Of a stretch of DNA of 43,724 nt, positions 1 to 43,724 are shown piece by piece. The DNA comes from Acidobacteriota bacterium (GTDB lineage Bacteria > Acidobacteriota > Thermoanaerobaculia > Multivoradales > J023). Under the pieces are notes generated by a model. It worked only from the letters and a program-made list of their open reading frames with translations. It was not told the origin of the DNA and did no database searches. Where the stretch lies: positions 1 to 43,724 of the forward strand of contig JAJCXO010000091.1 in assembly GCA_029263395.1 (NCBI GenBank). The letters are read 5' to 3'. Within the stretch, counting starts at the first letter, position 1, and every line of letters begins with the position of its first letter. The position numbers and the translations under genes were made by a program.

Positions 1-239
1 CGAATGGGGCCACTCTTGCTGCGGCGTGATCCGAGTTCTTTCTCAAGAGCCATGATGTGTGGTGCAAACCGGTCACAGAGTTCTCCCACAGCCGTAGCGA
101 ACGCCTCCTCGCTCGCGGTCTCTCTCATCCCCCAGTCAAGAAGATGGTTCGGCCCAGCAAGAACGGCATAGGCAAATCCCCGAGCCGTTGGATCGATACT
201 CAGTACCCACCAGGTGTTTTCAGGAGCTAGTCCTGACAT
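1..239 (-). CDS. RuvC-like nuclease, partial (C-terminus beyond window)
   Basis: The frame reads in from an ATG at 239 and runs off the left edge after about 79 residues. The N-terminus has a beta-strand motif, VLSIDPTARGFAYAVL, which matches the first strand of RuvC/RNase H-fold nucleases where the Asp binds catalytic metal. A second strand-like stretch, IMALEKEL, sits where RuvC-family proteins carry a catalytic Glu. The start overlaps the last 13 bases of the upstream HTH gene, so the two are probably translationally coupled. A RuvC-like resolvase in a mobile region could process branched DNA. It could also be another member of the RNase H-like fold, since only the N-terminal third is present. 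Confidence 0.5.
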   Translation of the reverse strand, partial: MSGLAPENTWWVLSIDPTARGFAYAVLAGPNHLLDWGMRETASEEAFATAVGELCDRFAPHIMALEKELGSRRSKSGPI

Positions 240-622
240 ACGTCAATGATGTTGTGCTCGCTGGAAGAGAGCGCTACTAATGACTCAAGCTTTCGCAGAC
301 GCAACCCTTCGGTCGATTCCTCGCGTAGCTCTCGGACAAGAAGATCCGCACGGATGGCTATTTGCTCTTCGACTTGTTGGTACAATCCGGCAAACAGATC
401 GTGGGCAGGAAACCCAAGAATCGCCGTATAGCCAAGCGCACGCTCGAGTGTCGGCATGTGCATACCGCGTTCGTGGTATGACACCACATTCTTGCCTGCC
501 ATATCGAGCAAGAGTGCAATGTCCTGCTGAGATAGGGCTAGTCTTCGACGAGCCGTCCGTAGGTAGTTACTGAGGTGTACGTGATCCATATACTGAAAGA
601 GTACAGCCAACAGCAACTTCAT
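227..622 (-). CDS. XRE-family helix-turn-helix regulator
   Basis: This 131-residue protein has a HTH_3-type DNA-binding domain at about residues 18-75: an LRTARRRLALSQQDIALLLDM recognition segment followed by SYHERGMHMPTLERAL. The C-terminal half is charged and helical, as in small dimeric repressors. An alternative start is the ATG at 589 (MDHVHLS), which begins right before the domain; neither start has a clear Shine-Dalgarno. A promoter-like pair lies at 637-665 and a direct repeat TTAAAGA sits at 622-628 and 640-646, so autorepression is plausible. It diverges from the recombinase module and is coupled to the RuvC-like gene downstream. It probably controls that module, but this is inferred from position only. 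Confidence 0.8.
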   Translation of the reverse strand: MKLLLAVLFQYMDHVHLSNYLRTARRRLALSQQDIALLLDMAGKNVVSYHERGMHMPTLERALGYTAILGFPAHDLFAGLYQQVEEQIAIRADLLVRELREESTEGLRLRKLESLVALSSSEHNIIDVCQD

Positions 623-636
623 TAAAGACTGATTAA

Positions 637-665
637 GTGTTAAAGAATTGCCACTTCGCCGTCAA
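637..665 (-). promoter_or_regulatory. Promoter of the HTH / RuvC-like pair, with repeat operator
   Basis: On the minus strand TTGACG (665-660) is separated by 17 bases from TAACAC (642-637). The direct repeat TTAAAGA at 640-646 and 622-628, 18 bases apart, overlaps the -10 box and the predicted transcription start, a fitting place for the repressor to bind its own promoter. Only sequence similarity to the sigma-70 consensus supports this. Confidence 0.45.
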
Positions 666-766
666 TATGTAAGCGGAGGGCTCAATCCCCTCTCATCCCT
701 CATAAGACAAAGTATTAGAACAAATCTAGGCTTTTCCGCAATCGTGCAGGAACTAGACTGTACGAG

Positions 767-970
767 ATGATTCCTCCCCACAATATAGACGAGTTCAAGA
801 GACTCTACAGCAGAAGATTTGGCGTCAAGCTCTCGGACGCAGACGCTCGGGTTAAGGCACGCAAGCTCATCAATCTCTTCAAGTCCGTGTATCGCGTTGA
901 CGACCCCCAGGTTGTCAACTCCAAGTCTCCGCACGGTCTGGTCTATACTGAAGATGATGGGAACCAATGA
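767..970 (+). CDS. Small conserved protein preceding serine recombinase
   Basis: This is a 67-residue protein with a helical core: IDEFKRLYSRRFGVKLSDADARVKARKLINLFKSVYR in order, of which the pattern 'EFKRLY..FG..LSD.DA..KA..L.NLF' is the recognisable part. I recall closely similar small proteins immediately upstream of serine recombinases in Patescibacteria genomes; their function is not known to me. Its stop codon overlaps the recombinase start by about 17 bases, so the two are almost certainly co-translated. A recombination directionality factor or recombinase partner is a reasonable guess from position, but there is no direct evidence. Confidence 0.65.
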   Translation: MIPPHNIDEFKRLYSRRFGVKLSDADARVKARKLINLFKSVYRVDDPQVVNSKSPHGLVYTEDDGNQ

Positions 971-2696
971 TATAAAATATTTTGCATACGTACGAAAATC
1001 ATCTGAGAGCAAGAAACGGCAGATGCTCTCTATCCCCCGGCAGAAGGATGATATCCGAGAGCGCTTTAGTGATCTTGACATTGAGTTTATCGAAGAAGAA
1101 CGTAGCGCATTTAAGTATCAAAATCGGCCGGAGTTCACCAGCATGCTCAAGCGGATTGAACGGGGTGAGCGTACCGGACTCATTGCCTGGCATCCCAACC
1201 GTCTTTCTCGCAATGAGAAGGATGCGGGCGAGATCACGTATGGCGTGCGACACGGCACAATAGAGGACTTGAGATTTTGTGCATATACATTCGACAACAG
1301 CCCCGAAGGCATCATGATGCTCCAATTTGCGCTCAGCCAGTCTCAGTATGAGTCAGCGAGTAAAAGCCCCTTCGTAAAATCAGGTCTCGCGAAGAAGGCC
1401 CGCATGGGCCATCCGCCGTATCAACCCATCATTGGCTACCAGAGCAAGGCAGGACGTGAAACCGGCGACAAAGAGTGGGAACCGGATCCCGTGCGGTTCA
1501 GTTTGGTGCAAGAGATGTGGGAGATGATGCTCTCCGGTCGGAATGCGCCGCCACAAATCCTCAAGATCGCGACCGATGAATGGAGACTGAGAACACCGCG
1601 ACACAAATCCATTGGCGGCAAAGCAATGGCACGCAGTGCGATCTATCGAATGTTTACCGATCCAACCTATACAGGACGCTTTGAGTACCCAAAGGGCTCT
1701 GGCAAGTGGCACAAGGGTGCCTACCCTCCAATCATCACGTGGGACGAATTTGAACGGGTGCAACTAATTCTTGGTAGAAAAGGAAAGCCGCGACCAAAGA
1801 AGCACACCTTCGCATATCGAGGGCCTATCCTCTGTGGCGAGTGTGGCTGCGGCGTAACCGCAGAGCAGAAGATTCATATCGTCTGTTCCGCCTGCAAACG
1901 AAAGTTCTCGGGTATCAGCAAGACCGAATGCCCTGGCTGCAACACCGATGTTTCAGAGATGAAGAGCCCTACTATTCGAAAGTACATACTGTACCACTGC
2001 ACTAAAAACAAGGAGCCGTGCTCACAGGGCTCGATCAACCAACAAGATCTAGAAGAGCAGATCTCGTCTGTGCTCCAAACCATTGAGATACCTCCCGAGT
2101 TCAAGGAATGGGTTCTCGGCTATCTCAAGAGGCAGAATCATGAAGAGTTTAAGAACCAAGGCCTCGTCGCCAAGAACCAACAAAGGGATCACACAACGTG
2201 TGTCAAGAGGCTCGACGGACTCATCGACATGCGTGCCAATGGCGAGTTGACCAGTCAGGAGTTCACGAACAGAAAGACGGCACTCGCACGTGAGAAAGCA
2301 CGGCTAGAAGCTCTTCTTGACGGAGGCAATGGGCGGACTGATAGCTGGGTCGAGATTGCGGAGAATGTACTGAGCTTCGCTGAACGAGCACGCTCAGAGT
2401 TCGAAAATGGCGACCTAGAGACGAAAAGAAGCATCTTTGCGTCGTTAGGTTCGAACCTCTCTTTGATCGACAATAGAGTCAGTATTCAAGCCGATCATCT
2501 ACTGTTTCCACTTGGACCCGTTGCTCGAACCGCGAAGACGGTTCATGAGTCGCTTCGAACCAAGAAAGAGCCGTCAACCACACGCGAAATGGGACTACTC
2601 TATGACCAACGTCCCTCAATGCTGCGAGCACGGGAAACCGTTCGAACTATGATCACATCACTATACCCTAGTTTCAAACTCATTGAATTCACATAA
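954..2696 (+). CDS. Large serine recombinase (site-specific integrase/resolvase)
   Basis: This 580-residue protein has the three-part layout of large serine recombinases. The N-terminal resolvase domain holds YVRKSSES with the likely catalytic Ser at about residue 16, then LSIPRQK, GLIAWHPNRLSRN and the helix leading to SPFVKSGL. A Recombinase domain follows at about residues 175-280. A zinc ribbon spans about 293-360 with CGECGCG, CSACKRK and CPGC pairs. A coiled coil then runs through about 400-480. The reading frame stays open upstream to 819, but ATGs at 954/957 place the start directly at the resolvase domain and in overlap with the small upstream gene, so I chose 954. The sequence style, including RKSSES, resembles Patescibacteria recombinases. 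It likely integrates or excises the surrounding element. Confidence 0.92.
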   Translation: MMGTNDIKYFAYVRKSSESKKRQMLSIPRQKDDIRERFSDLDIEFIEEERSAFKYQNRPEFTSMLKRIERGERTGLIAWHPNRLSRNEKDAGEITYGVRHGTIEDLRFCAYTFDNSPEGIMMLQFALSQSQYESASKSPFVKSGLAKKARMGHPPYQPIIGYQSKAGRETGDKEWEPDPVRFSLVQEMWEMMLSGRNAPPQILKIATDEWRLRTPRHKSIGGKAMARSAIYRMFTDPTYTGRFEYPKGSGKWHKGAYPPIITWDEFERVQLILGRKGKPRPKKHTFAYRGPILCGECGCGVTAEQKIHIVCSACKRKFSGISKTECPGCNTDVSEMKSPTIRKYILYHCTKNKEPCSQGSINQQDLEEQISSVLQTIEIPPEFKEWVLGYLKRQNHEEFKNQGLVAKNQQRDHTTCVKRLDGLIDMRANGELTSQEFTNRKTALAREKARLEALLDGGNGRTDSWVEIAENVLSFAERARSEFENGDLETKRSIFASLGSNLSLIDNRVSIQADHLLFPLGPVARTAKTVHESLRTKKEPSTTREMGLLYDQRPSMLRARETVRTMITSLYPSFKLIEFT

Positions 2697-2736
2697 GCGG
2701 CTAAAGCTTTGATACATACTCAGTCATCGAGTCGAC

Positions 2737-2805
2737 AACCGTATCAAATCGATCATGTTAACCGTATCAAAAACACTATCTTAACCGTATCACCAGTGAT
2801 ACGCG
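2737..2805. repeat. Iteron-like direct repeats, 3 copies at 23-bp period
   Basis: The core AACCGTATCA occurs at 2737-2746, 2760-2769 and 2783-2792, exactly 23 bases apart. The inverted core TGATAC also occurs at 2710-2715 and 2797-2802, flanking the array. Regular spacing of about two helical turns is typical of iterons bound by replication initiators. The array lies between the convergent recombinase and winged-helix genes. It could instead be a recombinase or regulator binding site. Confidence 0.7.
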
Positions 2806-2837
2806 AAATAATAAAAGGAAGTAATAAAAAGAAAGAT
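2805..2837. other. AT-rich tract next to iterons (possible DNA-unwinding element)
   Basis: About 33 bases made almost only of A, T and G purine runs (AAATAATAAAAGGAAGTAATAAAAAGAAAG) follow the iterons directly and end at the 3' end of the initiator-like gene. In iteron origins such a tract is where strands open. The identification rests on position and composition alone. Confidence 0.4.
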
Positions 2838-2842
2838 GGAAG

Positions 2843-3235
2843 TTAGCTCTTCTCTGTGTGGGGACAGCTCGGCTGTTTCCAGTGCCGTGTACTCAAAAGT
2901 GTATACCGATTGCTACGCTTCCCCTTCGAGCGTTCAACTCGGATCAGTCCATGCTCCTCAAGCACACCGATCGCCTTGAAGACCGTGTTCCTGTTCCCCA
3001 CTCCTGCCGCGCTCATGATCCGCTCCGCTGATGGGAAGCATCGCTGTGTGTGGTAGTTGGCATGCCGGGCTAACACTAGGTAGATCAGAGTCACGGTTGG
3101 CTTGAATACACGAAGAAGCCCCTTGTCGACATACTCGTGGTCTATGTAGAGGCGTGTGTTCTTTTTCTTGGGGCGAGGTGTGCTCCGTACGCGTGTTTGG
3201 TGATGGGTAAGGTGATCTCCAATGTGCCGCGTCAT
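2843..3235 (-). CDS. Winged-helix initiator-like DNA-binding protein
   Basis: This is a protein of about 130 residues with a basic N-terminus (RPKKKN) and a winged-helix domain. The conserved run is YIDHEYVDKGLLRVF, then a helix LIYLVLARHAN, then CFPSAERIMSAAGVGNRNTVFKAIGVLEEHGLIRVER, whose last part is a DnaD/Rep-like helix-turn-helix plus wing. I recall similar helix-turn-helix proteins close to serine recombinases in Patescibacteria. The iteron array and AT-rich tract start 6 bases past its stop, which fits a replication initiator acting on a nearby origin. ATG 3235 is preferred because GAAGAG lies just upstream; an in-frame ATG at 3280 would add 15 residues. A transcriptional regulator is the alternative. 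Confidence 0.65.
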   Translation of the reverse strand: MTRHIGDHLTHHQTRVRSTPRPKKKNTRLYIDHEYVDKGLLRVFKPTVTLIYLVLARHANYHTQRCFPSAERIMSAAGVGNRNTVFKAIGVLEEHGLIRVERSKGKRSNRYTLLSTRHWKQPSCPHTEKS

Positions 3236-3451
3236 AAGATAGGTCTCTTCATGGTATCGCTCTTCGCAGCCACACTCCACGAGTGTGTAGGTAGCAAGGA
3301 ATGATCTTCACTTCTGAGAGTGCTGAGATCACATTGAAAGAAATCGAAGGGCCTGTGGGAACGGCGGAAAGGTGTGAGGGTGGAAGGGGCGGACGGGCAG
3401 CTTTCCGCGGTTTCCATAGGGCATCTGGTTCCCGGTTTTCCAGACTTCAGC

Positions 3452-3485
3452 AAAAAGACCCGTCACAGCTGCCGCCGTGACGGGT
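3452..3485 (-). terminator. Rho-independent terminator for the frameshifted gene
   Basis: Read on the minus strand, ACCCGTCAC (3485-3477) pairs perfectly with GTGACGGGT (3466-3458), followed directly by CTTTTTG. This 9-bp stem with T-run lies 40 bases after the stop of the minus-strand gene at 3525. Confidence 0.8.
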
Positions 3486-3524
3486 AGAACCGGGGTTGGC
3501 CCGGGGTGATGAGAAACGAGAGAG

Positions 3525-4422
3525 CTAGCCCAGGGGAAGGCGTGTCCTCTCTCCAGCAGCACGCACGAACTCCTCAAGCAGAGCCCACAGACCAGGAACG
3601 CTGTGCTCAAACAAGAACTCCATCCGTGACACCTCGTCACGCCGTTTGGTTAGCTCAGCTATAGCAGCGACCTTCACCGTCGGGCGGATCATCCGAGCTT
3701 GTTTCCTCCGGTTCTCGTTGGCACCCTTGCCAAGCAATGCATCGACAAGATTCAGCAAAGCACACGCATGGATGTTCTCGAGATCGATCGATGGATCCCT
3801 CAGGACATCATCCAAGTCACTCGCACTCTTGAGCGCGTTGCGGCACAACTGGCCCGGAGGTGACAGTGGGTCATGACATCGGATCACCAGATCCAGGACG
3901 ACCCGCGCCTCAAGACACTCGTCAGAGGACAGCAGTACACGAAGAAGCGTCTCACGTGACTCTTGAGCAAGGCCGAGAGTCTTGTCGATCAGCTCGGCAA
4001 CTCCCTGAAAGTCTACCCACGATCGCGTCAACCTGAATCCTGAGCCGGTCGATACTCTCAAGCCATTCATTGGCAAACTCCACCCAGTTCTGTGCAGAGA
4101 TGATTGCGCTTGCAAGAAGCGGTATTGCTGCTCTGCCACATCGCTCTCTCGTCTCGTGACGAAACAACACCCCTGCTCGCCGCGGTTCCTGGGCCATCCG
4201 TGCGAGATCAAGGCGAATCTCTTTGATGTGGTCTTCTGGTATCTGGATCCGTTTGGCTCGGGCGACCGTCACCAAGTCATCGGCGAAGGCTCCAAGCTCC
4301 CGGTGAAGTGCCTCGATGTCGACGAGCGTCTCTCGGAGCAACTCGTACGCAACGGGGTATGGATCGGGGCAGACGGCAAGAAGATCGACAAGTCCGAAGA
4401 AGAGACGACGTTGGTCATTCAC
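3525..4422 (-). pseudogene. Unknown-function gene with a single frameshift
   Basis: Two overlapping minus-strand frames make one protein of about 298 residues. The first runs from ATG 4422 (MNDQRRLFFGLVDLL) to about 4018 at SIDRLRIQVDAIV. The second picks up at DFQGVAELIDKTLG and continues to the stop at 3525. The switch falls in a GGG run at 4016-4018: with one G fewer the frame continues smoothly. Both halves are helical and leucine-rich, without motifs I recognise; one stretch is LENIHACALLNLVDALLG. The terminator at 3452-3485 shows the unit was built as a single gene. It may be a real pseudogene, an assembly indel, or less likely programmed frameshifting. I cannot name a family. Confidence 0.65.
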
Positions 4423-4862
4423 CTAAAGGACAGTACGCCCACATTGCTCTCGATTGATCGTTTGCGCTCACCATTCACCGCTTCACCTGCCCCACGGTCG
4501 GGGGTTGTGTCGACAGGGCATCTGTTGCCGCACTGCTTCTGAATGGCGCGCCTTTTCTCCGCTCGATACAGATCAGAGTCTCTGCGTCATGAGAAAAGCT
4601 CGCTCGTCACTTTCACCTACCGATCGGTACGGAGTAGTGTCATTTGGGAGTTGGAGCATGAGCGTGGCACTTCAGCCGCCCATGTCTTCAGCTCACTGGA
4701 GGTGACACGATGTTGGTCAAAACTGCACTTCAATCTGGAGCTGGGCCAGGAGTAACACCTATCGGCTAGCCGTTCTCCATGGCGAGGGCATAAACCTGTG
4801 TCCTCGCCACTTGTGCGCTAGGGTCTCGTGATATTCTCTGAGCTGACTGGTGAAAGTATGTG
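4423..4862. other. 440-base region without a supported gene; holds one hairpin
   Basis: Short frames here show no motifs or plausible composition. The notable element is a 10-bp stem, GGCGAGGGCA (4781-4790) with TGTCCTCGCC (4799-4808) and an 8-base loop, about 55 bases before the TPR gene. It has no T-run, so it may be a leader structure rather than a terminator. The stretch probably holds the promoter regions of the divergent genes on either side, but no convincing -35/-10 pair stands out. Confidence 0.4.
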
Positions 4863-5963
4863 ATGCCGTACTCTAAGAAGCATGCCAAGCGACTGCTGCG
4901 AGAGCTTGATCTTCCAAGCGGTGTAGCACACGTACTGAGGCATCCGAGCTACTGGGATCCTGGCTTCGTGACGCTCTTCCTTGACCGTTGCGATCACGAG
5001 ATTTTTCACGATCCGCAGACTGGCCTCGCACTCGCTCGTGTAGCTCCAGACCTTGCGCTTCTGGTTCCTGAAGGGACAACTCCAGACGAGCACCGAATAC
5101 ATCGGGAGCGACTCGTCCGTGCATACGCAACGCTTGGTGGTGCGTATCGAGCGGTTGGTAGGCCAGACGACGGCAACGAGCCGTATCGACGCGCTCTCAA
5201 ACTATCGAGCACGATCTCACCCTTAGCCCAGGCTGATTTGTATCAACGCCTTGCTGCACTTCGGGCATATCAAAAGCGATTTGATGATGCGACGATGCTG
5301 CTCGAGAAGGCCATTGGTGTTTTCAGGGAACACGAACGATACGACGAGCTTGGATGTGCCTTTGCCGTACTCTCGTTTGCGCACATCGAAGCCGAGCGCT
5401 ATTCAGAGACACTCAAGGCCGCAAGCGAGGCTCTCTGCTACACCGATCCGAAGAAGAATGAACGAGTCCATTACTCAGCACTTCACAACTTCATCTGTGC
5501 GGCGATCCGTTCAACCGATCTGGAGGCACTTGGAGCGGCCTGGCCAAAAATTCGTGAAGCGAGACGCTTGATCCGTCGGCACCGTCGAAGCCTGCCCAAG
5601 CTCAAGCTCTACTGGGTTGAAGGGCTCCTGCTTCACAAGCTGCACCTCACGAAACGCGCCGAGCAGCTGTACGAGAAGGCTCGGAAGGGCTTTGTAGAAC
5701 TTGACGCAGTCTATGAGATCGCGCTCGTTGATCTCTCACTCTCGACTCTTTACTGCGTCGAGGGACGGTGGGATGAGCTTGAGCGACTTTCCCGCGAGAC
5801 TCTCGAACGATTCACTGCTCTCTCTCATACCGACAGTGAGACGATCGCTGCTTTGGAGCTGTGGGTGAGGTCAACGGAGGCTCACACTCTCACGCCACTC
5901 GTGGCTATTGCTATTCGGGATACGGTGATTCGTCGCACGGCAGCGCATCGCGGCGTGCCGTAG
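4863..5963 (+). CDS. Tetratricopeptide-repeat protein of acidobacterial type
   Basis: This 366-residue protein has no signal peptide. After an N-terminal helical region (HAKRLLRELDLPSGVAHVL) it carries an array of TPR-like helix pairs. Examples are AYATLGGAYRAVGRPDDGNEPYRRAL, LYQRLAALRAYQKRFDDATMLLEKA and DLSLSTLYCVEGRWDELERL, spread over about residues 95-330. TPR arrays bind other proteins, so this is probably a cytoplasmic scaffold or sensor. I recall the N-terminal pattern (a short segment, then FLDRCDHEIFHDPQTGLALARVA) from many Acidobacteriota proteins. A GTG at 4860 directly precedes the chosen ATG 4863, and GGTGAAAG upstream is a weak ribosome site. It ends 76 bases before a convergent gene. 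Confidence 0.75.
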   Translation: MPYSKKHAKRLLRELDLPSGVAHVLRHPSYWDPGFVTLFLDRCDHEIFHDPQTGLALARVAPDLALLVPEGTTPDEHRIHRERLVRAYATLGGAYRAVGRPDDGNEPYRRALKLSSTISPLAQADLYQRLAALRAYQKRFDDATMLLEKAIGVFREHERYDELGCAFAVLSFAHIEAERYSETLKAASEALCYTDPKKNERVHYSALHNFICAAIRSTDLEALGAAWPKIREARRLIRRHRRSLPKLKLYWVEGLLLHKLHLTKRAEQLYEKARKGFVELDAVYEIALVDLSLSTLYCVEGRWDELERLSRETLERFTALSHTDSETIAALELWVRSTEAHTLTPLVAIAIRDTVIRRTAAHRGVP

Positions 5964-6039
5964 CGAATTTCGGCTTCAATTCATTTCAGGAGGGGGCGCG
6001 CCAGTGCTTGAAGAGCCACTCCTCTCACGGATTGCTAGC

Positions 6040-8523
6040 TCAAAGACACCCCAAGCCAGCTGTTTGAAGCTCAAAGACCCCGCGACCGAATGTCACAGCG
6101 TAGAGTTTCGATGAATCTGGGGTGATCCCAAGGCCCTCCACTCGAAGTGTGGTTAAGCCGCTAATGAGTGCTCGCCACGTCACTCCGCCATCTCCACTGC
6201 CAAACACGCCACCAAAAGAATCAGCGACATAGATCCGCTCTAGGTCGTTCGGATCAAAGACGAACTTCGAGGCGAACGTGCCGACAAGGCTTGTTGGCTG
6301 CCAGGTTGACGCTCCGTCGTTTGAGCGCATCACGCCGGCAGTTGTTCCCAGGAGAAGCATCGACGAATCGTGCGGATTCACCCCGATCTCAACATAGGAA
6401 CCCCCGGGCAAACCCTCGTCTGCCCGTACCCAAGAAGTGCCACCATCAACACTCTTGTACACCGTACTGTTGCGTTGGTCGGTAGCATAGGTGACAAGCC
6501 CATTGGTTGGGTCGTGTTTGACAGAGAAGACTTGTGCTTCACTGCCAATCCCATCGTTCGAGAGGCTCCATGTGAGCCCTCGATCAGTACTCTTGTAGAT
6601 ACCAACCCCGATGGTTCCGGCAAGGAGCACGTTTGGGTCGTCGGGATCTTGGCTGAGGCTGAGTGCGTAGGTTCCTTCAGTCAGGTCACTTTGATTCCAT
6701 GTGAGTCCGTAGTCGACACTGCGGTATACGCCAAGCCCGGTCGCGATGTACAGGATGCTGCTATCACCATGGTCGATGACTATTTCTGACACGCTAAATA
6801 GGTTCTCAGAGGAACCTGTCCATGACACGCCAGCGTCGGTGCTTCGGTAGACAAAATCCTGACCACCGACAGCATAGACTCGGCTGGGATCAGTCGGGTC
6901 GACCTCAACACCATTGAGGAAAATAGCCGAGAAGCCGCTGTTGCTTTCGCTCCATGACACGCCAGCGTTAGCGCTTCTGTAGAAACCTGACGGAGTAAAT
7001 CCCGCATAGACCAATGAGGGATCCGACGGATTGACGTCAATTGCTCGAGCTGCGACTAGCGGAGTTCCGTCACTGTGACGTGTCCAGGTCAATCCCTGGT
7101 CGGTACTTTCGAAGATTCCGTGCGATGAGGCGGCGAAGATCCGATCGCTGTTAGAGGGGTCGATCGTGACATTGTTGGTGAAGTTGTTTGGGTTGACGCT
7201 CGTCCATGAGTCGCCGCCGTTTGTCGACCGGAAGGTCCCGTTAAGCGACGTGCCAAGATGGACAATGCTTGGCGTTTCGGGGTCAACTGCGAGTGTTTGA
7301 AGGGCTGCGGTCGTGAGGCCGACATTACGAGCGATCCAATTCGCACCACCATCGTCACTTCGGTAGAAGCCGGTATTGGTGGCGGCATAGAAGACTGTGG
7401 GTGACGCAAACCCAAGACCATAGACAATGCCGAGGCTCGGACTGATCGGGCTCCATGAGCTGCCACCGTTGGTGCTCTGATACACCCGCTGCCACCCGGC
7501 AAGGAGGTGTGTCGGATCGTCAGGATGCATCGCGAGTGCCTGGATACTTGTTGCGTCAATACCAGTGTTCATCTCAGTCCACGTCGTTCCGCCGTTATCG
7601 GTCTTGGCAACACCACCGCCAGTCGTTGAGGCATAGAGGGTGGTGGGAGTTGTGGGGTCGAGAACGATGTCAGTGACAAACTGACGAAGTCCGCTGTCAG
7701 CCGGAGCCCAAGATGAACCGCCATCGGTGCTCTTGAAGACACCCGAGAAGGTTGCGGCATAGAGGGTCGCTGGTGGTGCAGTGACAATCTCGTAGATAGC
7801 GCCGCCATAGGGACCGTTACTGCTCCAGACCGCTTGACACGCTTGCTGCCAGGCGCTTGTGTCACCTGACTCAAATGAGTCAGCGAAGATGAGTGACGGC
7901 AAGAATTGGGTGACTGCTCCATCGGTTGCAACGACATCAGCCACAAGATCATCCGAGTCGAACGCCCAGGCAGACGAGACGCTGTCATCCGTGGAGAAGT
8001 TGAAATCAAGTGCCGTTGTTGAAGGACACGTCTCGATGACGTAGTCAAGGATGAGGTTCTCTCCCGAGGACCCATCGAAGCAGAATTCATGAGTGAACGG
8101 GACGTTGATGTCGAACGGGTGTGGTGCTGAACCTGCCATCTCACTCGAAGCACTAAAGGAGCCCGAGAAGACTGTGATGGCGTCGGCACCGATGTTGTCG
8201 GCGAATGTACTGCTCAGGCCATCAACTGCCATCGGTGTTGACGAAATCGAGAGCGTGAGGTCGGTCACGGCAACCGGACCAAAAGGCTCACCAAAGAGTG
8301 AGTCAGGGCGGTATCTCACCTCGCCGATGCACAGTGTCCCCACTTCGCTGCCGTCGTATACCTGCTGGAAGCGAGCGGATGCGATCGGGCTGCAGTGAAG
8401 CGGCCAAATGTTCTCGGAACTGCCCTCGGCTTTTTCGAGGTTGTTGGGGACGACAACTTGGGCTTGAAGTGGTGTAGCGAGGGTGACGAGCAGCAGTAGG
8501 GTGACGAAACGTAGCCTGGGCAA
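6040..8523 (-). CDS. Secreted BNR/sortilin-like beta-propeller protein
   Basis: This 827-residue protein has a clear signal peptide: MPRLR, then LLLLVTLATP, cleavage near LQAQ. Residues 25-215 form a non-repeat domain with Cys. A linker FADSFESGDTSAWQQAC follows at about 213-230, of the 'FADGFESGDTSAW' type I associate with Thermoanaerobaculia exported proteins. The rest is some twelve to fourteen repeats of about 45 residues carrying the BNR signature S-x-D-x-G-x-T/S-W, as in STDGGSSWAP, STNGGSSWSP and STDRGLTWSL. This matches BNR/VPS10-like propellers that bind sugars or proteins outside the cell. It is not a sialidase on present evidence, since the catalytic Arg triad is not apparent. It is transcribed away from the XRE gene at 8637. 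Confidence 0.85.
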   Translation of the reverse strand: MPRLRFVTLLLLVTLATPLQAQVVVPNNLEKAEGSSENIWPLHCSPIASARFQQVYDGSEVGTLCIGEVRYRPDSLFGEPFGPVAVTDLTLSISSTPMAVDGLSSTFADNIGADAITVFSGSFSASSEMAGSAPHPFDINVPFTHEFCFDGSSGENLILDYVIETCPSTTALDFNFSTDDSVSSAWAFDSDDLVADVVATDGAVTQFLPSLIFADSFESGDTSAWQQACQAVWSSNGPYGGAIYEIVTAPPATLYAATFSGVFKSTDGGSSWAPADSGLRQFVTDIVLDPTTPTTLYASTTGGGVAKTDNGGTTWTEMNTGIDATSIQALAMHPDDPTHLLAGWQRVYQSTNGGSSWSPISPSLGIVYGLGFASPTVFYAATNTGFYRSDDGGANWIARNVGLTTAALQTLAVDPETPSIVHLGTSLNGTFRSTNGGDSWTSVNPNNFTNNVTIDPSNSDRIFAASSHGIFESTDQGLTWTRHSDGTPLVAARAIDVNPSDPSLVYAGFTPSGFYRSANAGVSWSESNSGFSAIFLNGVEVDPTDPSRVYAVGGQDFVYRSTDAGVSWTGSSENLFSVSEIVIDHGDSSILYIATGLGVYRSVDYGLTWNQSDLTEGTYALSLSQDPDDPNVLLAGTIGVGIYKSTDRGLTWSLSNDGIGSEAQVFSVKHDPTNGLVTYATDQRNSTVYKSVDGGTSWVRADEGLPGGSYVEIGVNPHDSSMLLLGTTAGVMRSNDGASTWQPTSLVGTFASKFVFDPNDLERIYVADSFGGVFGSGDGGVTWRALISGLTTLRVEGLGITPDSSKLYAVTFGRGVFELQTAGLGCL

Positions 8524-8588
8524 TCCTCCTGAAGAGCGTAGACACCAGTGCGCCTGGTTTGTGTGTCTTCAAGAGTATAACCAATTAT

Positions 8589-8612
8589 CGGGTACCCGTT
8601 ATTGGGGTATCC
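8589..8612. promoter_or_regulatory. Palindromic operator candidate between divergent genes
   Basis: The perfect palindrome CGGGTACCCG (8589-8598) is followed 6 bases later by the related half-site GGGTATCC (8605-8612). They lie between the propeller gene start (8523) and the XRE gene start (8637). This is a natural binding site for the adjacent XRE repressor, inferred from symmetry and position. Confidence 0.4.
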
Positions 8613-8636
8613 ATCTAAGGGTTAGAGCATGGGGGT

Positions 8637-8855
8637 ATGCCGTCCCGACACCCTGAGGAATACCGCAAGATGCTCCTTCGCCTTCGCCAGGCGAGGATGG
8701 ACGCACAGCTCACCCAAGAGGCTGTCGCCGAGAAGATCGGCGTCAGGCAGAATCTCGTCTCGAAGATGGAGCTGGGTGAGCGGCGGATTGATGTGGTCGA
8801 GCTCGCGGAATTCGCCAAGCTCTACGACAAGCCGCTTGAGTTTTTTGTGGATTGA
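8637..8855 (+). CDS. Small XRE-family helix-turn-helix regulator
   Basis: This 72-residue protein is essentially a single HTH_3 domain: a helix MLLRLRQARMDAQLTQEAVAEKIG followed by the recognition helix RQNLVSKMELGERRIDVVELAEFAKLY. Sequence and length match Cro/C1-type controllers that also occur as C-proteins and phage repressors. A palindrome lies 40 bases upstream, suggesting autoregulation and possible control of the divergent propeller gene. The DUF3644 gene follows 85 bases later on the same strand, so the two may form a unit in which this protein limits expression of the possible nuclease. That last link is inference. Confidence 0.88.
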   Translation: MPSRHPEEYRKMLLRLRQARMDAQLTQEAVAEKIGVRQNLVSKMELGERRIDVVELAEFAKLYDKPLEFFVD

Positions 8856-8940
8856 TATCTACCCGCCCCGGGTCGTAAGATCTTTGATGACTTTGTGTTG
8901 TTTGTGATGAACACCAGTGTAGATCGGAGGTGGGTTTTCG

Positions 8941-10017
8941 ATGCCAAGAGGGCTCCCGCAAGTAGTTAGAGAGAATCTGGAAAAGTGCCAGAGCGCCGCT
9001 CTTGCCGCAGTTGAGTCCTACAATCGACCGGGACCGCGCTTCCGCACAGCTCAGTATCTCGTCATGATTGTGATCGCATGGACAGCTTTTTTTCATGCTG
9101 TGTTCTACCGTAGAGGCGAGAGACCTTGGTATCGGAAGAGGAATTCCGGTGCAGGTACAGGTGTGAGGTACCAAAAGATCGATGGAGAACCCCGGCACTG
9201 GGACCTGTCGGAATGCCTGAAGCATTACTTCGGCGACCAGAATCCGCCAGAACGGCAGAATCTAGAGTTCCTTCTCAAACTCCGCAACAAGATTGAGCAC
9301 CGCCACTTGCCAGAGTTGGATGCTTCTCTCTACGGTGAGTGTCAGGCGGCGTTGATGAATCTAGAGGAGAAGGTCGTTTCCGAATTTGGCGCACGATACG
9401 CTCTCCAAGACCAGCTTGCGGTATCTCTCCAGTTTTCCAGAACGACCCCGGCTGAGAAGAAGAGAGCAGCGAGAATCCTGGCCTCTGATTCAGCGAAATC
9501 AGTGACTGACTACATCGAACGCTTCCGCGGGAGATTGGCCCCTACTGTACTAAACAGCATGCGTTACTCGTTCAGCGTATTCTTGGTTCCGAAGGTTGCG
9601 AACCGACGAAGTGCAGCTGACGCGGCTGTTGAGTTTGTTCCAGTGGATGAAGCAAGCGAGCCAGAGTTGGCGCGCCTTGAGAAGCTCAATGTGCTTATTC
9701 GAGAAAAGAAAATTCCGATAGCCAACCTCAATCGCAGAAAGCCAAGCCAAGTTGTCGACGAGCTTAAAGATGTCTTGTCTTTTCCAGTGAACGTCAGCGT
9801 ACACACTGCCGCTTGGAAGCACTTCAAAGTTCGTCCTAAGGGAGGATCGGCAAGGCCCGATCGAACACAGACGGACTTTTGTATCTATGATGAAGTTCAC
9901 GGCGACTATACCTACACCCAGGCATGGATCAATAAACTCAGGGAAGCTCTCAGCACAACGGAGGGCTACCGTGAGATCGTCGGCAGAGAACCGTTGTGTG
10001 AACTTGGTGATCCTTAA
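8941..10017 (+). CDS. DUF3644 protein with HEPN-type Rx4H motif
   Basis: This 358-residue protein matches the DUF3644 pattern as I know it. It has an N-terminal helix bundle with FFHAVFYRRGE, then LLKLRNKIEHR (R115 to H120), followed by LYGECQAALMNLEEKVVSEFG and LAVSLQFSR. The R-x4-H with a polar residue after Arg is the catalytic signature of HEPN-fold RNases, many of which act in toxin-antitoxin and phage defence. The C-terminus (YTYTQAWINKLREALS) is also conserved in the family. GGAGG lies 11 bases before the ATG. It follows a small XRE regulator and closes the accessory region. RNA cleavage is inferred from the fold; no antitoxin partner other than the XRE gene is visible. Confidence 0.75.
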   Translation: MPRGLPQVVRENLEKCQSAALAAVESYNRPGPRFRTAQYLVMIVIAWTAFFHAVFYRRGERPWYRKRNSGAGTGVRYQKIDGEPRHWDLSECLKHYFGDQNPPERQNLEFLLKLRNKIEHRHLPELDASLYGECQAALMNLEEKVVSEFGARYALQDQLAVSLQFSRTTPAEKKRAARILASDSAKSVTDYIERFRGRLAPTVLNSMRYSFSVFLVPKVANRRSAADAAVEFVPVDEASEPELARLEKLNVLIREKKIPIANLNRRKPSQVVDELKDVLSFPVNVSVHTAAWKHFKVRPKGGSARPDRTQTDFCIYDEVHGDYTYTQAWINKLREALSTTEGYREIVGREPLCELGDP

Positions 10018-10081
10018 TCCGATCGGGCCTCTAATCGGTTTGCTTGAGGACTCGCGAGGCGTCGTCAGTGCTGTGTCTTTT

Positions 10082-10102
10082 GCGCGACATTCCGCGCGAC
10101 AT
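10082..10102. repeat. Short direct repeat GCGCGACAT at the island edge
   Basis: GCGCGACAT occurs at 10082-10090 and 10094-10102, 12 bases apart, between the DUF3644 gene and tRNA-Gln. This is where an island boundary would be expected. Two 9-base copies could also arise by chance. Confidence 0.35.
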
Positions 10103-10150
10103 CACCCCCGAAAACAGGCTCCACAGAACGAAAAGCAACGCCAACAAACG

Positions 10151-10175
10151 AAAAAGGCGGACCGTAGTCCGCCTT
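10151..10175 (-). terminator. Terminator of the tRNA-Gln transcript
   Basis: On the minus strand AAGGCGGAC (10175-10167) pairs with GTCCGCCTT (10162-10154) around a 4-base loop, a 9-bp stem that runs into TTTTTCG. It lies about 70 bases past the 3' end of tRNA-Gln. Confidence 0.85.
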
Positions 10176-10243
10176 CTCTAAACCGCTTCAATACAGTGAC
10201 TTAGCTAGATATCGTCTTCATCGTTTGCGTGTTGTAGAAGCGT

Positions 10244-10317
10244 TGGCTGGGAGACAGGGATTCGAACCCCGATTCTACGGTCCAGAGCCGCATGTCCTAC
10301 CGTTAGACGATCTCCCA
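10244..10317 (-). tRNA. tRNA-Gln (anticodon CTG)
   Basis: The minus strand folds into a standard cloverleaf of 74 bases with encoded CCA. The acceptor stem is TGGGAGA with TCTCCCA, and the T arm is CGGGG-TTCGAAT-CCCTG. The anticodon stem TGCGG/CCGTA encloses the loop CTCTGGA, giving anticodon CTG, which reads CAG for glutamine. It follows gltX on the same strand and has its own promoter and terminator. It adjoins the accessory region to the left. Confidence 0.95.
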
Positions 10318-10329
10318 TTGGGGTCGCAA

Positions 10330-10359
10330 ATCCTACCGATAAAGCCGCCGGGGGGTCAA
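10330..10359 (-). promoter_or_regulatory. tRNA-Gln promoter
   Basis: On the minus strand TTGACC (10359-10354) and TAGGAT (10335-10330) are 18 bases apart, ending 12 bases before the mature tRNA 5' end at 10317. The -35 box overlaps the gltX stop codon. Confidence 0.65.
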
Positions 10360-11825
10360 GTTGTGGCGGCCTCTTCTTGGGGCGGTGGGTTGTCCCGCAG
10401 GTAACGGACGAAGTTGCCGAGATGGCGGACGCTGGCTTCGCGGCCCATGGCGGCGACGAGGTCGAAGAGTGAGGGGCCGGCTTTGCTGGCGGAGAGGGCC
10501 ATGCGGGTGGGGTGGATTAGGACTCCCGCTTTGACGTCGAGATCGGTGGCGAGATTGCGGATGACGGCTTCGACGCCTTCGATGTCGAAGGTCTCGACGG
10601 TGCGGAAACCCTCGATCAGCTGATCGACCTGAGCTGGTAGGTCGGGCTGCTTGAAGAATTTCTTGCACAGGTCCGGGTCGTACTCCAAGGTGTCGATGAA
10701 GTACGGCACAGCGTAGGCGGCGAGTTCTTTGAGGTTGTAGGCGCGGGTGCGGTGGAGGTCGACGGCGGCGCCCAGGCGGTCGCGGTCGGCGTCGGCGAGG
10801 CCCACTTCGGCGAGGAAGGGTGCGAGATGGTCGAGGACCTCGGCGAGTGGCTCGCCGGAGAGGTATTGGGCGTTCATCCAACGTAACTTGTCGTAGTCGA
10901 AGGCGGCGGCTGATGGCACCAGCCGTTCGACGGTGAAGGCGTCGATCATCTCTTGCCGCGACATCACCTCACGGTCATCGCCTGGTGACCAGCCGAGCAG
11001 CGCCAGATAGTTGTAGAGCGCTTGCGGCAGGATGCCCTGATCGCGGAACTCCTCCACCGAGGCGGCACCGGTCCGTTTGGACAACCGCTTGCGACCGGGC
11101 CCCATGATCATCGGCAAATGACCGAAGGTCGGGACCTCGGCGCCGAGCGCCTGGAAGAGGCCGATGTGTTTGGGGACGTTGGAAATGTGGTCTTCGCCGC
11201 GGATCACATGGGTGACACCGCCGTAGATGTCGTCACAGACCACCGACAGGTGGTATGTAGGCGAGCCGTCCGAGCGCAGGATGATGAAATCATCGAGCAC
11301 GTCTTCGACGAAGGTCACTTCGCCGCGTACTAGATCCGAAAAGGTCATGTCACCCATCGGCATGCGGAAGCGCACGGCGTACGACTCTCCCGCAGCGACC
11401 CGACGCTCGACTTCATCGGCCGGCGGCGGCGGGAAGGCGGCGCGGTAGAAGGAGGTCACACCACGTTTGTGCGCATCTTGGCGCTTCTCGTCGATTTCTT
11501 CGGCGGTGCGAAAGCAATGGTAAGCCTTGCCTTCGTCAAGCAGCTTTTGGGCTGCGGCACGGTGCTCGTCGACACGGGCGCTCTGCAAGAAGGGGCCTTC
11601 GTCGGGCTCGATGCCAAGCCAGGCGAGGGCAGATTGGATCTGCGCCGTCATCGCTGGGTCGGACCGTTGGCGATCGGTGTCTTCGATCCGCAGGATCAAG
11701 CTGCCCCCGAGGCTGTGGCGCAGCAGATCGTTGGTGATCGCCGTGCGGGCACCGCCCACATGAAGGAAGCCGGTAGGCGAAGGAGGGAAGCGCACCCGGA
11801 CGGGGCCGGTCAGTGTCGTAGCCAT
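10356..11825 (-). CDS. gltX: Glutamate--tRNA ligase
   Basis: This 489-residue class I synthetase charges tRNA-Glu with glutamate using ATP, in the cytoplasm. The HIGH-like motif is in PSPTGFLHVGGARTA (about residues 15-29) and the KMSKS-like motif is GPGRKRLSKRTG (about 243-254). Between them are VRFRMP, HVIRGEDHISN and GHLPMIMG, all typical of bacterial GluRS, and the C-terminal anticodon-binding helical domain is complete. The frame extends upstream to 11915, but ATG 11825 (MATTLTGPVRVRF) begins right at the conserved N-terminus and is chosen. The proximity of tRNA-Gln raises the possibility that tRNA-Gln is first mischarged by this enzyme and then amidated by GatCAB, but neither GatCAB nor GlnRS is in view. 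Confidence 0.97.
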   Translation of the reverse strand: MATTLTGPVRVRFPPSPTGFLHVGGARTAITNDLLRHSLGGSLILRIEDTDRQRSDPAMTAQIQSALAWLGIEPDEGPFLQSARVDEHRAAAQKLLDEGKAYHCFRTAEEIDEKRQDAHKRGVTSFYRAAFPPPPADEVERRVAAGESYAVRFRMPMGDMTFSDLVRGEVTFVEDVLDDFIILRSDGSPTYHLSVVCDDIYGGVTHVIRGEDHISNVPKHIGLFQALGAEVPTFGHLPMIMGPGRKRLSKRTGAASVEEFRDQGILPQALYNYLALLGWSPGDDREVMSRQEMIDAFTVERLVPSAAAFDYDKLRWMNAQYLSGEPLAEVLDHLAPFLAEVGLADADRDRLGAAVDLHRTRAYNLKELAAYAVPYFIDTLEYDPDLCKKFFKQPDLPAQVDQLIEGFRTVETFDIEGVEAVIRNLATDLDVKAGVLIHPTRMALSASKAGPSLFDLVAAMGREASVRHLGNFVRYLRDNPPPQEEAATT

Positions 11826-11933
11826 GAATGGACCTCGGGAGATGGTCGAAAGAAGAGCACCGGCAGAGGGTGCCGGATCGCATGCGGAGAGGAAGTTAAC
11901 ACGACAAGGTAGCACACGCTATGAAGCAACGGG

Positions 11934-11939
11934 TATAAT
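11934..11939 (+). promoter_or_regulatory. -10 box of the tRNA-Ser promoter
   Basis: A perfect TATAAT lies 17 bases before the tRNA-Ser 5' end, so transcription would start about 10 bases upstream of the gene. The region 17 bases further upstream has no good -35 match, so only the -10 is called. Confidence 0.5.
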
Positions 11940-11956
11940 GCCGTTCCTTCGCTCGG

Positions 11957-12047
<91 letters not shown>

Positions 12048-12184
12048 ACCCCGTCTGCCGATCACTCACTAGACATTGCGAGCGATCCTGTGGACTGCGC
12101 GAGGCTAGCTCGTCGAGCTTCTTGAGGGCCTTTCGGGTCCACTTGATGGGGTCAGAGTACGTCGATCCAGTATTCCGTGGTCGC

Positions 12185-12198
12185 GTCTGACGTCAGAC
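12185..12198. promoter_or_regulatory. 14-bp perfect palindrome upstream of transketolase
   Basis: GTCTGACGTCAGAC is a perfect palindrome 130 bases before the transketolase start, in the 281-base gap after tRNA-Ser. It may be an operator for a dimeric regulator. No bound protein can be named. Confidence 0.35.
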
Positions 12199-12327
12199 AG
12201 GGTAAACTTCCTGCATTGACCGATCTCAATGCCGGTGCCGTCGATGGCTCTCAGACAATCGAACCTCTAGGACTCGAATCGGGGCTCGAGGTTCCCAACG
12301 AGACTGTGCTCTCGAGGAGACTTTGCG

Positions 12328-14355
12328 ATGACGGAGGATGCTGCGACCCTGACTCACGACGGTGATGTCCACCAGGTCGCCATCAACACGATCCGTTTCT
12401 TGGCCGTGGATATGGTGCAGCAAGCCAACAGCGGTCACCCAGGTGCGCCGATGGGCCAAGCGTCGTTGGCCTACCAGCTGTGGACCCAGCACCTGCGTTT
12501 TCACCCTGGCAGCCCGGAGTGGCCCAACCGCGACCGGTTTGTCTTGTCCTGCGGTCATGCCTCGGCGCTGCTTTATGCCCTGCTACATCTGGCCGGTTAC
12601 GACTTGTCACTCGACGAACTGCGTAATTTCCGCCAGTTGGGCTCGAAGACGCCAGGGCATCCTGAATATGGTCATGCCCCGGGCGTCGAGACCACCACGG
12701 GGCCGCTCGGCCAGGGGATTTCGAATGCGGTTGGCATGGCGATAGCCGAGCGTCACTTGGCTGCGCGTTACAACCGCGAGGGTTTCCCGCTGTTTGATCA
12801 TCACACTTGGGTGTTCGCATCAGATGGTGATTTGATGGAAGGAGTCGCCTGTGAAGCGTCCTCGCTTGCCGGCCATCTTGGGCTCGGTAAGTTGATCGTC
12901 ATTTATGACGACAATGACATCACGATCGATGGTGGTACCGAGTTGGCGTTTAGCGAGAACGTTGTCCAGCGTTATCAGTCTTACGGTTGGCACACCCTGG
13001 AGATAGACGACAGCAACGATCTCGCGGCGATCGAAGCGGCAATTTCGGCTGCCAAGGTGGAAACGGGTCGGCCGACATTGATCCGGGCCAAAACCCACAT
13101 TGGTTATGGTAGCCCCAATAAACAAGACTCGTCGTCGGCCCACGGCTCGCCCCTTGGGCATGACGAGGTGGCGCTCACCAAACGCAACTTGAGTTGGCCG
13201 ACAGAGCCCACCTTCCGCATACCCAAGGAGGCGGTCGGGACGTTCGATGGTGCTCGCCGCCGTGGCGCCGAGCTCGAGTCGGCCTGGAATGACTTGTTAG
13301 GTCGTTACCGGCAGGCCCACTCGCAGGCCGCTGCCGAGCTCGACACCCGTCTCACTGGTGATCTACCCGTCGGTTGGGAAGGCGTGCTGCCGCATTTTCA
13401 GCCGGAAGACGGTCCGCTGGCAACACGCAAAGCCTCCGGCGCAGTGTTGACCGCCATTGCTGCCAAAGTCCCGGAGTTGCTGGGAGGCTCTGCCGACCTG
13501 GCACCTTCGAACAACACCTTCCTCAAGGGCGAGGCTGTGTTTTCTGCCACCGAGCCTGGAGGACGCAATTTTCACTTCGGCGTCCGCGAACACGCGATGG
13601 GTGCGGTCATCAACGGCATGGCACTGTCGAAGTTGCTGCGGCCCTACGGTGGCACCTTCCTGATCTTTTCGGACTACATGCGTCCCGCGGTGCGGTTGGC
13701 AGGGCTGATGGGATTGCCGTCGCTGTTCATCTTCACCCATGACTCGATTTTTCTCGGTGAGGACGGACCCACCCATCAGCCGATCAGCCAGTTGCTGTCG
13801 ATGCGCTCGATCCCAGGGGTCACGGTGCTGCGGCCTTGTGACGCCAACGAGACCACCGAAGCTTGGCGAGCCGCGATCAAGAACCAGCAGGGTCCGACGG
13901 TGCTGGTGCTCTCCCGGCAGAGTCTTCCTGTCCTGGCGCAGACCCTCGAGCGGGCGGCCGAAGGGTTGCCACGCGGTGGTTACGTGCTCGCCGATGCCCC
14001 GAATGGAGCCCCGGATGCTGTGTTGCTAGCGAGCGGTTCGGAGGTGGCTCTGGCCCTCACCGCTCAGCAGCAGCTAAAGAGCGAAGGGGTTGCGACGCGG
14101 GTGGTGAGTATGCCGTGTTGGAGCCTGTTCGATGCGCAGGATGCCGGCTATCGCGACTCAGTACTGCCGGCCGGTGTCAGCAAACGACTGGCGATCGAGG
14201 CTGGTTGCTCTCTAGGCTGGCACAAATACGTCGGTGCGGATGGAGACGTCCTGGCGCTAGATGGCTTCGGTGCCTCGGCGCCGTTGGCCGCGTTGCAACA
14301 GGAATTCGGGTTTACACCGGAAGAAGTCGTGCGTCGCGTCAAAGCGATGATGTGA
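12328..14355 (+). CDS. tkt: Transketolase
   Basis: This 675-residue enzyme of the pentose phosphate pathway transfers two-carbon ketol units between sugar phosphates using thiamine diphosphate. The N-terminus has [26 protein letters not shown], typical of the family, with catalytic His in SGHPG. The cofactor-binding motif is [10 protein letters not shown] followed by DDNDITID (about residues 168-205). The catalytic Glu for cofactor activation is in [11 protein letters not shown] (about 415-425). Length is normal. CGAGGAG lies 9 bases before the ATG, supporting this start. The gene probably has its own promoter in the 281-base upstream gap; a small unknown gene follows 95 bases later. Confidence 0.97.
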
Positions 14356-14450
14356 TCTTCTCTGTCGCATCTGCCGCAAACCAGGAGTCGAGTGAGCGCG
14401 TAGCCACAAGGTGGAGGCGGGCTCGACGCTTTCCGTCTCGGAGGGGGCAT

Positions 14451-14846
14451 ATGACAGATAAGAAAGCAGTTCGCAGACTGGTCTTGGTGTTCGATGCCGA
14501 GTCGGGCAAGCTCAGTGCGTTGGTCGACAGCGCACGTAAGCTCTTCAGGCTCAATGGCTGTGCGCTGTGCAGCATCACCCACGGGCTCGCTGGCGAGAAA
14601 GATTCCTGGCAGGACTGTCGAACCGAGCTTGGTGTGACGGTCGACTACTTACATAGCGATGAGCTGTCGGGGCAGATCCAGCAGATAGTCGGTGATCAGC
14701 TGCCCTGTGTGCTTGCCGAAACCAAGGACGGCCTGCAGATGCTGCTGGCACCGGCCGTCCTCGAGCGTTGCCGCGGTAGCGTTGACGACTTCAAGGGTCG
14801 ACTCTTGACACACGCGGCAATGCACGATCTCGAAATCTCGGGATAG
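14451..14846 (+). CDS. Small protein of unknown function
   Basis: This is a 131-residue soluble protein beginning MTDKKAVRRLVLVFDAESGK, with a strong ribosome site (GGAGGGGG) ending just before the ATG. The alternation of strands and helices (RLVLVFD, LSALVDSARKLF, CALCSITHGL, PCVLAETKDGLQMLL) suggests an alpha/beta fold. The Cys pair in CALC could bind metal or be redox active. I recall related short proteins in several phyla that are annotated only as hypothetical. The frame is open far upstream inside transketolase, but the ribosome site fixes this start. A strong hairpin follows its stop. Confidence 0.7.
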   Translation: MTDKKAVRRLVLVFDAESGKLSALVDSARKLFRLNGCALCSITHGLAGEKDSWQDCRTELGVTVDYLHSDELSGQIQQIVGDQLPCVLAETKDGLQMLLAPAVLERCRGSVDDFKGRLLTHAAMHDLEISG

Positions 14847-14868
14847 TTTCGGCTGTGTGGCCACCTGC

Positions 14869-14891
14869 GCACGGGACCGAAAGTCCCGTGC
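14869..14891. terminator. Bidirectional hairpin between convergent genes
   Basis: GCACGGGAC (14869-14877) and GTCCCGTGC (14883-14891) form a perfect 9-bp stem with a CGAAA loop, between the convergent ends of the small gene and the aldehyde dehydrogenase. A T-run is lacking on both sides, so it may act with Rho or as an RNA end-stabiliser. Confidence 0.6.
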
Positions 14892-14952
14892 TATCAGATG
14901 TCGTCCCTGGCAAGACTCAGAAAGTCAGCTGGCAGAAGTTCGGTTTTCGGGT

Positions 14953-16371
14953 CTACAGCTGAAGCGACTTGACCTCGAGGAACTCCTCCAGCCCGTATTT
15001 GCCGAATTCACGACCGTTACCCGATTTCTTGTAACCACCGAAGGGGGCCTGGTGATTGAAACGGCCGCCGTTGATATCGACTTGGCCTGTGCGTAGCCGT
15101 CGTGCGACGCGTTTGGCACGTTCGACGTCATTCGACCACACCGCACCTGCTAGACCATAGTCGGAGTCGTTGGCGATCCGTACCGCGTCGTCCTCGTCCT
15201 CGTAGGCGATGATCACGAGCACCGGGCCGAAGATTTCTTCCTGGGCGATGGCCATGTCGTTGGTGACGTCGGCAAACACCGTAGGTCGTACGAAGAAGCC
15301 GATCGGCAAATCCTCGGGCGGCTCCGGGCCACCAGCGACCAGTCGTGCGCCTTCTTCGATACCCTTGCGGATGTAGCTGCGGACTCGATCGCGTTGAATC
15401 TCCGACACCAGTGGGCCGAGCTTGGCTTCGCCCCCCATGGGATCGCCGACGGTGAGTTTCTCGGCTGTTTTGCGGGCGATCTCCACCGCTTCTTCGAGTC
15501 GTTCCCGTGGCACCAACATACGGGTCCAGGCGGAGCACGTTTGCCCTGAGTTCATGCAGCAGTTGTTGACGCCGGTGCGAACCGCTCGCTCGAAATCCGC
15601 GTCGTCGAGGATCACGTTGGCGGACTTGCCGCCGAGCTCTTGAGCCACCCGCTTGACGCCGGGGGCCGCTAGCTCGGCCACCCGAGTACCGGCTTTGGTG
15701 GAGCCGGTGAACGACACCATGTCGACGTCCGGATGGGTAACGATGGCTTCACCGACCACCGGGCCAAGGCCGGTGACGAGGTTGAAGACGCCGGCTGGCA
15801 GTCCGCTCTCATGGGCGATTTCAGCTAGCAAGAAGGCGTTGAGCGGCGCGACTTCGCTTGGCTTGACTACCACAGTGCAGCCGGCGGCCAGGGCGGGCGC
15901 GACTTTAGCGACGATCTGATGGAGCGGATAATTCCAGGGGGTGATGCAGCCCACCACGCCGATCGGCTCGCGAATGACCAGCGAATTTCCAACCTCTTCC
16001 TCGAACTGAAAGCTGTCGAGGATGCGGGCAAAGGATTTGAAGACCATTGTCGGCAAACCAGTCTGGATCATCAACGCCAACTTCTTGGGCATGCCGACTT
16101 CTTGGGCGATCAAAGTCGACATCTCGTCCTGCCGGGCTTTGAGACCGGCAGCCAAGGCGTTGAGATGGTCGGCGCGTTCGGCAGTCGAGGTCACCGACCA
16201 GGTGTCGAATGCTTGCTTGGCAGCGGCCACCGCACGGTCGACGTCCTCGGGCACTCCTTCTGGAATCTGCCCCATGATCTCTTCGGTCGCTGAATTGACA
16301 ACCGCCAGCGTGCCAGTTCCCGCCGAGTCCACCCATTCGCCGCCGATGTAGAGCTTCTGATAATCCTTCAT
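14953..16371 (-). CDS. NAD(P)-dependent aldehyde dehydrogenase
   Basis: This 472-residue enzyme oxidises an aldehyde to a carboxylic acid. The Rossmann region has [20 protein letters not shown] and [13 protein letters not shown], the cofactor loop is FTGSTKAG, the catalytic Glu lies in [10 protein letters not shown] (about residue 243), and the nucleophile Cys in [12 protein letters not shown] (about residue 277). The C-terminus has [10 protein letters not shown] and [16 protein letters not shown], as in the betaine-aldehyde/general ALDH group. Length is normal. AGGAGA lies 6 bases before the ATG. The substrate cannot be inferred because neighbours give no pathway. It diverges from the MFS genes. 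Confidence 0.95.
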
Positions 16372-16577
16372 GGCATTCTCCTGAGCGCTGCACTCCCCGG
16401 AATCGCCGGTTAGGCGATGTCCGCGGGTATTAGAAATGTCGGATAGGTCTGAGAAAAATGGATAGCGGTTCGCAGGGGCTGGGTACGCCCGCTATATTAG
16501 CGCCGCACACCCCAGTTTTATTCTCCTGCTGGAAAGACCTGAGCCGCCAACCGCGTCATAGTTTACCCGACCTCACC

Positions 16578-17819
16578 ATGTCGTCCGAACCGTCTGCTGC
16601 CACCGTATCTGCTCCCGTACCTAGGTCCCCTGGCCTACGTGGCGTACTTTTGCCGTGTAGCTTCCTGTTCGTCTCGATGCTCAATTTGACGTTGATCGTT
16701 GCAGGCCTCAAGGATCTGATGATCGACGAACTCGGGGGCACCGAAGAGGACGTCAGCCTGTTCTTTTCGATCGAGATGGTTGCCTACATCGTGTTTGCAC
16801 CGTTGTGGGGCTTGCTGAGTGATCGCTGGGGGCGTCGGCGATTGTTCATCGGCACTGGATTCTTTTTCAGTGCCTGTATTTATGCGTCCTACCCGTTGGT
16901 GTTCAGTATCCCGTGGTTGTTGACGCTGCGATTTGTCCAAGGTGCCTTTTCTGTCATGGGGTGGTCGGTCTTGATGGCGATGGTGCTCGATCAGGTAGAT
17001 GAGAGCCGGCGAGGACGGTTCATGGGTTTGATGGGTGGCTCGTTGATCCTCGGGGTATCGATCGGCGCACCACTCGGCGGCTATGTTTCGCGTGCCTACG
17101 GTGCTTATGCTCCCCTGCAGATGGCATCGGTCCTGTTCTTTGTGCTGGCCTTTGGGACGCTGGTTTTAGCCACTAGTGGCCAACATCAGCGACAGACATC
17201 GATGCGGGATATCGTCAGCGCACTTCGGCGCCGTCCTTTGTTGCTGTTGCCGTCGCTGTTCTATCTTGTCGACCGTTATACCGTGGGCTTCATCGTTGTG
17301 CTCTTCCCGCTTTATCTCGAAACCCTTGGGGTTAGCGATCCGGCGGTCAAAGGGCAGTTGCTCGGATTGTTTCTACTGCCATTTGCGTTGCTGCAGTATC
17401 CCATCGGACGATGGACCGAGCGCATCGCGCCTTGGAAACCGTTAGTGGGCGGTTCGTTGCTCTACGGCGTGGCACTCTGTGCTATCGGCTATTCGGGCCT
17501 GTATTCGCTGTGGTGGGTGATGTTATTGCTCGGTGTGTTGGCGGCGGTGATGTTTCCTCCGGCCCTCACTCTAGTGGCCCAGTTTAGCGGGTCGCACATT
17601 CGCGGCAGTGCAATGGGTGGGTTTAATCTTGCTGGTTCTATCGGCTTTGCGATCGGTCCGATCGTCGGCGTTTGGGCCTACAAAGCTCACGGGTACGGGT
17701 TTGCGTTTGTCCTTGCGGGAGCCTTGGAGGTGCTGGCCGCGGTGGTCGGTGGCGCGATGCTCTGGAGGTGGTCGAGATCGGGCCGTTGGGCAGAGATTGC
17801 TGGGGAGGGTGACCGATGA
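16578..17819 (+). CDS. MFS transporter
   Basis: This protein of about 413 residues has twelve predicted membrane segments and the Major Facilitator loop 2-3 signature in GLLSDRWGRRRLFIG. It is an inner-membrane secondary carrier; substrate unknown, with drug efflux the common role for this sequence type. The frame is open back to 16458, but the upstream 40 residues look untranslated, and ATG 16578 (MSSEPSAAT) begins shortly before the first membrane helix. Its stop overlaps the start of a second MFS gene in an ATGA, so the two are co-translated. A TATATT at about 16492 may be its -10. Confidence 0.88.
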   Translation: MSSEPSAATVSAPVPRSPGLRGVLLPCSFLFVSMLNLTLIVAGLKDLMIDELGGTEEDVSLFFSIEMVAYIVFAPLWGLLSDRWGRRRLFIGTGFFFSACIYASYPLVFSIPWLLTLRFVQGAFSVMGWSVLMAMVLDQVDESRRGRFMGLMGGSLILGVSIGAPLGGYVSRAYGAYAPLQMASVLFFVLAFGTLVLATSGQHQRQTSMRDIVSALRRRPLLLLPSLFYLVDRYTVGFIVVLFPLYLETLGVSDPAVKGQLLGLFLLPFALLQYPIGRWTERIAPWKPLVGGSLLYGVALCAIGYSGLYSLWWVMLLLGVLAAVMFPPALTLVAQFSGSHIRGSAMGGFNLAGSIGFAIGPIVGVWAYKAHGYGFAFVLAGALEVLAAVVGGAMLWRWSRSGRWAEIAGEGDR

Positions 17820-19015
17820 CGAAAGCTCGGGGTCGGGTGTCGGCAAGTCCCGATCAAGCGGCAACAAGTCCCGATCGTGCGGCGTTGGGCGTCGTCTATT
17901 TCACCGTCTTCCTTGATCTGCTGGGTTTCGGCATTATTTTGCCGTGGCTTCCCTACTATGCTGCCACCCTCGGTGCTTCGGGGATAGGTCTTGGTTTGTT
18001 GTTCACCGCCTACTCCTTGGCTCAGTTGATAGGGGCTGCGGTATTGGGCCGGCTCTCGGACCGTTATGGGCGCCGTCCGGTCATGTTGATGAGCCTGGTC
18101 GGTTCCATGTCAGGGCTGGTGTTCTGTGGTCTCGCGACCAGTCTCCTTTCCCTCTGCCTGGCCCGGGCAGTGGCAGGCTTGTTCGGCGGCAGCATCTCGA
18201 TCGCCCAAGCCTATGTCGCAGACGTCACAACCAGGGCCGAACGAGCACGCTACATGGGCTTCGTCGGTGCCTCGATCGGTCTGGGTTTTGTCATCGGCCC
18301 AGCGCTCGGTGCTGGCTTCATCGCTCTTGGCTTGGGATTCCCCGCTGTCGCGTTCACCGCGGCCGGCCTGGCTGGGTTGAATCTGGTGTTGGCTATTTGG
18401 CGGCTTACAGAGTCGCGGTCTCGGAGCGCAACCAATGATCGTTGGTCGTTCGAAGCGTGGTCGAATGCACTTCGCCAGCCCGGTCTGGCACGAGTGTTGT
18501 CGGCCACGTTTCTCACCACCCTCGCTTTCGTCAGCATGGAGACCACCTTCGCCTTTCTTGGTCGGGATCGTTTCGGGCTCGACAACCTAAAATTTGGTCT
18601 TGTCCTGACCTACGTCGGGGTGATCATGATTATTGTCCAAGGAGCCCTCATCGGGCGGTTGACGAAACGCTTCGGTATCCAGCGCGTGGCAGCCACCGGC
18701 GCAGTGCTAATGGGGGCCGCGCTCACTTCTTTGCCGATAGCACCCGCTCTGATCTGGGCATTGATCGCGCTTGGATTCTTGGCAGCAGGGCAAGGTCTGG
18801 TAGTGCCGAGTCTCTCGGCGCTCACCTCACGTCTCGCAGCGGCCGACCGTCAGGGGGCGGTTCTTGGCGTCGGTCAATCGCTGGGAGCTGCTGCGCGGGC
18901 GTTTGGGCCACTGGCGGCCGGTGGTCTCTACGACGCCAGCGTTGGCCTGCCGTATTATGTTGGCGGAAGCCTGGCAGTCTTGGCTGGGTTACTGGTTCTC
19001 TCTGCTCGCTCCTAG
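17816..19015 (+). CDS. MFS transporter, TetA-like group
   Basis: This is a 399-residue carrier with twelve membrane segments. The first helix FLDLLGFGIILPWLPYYA resembles the tetracycline/multidrug efflux branch with its 'LGFGII-P' motif, and the loop signature GRLSDRYGRRPVMLMS follows at about residues 75-92. A conserved segment AYVADVTTRAERARYMGFVGA in the fifth helix region is also typical of that branch. It starts within the stop of the preceding MFS gene. Two dissimilar MFS proteins in one operon may act on related substrates. Whether it exports drugs or metabolites is not shown by the sequence. Confidence 0.9.
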   Translation: MTKARGRVSASPDQAATSPDRAALGVVYFTVFLDLLGFGIILPWLPYYAATLGASGIGLGLLFTAYSLAQLIGAAVLGRLSDRYGRRPVMLMSLVGSMSGLVFCGLATSLLSLCLARAVAGLFGGSISIAQAYVADVTTRAERARYMGFVGASIGLGFVIGPALGAGFIALGLGFPAVAFTAAGLAGLNLVLAIWRLTESRSRSATNDRWSFEAWSNALRQPGLARVLSATFLTTLAFVSMETTFAFLGRDRFGLDNLKFGLVLTYVGVIMIIVQGALIGRLTKRFGIQRVAATGAVLMGAALTSLPIAPALIWALIALGFLAAGQGLVVPSLSALTSRLAAADRQGAVLGVGQSLGAAARAFGPLAAGGLYDASVGLPYYVGGSLAVLAGLLVLSARS

Positions 19016-19067
19016 AAAGGCAATCCAGCACGAGTGTTGTCGTAGAGGGTAGAAATCGAAGCTGGGC

Positions 19068-19370
19068 GTGTGGTTCGCCAAATTGACCCGATCGGTGCTG
19101 CGGCCGCCAGCAAAACAACTAGAGGAAGCGGTCCACTTGTCGGGAACAACCGCCCGGCGTGGCAAACAAGCTGTGGCTGACCATTGGAAGGGCTATTACA
19201 CCAATCTTGAAGCCCCATGGGAGCCGGAAACAGTAGCGATTCTCGAGTCAGGCAAGCTGACCATCAGCACAGGTCCAGTCTGGAATGCCGAAGGCGAACG
19301 CACGTCAACTGATACATTGATTTGGCGACAAGAGGAGCCCGACGTCTGGCGGACTATTTTAGGCCTATAG
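19068..19370 (+). pseudogene. N-terminally truncated NTF2-like (DUF4440/SnoaL) remnant
   Basis: The 100-residue frame carries what looks like the second half of an NTF2-fold protein. GTTARRGKQAVADHWKGYY matches the 'G..RG..AV...W' region, and AILESGKLTISTGPV, then TDTLIWRQEEPDVWRTIL match the final beta strands. About 50 N-terminal residues expected for the family are missing, and the MFS gene ends only 52 bases upstream, so the gene appears cut at its 5' end. It could still be expressed as a short protein. Confidence 0.5.
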
Positions 19371-19380
19371 CCTAGACGTA

Positions 19381-20252
19381 TCAGAATGCCTGCAGAAAGT
19401 TGCGAATCGCCTCGCGGGCCCGTTTTGCACCCTGTAAGGTTGGGACATGGCCACCGCCTTCAATGGCGACGAGGGTGGAGCGCTGGAGCCGTTCATGTAA
19501 GGCGCGTACATGGATGAGCGGTACAACTGGGTCGTCCGTTCCGCCGAGGGTCAATACAGGCACATCGAGGCTGGGTAGCCAACTACGCGAATCGAAGGCC
19601 AAGAAGGCTTGATGTGCGCGCTTGAGGGATTCGGATGCTGGCAACCCTTGGGGCAGCACCATCAGGGCTCGATGGTCTGGCCCGAGGAGAACCAGCCCCA
19701 CCGCGTCGATCACGCGCCACGTGCTCTCGACGGGTACCGATCCGGCTTTCCCATCGAAACCAGACACGTCTTCCCCAAGCAGCCCTGTTCGCTCAACACT
19801 GCTCGCCAGCTCGCATGGTTTGGGCTCATGATGCAGTCTGGGTCGGCCACTCGCTGTCGGTAACAGGCGCAGGCGCTTTCGAGAATCATGCCTTGGGTTG
19901 ACGTGGGGAAGTCGCGGGCGTAAAGCTGGGCGAGCCAACCGCCGCCCGAGATCCCCCAGAAGGTCCAGCCGTCAACGTCCAGTTCATGCCGAAGCTGATC
20001 GAGGTCAAGGCTCATGGATTCCAACGAGCCCGGCTCTCCAGACGAGTTTCCCAAACCCCGAGAGTTGACGCTTACAACGCGGGTACCGGTCACGCGCCGG
20101 AGCAAATTCGCGGTTTCGGCGGTGTAAGCCTCTGCCGGGTGGGCCGCACAGACGACCCCGGCACTGCGTGGCGCCTCGGCGTCGAAGACCTCGAGTGTGG
20201 CACCACCGATATCGATCAGCTTCTGATGTACCGGTCGGTCTTTGAGCTCCAT
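19381..20252 (-). pseudogene. Alpha/beta hydrolase with a single frameshift
   Basis: The N-terminal half reads from ATG 20252 (MELKDRPVHQKLIDIGG) and contains the nucleophile elbow GISGGGWLAQLYARDFP, with the Ser in GxSxG. The C-terminal half lies in another frame to the stop at 19381 and holds the acid residue in VLTLGGTDDPVVP and the His in GGGHVPTLQGA. Adding one base in the GGG at 19783-19785 joins them as SEQG-LLGEDVSGF and restores a protein of about 290 residues. The family hydrolyses esters, amides or related bonds; the substrate is unknown. It sits 31 bases after the amidohydrolase stop and was probably in its operon. An assembly error is as likely as a true mutation. Confidence 0.75.
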
Positions 20253-20283
20253 GGTTTGATGGTCCTGCTGTCTATCGGTCGTT

Positions 20284-21576
20284 CTATTCCGCATCTTTGT
20301 AGACGACACCCTCTTTCATCACGAATTTTACGTTCTGCAAGGTCGAGATGTCGCTAAGCGGGTCGCCATCGACAGCAATCAGGTCGGCGAACTTGCCAGC
20401 TTCCAGGGTACCAACGTCCTCGGCGATACCGAGTAGCTCGGCGGTGACGGAGGTGGCGGATTGAATGGCCTCCATGGCCGGCATGCCGAGCTCTACCATG
20501 TGAGCGAACTCTTCAGCGTTGTCACCATGCGCGGAGACGCCGGTGTCGGTACCGAAGGCGATCTTGACGCCAGCTTTGTACGCCTTCCTGAACGTCTCGG
20601 CGATCAATGGGCCAACGGCGGCAGCTTTGGGCCGCACAACATCGGGGAAGAAGCCATCGATCTTGGCTTTGGCCTCAACCCATTTTCCAGCCATGATGGT
20701 TGGCACGTAATAAGTGCCGTGCTCGTTCATCAACTGCATCACCTCATCGTCCATGAACGTGCCATGTTCGATGGTGCGGACGCCGGCACGGATGGCACGC
20801 TTCATACCTTCGGCACCGTGGGCATGAGCCGCCACCATGAAGCCGTAGTCGTTGGCGGTGTCGATGATGGCCGCCAGAACCTCCTCGGAGAACTGCGGAT
20901 TGTGGCTGTTCTTGGCGAGGCTCAGGACGCCGCCGGTGGCGGTGATCTTGATTAGGTCAGCGCCTTCTTTATAGCGCTGGCGGACGGCCTTGCGAGCGTC
21001 ACCAACGCTGTTGACGACACCTTCCTTGGGGCCAGGGTCACCTTGTAGATCAGCTCGTCTACCGTTGGATGGATCGGCGTGACCACCGGTAGTGGCGAGA
21101 CTCTTGGCAGCGGTGAAGATGCGTGGCCCGGGGACCCAGCCACCGTTGATGGCATTACGGAGTGAAATGGTGACGTTGTAGCTGTCGCCGACATCGCGCA
21201 CCGTAGTGAAGCCGGACATCAACGTCCGCTCAGCGTAGACCACCGAGCGAATCGCATAGTCGCCGGGATTGAGCTGCATGCGCTCGAGGTAGGAGTTTTT
21301 GTTTCCTTCGGAGGAGAGATGGGTGTGCATGTCCATCAGTCCTGGCAGCACTGTGGAATCGCTGAGGTCGATCACTTCATCATCGGGACCCGGTTCGAGG
21401 TGGCCGTTGGCCACCTCGATGATCTTTTTCCCTTCGATCACCAGAGTCTTGCCGCTGGCGGCGGTCGCCGAGCGACCGTCGATTAGCTTGCCAGCATGGA
21501 CCAGCGTGCGGGCTTCGAGACCTTGGGTGATGGTGAGGACAGCGGACAGCAGCAGAGCGAAATGCGGGGATCTCAC
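20284..21576 (-). CDS. Secreted metal-dependent amidohydrolase (imidazolonepropionase-like)
   Basis: This 430-residue enzyme has a signal peptide ([18 protein letters not shown]) and a metal-dependent hydrolase barrel. The first metal-binding motif is [10 protein letters not shown]; the carbamylated Lys candidate is in [12 protein letters not shown]; His ligands follow in VAAHAHG and TIEHGTF; the final Asp is in [13 protein letters not shown]. The C-terminal strand region reads [17 protein letters not shown]. This matches secreted amidohydrolases with Xaa-Pro dipeptidase or carboxypeptidase-like activity. A GTG start at 21576 is chosen because AAGGAG lies 7 bases upstream and the signal peptide begins there; the ATG at 21642 would add 22 unsuited residues. 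It acts outside the cytoplasmic membrane. Confidence 0.9.
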
Positions 21577-21695
21577 AGCGTGTCTCCTTGGGTTGGGAAG
21601 GAGACAGTTTATATGCCTCGCGAGAGCCCTGCCGCGAGACATGTGCCTTAAGAGACAGTGCCGCAGGAGGATCGGGCCGTAAGAGACCGACCGTG

Positions 21696-22970
21696 TTACT
21701 GCTCCAGGAGCTCCATCATGAAATCCAAGGCCTGATCGTCGTCGATCAAGGAAAGTTGCTGGATTGCTACTTTGCGTAGCTCGAGATTGCTCTCGGTGCG
21801 CGCAATCTCGATCAACTGTTCGACGTTGTCACTCAGAAAGTGCGCTCGGATGATCGCCTTACGTGTTTCCACGTCCGAAGTCGATGTGTAGATTTCACCC
21901 AGAGCAGTTGAAGCGGCAGCAGAATCGACCAGACCGAGGCTGTGGATTGCCTTGCGGCGCATCTCTTCATTGCTTTCGGTCCGTGCGATGTCCACCAGGG
22001 CTTCGGTATCGTCAGCGATAAACATTGAATGCAGGATGCGGGCTTTGACTTCGTCCGTCGTCTCGGATCGATAGAGGTCCCGTAGTACCTCGTGAGCGTT
22101 CATGATGCCCAGCTGATGGATGGCGTGTTGCCGCAAATCGGCATCTGGTTCGTTGCGGGCGAGCTCGAGCACCGGTTCGATGGCATCCGACAGCATAAAG
22201 CTATGGAGCACGGCGGCCTTGACGTCGGAATTGTTGGAGGATCGATAGATTGCCTGCAGCGCGTCCACTGCTTCGGGTATGTCGGATAAGCCTAGATAGT
22301 GCACGGCACGCATCTGGAGCTCGGGGTGCTGGTCGCCGCGGGCGACATCGAGCAGCATCTGGGCAGCTTTGGGGGTTTCGCTCTGGCTGAGGACAAACAG
22401 GGCACGCTCGCGCAACTCCACGGGATGATCGCCAGCCAGAAACTTCTCGAGCATCGGCAAGGCACGGGCGGAATCGTTGTGCATCAGGGCGTTGAGCGCC
22501 AACAGCTTGAGCTCATTGTCATCGTCGCCCGCTGAATCTTTGCGGTTGTCCCGGTCGCGGCTGCCGCGTCGCGCCGAGCGACCGGAGCGCTGTTGCTCGA
22601 TCTCGATCTGCAGAGCGCTAGCGTCATCCAACCAATCACTCTGGTCGAAGTCGCGGCGCAGGGTCTCGAGAACTTCTGAGGCCTCGCTGGAGTGGCCGTC
22701 CTTGTGTAAGGCGTAGGCCCACCAATAGTGCGCGGCGTCGGAATGACTGGTGCCTGCTGCGGCGCTCTTGGCGAAGTGCTCGACGGCTTCCGCCCAGCGT
22801 CCCTGATCCAGTGCTTGACGTCCGGACCGATAGGGTTCGTCGGCACCAGCGGCGGAGTTGTCGTCAGCCACCAAGTGGGCGGACAGGAAGGGCATTTCCT
22901 GAGCAGAGAGGGATGTCAGTGCCACGAGCCACGAGACGAACAGGGCAGCAAGCGAAGTATGAAGTTTCAT
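21696..22970 (-). CDS. Exported TPR/HEAT-repeat protein of the sigma operon
   Basis: This 424-residue protein has a signal peptide ([23 protein letters not shown]). A TPR-like segment, [22 protein letters not shown], lies at about residues 48-110. A charged linker rich in R, D and S follows (about 128-152). The rest is an array of HEAT repeats of about 31 residues, for example [24 protein letters not shown], with repeated ARTESN...LR.KAI.QL units. Such arrays bind proteins. It is the third gene of the operon after the sigma factor and anti-sigma, 9 bases downstream of the latter, so it is probably a periplasmic partner of that pathway. The same order occurs in other Acidobacteriota as I recall. 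Confidence 0.85.
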
Positions 22971-22979
22971 GGTTATCTC

Positions 22980-23804
22980 CTAAACGTCACCGAGCGTGCT
23001 CGATGTTGGGGTGGTTGGTTCCAGACGCTGTACCCGCGAGCCGACAACCTGGACGCGGAATAAGGTGTCGCCGCTACGGATGCGGCTTTGCAGCTCGTCG
23101 AGCCCATCACCCGCAAGCTCGGGGCAGTGGGCGATGTCGAGCAACAAGCGCTCCAGGTCGTCGAGCACGTCGGCGATCCCGGATTGGTCGGCACGGCTTG
23201 CAGCCTGCCGGTAAAGGCGATTGGCGGGCAGAAGCTCCTCGGCGAGGCGGAGCTCGGAACTGAGGTTGAACGAGCCATCGCGAGGAGCATTGGCCAGCTC
23301 GATGAGCAACATCTCGGAGCGCTCCAGATGTTCGCCGACGGCAACCAACAGGATACGCTCGCGACCCGCCGCCGACAGCCCTTGTTCGTTCGCGGCATCG
23401 TGGGACGGCCATTGACGACCGGCCGCGAAAGCGATAGCCAGCAGCGCCACTAAGGCAGCACCGGTCATCAGTCTCCGAGCTGGTAGCCTCGGACCAAGGA
23501 AGCCTTCTAGCCATCGCCTAAATCGATCTGCCGCTGCCGTCTCGTCGAGCTTGGGTTGGATACGACGCCAGACCCGAGCGCCATAGTCTTCGTGGGGCTC
23601 AGGGACTGGCATCTCGGAGGCGAGTTCGAGCATTCGACAGAGCTCGTTATACCGCTTCTGGTCGGTATCTGAAGTCTCGAGTCGCTGCCGGATATCTTCC
23701 GTGTTCCTCGCTTCACCGTAAAAATAAAGAATCAAGTCTTCTTCCCGTAAATATTGAACAGCCGGGTCTTGATTGCGGAGGTCTTGATCAGGTCGCTGTG
23801 ACAT
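22980..23804 (-). CDS. Membrane-bound anti-sigma factor, zinc motif lost
   Basis: This 274-residue protein has an N-terminal cytoplasmic domain (REEDLILYFYGEA, then RLETSDTDQKRYNELCRML) that follows the pattern of zinc-finger anti-sigma factors, but the usual HxxxCxxC is replaced by TDQKRYNELC, so zinc binding seems lost. One membrane segment, RLMTGAALVALLAIAFAAG, lies at about residues 113-131. The outer domain is helical and Leu-rich. ATG 23804 (MSQRPDQD) is chosen over an earlier in-frame start; it overlaps the sigma gene by 17 bases, consistent with coupling. It should hold the sigma factor inactive at the membrane. Confidence 0.8.
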   Translation of the reverse strand: MSQRPDQDLRNQDPAVQYLREEDLILYFYGEARNTEDIRQRLETSDTDQKRYNELCRMLELASEMPVPEPHEDYGARVWRRIQPKLDETAAADRFRRWLEGFLGPRLPARRLMTGAALVALLAIAFAAGRQWPSHDAANEQGLSAAGRERILLVAVGEHLERSEMLLIELANAPRDGSFNLSSELRLAEELLPANRLYRQAASRADQSGIADVLDDLERLLLDIAHCPELAGDGLDELQSRIRSGDTLFRVQVVGSRVQRLEPTTPTSSTLGDV

Positions 23805-24369
23805 CTCGAGTCTCCATCCAGGGGCCGAGTTCTTGGCGAAGCTTGCGGACCGCACGAAAGACGGCATGTTTGGTGGCACTGGTACGCGAGCCTAGTCGGT
23901 GGCCGATATCGGTAATCGGTAGCTGTTCAAAATGACGCAGTACAAAGGCGGCGCGCTCGATCGGGCTCAAGTTATCGAGAGCGCGTTCCACTTGCATTTC
24001 GATTTGACCACTGCTGGCCAGGCGATCGGGTCCGGGCTCGAACGAAATCTGTTTCGCTAAGATGGGTTCGTTCTCGGCTGGTTCGCGCCGGCTGGCTTCG
24101 CGCTGCACTCGGCGTAAGTGGTCCATCGCACAATTGACTGTGATGCGGTGCAACCAGGTGCCGAAACGACTGCGGGAGTCGAAGCGGTCTAACGAGCGGT
24201 AGGCCCTTAGAAACGCCTCCTGCACGACATCGTCGGCATCCTCGCGCCGACCCGTGAGACGATAGGCGAGACGGAAGATGTCTCGGCTGTGGATTTCGAC
24301 CAGCTGACGGAAAGACTCCTGGTCTCCGGCTGTTGCTTGGGCAACAAGCGTCTTGTCGTCGAGGGTCAT
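23788..24369 (-). CDS. ECF-type RNA polymerase sigma factor
   Basis: This 193-residue protein has sigma region 2 (LVEIHSRDIFRLAYRLTGRREDADDVVQEAFLRAYRSL in family terms, with the DADDVVQEAFLRAY core at about residues 42-56), then RFGTWLHRITVNCAMDHLRR, and region 4 (LSPIERAAFVLRHFEQLPITDIGHRLGSRTSATKHAVFRAVRKLR, helix-turn-helix at about 148-180). Regions 1 and 3 are absent, as in the ECF group. It directs polymerase to a stress or envelope regulon and is controlled by the overlapping anti-sigma gene. Such genes usually activate their own promoter; no convincing ECF promoter could be read upstream. Confidence 0.95.
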   Translation of the reverse strand: MTLDDKTLVAQATAGDQESFRQLVEIHSRDIFRLAYRLTGRREDADDVVQEAFLRAYRSLDRFDSRSRFGTWLHRITVNCAMDHLRRVQREASRREPAENEPILAKQISFEPGPDRLASSGQIEMQVERALDNLSPIERAAFVLRHFEQLPITDIGHRLGSRTSATKHAVFRAVRKLRQELGPWMETRDVTAT

Positions 24370-24562
24370 CGTGGAACGCTCCGCGGCGTCACTTGGCGAG
24401 GTGCCATCATTCCAGATGGTTGGGGCTCGGGCTTCATCTCACATGGTTAGACGTCGTAGCCATCGAGCGGTTAGTGCGTGTCCTGTGGATTGTCGTGTTA
24501 TACATTGCCGCTCCGTATTAAGAGGATGCCCTTGCGAACCATGGTTGTCGCTTCGGTAGTCC

Positions 24563-24584
24563 GTGCCCTTGATACACCGGGCAC
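24563..24584. other. Short hairpin in the MATE leader
   Basis: GTGCCC (24563-24568) pairs with GGGCAC (24579-24584) around a 10-base loop, 24 bases before the MATE start in the 239-base divergent gap. It could affect translation, but a 6-bp stem alone is weak evidence. Confidence 0.25.
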
Positions 24585-24608
24585 CCTTTCGACCTCGAGG
24601 AAGTTGTG

Positions 24609-25970
24609 ATGAACCGCTGGCCACTTCTGCAGCGCGAGATCGTCGCCGTCGCCCGATTGGCGACACCGGTGGTCGTGGTGCAGGTCGGAATGATGCTCAT
24701 GGGAGTGGTTGATGCCATGATGCTGGGGCGCCATTCGGAGCTTTCATTGGCGGCTGGTGCCCTTGGCAACAGTGTGAGTATCGGCTTGCTGTCGTTCCCG
24801 ATGGGTATCTTGATGGTCCTCGATCCATTGATCTCGCAAGCTTTCGGAGCCGGCCGCCATGATCGCGTCGGGCGTCACTTCAAACGTGGTGTGGTGCTTG
24901 CTGTAGTACTGACCGTGCCGCTCTCCCTCGTCATGTGGCGGACCGAGGGTTTGCTGGAGTTGGTCGGGCAGAAGCCGGAGATTATCGACGACAGCTCGGC
25001 CTATCTGCGTACTTTGATCCTTGGCAATTTACCGTTTTTGCTGTTTGTCGTCGTGCGTCAAACTTTACAGGCGATGAGTCTGGTTCGGCCGGCGGTGATC
25101 GCAATCCTGATTTCCAACGCCATCAACGTGTTGGCCAACTACACGTTGATCTTCGGGCATTACGGTTTTCCGGCCCTCGGCGTCGTCGGATCGGCTTGGG
25201 CCACGACGATCTCGCGGTGGGTGATGTTCCTGATCCTGGTGGCTGGCTGCTTGCCGTTGTTGCGGCGCTACACCACAGGATCGTGGCTCGCGGCTATGAA
25301 ACGCGGCCCGTTTTTGCAGAAGTTGCGGATCGGGGTGCCGATTGGTGTCCAGACGTCGCTCGAGCTGTGGTTGTTCACGGCCATCGCGTTGATGATGGGC
25401 AATCTTGGTGCCCGCGAGCTTGCCGCTCATCAGATTGCTCTCAGCCTGGCAGCGTTATCGTTCATGATGCCACTTGGCATCAGCGGTGCCGCGGCGACCC
25501 GAGTGGGCAACGCCATAGGGAGACAGGATCCCGCCGGCGCCAAGCGTGCGGCGGCGGTCTGCCTGATTTTAGGGGTGTTGGTGATGTCAAGCTCGGCGCT
25601 GGTGTTTTGGTTGGCGCCGGAGTTCCTGAGCCGATGGTTTACCAACGAGAGCGGAGTGATCGCAGTAGCGGTATTGTTATTGCCGATCGCGGCGGCGTTC
25701 CAGGTGGCTGATGGTCTGCAGGTGGTCTCGATCGGTGTCCTTCGTGGCGCTGCCGATACCCGCTTTCCAGCGGTGATTGCTTTGGTCGGCTTCTGGTTCA
25801 TCGGCCTGCCGCTGGCGGCGTATCTCGCTTACCAAGTCGAACTCGGGCCGCGCGGCTTGTGGTGGGGGATCACGCTGGCGCTCAGCTCGGTTGCACTGCT
25901 GCTACTCGCCCGGGTGCGGGTTCGATTAGCGGGGCCATTGGATGCTGTCGTCGATCATGACGAAGACTGA
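24609..25970 (+). CDS. MATE-family efflux transporter
   Basis: This 453-residue inner-membrane protein has twelve membrane segments in two homologous halves. The first half begins LATPVVVVQVGMMLMGVVDAMMLGRHSELSLAAGAL and has LDPLISQAFGAGRHDRVG, the family signature; the second half repeats it as GVPIGVQTSLELWLFTAIALMMGNLGARELAAHQIALS and GNAIGRQDPAGAKRA. MATE proteins export cationic drugs or metabolites in exchange for Na+ or H+. GAGGAAG upstream supports ATG 24609; a GTG at 24606 directly precedes it. The 3' end overlaps the convergent gene at 25955 by 16 bases. Confidence 0.93.
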   Translation: MNRWPLLQREIVAVARLATPVVVVQVGMMLMGVVDAMMLGRHSELSLAAGALGNSVSIGLLSFPMGILMVLDPLISQAFGAGRHDRVGRHFKRGVVLAVVLTVPLSLVMWRTEGLLELVGQKPEIIDDSSAYLRTLILGNLPFLLFVVVRQTLQAMSLVRPAVIAILISNAINVLANYTLIFGHYGFPALGVVGSAWATTISRWVMFLILVAGCLPLLRRYTTGSWLAAMKRGPFLQKLRIGVPIGVQTSLELWLFTAIALMMGNLGARELAAHQIALSLAALSFMMPLGISGAAATRVGNAIGRQDPAGAKRAAAVCLILGVLVMSSSALVFWLAPEFLSRWFTNESGVIAVAVLLLPIAAAFQVADGLQVVSIGVLRGAADTRFPAVIALVGFWFIGLPLAAYLAYQVELGPRGLWWGITLALSSVALLLLARVRVRLAGPLDAVVDHDED

Positions 25971-26983
25971 GCCTGCAACAGCTCCGCTGCTCGTTCTACC
26001 CAATCGTCACGCAGAATCCGGCCACGAAAGGCTCCTAGCTGAGGCGATATTCGTGCGATGTCGTCTTCGGTCCAAGCCGCGATCTGATGGAACGTGGCGA
26101 TCCCGAGCTCGTTGAGCTTGCGGTGAAGTACCGGGCCGATTCCGCGAATCTGTTCCAAATTGTCCTCTGCTCTCGGCGATTCTAGGACGGCGGGTTCGAC
26201 TTCCGGTGTCAGCTCCGGCTGGCTCGAGGGTGCTCTCCTCGATTCGTTGATCTGTTCACGGATGTCCGTCATATCGGAGTCCGCGGTGTGAAGCTCCGTA
26301 GTACGTTGTTTGGTGTCGACTTGATGACGGCTCTCGACAGCCTTGCGGCGAAGCTTCTCGAGCTCGGCCATTCGCCTGGCCGAGCGCTGGCGTTCATTGC
26401 TCAGGGTCTGCTTGGAGGCCGCCAGGTCCTCTTCCAGTCGAGTATTCTGCTGCTTTAGAGCGACGAGTTGGTCGTGCTGCTCACGTTGGATGTGTTCCTT
26501 CTGTTCGAGTTTCTCGGTCCATTGGGCACCCAGCTGCTTGCCGCGTGCCTCGAGACGGTTCTGGCGTTCGGCGAGCTCCGTCTTGAGCGTTTTGATGCTC
26601 TTCCACTCGCTAGCCACAGATGCTTGAGACTGCGTGACTTGCAGATTCAGTAGCTCGATCTTCTTGTCACGCCGGGCAACCTGCTCGCGCAATGCCACTG
26701 CCAAGTCGGTCTCGACAGTCGGATCGGTGACGGTTAGAACCGGTGCGTTGCGGGCCAATCTCAACTCGGCACGCAAGCTCTCCTCGGTCTGTCTAGCCTC
26801 GGCCAGCTGATTCTTGAAGGTCCCAGCGCGAGCATCGGCCTGTCGAACCTCCCGGCGCCAGCCATCTTCTAGCTGACGGTGGCTCCGGACAGCAACCATA
26901 TCCTTCGCTAGCCAACCCGCAAGGGCTCCAAGAAGGCCGCACACCACCAGACAAAACAGGATCTGTGTCATCAGAAACAACAC
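25955..26983 (-). CDS. Membrane-anchored coiled-coil protein with helix-hairpin-helix end
   Basis: This 342-residue protein has one N-terminal membrane helix (ILFCLVVCGLLGALAGWLA, about residues 8-26), then a long coiled coil from about 35 to 230 rich in E, R, Q and L. The C-terminus has RGIGPVLHRKLNELGIATFHQIAAWTEDDIARI (about 282-316), a helix-hairpin-helix of the type found in ribosomal L21-like and nucleic-acid-linked proteins. Such proteins in other bacteria are of unknown role; DNA or RNA binding near the membrane is inferred. It follows the BON-domain gene by 3 bases in the same operon. A second ATG at 26971 is possible. Confidence 0.75.
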   Translation of the reverse strand: MLFLMTQILFCLVVCGLLGALAGWLAKDMVAVRSHRQLEDGWRREVRQADARAGTFKNQLAEARQTEESLRAELRLARNAPVLTVTDPTVETDLAVALREQVARRDKKIELLNLQVTQSQASVASEWKSIKTLKTELAERQNRLEARGKQLGAQWTEKLEQKEHIQREQHDQLVALKQQNTRLEEDLAASKQTLSNERQRSARRMAELEKLRRKAVESRHQVDTKQRTTELHTADSDMTDIREQINESRRAPSSQPELTPEVEPAVLESPRAEDNLEQIRGIGPVLHRKLNELGIATFHQIAAWTEDDIARISPQLGAFRGRILRDDWVERAAELLQAQSSS

Positions 26984-26986
26984 GAC

Positions 26987-27766
26987 TCAGTTCGCTCCCC
27001 TCTCCCTTGAACGGTTCTCAGGTGCCTCTGGCGCCAGCTTTTCGGGTGCTGGTGGTTCGGGCGATGTTTCGGGCAAGATCTTCACATCACTGAAGAAAAC
27101 GCGGACCTCGGGTGCCGCGTCCCGGGCCAGAGCCTCGAGCCGTTGACGTGCCGTGTGGCTTTCTACACTGCCGGATAATCGCAGCCCATCACCACGCAGA
27201 CGGAAAATGAGGTTGTGTGAGGTTCCGTCGGTCGATTCGCCAGAAGGTCTAACGGCTCGTGAGGCAACCGCCACAAGATCGACGGCACGAGCCATGGCTG
27301 CGCCGTCCTCCGCGGCCTCGTTGACGGTCAGGCGATGGTCCACATGAGCTTCGCCGAAGAGCTCTATCGCCTTTTGTATCAGCTCCCGGCGCCGAGGTAC
27401 CGACGGTACTGATCCCTTCAAGAGGATCTCGCCAGCTCGCAAGTGGATTTCGAGATAGGGCAAGACGGGCTCTGGCTTGGGTTGCGGTACAACGACCAAC
27501 AGGTTGACGACTTTGCGGATACCAGGAACACTGCGGACCAGTTGCTCCGCCTCGCGCCCCTGGTTGGCTGTGACAACCGTTCCCTGCAGCTCTACATCGC
27601 GGCCGTTGAAACGAGGTTTGACGTCGGCTAAGCCGGCGGCCCCGAGCCGATCTGTCGAGGTCGAGACCAAAGACGTTTCGATCCGCGGCGGATGGTGACG
27701 GAGACAGAAACCAACCCAAACAAGTTGGGCGATCAACGTCATGGCCAAAGCGGCTGGGCGCCACAT
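26987..27766 (-). CDS. BON-domain membrane or periplasmic protein
   Basis: This 259-residue protein has an N-terminal hydrophobic segment (ALAMTLIAQLVWVGFCL) that anchors or exports it. Two to three BON-like units follow: RFNGRDVELQGTVVT with VRSVPGIRKVVNLLVV (about residues 50-90), LEIHLRAGEILLKGSVPS with HVDHRLTV (about 102-150), and LIFRLRGDGLRLSGSVESHTARQRLEALA (about 190-220). The C-terminus is Pro/Glu-rich. BON domains occur in membrane-stabilising proteins such as OsmY and in the OmpATb N-terminus. It lies between the cysteine desulfurase and coiled-coil genes with gaps of 12 and 3 bases, clearly one operon. Confidence 0.75.
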   Translation of the reverse strand: MWRPAALAMTLIAQLVWVGFCLRHHPPRIETSLVSTSTDRLGAAGLADVKPRFNGRDVELQGTVVTANQGREAEQLVRSVPGIRKVVNLLVVVPQPKPEPVLPYLEIHLRAGEILLKGSVPSVPRRRELIQKAIELFGEAHVDHRLTVNEAAEDGAAMARAVDLVAVASRAVRPSGESTDGTSHNLIFRLRGDGLRLSGSVESHTARQRLEALARDAAPEVRVFFSDVKILPETSPEPPAPEKLAPEAPENRSRERGAN

Positions 27767-27778
27767 GCGGAGGAGACC

Positions 27779-28942
27779 TCAGACTGCCATGACGGCACTG
27801 ACTGCGTGCAGTGCTTCCAGGTTAGAAGCCAGCTCAGCCAAGAATGCATCGACGTCTTGCGCGGTGTTGGTCATCCCGAAGCTGATCCGCAACGACGACA
27901 GGGCTTCGTTTTCCGAAGTACCCATCGCGACGACGGCCGCGCTCGGTTGTGGCTTGCCAGCATGACAAGCCGAGCCGGTTGAAACAGCAAAGCCGGCTTT
28001 GTCGAGCCGCAACATCAGCGCATGGCCCGACAAGCCGGGGAACGCCACGTGGGAAGTGTGCGGGAGCCGCTTGCTGTCAGCGCAGTGGATCACTGCGTTT
28101 GGAACGGTGGCAAGGCCGCGCTCAAATCGATCCCGCAACGCGACCAGATGGGTCTTGCGCGTCTCGAGTTCGTCGGCAGCCAGGGCCGCCGCTTCGCCAA
28201 GTCCAACAATCGCGGGTACGTTTTCGGTGCTGGCGCGGCGGTTGTTTTCTTGAGCCCCGCCGAGCAAGAGCGGCTCGAGCTCGGCGCCCTTGCGATACCA
28301 CAGGGCTGCGACCCCGGGAGGACCATGGAATTTGTGCCCGGCGAGAGTGAGGTAGTCGACACCGAGAGTGTCTACGTTGACCGGAATTTTACCGATCGCT
28401 TGGACGGCGTCACACAGCACCGGTGCACCCTGGTGGTGGCACAACCTGACGATTTCGGAGATGGGCTGGATCGTGCCGAGCTCGTTGTTGGCCAGCATCG
28501 AGCAGACCAGTCGGGTGTCCTCGCACAGTGCATTCTCGACGTCGGGAGCCGCGATGCGTCCATCAGCACCTGGTTGTAGCTCGGTCACGCGGAACTCGCC
28601 GCCTCGGGCGCTGTGGTGGCGAACCCAATCTGCAGCCTTGCGGATCGAGGGGTGCTCCAAGACCGAGCTGACGAGGTGGCCCCGGTAACCGCAGCGTCGT
28701 GCCATGGCGTAGATCACCATGTTGTTGGCCTCGGTACCCGAAGCTGTGAACACGATGTCGGAAGCCCGGGCTCCGATCAACGTTGCGACTTTTTCTCTTG
28801 CGCCGTCCACCGCCCGTCGGGCCTGCCGTCCGGCGGTGTGGGCTGAAGACGGATTGCCATGGAGCTCACCGAGCCAAGGCAGCATCGCCGTCCGTACTCT
28901 CGGATCAAGAGGGGTCGTCGCGTTGTGGTCCAAGTAGATCAT
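27779..28942 (-). CDS. Cysteine desulfurase (NifS/IscS class)
   Basis: This 387-residue PLP enzyme removes sulfur from cysteine, giving alanine and an enzyme persulfide for Fe-S clusters or thiolated tRNA. The N-terminus MIYLDHNATTPLDPRV is the family hallmark. The PLP Lys is in TLAGHKFHGPPGVAAL (about residue 202), a His-Asn pair lies in SMLANNELGTIQPI, and the active Cys is in STGSACHAGKPQPSAAV (about 325). ATG 28942 is chosen from this conserved start; an ATG at 28960 would add six residues. No scaffold, ferredoxin or iscR gene is adjacent, so the sulfur acceptor is unclear. BON and coiled-coil genes follow in the operon. Confidence 0.93.
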   Translation of the reverse strand: MIYLDHNATTPLDPRVRTAMLPWLGELHGNPSSAHTAGRQARRAVDGAREKVATLIGARASDIVFTASGTEANNMVIYAMARRCGYRGHLVSSVLEHPSIRKAADWVRHHSARGGEFRVTELQPGADGRIAAPDVENALCEDTRLVCSMLANNELGTIQPISEIVRLCHHQGAPVLCDAVQAIGKIPVNVDTLGVDYLTLAGHKFHGPPGVAALWYRKGAELEPLLLGGAQENNRRASTENVPAIVGLGEAAALAADELETRKTHLVALRDRFERGLATVPNAVIHCADSKRLPHTSHVAFPGLSGHALMLRLDKAGFAVSTGSACHAGKPQPSAAVVAMGTSENEALSSLRISFGMTNTAQDVDAFLAELASNLEALHAVSAVMAV

Positions 28943-29030
28943 GAGTTGGCCCGGGGACACATCGAGTCAGTCTAGCGCAAAGTATCCAGCGGTTCAGGCA
29001 GTCTGGGAGTGACCTGAGCCCGTAGTGCCA

Positions 29031-29077
29031 AGTGGTATCCTGACCTGCCTGGATCGCAGAAGTGTTGACTCGTCCCA
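29031..29077 (+). promoter_or_regulatory. Promoter-type block upstream of the first GWxTD gene
   Basis: AGTGGTATCCT at 29031-29041 looks like an extended -10 (TGG-TATCCT). A second motif, TTGACTCGTCCCA, lies 34 bases downstream of its start at 29065-29077. Both motifs recur at nearly identical spacing before the second GWxTD gene, which marks them as conserved regulatory sequence. No strong -35 is seen. Confidence 0.5.
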
Positions 29078-29136
29078 TCACGATCGTTTGAAGGCCGACA
29101 GACGCTCTAGGATGCAATGTCGAGGTTTACCGAGTC

Positions 29137-31770
29137 ATGTCAACTCACCGAACGCCAGGACAGGCCCACCCACTTTCAAGACAGCCTCCAAATACCATGA
29201 CAGCCCAACCGAACACGAGGACACCGAACACGATGACACCGGCACAACAATTTCCTCGCCCTCAGCGAACGCGGCATACTCCGCGATCGTGGCTGGTCTT
29301 GTTGTTGATCATTTTGATGGCTGCGCCCGGTGTTGCTGAGGCCAAGAAGAAGCCGAAAAAAGAGGATCTGCTGCCAGAGCAGTACAAAGCCTGGCTTTCA
29401 GATGTCCAGTTCATCATCAGCGACGATGAAAAGGCGCTTTTTGTAGAGCTCGAGAAGGACTACCAGCGAGATGCGTTCATCGAGCGTTTCTGGAAGGTCC
29501 GCGACCCTTATCCGCGCACCTCACGCAACGAATTCCGTGAGAGTTATGACGCACGGTTGCGGTTTGTTCACCAAGAGCTCGGAGGCCTGAAAGACGATCG
29601 CTCCCAGACCGTGCTGCTCAACGGCCCTCCGGCCGACTCCATCAAGGTCAAGTGCACGCCTTATCTGTGGCCCACCGAGGTCTGGTATTACGATGGTAGT
29701 GACACTGTGTCCTTCGAGTTCCTGCTGCTGTTTTACCAGCCATGGGGTCATGGCAAGTACCGCATGTGGCAGCCGATGGACGGGTTCCGGGAGCTGTCTC
29801 AAGAGCAGAATGTAACCCTCGATAGCATCGTTCGGCGTTGTGGTGGCGATCAGGGTCGCGCCATCGCTCAGGCAATAGGCTTCTTGAACAGCCAAGGTGG
29901 GGCTGTTGGTGCCCAGATGTTGCTGTCGCGGATTCAGAAAAAGCCCAAGCCGCCAGCCAAAGAGTGGGTCGCCACGTTCTCGACCTACTCGACCGATGTG
30001 CCCGCTGAAGCCGAAACGTTCGAAACCGAAATATCCCTCGACTATCCCGGTCGCCATCTGAGTCGGAGCATCCTGCAGGGTAACGTCGAGGTCCCGGTCG
30101 AAGCGCTCCAGAGCGCCCAGGTCGGAACCCACCAATCCTATGATCTGATGCTCAACGGTGAGGTCTTGCGGGAAGGTAAGCTGTTCGAGAACTTTCGCTA
30201 CAAGTACGACTTCCCTCTCGACGAGGTCCGAGGCGATCGTTTGCCGTTGGTATTCCAGCGGTACTTGCGACCCGGCACCTATCAACTGATCGTCAAAGTC
30301 GAGGACATTGCCAGCGGTCACTTTAGTCGCCACGAGCGTGAAATCGAGGTCCCGTTGTTGGACGCCGCACCGGCGCCGGAACCCACGGATCCAGAAACTG
30401 CGAGGTTGTTGGCTGAGGCCAATGCCGCTATCCGCACGGGTGAAAACACCATCAAGATTTCACCGTTGCAGGGTGAGTGGCAGACCGGCCTGGTCCGCAT
30501 CGATGCCGCGAGTACCGGCGACGACATTAAAAAAGTGGTGTTCTTACTCGACGACAGGCCGATTCTCACCAAGAAAAGTCCGCCCTACAACGTCGAGATC
30601 GATCTTGGTCAGGTGCCGCGCTCTCGTGTCCTGCGGATCGAGGCCTATAACGCATCGGATGAAGAATTGGCGAGCGACGAGAAGATGCTCAACGCTGGGC
30701 AGCATCGATTTGCGGTGCGGTTGACCGAGCCGCGCCGCAACAAGACCTACCGTACCAGCATTCGAGCCCAGGCCGACGTGCTAGTTCCAGACGGCGAGGT
30801 TGTGCATCGGGTCGAGTTCTACCTCAACGAAACCCTGGTCTCGACGTTGTATCAGCCGCCATTCATCCAGCCCATTATTCTGCCCGAGGGTGGCGCGATC
30901 GGCTATGTGCGGGCGGTGGCCTACACTCCGGATGATCTGTCGACCGAAGACTTGGTGTTCATCAATGCACCGGAGAATTTCGAGGAGATCGAGGTCGATT
31001 TTGTCGAGCTGTACACCACAGTGCTCGACAAGTCGAAACGCCCGGTCGACAATCTGAGTCAGTCGGACTTCAGCGTGTTCGAAGATGGTGTTGCGCAGGA
31101 GCTGTTACGGTTCGATCAGGTGAGAAACCTGCCGATCTATGCAGCCGTCATGCTCGACGTGTCGGCTTCGATGGAAGATGGCTTGCAGCAGACACAGGCG
31201 GCGGCGCTGCATTTCTTCGAACAGGCGGTGACCCCGAAGGATCGCGCGGCGATCATCACCTTCAACGACCATCCCAATCTGGCGACCAAATTCACCAATG
31301 ACGTCGAGGATCTAGCGGGGGGGCTCGCTGGACTCAAGGCGGAGCGCGGTACCGCTCTCTACGACAGTCTGATCTTCACGCTGTACTACTTCAATGGCAT
31401 CAAAGGACAGCGTGCGGTTCTCTTATTGTCTGACGGCAAAGACGAGTCGAGTCGTTTCGACTTCGACGACGCCCTGGAATACGCACGGCGTGCCGGTGTG
31501 GCGATTTACGTCATCGGGCTGAACCTGCCGCGCAAGGACTACGGCAAAATCAGTAAGTTGGCCGAGGAAACCGGCGGTCGCTCCTTCTTGGTGGACGACC
31601 CCTCCGAGCTCACCGCTGTTTACGACGCCATTCAACTGGAGCTGCGCTCACGCTACTTGCTCGCCTACCAGAGCTCCAACACCAGCGGCAAAGAAGACTT
31701 CCGTACGATCACCCTCGATCTGGCACCGTCCGGCCTGGATGCCAAAACTTTGCGGGGTTATTACCCCTAG
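29137..31770 (+). CDS. GWxTD-domain protein with acidobacterial-type VWFA domain (paralog 1)
   Basis: This 877-residue secreted or surface protein begins with an uncertain N-terminus; ATGs at 29137, 29197 and 29233 all precede the signal segment WLVLLLIILMAAPGVAEA (about residues 52-69). The GWxTD domain follows: QYKAWLSDVQFIISDDEK, DYQRDAFIERFWKVRDPYPRT (about 80-135) and EVWYYDG. A beta-rich middle part carries RRVEFYLNETL-like sandwich repeats. A VWFA domain with MIDAS motif DVSASM (about residue 673) and LLLSDGKDESS ends at KTLRGYYP. VWFA domains bind ligands through a metal. The function of GWxTD proteins is not established to me. A paralog follows 90 bases downstream. Confidence 0.88.
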   Translation: MSTHRTPGQAHPLSRQPPNTMTAQPNTRTPNTMTPAQQFPRPQRTRHTPRSWLVLLLIILMAAPGVAEAKKKPKKEDLLPEQYKAWLSDVQFIISDDEKALFVELEKDYQRDAFIERFWKVRDPYPRTSRNEFRESYDARLRFVHQELGGLKDDRSQTVLLNGPPADSIKVKCTPYLWPTEVWYYDGSDTVSFEFLLLFYQPWGHGKYRMWQPMDGFRELSQEQNVTLDSIVRRCGGDQGRAIAQAIGFLNSQGGAVGAQMLLSRIQKKPKPPAKEWVATFSTYSTDVPAEAETFETEISLDYPGRHLSRSILQGNVEVPVEALQSAQVGTHQSYDLMLNGEVLREGKLFENFRYKYDFPLDEVRGDRLPLVFQRYLRPGTYQLIVKVEDIASGHFSRHEREIEVPLLDAAPAPEPTDPETARLLAEANAAIRTGENTIKISPLQGEWQTGLVRIDAASTGDDIKKVVFLLDDRPILTKKSPPYNVEIDLGQVPRSRVLRIEAYNASDEELASDEKMLNAGQHRFAVRLTEPRRNKTYRTSIRAQADVLVPDGEVVHRVEFYLNETLVSTLYQPPFIQPIILPEGGAIGYVRAVAYTPDDLSTEDLVFINAPENFEEIEVDFVELYTTVLDKSKRPVDNLSQSDFSVFEDGVAQELLRFDQVRNLPIYAAVMLDVSASMEDGLQQTQAAALHFFEQAVTPKDRAAIITFNDHPNLATKFTNDVEDLAGGLAGLKAERGTALYDSLIFTLYYFNGIKGQRAVLLLSDGKDESSRFDFDDALEYARRAGVAIYVIGLNLPRKDYGKISKLAEETGGRSFLVDDPSELTAVYDAIQLELRSRYLLAYQSSNTSGKEDFRTITLDLAPSGLDAKTLRGYYP

Positions 31771-31809
31771 CCGCTGAGTGGCTCAGTCGATTGGGCCTCA
31801 CGATGGTCC

Positions 31810-31857
31810 AGTGGTATCTTTGGACTGTCCAGAACCTCGGGACGTTCACTCGTCCCA
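31810..31857 (+). promoter_or_regulatory. Promoter-type block upstream of the second GWxTD gene
   Basis: AGTGGTATCTT (31810-31820) and TTCACTCGTCCCA (31845-31857) repeat the two motifs found before the first GWxTD gene, 35 rather than 34 bases apart. TTGGGC about 18 bases upstream of TATCTT may be the -35. The second motif runs into the presumed start codon, so it may be an operator or leader element rather than core promoter. Confidence 0.5.
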
Positions 31858-31860
31858 GTG

Positions 31861-34671
31861 ATGTTTGACGCGCTGCCACTAGCGCGTAGGCTTGTTGCTT
31901 CCATCCGGCCAGGAAGCTGGGTGAATCTTGAGAGCGAGGTACGTGGTGCTCGAACAGAGTTCAGAGGGAGCGAGACGCTGGCAGTCTTGAAGTTGCTGGC
32001 GAGCCGCAGAGTGGTATGGCGGTTGCTGAGGGCGACAGCGACGAAGGCGCTGTTGTGCTTGCTGTCCGGCCCGTTGCTGGCACAGGACGAGGCGCTAGTG
32101 CAACCTTCATCCTCTAACGAGGCCTTGCTTGAAGAGGCCTTGCCTGGCGAGACCTCATCTGACGAGACCCTCGTCGGTGCGCTACCAGAGCGCTTCAAAA
32201 CCTGGATCGAGAACGTCGAGCTGTTGATCACCGATGTTGAACGCGAAGTTTTCTTGACGCTCAGCGAGGACTATCAACGCGACAATTTCATCCGGCGTTT
32301 CTGGAAAGTACGCGACCCGTTCACCCGCACCGGCCGCAACGAGTTGCAAGAAGCCTGGGAAGTGCGATCGGCCAAGGCACGCGAGCTCTACAAGAACATG
32401 AGCAGTGCCCGTGCCCAGATGACGCTCTACTTCGGTGAACCGACGCGACGCAATCGTTTCACCTGTTCGGAGGTCCTCCAGCCGTTGGAAATCTGGGAGT
32501 ACGCCGAAGGTAGCGATCGCGTCATCGGCTACTTCACGATCGTATTTGTAGGCTTCGAAAAACGAGATCGTGGCCTTCGAAGCCTCTGGGAGCCGAGCGA
32601 CGGGTTGTCGAAACTCGTTACGGCGTTTAGATCTACAGGGGGTGGTGAGCGTCAGTTGGCGCAGGCCATCGCTCGTGAGTGTGCTCGAGCCGACGATATT
32701 CTCTCAGCCCTATCTCAATCCCTGGACATCACGCGTTTGTTGGACAGCTCGGTGTTGGTGCCAAAACCGAGTGACGAATGGGTGCGGACGTTTGCTGCTC
32801 GATCCACCGATGTCACTGCTGATGCAGCGCTACTGCAGGCCGAGCTGCATATCGGTTTTCCGGGCCGCAATCAGAGTCGAACGGTGGTCCAAGGAGTCGT
32901 CGGGGTCCCAGTATCCGAGATCGAAGCGTCGCAACTTGGCGATTATCGATCCTATAACCTGCTGATCGACGGCGAGATCTTACGCAAGGGTGAGCTCTTT
33001 GATCACTTCCGATACCGCTTCGACTTTCCGGAAGGTTCGGTCAAGGACCAAATACCCCTGGTAGTTCAGCGGTATCTGCGACCCGGTGCTTACGAGCTGA
33101 TCGTCAAGGTGGAGGATTTGAACTCCAATCGGGTATTTCGCGAAGCCCGCCCGCTCGATGTGCCCAGGGTTGAAGGCACGGTCGCGACTGCCGCCGCTGA
33201 TGGGGCCGCTACGTTGACCGTGAGACCCGCCAGCCTGGCGCCACTGCCCCAAACGGAACTCAAGCCCCGACCGCCCGATCCGGGCTCGATCTTCGACACC
33301 CGATTGAACGAGGCCAACGCCTCGATTTCCACCGGCGATCATACAATCAAGATTGTTGCTCTTCCCAATGAGCTCACCGTCGGGCAGCTGCGGGTTCGGG
33401 CCGACGCCCGCGGCGAGGGAATTGCCCGTGTCGCTTTCGAGCTCAATGGCAAATCCGTGATGCGCAAGAGTCGGCCACCTTACAGTGTCGAGGTCAATCT
33501 TGGTGATCGGCCGCGCACGCACCTACTGCGGGCGCTGGCCCTGAACTCCGAAAACAAGATCCTGGCCAGTGACGAGGTGGTAATCAATGCTGGACCCCAT
33601 CGTTTTGCGGTCCGTTTGATCGAGCCTCAGCGTGGCAAAACCTATCTCACCAGCGTCCGCGCCCACGCCGAGGTCGAGGTGCCAGAAGGTGAGCAGCTCG
33701 AAAGAGTTGAATTTTTCCTCAACGAGGTTTTGCTGGCGACCCTCTATCAGCCACCGTTCGAGCAGCCGATTTTGCTCGATGGCGGCGGCGAACTGACTTA
33801 TGTCCGTGCGGTGGCTCACCTGCGTGACGGTACCAACGCTGAGGACGTCCAAATCATCAATGCTCCGGACTACATCGACTCGCTGAAAGTTCAGTTTGTC
33901 GAGCTCTACACCACCGTCGTCGACAAAGGGGGCGATTTTGTCGAAGATCTTACGCCGGAAGACTTCTCCGTTTTCGAAGAGAATGCGCCGCAAGCGGTGC
34001 GTCGCTTCGAAACGATGCGAGATTTGCCGATTCGAGCCGGTTTAGTGATCGACACCTCGACCTCGATGATGTCGTCCTTGTCCGACGTCAAGAAGGCTGC
34101 CCACCGATTTTTCGAGAGCGTGCTGTCGGAACGGGATCGAGCGGCGCTGATCACCTTCAACGACGCCCCACAATTGATCGTGCGGTTCACCAATAGCCAA
34201 GAAGTGTTGGCCGGTGGGTTGGCTGGTTTAGTCGCCGAAGGCGAGACCTCGCTTTACGACAGCGTCATCTTCTCGCTGCACTACTTCAGCGGTCTGCAAG
34301 GTAAACGTGCGATCGTCGTCCTGACCGACGGTGAAGACTCGAACAGTGCCTACACCTACGAGGACGCGATCGACTTTGCACGACGCACCGGGGTGGCGAT
34401 CTACATCGTCGGCTTGCGTTTGCAGAGTCAGAAAAACGAGGTGCGTATGCGCATGCAGCGTCTGGCTCGTGAGACCGGCGGCGAGTGTTTTTTCATCGAC
34501 AGAGCATCGCAACTAGGTGAGGTTTACGACTCGATCCAGCAAGAGCTCCGTTCGCAGTACTTGATCGCTTACCAATCGTCGAAGGAAGGTGGCGATGAAT
34601 TCCGTGAGGTCGAGGTCAAAATGCACCGCAAGGGGTTGGATGCGAAAACGATCCGAGGCTACTACCCATGA
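31861..34671 (+). CDS. GWxTD-domain protein with acidobacterial-type VWFA domain (paralog 2)
   Basis: This 936-residue homologue of the preceding gene has the same layout. A hydrophobic export segment, ATKALLCLLSGPLLAQDEA, lies at about residues 62-80 after a long N-terminus. The GWxTD domain has RFKTWIENVELLITDVEREVF, DYQRDNFIRRFWKVRDPFTRTG. The middle part matches paralog 1 segment by segment (LNEVLLATLYQPPF against LNETLVSTLYQPPF). The VWFA domain has VIDTSTSMMSS (MIDAS) and VVLTDGEDSNS. It ends KTIRGYYP. A GTG at 31858 directly precedes the ATG. Its stop overlaps the maf start by an ATGA. The pair arose by tandem duplication including the upstream region. Confidence 0.88.
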   Translation: MFDALPLARRLVASIRPGSWVNLESEVRGARTEFRGSETLAVLKLLASRRVVWRLLRATATKALLCLLSGPLLAQDEALVQPSSSNEALLEEALPGETSSDETLVGALPERFKTWIENVELLITDVEREVFLTLSEDYQRDNFIRRFWKVRDPFTRTGRNELQEAWEVRSAKARELYKNMSSARAQMTLYFGEPTRRNRFTCSEVLQPLEIWEYAEGSDRVIGYFTIVFVGFEKRDRGLRSLWEPSDGLSKLVTAFRSTGGGERQLAQAIARECARADDILSALSQSLDITRLLDSSVLVPKPSDEWVRTFAARSTDVTADAALLQAELHIGFPGRNQSRTVVQGVVGVPVSEIEASQLGDYRSYNLLIDGEILRKGELFDHFRYRFDFPEGSVKDQIPLVVQRYLRPGAYELIVKVEDLNSNRVFREARPLDVPRVEGTVATAAADGAATLTVRPASLAPLPQTELKPRPPDPGSIFDTRLNEANASISTGDHTIKIVALPNELTVGQLRVRADARGEGIARVAFELNGKSVMRKSRPPYSVEVNLGDRPRTHLLRALALNSENKILASDEVVINAGPHRFAVRLIEPQRGKTYLTSVRAHAEVEVPEGEQLERVEFFLNEVLLATLYQPPFEQPILLDGGGELTYVRAVAHLRDGTNAEDVQIINAPDYIDSLKVQFVELYTTVVDKGGDFVEDLTPEDFSVFEENAPQAVRRFETMRDLPIRAGLVIDTSTSMMSSLSDVKKAAHRFFESVLSERDRAALITFNDAPQLIVRFTNSQEVLAGGLAGLVAEGETSLYDSVIFSLHYFSGLQGKRAIVVLTDGEDSNSAYTYEDAIDFARRTGVAIYIVGLRLQSQKNEVRMRMQRLARETGGECFFIDRASQLGEVYDSIQQELRSQYLIAYQSSKEGGDEFREVEVKMHRKGLDAKTIRGYYP

Positions 34672-35294
34672 CGACGGATCCTCTTGCGCCCTCGGTGGAG
34701 GGAGGCTCGAATCGTCGACTGGTCCTGGCTTCGGGCTCGCCTCGCCGTCGTGAAATGCTCGAACGATTGGGCGTAACCTTCACGCTACGGCCGGTCGATA
34801 TTGATGAAACTCCCGAAGCCGATGAGCCGCCAACCACCTATGTCCGGCGACTGGCCGAAACCAAAGCGCGGGCTGGGCGCGAGGGCGAGCATGAGATCGT
34901 CCTTGCCGCCGATACCATCGTGGCGCTCGGCAACGAACTACTCGGCAAACCTCGCGATACCGCGGATGCTCGTCGAATGTTGCGTCAATTGTCGGCACGT
35001 GAACACCAGGTCTTGACCGGTATCGCGGTGTGGGACGGGTCGAGTGATTGCCTGCAAGTGGCGGTCGAGACCACCACGGTTGTCTTCGCACCGCTCAGCG
35101 AAGCTGAGATCGCTTGGTATGCCGCTAGCGGAGAGCCCCTCGACAAGGCCGGTGCTTATGCCATTCAGGGGCTCGGGGCCCTCTTCGTAGAACGGTTGGA
35201 GGGCAACTACAGCAATGTCGTGGGTCTGCCGTTGCCGCTGACCTATCGGCTTTTGGGTGAGGCCGGAATCTCTCTGCTCAAGCACCAAACTTGA
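34668..35294 (+). CDS. maf: Maf-family nucleotide pyrophosphatase
   Basis: This 208-residue enzyme hydrolyses nucleoside triphosphates, especially non-canonical or dTTP/UTP-type, to monophosphates. The family signature is LVLASGSPRRREMLERLGV (about residues 18-36), with catalytic Asp in VLAADTIVALGNELLGKP (about 83-100), then REHQVLTGIAV and the C-terminal DKAGAYAIQGLGALFVERLEGNYSNVVGLPL. Length is normal. Its ATG overlaps the stop of the GWxTD paralog (ATGA), so it is translated with that gene, an unusual coupling of housecleaning with a surface protein. The 3' end overlaps the convergent small gene by 17 bases. Confidence 0.95.
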   Translation: MTTDPLAPSVEGGSNRRLVLASGSPRRREMLERLGVTFTLRPVDIDETPEADEPPTTYVRRLAETKARAGREGEHEIVLAADTIVALGNELLGKPRDTADARRMLRQLSAREHQVLTGIAVWDGSSDCLQVAVETTTVVFAPLSEAEIAWYAASGEPLDKAGAYAIQGLGALFVERLEGNYSNVVGLPLPLTYRLLGEAGISLLKHQT

Positions 35295-35586
35295 TCGGAT
35301 CGCCGAGCTCATCAAGCGAAAAATTGGCCATGATCTGGTGGCCGTTGAAATCGAGTACACGGAAATCCTGCACATCCTGCAAGTCTGCCAAGGTGGCTTC
35401 AAAAGCGTTAGGGTAGCGCTTCTCGACCACGTCGAGATCAACCTGATACGCCATGAATTTGTCGATACCCTTGTAGTGCAGCTTCTCGATCAGGCGTTCA
35501 TCGGTCAGTTTGGGATAGGACGACAACGCCAGAATCGGTCCAGAGCCGGTGAAGATCAGGTAAGCACGCGGGCGAGCTCGAGGCAT
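35278..35586 (-). CDS. Small conserved protein of unknown function
   Basis: This 102-residue soluble protein begins MPRARPRAYLIFTGSGPILALSS, with GAGGAG 5 bases before the ATG, which decides the start against an open frame reaching 35685. Further conserved-looking parts are LIEKLHYKGIDKFMAYQVDLDVVEKRYP and FRVLDFNGHQIMANFSLDELGDP. The pattern looks like a compact alpha/beta domain. I recall similar proteins annotated only as cytosolic or hypothetical. It diverges from the trmJ-like gene and overlaps maf at its 3' end by 17 bases. Confidence 0.7.
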   Translation of the reverse strand: MPRARPRAYLIFTGSGPILALSSYPKLTDERLIEKLHYKGIDKFMAYQVDLDVVEKRYPNAFEATLADLQDVQDFRVLDFNGHQIMANFSLDELGDPIKFGA

Positions 35587-35690
35587 CTTGCTCCTCTCGA
35601 GGTTCGAGTTCCGAGAGAGGTCGCGATGTCGATCGCGACCGGTGACTTGGTTTAGCATTGGAACCTTCCGTGACCTTGCTGTCAAGCCCT

Positions 35691-36455
35691 ATGACATCGC
35701 CTGCCATTATTCTCGTCCGTCCCCAGGAAGAAGGAAACGTGGGTTCGGTGGCACGGGCTATGGCGAATATGGGTCTTGCTCGGCTAATCTTGGTCGAACC
35801 TGCACCTGAACTCGGCGGGGTCGCACGGGGGTTCGGCGTCGGTGGCTGGGACGTGCTCGATCGGGTCGAGCGTGTGCCCTCGATCGAAGCGGCCATCGGC
35901 AATTTCGGGCGGGTGGTCGCCACTGCCTCGTTGCGCCAACGGCCTCTGCGTCACCACCGGGTGATTTCTCCACGTCGATTGCCTGAGCTGTTGGTTGCTG
36001 ACCCTCCCGGAACCGAGACCGCGTTGGTCTTCGGTTCCGAAAGCACTGGTTTAGAACGTCGGGAGCTCGAGCTGTGCAGCCCGGTGGTGGCGATCCCTTG
36101 CGCCGACCAGCACCCCACACTCAACCTGGCCCAGGCGGTTTTGATCCTTGCTTATGAGCTCTTCGTGTCGCCAGAGGTTTCGGTAAAATCGGTTGCGAGC
36201 GGCAATGCACAGTCTACCGCGACCGATGTTGGTGCGGCTCGAGGTTTGGCGACCGCGAGCAAGGTCGAAGTTTTGCGCCAACAGGTTGATGACGTCCTGC
36301 TAAGGATCGGGTTCGATCACGATCCGATCCGTGCCGGCTTGCTGCGCGATCTGTTGCAACTCGTGGTTCGGTCCGGTCCCAGTGACCGGGACGTAGGTCT
36401 CTTGCGACGTCTGTGCAACCGGGTCCTCCGAGCTCTCTCGCCGCGTGTCACATGA
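35691..36455 (+). CDS. SPOUT RNA methyltransferase, TrmJ-like
   Basis: This 254-residue enzyme is of the TrmH/SpoU family and methylates ribose 2'-OH in RNA with S-adenosylmethionine. Motif 1 is ILVRPQEEGNVGSVARAMANMG (about residues 6-28), motif 2 is TALVFGSESTGLERRELELC (about 112-132), and motif 3 is IPCADQHPTLNLAQAVLILAYEL (about 140-162). Length and the C-terminal helical extension fit TrmJ, which modifies position 32 of tRNAs. The start is ATG 35691, directly before the fold; an open frame extends slightly upstream. Confidence 0.88.
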   Translation: MTSPAIILVRPQEEGNVGSVARAMANMGLARLILVEPAPELGGVARGFGVGGWDVLDRVERVPSIEAAIGNFGRVVATASLRQRPLRHHRVISPRRLPELLVADPPGTETALVFGSESTGLERRELELCSPVVAIPCADQHPTLNLAQAVLILAYELFVSPEVSVKSVASGNAQSTATDVGAARGLATASKVEVLRQQVDDVLLRIGFDHDPIRAGLLRDLLQLVVRSGPSDRDVGLLRRLCNRVLRALSPRVT

Positions 36456-36496
36456 TGCGGTCTGGAGATGATGAGTCTGGGAATGATGCGGTCTGG
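36452..36496. repeat. Three copies of ATGATG(C)GGTCTGG
   Basis: ATGATGCGGTCTGG occurs at 36452-36465 and 36483-36496, with a variant ATGATGAGTCTGG at 36468-36480 between them, at 15-16 base spacing. They start at the trmJ-like stop codon and lie 100 bases before the next gene. They may be a small regulatory array or replication slippage. Confidence 0.55.
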
Positions 36497-36599
36497 GAAA
36501 TGATAGAGTGCCGTGAAGCGAATTTGACCTTCCCATCGATCCGATGCCTATTTGCAAGCAACTATCAGCATGTGAGTTGATCAAGGAGACTCCTGACGG

Positions 36600-37019
36600 A
36601 TGAGTCGCGACACCCAGCCGCGTCAGATCATCTTCGATCCGACGCCCGAGATTTTTGCCACCGACAGCTCGGGCGCCTTCCATTTTCCGTTGCTCGACAA
36701 GGCCGAGGCATTCCTCGAAACGGACCTTTACGACGAAGCTCGGTTTGTCTTCTCCCTCTGGAGCCCATCCAGCAAGAGCACCATCGATCTCGATCGTGCC
36801 TACGCCGAACTGCGAGGTTTGTTCGATCCCAACGAGGCGCACTGGGTCAAGCTGGCCGAGATCGAGCCGGTTGTGCCACCTTATGCTCCAGGAGACAGCT
36901 TCGACGGCTGGATCGTATTACCGATTCTGGCCGCAAAAAGCGCCTACGCTCTCTACGGTAGCGGCTTCGAGCCGCGCAAGCGGTTGCAGATCCGAGCGAG
37001 CATCTATCTGGTGGCCTGA
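36600..37019 (+). CDS. Protein of unknown function
   Basis: This 139-residue soluble protein has a good ribosome site (AAGGAG, 11 bases before the ATG). It begins MSRDTQPRQIIFDPTPEIFATDSSGAF; other segments are LLDKAEAFLETDLYDEARFVFSLW, LFDPNEAHWVKLAEIEPVVPPYAPGDSFDGWIVL and RKRLQIRASIYLVA. Rich in aromatic and acidic residues; no family recognised. It sits 8 bases before the SRPBCC gene, so the two are one operon and may act together. Confidence 0.7.
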   Translation: MSRDTQPRQIIFDPTPEIFATDSSGAFHFPLLDKAEAFLETDLYDEARFVFSLWSPSSKSTIDLDRAYAELRGLFDPNEAHWVKLAEIEPVVPPYAPGDSFDGWIVLPILAAKSAYALYGSGFEPRKRLQIRASIYLVA

Positions 37020-37027
37020 AGGATTGG

Positions 37028-37474
37028 ATGGGGATCGACGTCGATATCAGCACCCAGATTCGGGCCGATCCGGAGGTCATATGGGGGTTGCTCGAAGATA
37101 CCTCGACTTGGAGTACCTGGTGGCGAGGCTGCATTACCGCGCAAACCATGGATGGCCAACCCGCCCGCGAGGGATCACGGCTCGAAGTGGTGCTTCAGCC
37201 AAAGCTCCAGAAGTTCACGTTTCGACCCATGGTCGATTTGTTGACCAAGAATCGGACGTTCAGCCTGACCCAGCGGTCGCTCACGCTACAGACAACCACC
37301 GTGTGGTACCTAGCAGAAAAACCCGATCGCACTCTGGTCAACGTACAAACCGTCTTCAACGGTTTGCTGCCGTTTGCCATGAGCATCTTGCAGCAACGCG
37401 GCACCGTGCAGATGAGCTTGAAAGCAAACCTGCAGGGGTTGCGGCGAGCGGCCGAGCGAAAAGTCTTCGACTAG
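37028..37474 (+). CDS. SRPBCC-fold (polyketide cyclase/START-like) protein
   Basis: This 148-residue protein matches the SRPBCC pattern: an opening strand IDVDISTQIRADPEVIWGLLEDTSTWSTWW, in which 'I.A.P..VW..L.D...W..WW' is typical of the family, then LEVVLQPKLQKFTF, LTLQTTTVWYLAEKPDRTLV and a long final helix AMSILQQRGTVQMSLKANLQGLRRAAER. The fold forms a deep pocket for hydrophobic ligands such as lipids. No catalytic residues are evident. It follows a small unknown gene in an operon. Confidence 0.8.
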   Translation: MGIDVDISTQIRADPEVIWGLLEDTSTWSTWWRGCITAQTMDGQPAREGSRLEVVLQPKLQKFTFRPMVDLLTKNRTFSLTQRSLTLQTTTVWYLAEKPDRTLVNVQTVFNGLLPFAMSILQQRGTVQMSLKANLQGLRRAAERKVFD

Positions 37475-37494
37475 CAGGTCGTGGTGAAAGTGCT

Positions 37495-37631
37495 CCGCGC
37501 TCTCAGCGCGGTCTGACTCTTGCCAAGACCTGCTAAGACCGCGGACGTATTGCCACGCCGTCTGGTTGGACGAAAGGCTGTTTAGCCAGAGGTCTGTTCG
37601 GACAAGCAGACCGTTCGGACAGACTGCTTGT
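37495..37631. other. Structured convergent intergenic region with several inverted repeats
   Basis: Three hairpins can be drawn between the convergent SRPBCC and macro-domain genes. CCGCGCT/AGCGCGG (37495-37511, 3-base loop) is the strongest, GGCT/AGCC lies at 37577-37588, and ACAAGCAG/CTGCTTGT at 37602-37631. GTTCGGACA also occurs twice. They probably end transcription from both sides; a small RNA cannot be excluded. Confidence 0.45.
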
Positions 37632-37648
37632 AAGGCCAGCGTTCCGCG

Positions 37649-38191
37649 CTAGCGAAACCCTCGGCGGAGCTCGCGTTTGAAGATCTCGAACGTGTCGTCG
37701 CCCCAAAGGGATACGACCACGCGTTCGATTTTGGTTCCACCTTGTAAATAACGGTAGACCTCGGTCAGTAGGATCCTGGCGCAGCGGTCCATCGGGAAGC
37801 CGAAATTGCCGGTAGAAATCGCCGGCAATGCAATCGACTTCAAGCCGTGGCGATCCGCCAGGGCCAGTGAAGAACGAATGGCGGACTGCAGTTTGCGATC
37901 CTCGTCCCCTTCACCCATTTTTGGACCCACGGCATGGATCACGTGTTTGGCCTTCAGATCGCCGCCACCAGTAAGCACCGCGGTGCCGACCGGGGTGCCA
38001 CCAATGCGGTCACATTCCTCCTGGATGGATGGGCCGCCTTTTTCGCGTATGGCGCCTGCCACTCCCGATCCGAGTTTCAGCTCTTCGTTGGCGGCGTTGA
38101 CGATAGCATCGACATCAAGATCGGTAATATCGCCCTCAGCCAGCTCGAGCTGGGTCCCTTCCAGTTGAATAGACAGTCTTCTGCGTTCCAT
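37649..38191 (-). CDS. Macro-domain protein (O-acetyl-ADP-ribose deacetylase-like)
   Basis: This 180-residue protein is a single macro domain, which binds ADP-ribose and in this subgroup removes it or its acetyl form. The motifs are GDITDLDVDAIVNAANEELKLGSGVAGAIREKGG (Asn and Gly-rich binding loop, about residues 20-54) and IALPAISTGNFGFPMDRCARI (phosphate loop, about 120-140). VIHAVGPKMGEGD is also typical. Length is that of YmdB-type enzymes. It faces argS divergently across 277 bases. No ADP-ribosyltransferase partner is in view. Confidence 0.92.
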   Translation of the reverse strand: MERRRLSIQLEGTQLELAEGDITDLDVDAIVNAANEELKLGSGVAGAIREKGGPSIQEECDRIGGTPVGTAVLTGGGDLKAKHVIHAVGPKMGEGDEDRKLQSAIRSSLALADRHGLKSIALPAISTGNFGFPMDRCARILLTEVYRYLQGGTKIERVVVSLWGDDTFEIFKRELRRGFR

Positions 38192-38468
38192 TCGTATCGA
38201 TCTCCCCGAGTACTAGTTGCTTCGCGAGAGTTGAATGCTCGACCTGAAGAGCCTTCGGTCTCTTGAAGCACCGATGCGGGTGTCGCAGCCCGCGGCGAAG
38301 CGTCGTTAGAAGCTTTGCGCCTATCTTATCAGGTTGCGGAAAAAGTGGCTTCGTCATAGCTATTGAGCAAGCGGGTCGGACAGGGTCGCCGAAGGCTTGT
38401 CGCAATGGTATCGGGACTTCCAAGTCGTCCCAGATCGTGAACATACGATGGTATACACTCCCCGCACT

Positions 38469-40436
38469 ATGCTCAAGCTGTCGCTGTTCCAAGAGCTCGA
38501 AAAAGAGCTCGCCACCCACCTCCGACAACACATCGAAGCGGTCTTTGGTGTCGAGCACGACCCGGTTGTCCAAATGTCGCCGCGTCGTGAGTTGGGGGAT
38601 CTTGCGTTTCCCGCCGCCCTGCACCTGGCCAAAGTCTTGCGTCGTAAGCCACGTGAAATCGCTACAGAGCTCGCCGATGGTCTCCGGTTCCCGGATTCGG
38701 TAAGCCGAGTGAGTGTCGAGGGTGCCGGATTTCTCAACGTTTTTCTCGACCGCAGCGCCTTAGCGGCGCGGCTGATCGAGTTGCCACTGTTCGATGAAAC
38801 ATCGTCTGACGAGAAACCGTCTGAGGAGCTTCGGCGCCTAGGCGAGAAGATCATCGTCGAACACACCAACATCAACCCCAACAAGGCCGCCCACATCGGC
38901 CATTTGAGAAACGCGGTGCTTGGGGACGTTTTGGTGCGCTCTCTGCGGCGGATTGGCTACCCGGTCGAGATCCAGAACTACATCGACGATACCGGCGTCC
39001 AGCTGGCCGACGCGGTGGTCGGCTTTATAGATTTGCGCGGCATGGGGCTCGACGAAGTCGCAGCGCTGCCCGAGCCGTTCGACTACACCTGCTGGGATCT
39101 CTACAGTGAAGTCGGACGCTGGTATGAGGGTGACGATGAGCGCAAAGCGGTTCGTCGCGAGACCCTACACGCCTTGGAGTCGGATAACGGGCCGCGGGCC
39201 GAGATGGGCCGGCTGATCGCTCGCCGGATTGTCAGTCGCCATCTCGCCACTATGAAGCGACTCGATATCGGTTATGACCTGCTGACTCGGGAGCGCGACA
39301 TCCTAGGGCTCGATTTTTTCGAGAACGCCTTCGAAAAACTCAAAGCCAGCGGTGCGGTTCGCCTGGAAGCTGACGGAAAGAACAAAGGGTGCTGGGTGAT
39401 GCCCCTGTCGCAGAGCGCCGAGTTCGCCGGTCTCGAAGACCCAGACAAAGTCATCGTGCGATCCGATGGCACGGTGACTTACGTCGGCAAAGACATCGCC
39501 TACCAACTATGGAAGTTTGGCCTCTTGGGCCGCGACTTCGACTATGTGCGATGGGAAGAGGAAGGGTTATGGGAGACCGCGTCCACCGGCGGTATCCCTT
39601 CACACCCTGAGTTTGGCCAGGGTAAGAAAGTCATCAATGTCATCGACGCCCGCCAAAGCTACCTGCAGAAGATTGTACGGGTTGGTCTGGAGTCTCTAGG
39701 GCATGCGGACGAGGCTGAACGTTCGGTCCACTTCGCTTACGAAATGGTGTCGTTGTCGCGCGCAGCAGCCGAGCATCTCGGTTACCTTTCCGGAGAAGAC
39801 GAGAATAAATCGCTCGAGATGTCGGGCCGCAAGGGTATCGGTGTCAAAGCCGACGATTTGCTGGATCAGGTTGAAGCCAAGCTGCGGGAGATGGTCGTCG
39901 AACGATATCCAGAGCTCGATGCCGAGTCGCTGGACGATTTGGCTCGCCAGCTGGCGATTGGTGCGCTGCGCTTCTTCATGGTCAAAGCGACAACAACTCG
40001 GGTGATCGCGTTCGATTTCCAAGAAGCGTTGAATTTCAAAGGCGAAACGGGACCGTATCTACAGTATTCGATGGTGCGGGAACGCAAGATCCGACGCAAG
40101 TTGGAGGACGCTGGCATGGCCACCGAGGTGGATGCCGCCACCGTCGCGGGCCTCGACGCCGAGTTGTGGTCCGATGATCTTTGGGATCTGGTACTCGCCG
40201 CAGCTCAAACGCCGGCAGTGGTGGCCTCCGCATCCAAGAGCCTAGAGTTGTCGTTGATTGCTCGCCAGGCTCTCGATCTGGCTGGCAAGTTCCACTCGGT
40301 TTACCAACGCCACCGGATTCTCGACGAGACGAACGAGTCACTACGTCAGGTCCGTATGGCGACGGTACAAGTTTTCCGCAAGAGTTTGTTGGCACTCCTG
40401 GATCTGTTGGGAGTGCCGGTTCCCGAGAAGATGTAG
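38469..40436 (+). CDS. argS: Arginine--tRNA ligase
   Basis: This 655-residue class I synthetase couples arginine to tRNA-Arg. The N-terminal tRNA-binding domain (MLKLSLFQELEKELATHL) is followed by the HIGH motif in EHTNINPNKAAHIGHLRNAVLGD (about residues 136-158), then QNYIDDTGVQLAD and YVGKDIAYQLWKFGLL. The second signature EMSGRKGIGVKADDLL (about 455-470) stands in for KMSKS. The DALR anticodon-binding domain forms the C-terminus. ATG 38469 begins at the conserved N-terminal domain; the frame is open to 38397. A possible extended -10, TGGTATACACT, precedes it. The insert-rich length fits the longer ArgRS subgroup. Confidence 0.96.
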   Translation: MLKLSLFQELEKELATHLRQHIEAVFGVEHDPVVQMSPRRELGDLAFPAALHLAKVLRRKPREIATELADGLRFPDSVSRVSVEGAGFLNVFLDRSALAARLIELPLFDETSSDEKPSEELRRLGEKIIVEHTNINPNKAAHIGHLRNAVLGDVLVRSLRRIGYPVEIQNYIDDTGVQLADAVVGFIDLRGMGLDEVAALPEPFDYTCWDLYSEVGRWYEGDDERKAVRRETLHALESDNGPRAEMGRLIARRIVSRHLATMKRLDIGYDLLTRERDILGLDFFENAFEKLKASGAVRLEADGKNKGCWVMPLSQSAEFAGLEDPDKVIVRSDGTVTYVGKDIAYQLWKFGLLGRDFDYVRWEEEGLWETASTGGIPSHPEFGQGKKVINVIDARQSYLQKIVRVGLESLGHADEAERSVHFAYEMVSLSRAAAEHLGYLSGEDENKSLEMSGRKGIGVKADDLLDQVEAKLREMVVERYPELDAESLDDLARQLAIGALRFFMVKATTTRVIAFDFQEALNFKGETGPYLQYSMVRERKIRRKLEDAGMATEVDAATVAGLDAELWSDDLWDLVLAAAQTPAVVASASKSLELSLIARQALDLAGKFHSVYQRHRILDETNESLRQVRMATVQVFRKSLLALLDLLGVPVPEKM

Positions 40437-40478
40437 GGACGACCGTGAACCGTCCTTTCCCCGTCAACGTTTGAGGCA

Positions 40479-41273
40479 ATGGCGAACAGAACACAAGCGA
40501 CTCCTTGGTGGGTGACGGCCGGTTGTGGCTGCTGTGGTCTGTTCCTGTTGGCGCTCGGTGCCATCGTTGCGGCAGGATACCTCGGAGTGTCGGCGGTCAA
40601 AGACTACGTCGAGGACCTGAAAGATCCGGCAGCGCGGGCGGTCAAGGCGGGACAGATCCTCGGCGCCTCGGAGCTTCCCGCCGGCTACTCGGCTCAGGTT
40701 TACCTGCGCATCCCCTGGGTTTTTGATCTGGTGATCCTCAGTGACGGTGAACCGGCGGTCATGGAGGGTGACGAGATGGAGCTCGAGCCCAAGAACTTCG
40801 GTGAGCACGTCTTCGTGTTCTTCACGTTGCGGCAGGGCAGCATGGACGAGGAAGAGATCGACGACATGTTGCAAGGTCGGCGCACCAAGGACGGTGTCGA
40901 GATTGATGTCGGATTCGAGGTTGATGTCGAACAACAGCTGGCTGAAGGAGCTTTTGAGATCGGTGCGCAGCGCATCAGTTACATTGCCTACCGTGGCGAT
41001 GTGCTGTTCGAAGGTGATCCGGAGCCAGGGATCTTCAGCCGGATCCTTTTCGATTGTGAGGGTGATCAACTCACCCGAGCTGGCGTTTGGCTGCGCAGAG
41101 AAGCTGCGGTGTCTGAAGATGCGGTGCCCAACACGGTTGCGCCCAACACGGTTGCGCCCAACACGGTGGCGCCCAATCCGATGGCGGGGGATACCCTCGA
41201 ACTCAGCGGTTCGCCGGCTGACGAAGCGTCGTTGCGTGAGTTCTTGGGCCACTTCGACGTGTGCAACGATTGA
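40479..41273 (+). CDS. Membrane-anchored protein of unknown function
   Basis: This 264-residue protein has a single N-terminal membrane segment, VTAGCGCCGLFLLALGAIVAAGYLGV (about residues 12-37), with a Cys-rich start (CGCCG), then an outer acidic domain. Parts are ELPAGYSAQVYLRIPWVFDLVILSDGEP and EHVFVFFTLRQGSMDEEEIDDMLQG, mostly beta strands. A repeat region NTVAP, four times with the last degenerate, lies at about residues 217-236. I recall similar proteins with a short membrane anchor in Acidobacteriota and Deltaproteobacteria, without known function. It begins 42 bases after argS and may be in its transcript. Confidence 0.7.
   Translation: MANRTQATPWWVTAGCGCCGLFLLALGAIVAAGYLGVSAVKDYVEDLKDPAARAVKAGQILGASELPAGYSAQVYLRIPWVFDLVILSDGEPAVMEGDEMELEPKNFGEHVFVFFTLRQGSMDEEEIDDMLQGRRTKDGVEIDVGFEVDVEQQLAEGAFEIGAQRISYIAYRGDVLFEGDPEPGIFSRILFDCEGDQLTRAGVWLRREAAVSEDAVPNTVAPNTVAPNTVAPNPMAGDTLELSGSPADEASLREFLGHFDVCND
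41127..41186 (+). repeat. 15-bp tandem repeat in coding sequence (four copies)
   Basis: CCCAACACGGTTGCG occurs at 41127-41141 and 41142-41156, with one change at 41157-41171 and a degenerate fourth copy at 41172-41186. It codes for the pentapeptide PNTVA repeated in frame. The near identity of copies at the DNA level points to recent slippage expansion, probably variable between strains. Confidence 0.85.
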
Positions 41274-41345
41274 GACGCTCGACGCGTCGTGACCTTCACC
41301 CGTGCCGTTGGTCGGTGCGGTTATTTCGGTGATAATGCCCCTCCC

Positions 41346-42275
41346 ATGCGACCATTGACTCTTCTCGGACCGCAGCGCCTGCGTCCTGCGCTTGTTGCCA
41401 CGTTCGATCGGCTCGACATCACGGGCCAGGTCGCCGCCATCACCGCTGGGTGGCAGGAGCGCGAGGCCGAGGTTGACGAGATGCGCGAACACCTCGGGCG
41501 ACCGGTGGTCGACCTGATGTTGCACCAGCGGTGCGAGCAGGCTTTTGCGGCTGATCTCGAACTTTTTCAAGCCCATCGCCAGCGCCAGGATCAGTTGCGA
41601 AAGATGCAGCGGCTCTATCGCTACCGACTCGATTTCATGATCCAACCGGCGCGTGAGCTGTTGCTCAGCACCGAGGATCCAGAGTTGCTGGTGGCCGAGC
41701 AAGAGGCTGCAATTGCGGCCCTTCGCCAACTCGACAACCAGCATCTGGATCGCATCGCGGTGGTACATCGTGAGTTCGAAGAGCGTATTGCCGACCAACA
41801 ATTCCCGGGTCTCGAGCGGCAGCGGGCCGAGGTCGCCGAGATTTTGTCGGGCTCCGCTGCGTTGGCGATTGCCGGCGGGCATGTTGCAGTGCTGCTCAAC
41901 CGATTGCGCCTGTTCGGCTTGTTGGAGCTTGCTGGTGACCTGCCGGTGATCGCTTGGTCCGCTGGTGCCATGGCCCTAGGGGAGCGCATCGTGCTGTTTC
42001 ACGATAGCCCGCCTCAAGGTGCTGGTAACGCCGAAGTGATGGATCATGGACTCGGCCTCTTCCGAGATATGTTGCCTTTGCCCCATGCCCGGCGTCGGTT
42101 GCGCCTGGACGATCCTTGTCGGGTGCAGCTCTTCGCCCGTCGTTTTGCCCCAGCTCGTTGTATCCCCCTCGACGAGGGGGCCGAGATTTCCTGGGACGGC
42201 GAGCACTGGCGAGCGGAGAAACCGGCCCAGATTCTGCATCTCGATGGCCACGTCGGACGGCTGGAGGCTGCCTGA
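41346..42275 (+). CDS. S51-peptidase-like (class I amidotransferase fold) protein
   Basis: This 309-residue protein starts MRPLTLLGPQRLRP; an upstream in-frame start at 41289 is less likely. The N-terminal half has ITGQVAAITAGWQEREAEVDEMREHLG and a helical, charged insertion (about residues 60-170). A strand and elbow follow: LPVIAWSAGAMALGERIV with Ser at about 205, the G/W-S-A-G-A nucleophile elbow of peptidase E and cyanophycinase (S51). A His candidate lies in the region EVMDHGLGL. The C-terminus has RCIPLDEGAEISWDGEHWR. The canonical S51 Glu is not certain. It ends one base before the esterase start, so the two are tightly coupled. Confidence 0.65.
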   Translation: MRPLTLLGPQRLRPALVATFDRLDITGQVAAITAGWQEREAEVDEMREHLGRPVVDLMLHQRCEQAFAADLELFQAHRQRQDQLRKMQRLYRYRLDFMIQPARELLLSTEDPELLVAEQEAAIAALRQLDNQHLDRIAVVHREFEERIADQQFPGLERQRAEVAEILSGSAALAIAGGHVAVLLNRLRLFGLLELAGDLPVIAWSAGAMALGERIVLFHDSPPQGAGNAEVMDHGLGLFRDMLPLPHARRRLRLDDPCRVQLFARRFAPARCIPLDEGAEISWDGEHWRAEKPAQILHLDGHVGRLEAA

Positions 42276-42276
42276 T

Positions 42277-43494
42277 ATGGCTGCTCCTACGTTGGACCCG
42301 GCTCCCAGTCCAGCTGAAGAGGCTGTCGCGTCGTACGCTTCAGAGCCAAAAAAAGCTCGGTCCTTGGCGATCGACACGTTGGTTGGTGAGCAAAACTTGT
42401 CCGAGGATCAGATCGTACGCTTCTTCGACGAGCACAAATTCCCGATTCTGGAAGGGAAATCGGTGACCTTTGCCTATCGTGGCAAAGCCGACCGCGTCTT
42501 ACTCCAGCATTTCATCTACGGTCTCGAGACGTCTCAGCCGTTTAAGCAGATTGCAGGACACGATGTCTGGTATCTGGTGCTGGAGCTGCCCAAGAAGTCC
42601 CACCTACAGTACAAGATCAACGTGATCCGTGGCGAAGATCAGCATTGGATCCTCGATCCGCAGAACCCGCAGCGGGCTCTCGACCCCTACGGTGCCAATT
42701 CGGTGGTGCGCACCCACGGCACCGAACGCGCCGATTGGACGTATACCGATCCAGAGACGCGCCCCGGCCAGCTCGTCGAGCATTGGGTGGCAAGTCAGGC
42801 GTTCGGGGGGAGTCGACGCATCCAGGTGTACTTGCCGGCGCGCTATCGCCCCACTCGACGTTACCCGCTGCTGGTAGTACACGATGGCCACGACTATCTC
42901 CGCTTCTCATCGTTGAAGACCGTGCTCGACAACCTGATCGAGCGCCTCGAAGTGGCGCCGATGATTGTTGCGTTGACCAACGCCGAGGAACGTCTGTCGG
43001 AGTACCCGGATCATCAGCCGCATGCCCAATTCCTCACCGAGGAATTGGTACCTTGGTTGGAAGAGGCGTATCCGATCCGCCGGGAGCCGTTGGCCCGCGG
43101 GTTGATGGGTGCCAGCTTCGGAGCGGTTGCGGCTCTGTCTTGCGCTTGGCGTTACCCGGGCTTCTACGGCCAGTTGCTGTTGCAATCAGGGTCGTTCGCC
43201 TTCACCGATATCGGCCAACATCAACGCGGTCCGTTGTTTGACCCGGTGGTCGAATTCGTCAACGCGTTCCGCAAGAACCCGGGGCGGCCGAGCGAAAAAG
43301 TTTTCGTCAGCTGCGGCACCTACGAGTCGTTGATTTACGAAAATCGTTCGATGGTGCCGATTCTTCAGGACACTGGCATGGATGTGCGGTATGTCGAGGC
43401 TCGAGACGGTCATAATTGGGAAAACTGGCGCGATCGTTTGCGCGAAGGCTTATCTTGGCTGTTCCCTGGTTCGTTGTGGATGGTGTATGAATAG
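42277..43494 (+). CDS. Esterase (enterochelin-esterase/esterase D family) with N-terminal sugar-binding-like domain
   Basis: This 405-residue protein has two parts. Residues about 40-150 form a beta-rich domain (SVTFAYRGKADRVLLQHFI, DVWYLVLELPKKSHLQYKINV) like the CBM48/E-set domain found before such esterases. Then comes the alpha/beta-hydrolase part: RRIQVYLPARY, YPLLVVHDGHDYL, ARGLMGASFGAVAALSCAWRYPG with the Ser nucleophile in GxSxG (about 280), and the C-terminal DGHNWENWRDRLREGLSWLF with the His. That pattern is typical of the Fes/esterase D family. ATG 42277 follows the preceding stop by one base. Its substrate may be an ester of a peptide or siderophore-like compound, unproven. Confidence 0.85.
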   Translation: MAAPTLDPAPSPAEEAVASYASEPKKARSLAIDTLVGEQNLSEDQIVRFFDEHKFPILEGKSVTFAYRGKADRVLLQHFIYGLETSQPFKQIAGHDVWYLVLELPKKSHLQYKINVIRGEDQHWILDPQNPQRALDPYGANSVVRTHGTERADWTYTDPETRPGQLVEHWVASQAFGGSRRIQVYLPARYRPTRRYPLLVVHDGHDYLRFSSLKTVLDNLIERLEVAPMIVALTNAEERLSEYPDHQPHAQFLTEELVPWLEEAYPIRREPLARGLMGASFGAVAALSCAWRYPGFYGQLLLQSGSFAFTDIGQHQRGPLFDPVVEFVNAFRKNPGRPSEKVFVSCGTYESLIYENRSMVPILQDTGMDVRYVEARDGHNWENWRDRLREGLSWLFPGSLWMVYE

Positions 43495-43588
43495 AACGTG
43501 GGTTGTCCGCGTGCTCGCTCCACAGGGGTCTCCCTGGGAGGCGAAAAACGGGTTTCTCGATGCGATCTAACTAGGAAGGACTATCACT

Positions 43589-43724
43589 GTGGCTAACGTC
43601 AAGCGCGTCATCGGTCTCTCTCTCGGCGCCGACATTTGCTGGCCGATTTGTTACGAGGAGCTGATGAAGCGCCTCGATTTGCGGATCCCGGTGGGTGGCG
43701 ACACGGTCGAGCTTGAGGTCGAGC
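43589..43724 (+). CDS. Probable ATP-grasp enzyme, partial (N-terminus only)
   Basis: The frame starts at GTG 43589 with a strong ribosome site (AGGAAGGA, 43573-43580) and runs off the right edge after 45 residues. The start VANVKRVIGLSLGADICWPICYEELMKRLDL matches my recollection of proteins next to similar esterases in Myxococcales that carry an ATP-grasp domain. The visible part is too short to show ATP-binding residues. If right, the enzyme would join a carboxylate to an amine or thiol using ATP. It sits 94 bases after the esterase on the same strand. Confidence 0.45.
   Translation, partial: MANVKRVIGLSLGADICWPICYEELMKRLDLRIPVGGDTVELEVE

Follow-up and report, generated by a model that had tools for sequence, protein, structure and literature searches.

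In the window, by which we mean the whole 43,724-bp stretch of DNA analysed, an array of repeats, an AT-rich tract and a small HTH_36 winged-helix gene lie side by side, and, going by comparison of sequences, we lean slightly towards reading them as a compact theta-type replication origin, namely a lambda-O-style iteron origin with a shortened initiator (Table 1). In the mechanism that we infer, a dimer of the HTH_36 protein would bind the TGATAC half-sites within the three TGATACGGTT iterons and the flanking inverted copies, whereupon the bound array would strain and open the adjacent AT-rich tract. A replicative helicase, probably that of the host, would then be loaded at the opened tract, and the island that carries the array would be copied after its integrase had excised it from tRNA-Gln.

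Table 1. Coordinates of the candidate origin, the neighbouring recombinase module and the island end in the window.
Feature	Position	Strand	Basis
Gene cut by the contig end, N-terminal part; RuvC-like by eye only, no Pfam match	3..239	-	
Gene for an XRE-type regulator, recombinase module; CII-like by PHROG, HTH_31 below the Pfam cut-off	227..622	-	
Small ORF, 67 aa, overlapping the recombinase start	767..970	+	
Large serine recombinase gene (580 aa), with its end 40 bp short of the first repeat	954..2696	+	
Three TTCGAAC sites (2450, 2554, 2641) in the recombinase 3' end; recombinase-family signal, distinct from the iterons	2449..2647	+	
Inverted TGATAC half-site, far side of the repeats	2710..2715	+	
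Iteron 3, TGATACGGTT, 23 bp on from iteron 2	2737..2746	-	
Iteron 2, TGATACGGTT, 23 bp on from iteron 1	2760..2769	-	
Iteron 1, counted from the putative initiator gene, TGATACGGTT	2783..2792	-	
Inverted TGATAC half-site; palindrome 2786-2803 with the iteron at 2783	2797..2802	+	
AT-rich tract with the lowest duplex stability of any 40-mer in the 43.7-kb window; candidate DNA unwinding element	2806..2845	.	nearest-neighbour energies
Single-domain winged-helix gene (HTH_36), putative initiator; possible ATG start at 3235	2843..3280	-	Pfam, PHROG
Right island end: 3' end of tRNA-Gln, repeated on C88	10243..10263	.	
tRNA-Gln(CTG), integration target	10244..10317	-	

The 146 bp of non-coding DNA that separate the convergent 3' ends of the serine recombinase gene and the winged-helix gene contain three copies of AACCGTATCA with a period of exactly 23 bp, just as the first-pass annotation had described, and regularly spaced direct repeats of this kind are a feature of iteron-type origins. 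Read along the neighbouring HTH_36 gene the copies are TGATACGGTT and lie 3' of its stop codon. The inverted TGATAC cores that had been noticed outside the repeats are likewise in place, and the second of them forms, together with repeat 3 (at 2783), an 18-bp palindrome, CGTATCAC-CA-GTGATACG. On the winged-helix strand, the order runs from the stop codon through the AT-rich tract to the inverted half-site that shares the palindrome with the first TGATACGGTT, followed by two more TGATACGGTT and the outer inverted half-site. Outside the 10-mer the copies differ from each other: over 23 nt the first two agree to 74%, and copy 3, at 66%, was left ungrouped with them. Exact triples of at least 8 bp at equal spacing were absent from 20 first-order Markov copies of the window, and the spaced pair CCGTATCA-N15-CCGTATCA occurred in 1 of 396 genomes of the phylum, namely the source genome, which together render a chance origin of the array very unlikely. 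The real window holds one further exact equal-spacing triple, at 41126, within a periodic repeat of GCCCAACACGGT (15-bp period, 41126-41180) far from the island. A literature search with the 10-mer and the 9-mer listed matches that look unrelated, judged by title and start of the abstract, and that are probably primers, while blastn of the 146-bp intergenic region against plasmids returned 6 records in which the A/T-rich part alone was matched.

Adjoining the array is a candidate unwinding element, a further feature of iteron-type origins. The AT-rich tract had been pointed out before, and quantification placed it at the extreme of the window: the 33 bp at 2806-2838 are 82% A+T, a level reached by only 2 of 10,207 windows in positions 1-10240, both of them here, and, upon summing nearest-neighbour energies, the slightly longer segment in Table 1 showed the lowest duplex stability of all 40-mers. 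The earlier statement that the winged-helix stop codon is 6 bases away holds for this tract (~6 bases) but not for the nearest repeat, which is 50 bases away. No DnaA box with at most one mismatch to TTATCCACA was present at 2300-3600, where the consensus used is that of E. coli and may not apply here. Lambda-type origins are not known to be defined by DnaA boxes.

The same stretch of DNA might instead be an array of regulatory operators, at which TGATAC would be bound by the HTH_36 protein, or by an XRE-type protein encoded on the island, to control transcription rather than replication, a reading that we judge unlikely. Inverted half-sites and the 18-bp palindrome would fit a repressor that acts as a dimer, the HTH_36 protein has no domain besides its winged helix, and the island part of the window contains two XRE-type genes (227-622 and 8637-8855), the latter small gene being adjoined by a DUF3644 gene at 8941-10017 near the right island end. 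However, the array is flanked by gene ends only, as both neighbours terminate there and neither begins there, and the one promoter-like match in 2600-3500 does not exceed what shuffled sequence gives. Regulation would also leave the least stable duplex of the window, right alongside, unexplained, and the same motif is found elsewhere inside initiator-like genes, as set out below.

The candidate initiator behind the proposed origin is small. Its ORF encodes 145 aa from a GTG, or 130 aa from the internal ATG, and scores 50.8 bits against PF13730 (HTH_36; cut-off 25). Its best PHROG match (E 9.6e-12, residues 59-138) is to the replication initiation protein phrog_270, and the PHROG matches cover the N-terminal part of replication initiation and O-like families that are longer than the window's protein, which stops where those continue. 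Because the HTH_36 match runs to residue 113 and the best PHROG match to residue 138 of 145, there is no room for a further domain, and the C-terminal helicase/loader-interaction domain, a lambda-O-like feature, is absent. By analogy, the origin would most likely work like that of lambda without an O-like C-terminal domain, and the absence of this domain is why we call it a variant instead of filing the protein as an O-like initiator. A winged-helix gene adjoining the array would fit the initiator gene expected of an iteron origin, and the earlier proposal of an iteron origin with its initiator survives by comparison with related loci, in the restricted form of a protein with a single winged-helix domain.

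This gene is rare in its surroundings. The source genome (10.7 Mb) has one HTH_36 match only. Of 59 nearby genomes, 2 had a match to the protein at E<=1e-3, and so did 2 of the 396 genomes of the phylum at E<=1e-4, the source genome included in both counts, which suggests a mobile gene without near relatives here. No close relatives were confirmed by a scan of viral contigs with the HTH protein, nor by a recombinase-only scan of genome and viral contigs. A PDB sequence search with the HTH protein gave no match at E<=0.01, and an AlphaFold model built without an alignment had a mean pLDDT of 42 and was unusable.

To place the arrangement of gene and repeats, we compared the window with 18 loci, of which 11 resemble its winged helix (11 of 16 matches of the window protein were taken) and 7 resemble that of the L162 phage gene (a search with the L162 N-terminus had given 28 phage records, 7 of which were taken). 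Upon scoring for three copies of a 7-mer at near-equal spacing within 450 bp after the winged helix, 7 of 19 loci passed, the window included, compared to an expectation of 0.015 from Markov copies; these were the window, 2 of the 11 found with the window protein and 4 of the 7 found with the L162 protein. With repeats at 2 of the 11 homologues found with the window protein, the earlier refuting condition, an absence of repeats near homologues of the gene, does not apply. No periodic repeat followed the winged helix in 12 of the 18 comparators, and the control test on the 450 bp upstream of it gave 0 of 18. Origin repeats straight after a winged-helix segment are a lambda-O-like feature that the window shares, here 3' of the stop codon and not in the gene, and in other loci different repeated 9-mers follow the winged helix. 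Four relatives are short as well. In the Bacillus paralicheniformis plasmid L180, a circular plasmid record, which passed the test, a short helix-turn-helix gene (116 aa) stops and is followed by three TATACTCA at 13 bp; in the Bacillus phage L184 (125 aa) similar repeats were seen by eye that failed the strict test and were counted as a miss; and L179 and L181 have no such repeats after the gene. The HTH_36 genes of L106 and L053 showed no repeats nearby.

The arrangement could alternatively be a relic, in which the array and the winged helix derive from a phage or plasmid initiator gene shorn of its C-terminal half and have ceased to start replication. The missing C-terminal domain and the divergence outside the 10-mer cores are consistent with such decay, as is the position of the array against the recombinase 3' end, at which the relatives of this enzyme often meet other DNA. 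We nevertheless regard a relic as rather improbable, since the exact 23-bp phase and three intact 10-mers have been kept and since a circular plasmid record, that of L180, has a short HTH gene with repeats 3' of its stop codon.

The 10-mer of the candidate origin is shared with some phage initiator-like genes. A scan of viral contigs for triple TGATACGGT clusters yielded 14 stretches, and in three of these (L158, L162 and L166) the cluster lies inside an initiator-like gene, directly after a winged-helix-like segment. Seven stretches (L157, L159, L160, L161, L164, L165 and L167) were set aside as other coding or simple tandem repeats, and four (L152, L153, L154 and L163) have irregular clusters, L152 and L153 representing one phage type. 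The reversed motif gave 12 stretches; going by inspection of their translations by eye, none of these lies in a winged-helix gene. The contrast between 3 of 14 and 0 of 12 is small, and the scan was seeded with the window's own motif. Runs of TGATACGGTT/TGATACAGTT are present behind the winged-helix-like segment of L158, L162 and the Riemerella phage L169, the arrays of L158 and L162 being 12-bp tandem coding repeats. L169 was found by protein similarity to L162, and its TGATACGGTT/TGATACAGTT copies lie right behind the winged helix, spaced by multiples of 12 bp, with an annotated replicative helicase as the next gene; by eye, the next gene is an ATPase in L158 and DnaB-like in L162. In L166 the segment is followed by TGATACGGTATCA. 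The PHROG matches of the L158, L162 and L166 genes include replication initiation or helicase-loader families, and phrog_270 (replication initiation) is the best PHROG of L166 and of the window protein alike. With Pfam, L158 and L166 reach HTH models below cut-off only, and L162 none. Direct BLASTP similarity of the window protein to TGATACGG-type genes is weak (E 0.009 for L169, stray matches only for L166), and its match to L184, which is without the motif array, has an E of 3e-10. The N-terminus of L166 found nothing by tblastn against phages.

Viral contigs were also scanned for ACCGTATCA-N14-ACCGTATCA, and four stretches came up. In three of them (two from one phage type) CGTATCA is present in 10-13 copies, almost all crowded into a few hundred bases. 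Among the phage contigs with irregular clusters, 9-16 TGATAC(GG) sites occur in L152 (3601-4025), L154 (7985-8240) and L163 (3241-3422). In L152 the cluster follows a D5-like primase/helicase gene, and its blastn comparison with phages returned 6 matches, all weak and partial. The L154 cluster surrounds a small gene, Zn-finger-like by eye, whose protein found nothing by tblastn against phages.

That the repeats are accessory or attachment sites of the serine recombinase is very improbable. They start 40 bp past the stop codon of this enzyme, and many relatives have a tRNA gene, presumably the attachment site, abutting the 3' end of the recombinase, yet TGATACGG/CCGTATCA was absent within 400 bp downstream in all 83 relatives with at least 100 bp of flank, three equal-spacing triples among 87 recombinase-related loci (1.36 Mb) lie ~2.6 kb or more from the recombinase, and the recurrent signal of the family is a spaced TTCGAA palindrome inside the gene. 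With the motif in 0 of 83 relatives, the iterons are not a general feature of the recombinase.

The recombinase family has features of its own. Its relatives were the best 80 of 480 genome loci, many titled Patescibacteria, plus 4 viral ones; 87 were counted, with two duplicate records left out and near-identical ones possibly remaining. The 3' end of the recombinase was overlapped by an antisense tRNA gene in 54 of the 87 (34/47, 20/35 and 0/5 by batch, the first 31 of the 47-locus batch having been chosen for a TTCGAA site near the recombinase stop), and the tRNAs overlapped were Asn, Gln, Ser, Gly, Asp, Lys, Trp and Phe. The window recombinase has TTCGAA sites but no tRNA there. Spacings of 186, 83, 103, 101 and 110 between TTCGAA sites inside the 3' ends recurred as 13, 11, 9, 9 and 5 pairs in 88 loci (window included) and in different reading frames, while the commonest spacings of control hexamers occurred once each. 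The recurrence may be partly due to shared ancestry and conserved residues. These palindromes resemble the tRNA T-loop, and the pattern looks like selection at the DNA level on a coding region, with an attachment site built into the recombinase gene. Small ORFs similar to that overlapping the recombinase start were present at 30 of 90 loci scanned. In 2 of 34 loci of a tRNA-end comparison with flanks of at most 10 kb and often less (L074 11545-11558, L127 11627-11639), 13-14 bp of the tRNA end recur ~10.25 kb upstream, possibly as the left ends of ~10-kb elements moved by the family. L053 carries a decayed second recombinase tail (10185-10290) and a second small ORF (8929-9129) beside an intact recombinase, which suggests tandem insertion at one site. 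An att pair of AACCGTTCGAACTA (14 bp; window 2636-2649, C88 28800-28813) was rejected, as it lies beyond ORFs reading by eye as aconitase, dihydroorotase and dUTPase, and a 14-bp match somewhere in the comparison is not improbable (by our own estimate, the probability is roughly a quarter). Literature searches pairing large serine recombinases at tRNA genes with Patescibacteria or Candidate Phyla Radiation brought up no paper with this combination among those listed.

The candidate origin lies in an island integrated in tRNA-Gln. The gene truncated at position 1 of the window resumes, with its C-terminal part, at 8-235 of contig C88, and the two contigs are reverse complements of each other over their first six bases. 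The tRNA-Gln 3' end repeats in the same orientation at C88 16355-16372 (18 bp), within the end of an integrase ORF, and at C88 18477-18493 (17 bp). Flanking repeats of the tRNA 3' end are a feature of tRNA-integrated elements that depends here on the link between C88 and the window; if the two are adjacent, these repeats make the region a ~26.6-kb island in tRNA-Gln that runs onto C88. An integrase gene adjoining the island end, another such feature, is present as well, in the form of a tyrosine recombinase ORF (C88 15049-16383) that overlaps the left repeat and is preceded by an excisionase-like gene. The first-pass annotation had suggested an element that both integrates and replicates, beside a serine recombinase, and had named 1-10150 as the stretch to check for raised coverage. 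The array does lie inside an integrated island, whose right edge (10243) is close to the end of that stretch, but the island runs well beyond it, onto C88, and has a tyrosine recombinase as its edge integrase. C88 further encodes two TrwB-type coupling-like ATPases and a Replic_Relax protein. Two radical SAM genes, a ProRS-like gene recognised by Pfam and another ProRS-like ORF seen by eye lie in C88 (L156) 3826-8738 and may be cargo or form a biosynthetic cluster. The tRNA-Gln site seems to be re-used: a contig of G001, a genome of the same genus, ends inside the same tRNA, and another begins with 474 bp that are 97% identical to C88 18028-18493.

More tentatively, and as a possibility that we hold doubtful, TGATACGGTT and its cognate winged helix could be a portable initiator-iteron cassette common to phages (including those of Riemerella) and the island, pared in the latter to one DNA-binding domain that would melt an exceptionally unstable tract and leave helicase loading to others, giving a minimal integrative element that replicates after excision. 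Self-replication of integrated islands after excision would bear on their persistence and spread, and a one-domain initiator with intergenic iterons would, if true, be near the smallest such unit. The shared 10-mer makes the protein-DNA code of HTH_36-type initiators directly testable with short oligonucleotides.

Overall, the candidate origin can be set beside four known systems. RK2-type iteron plasmids combine a winged-helix initiator, iterons and an AT-rich unwinding element (PMC4980987), and the window has a putative winged-helix initiator, iterons and an AT-rich candidate unwinding element to match. RK2 oriV has DnaA boxes, whereas none is recognisable here, and the initiator shown in the cited review (1REP) has two winged helices, whereas the protein here has one. 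The PLE satellites of Vibrio cholerae carry a large serine recombinase, a RepA_N initiator and iterons (PMC7145576), and resemble the island as integrated elements with their own initiator (a putative one here) and iterons. They differ in having RepA_N in place of HTH_36 and in being phage satellites, whereas the edge integrase here is a tyrosine recombinase and the island has coupling-protein-like and Replic_Relax genes. In lambda, the iterons and an AT-rich tract lie in the middle of gene O (PMC7466680), and with O and ori-lambda the window shares a DNA-binding segment followed by repeated sites and an AT-rich tract in one short block. Here, by contrast, a stop codon stands between gene and repeats, so that the sites are non-coding, the C-terminal domain is lacking, and the AT-rich tract lies between gene and iterons. 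To our knowledge, the iteron sequence of the window is unrelated to the lambda iterons. In the phage O-like/DnaD-like initiators (PHROG 270, 186 and 19658; for example Riemerella phage CRP5, IMG/VR L158, L162 and L166) the sites encode DTV repeats at 12 or 18 bp within a protein of 232-266 aa, whereas those of the window have a 23-bp period and lie beyond the end of a gene for 145 aa. The proteins show little direct sequence similarity; what these initiators have in common with the window is a winged-helix-like N-terminus with TGATACGGTT-type sites directly after it.
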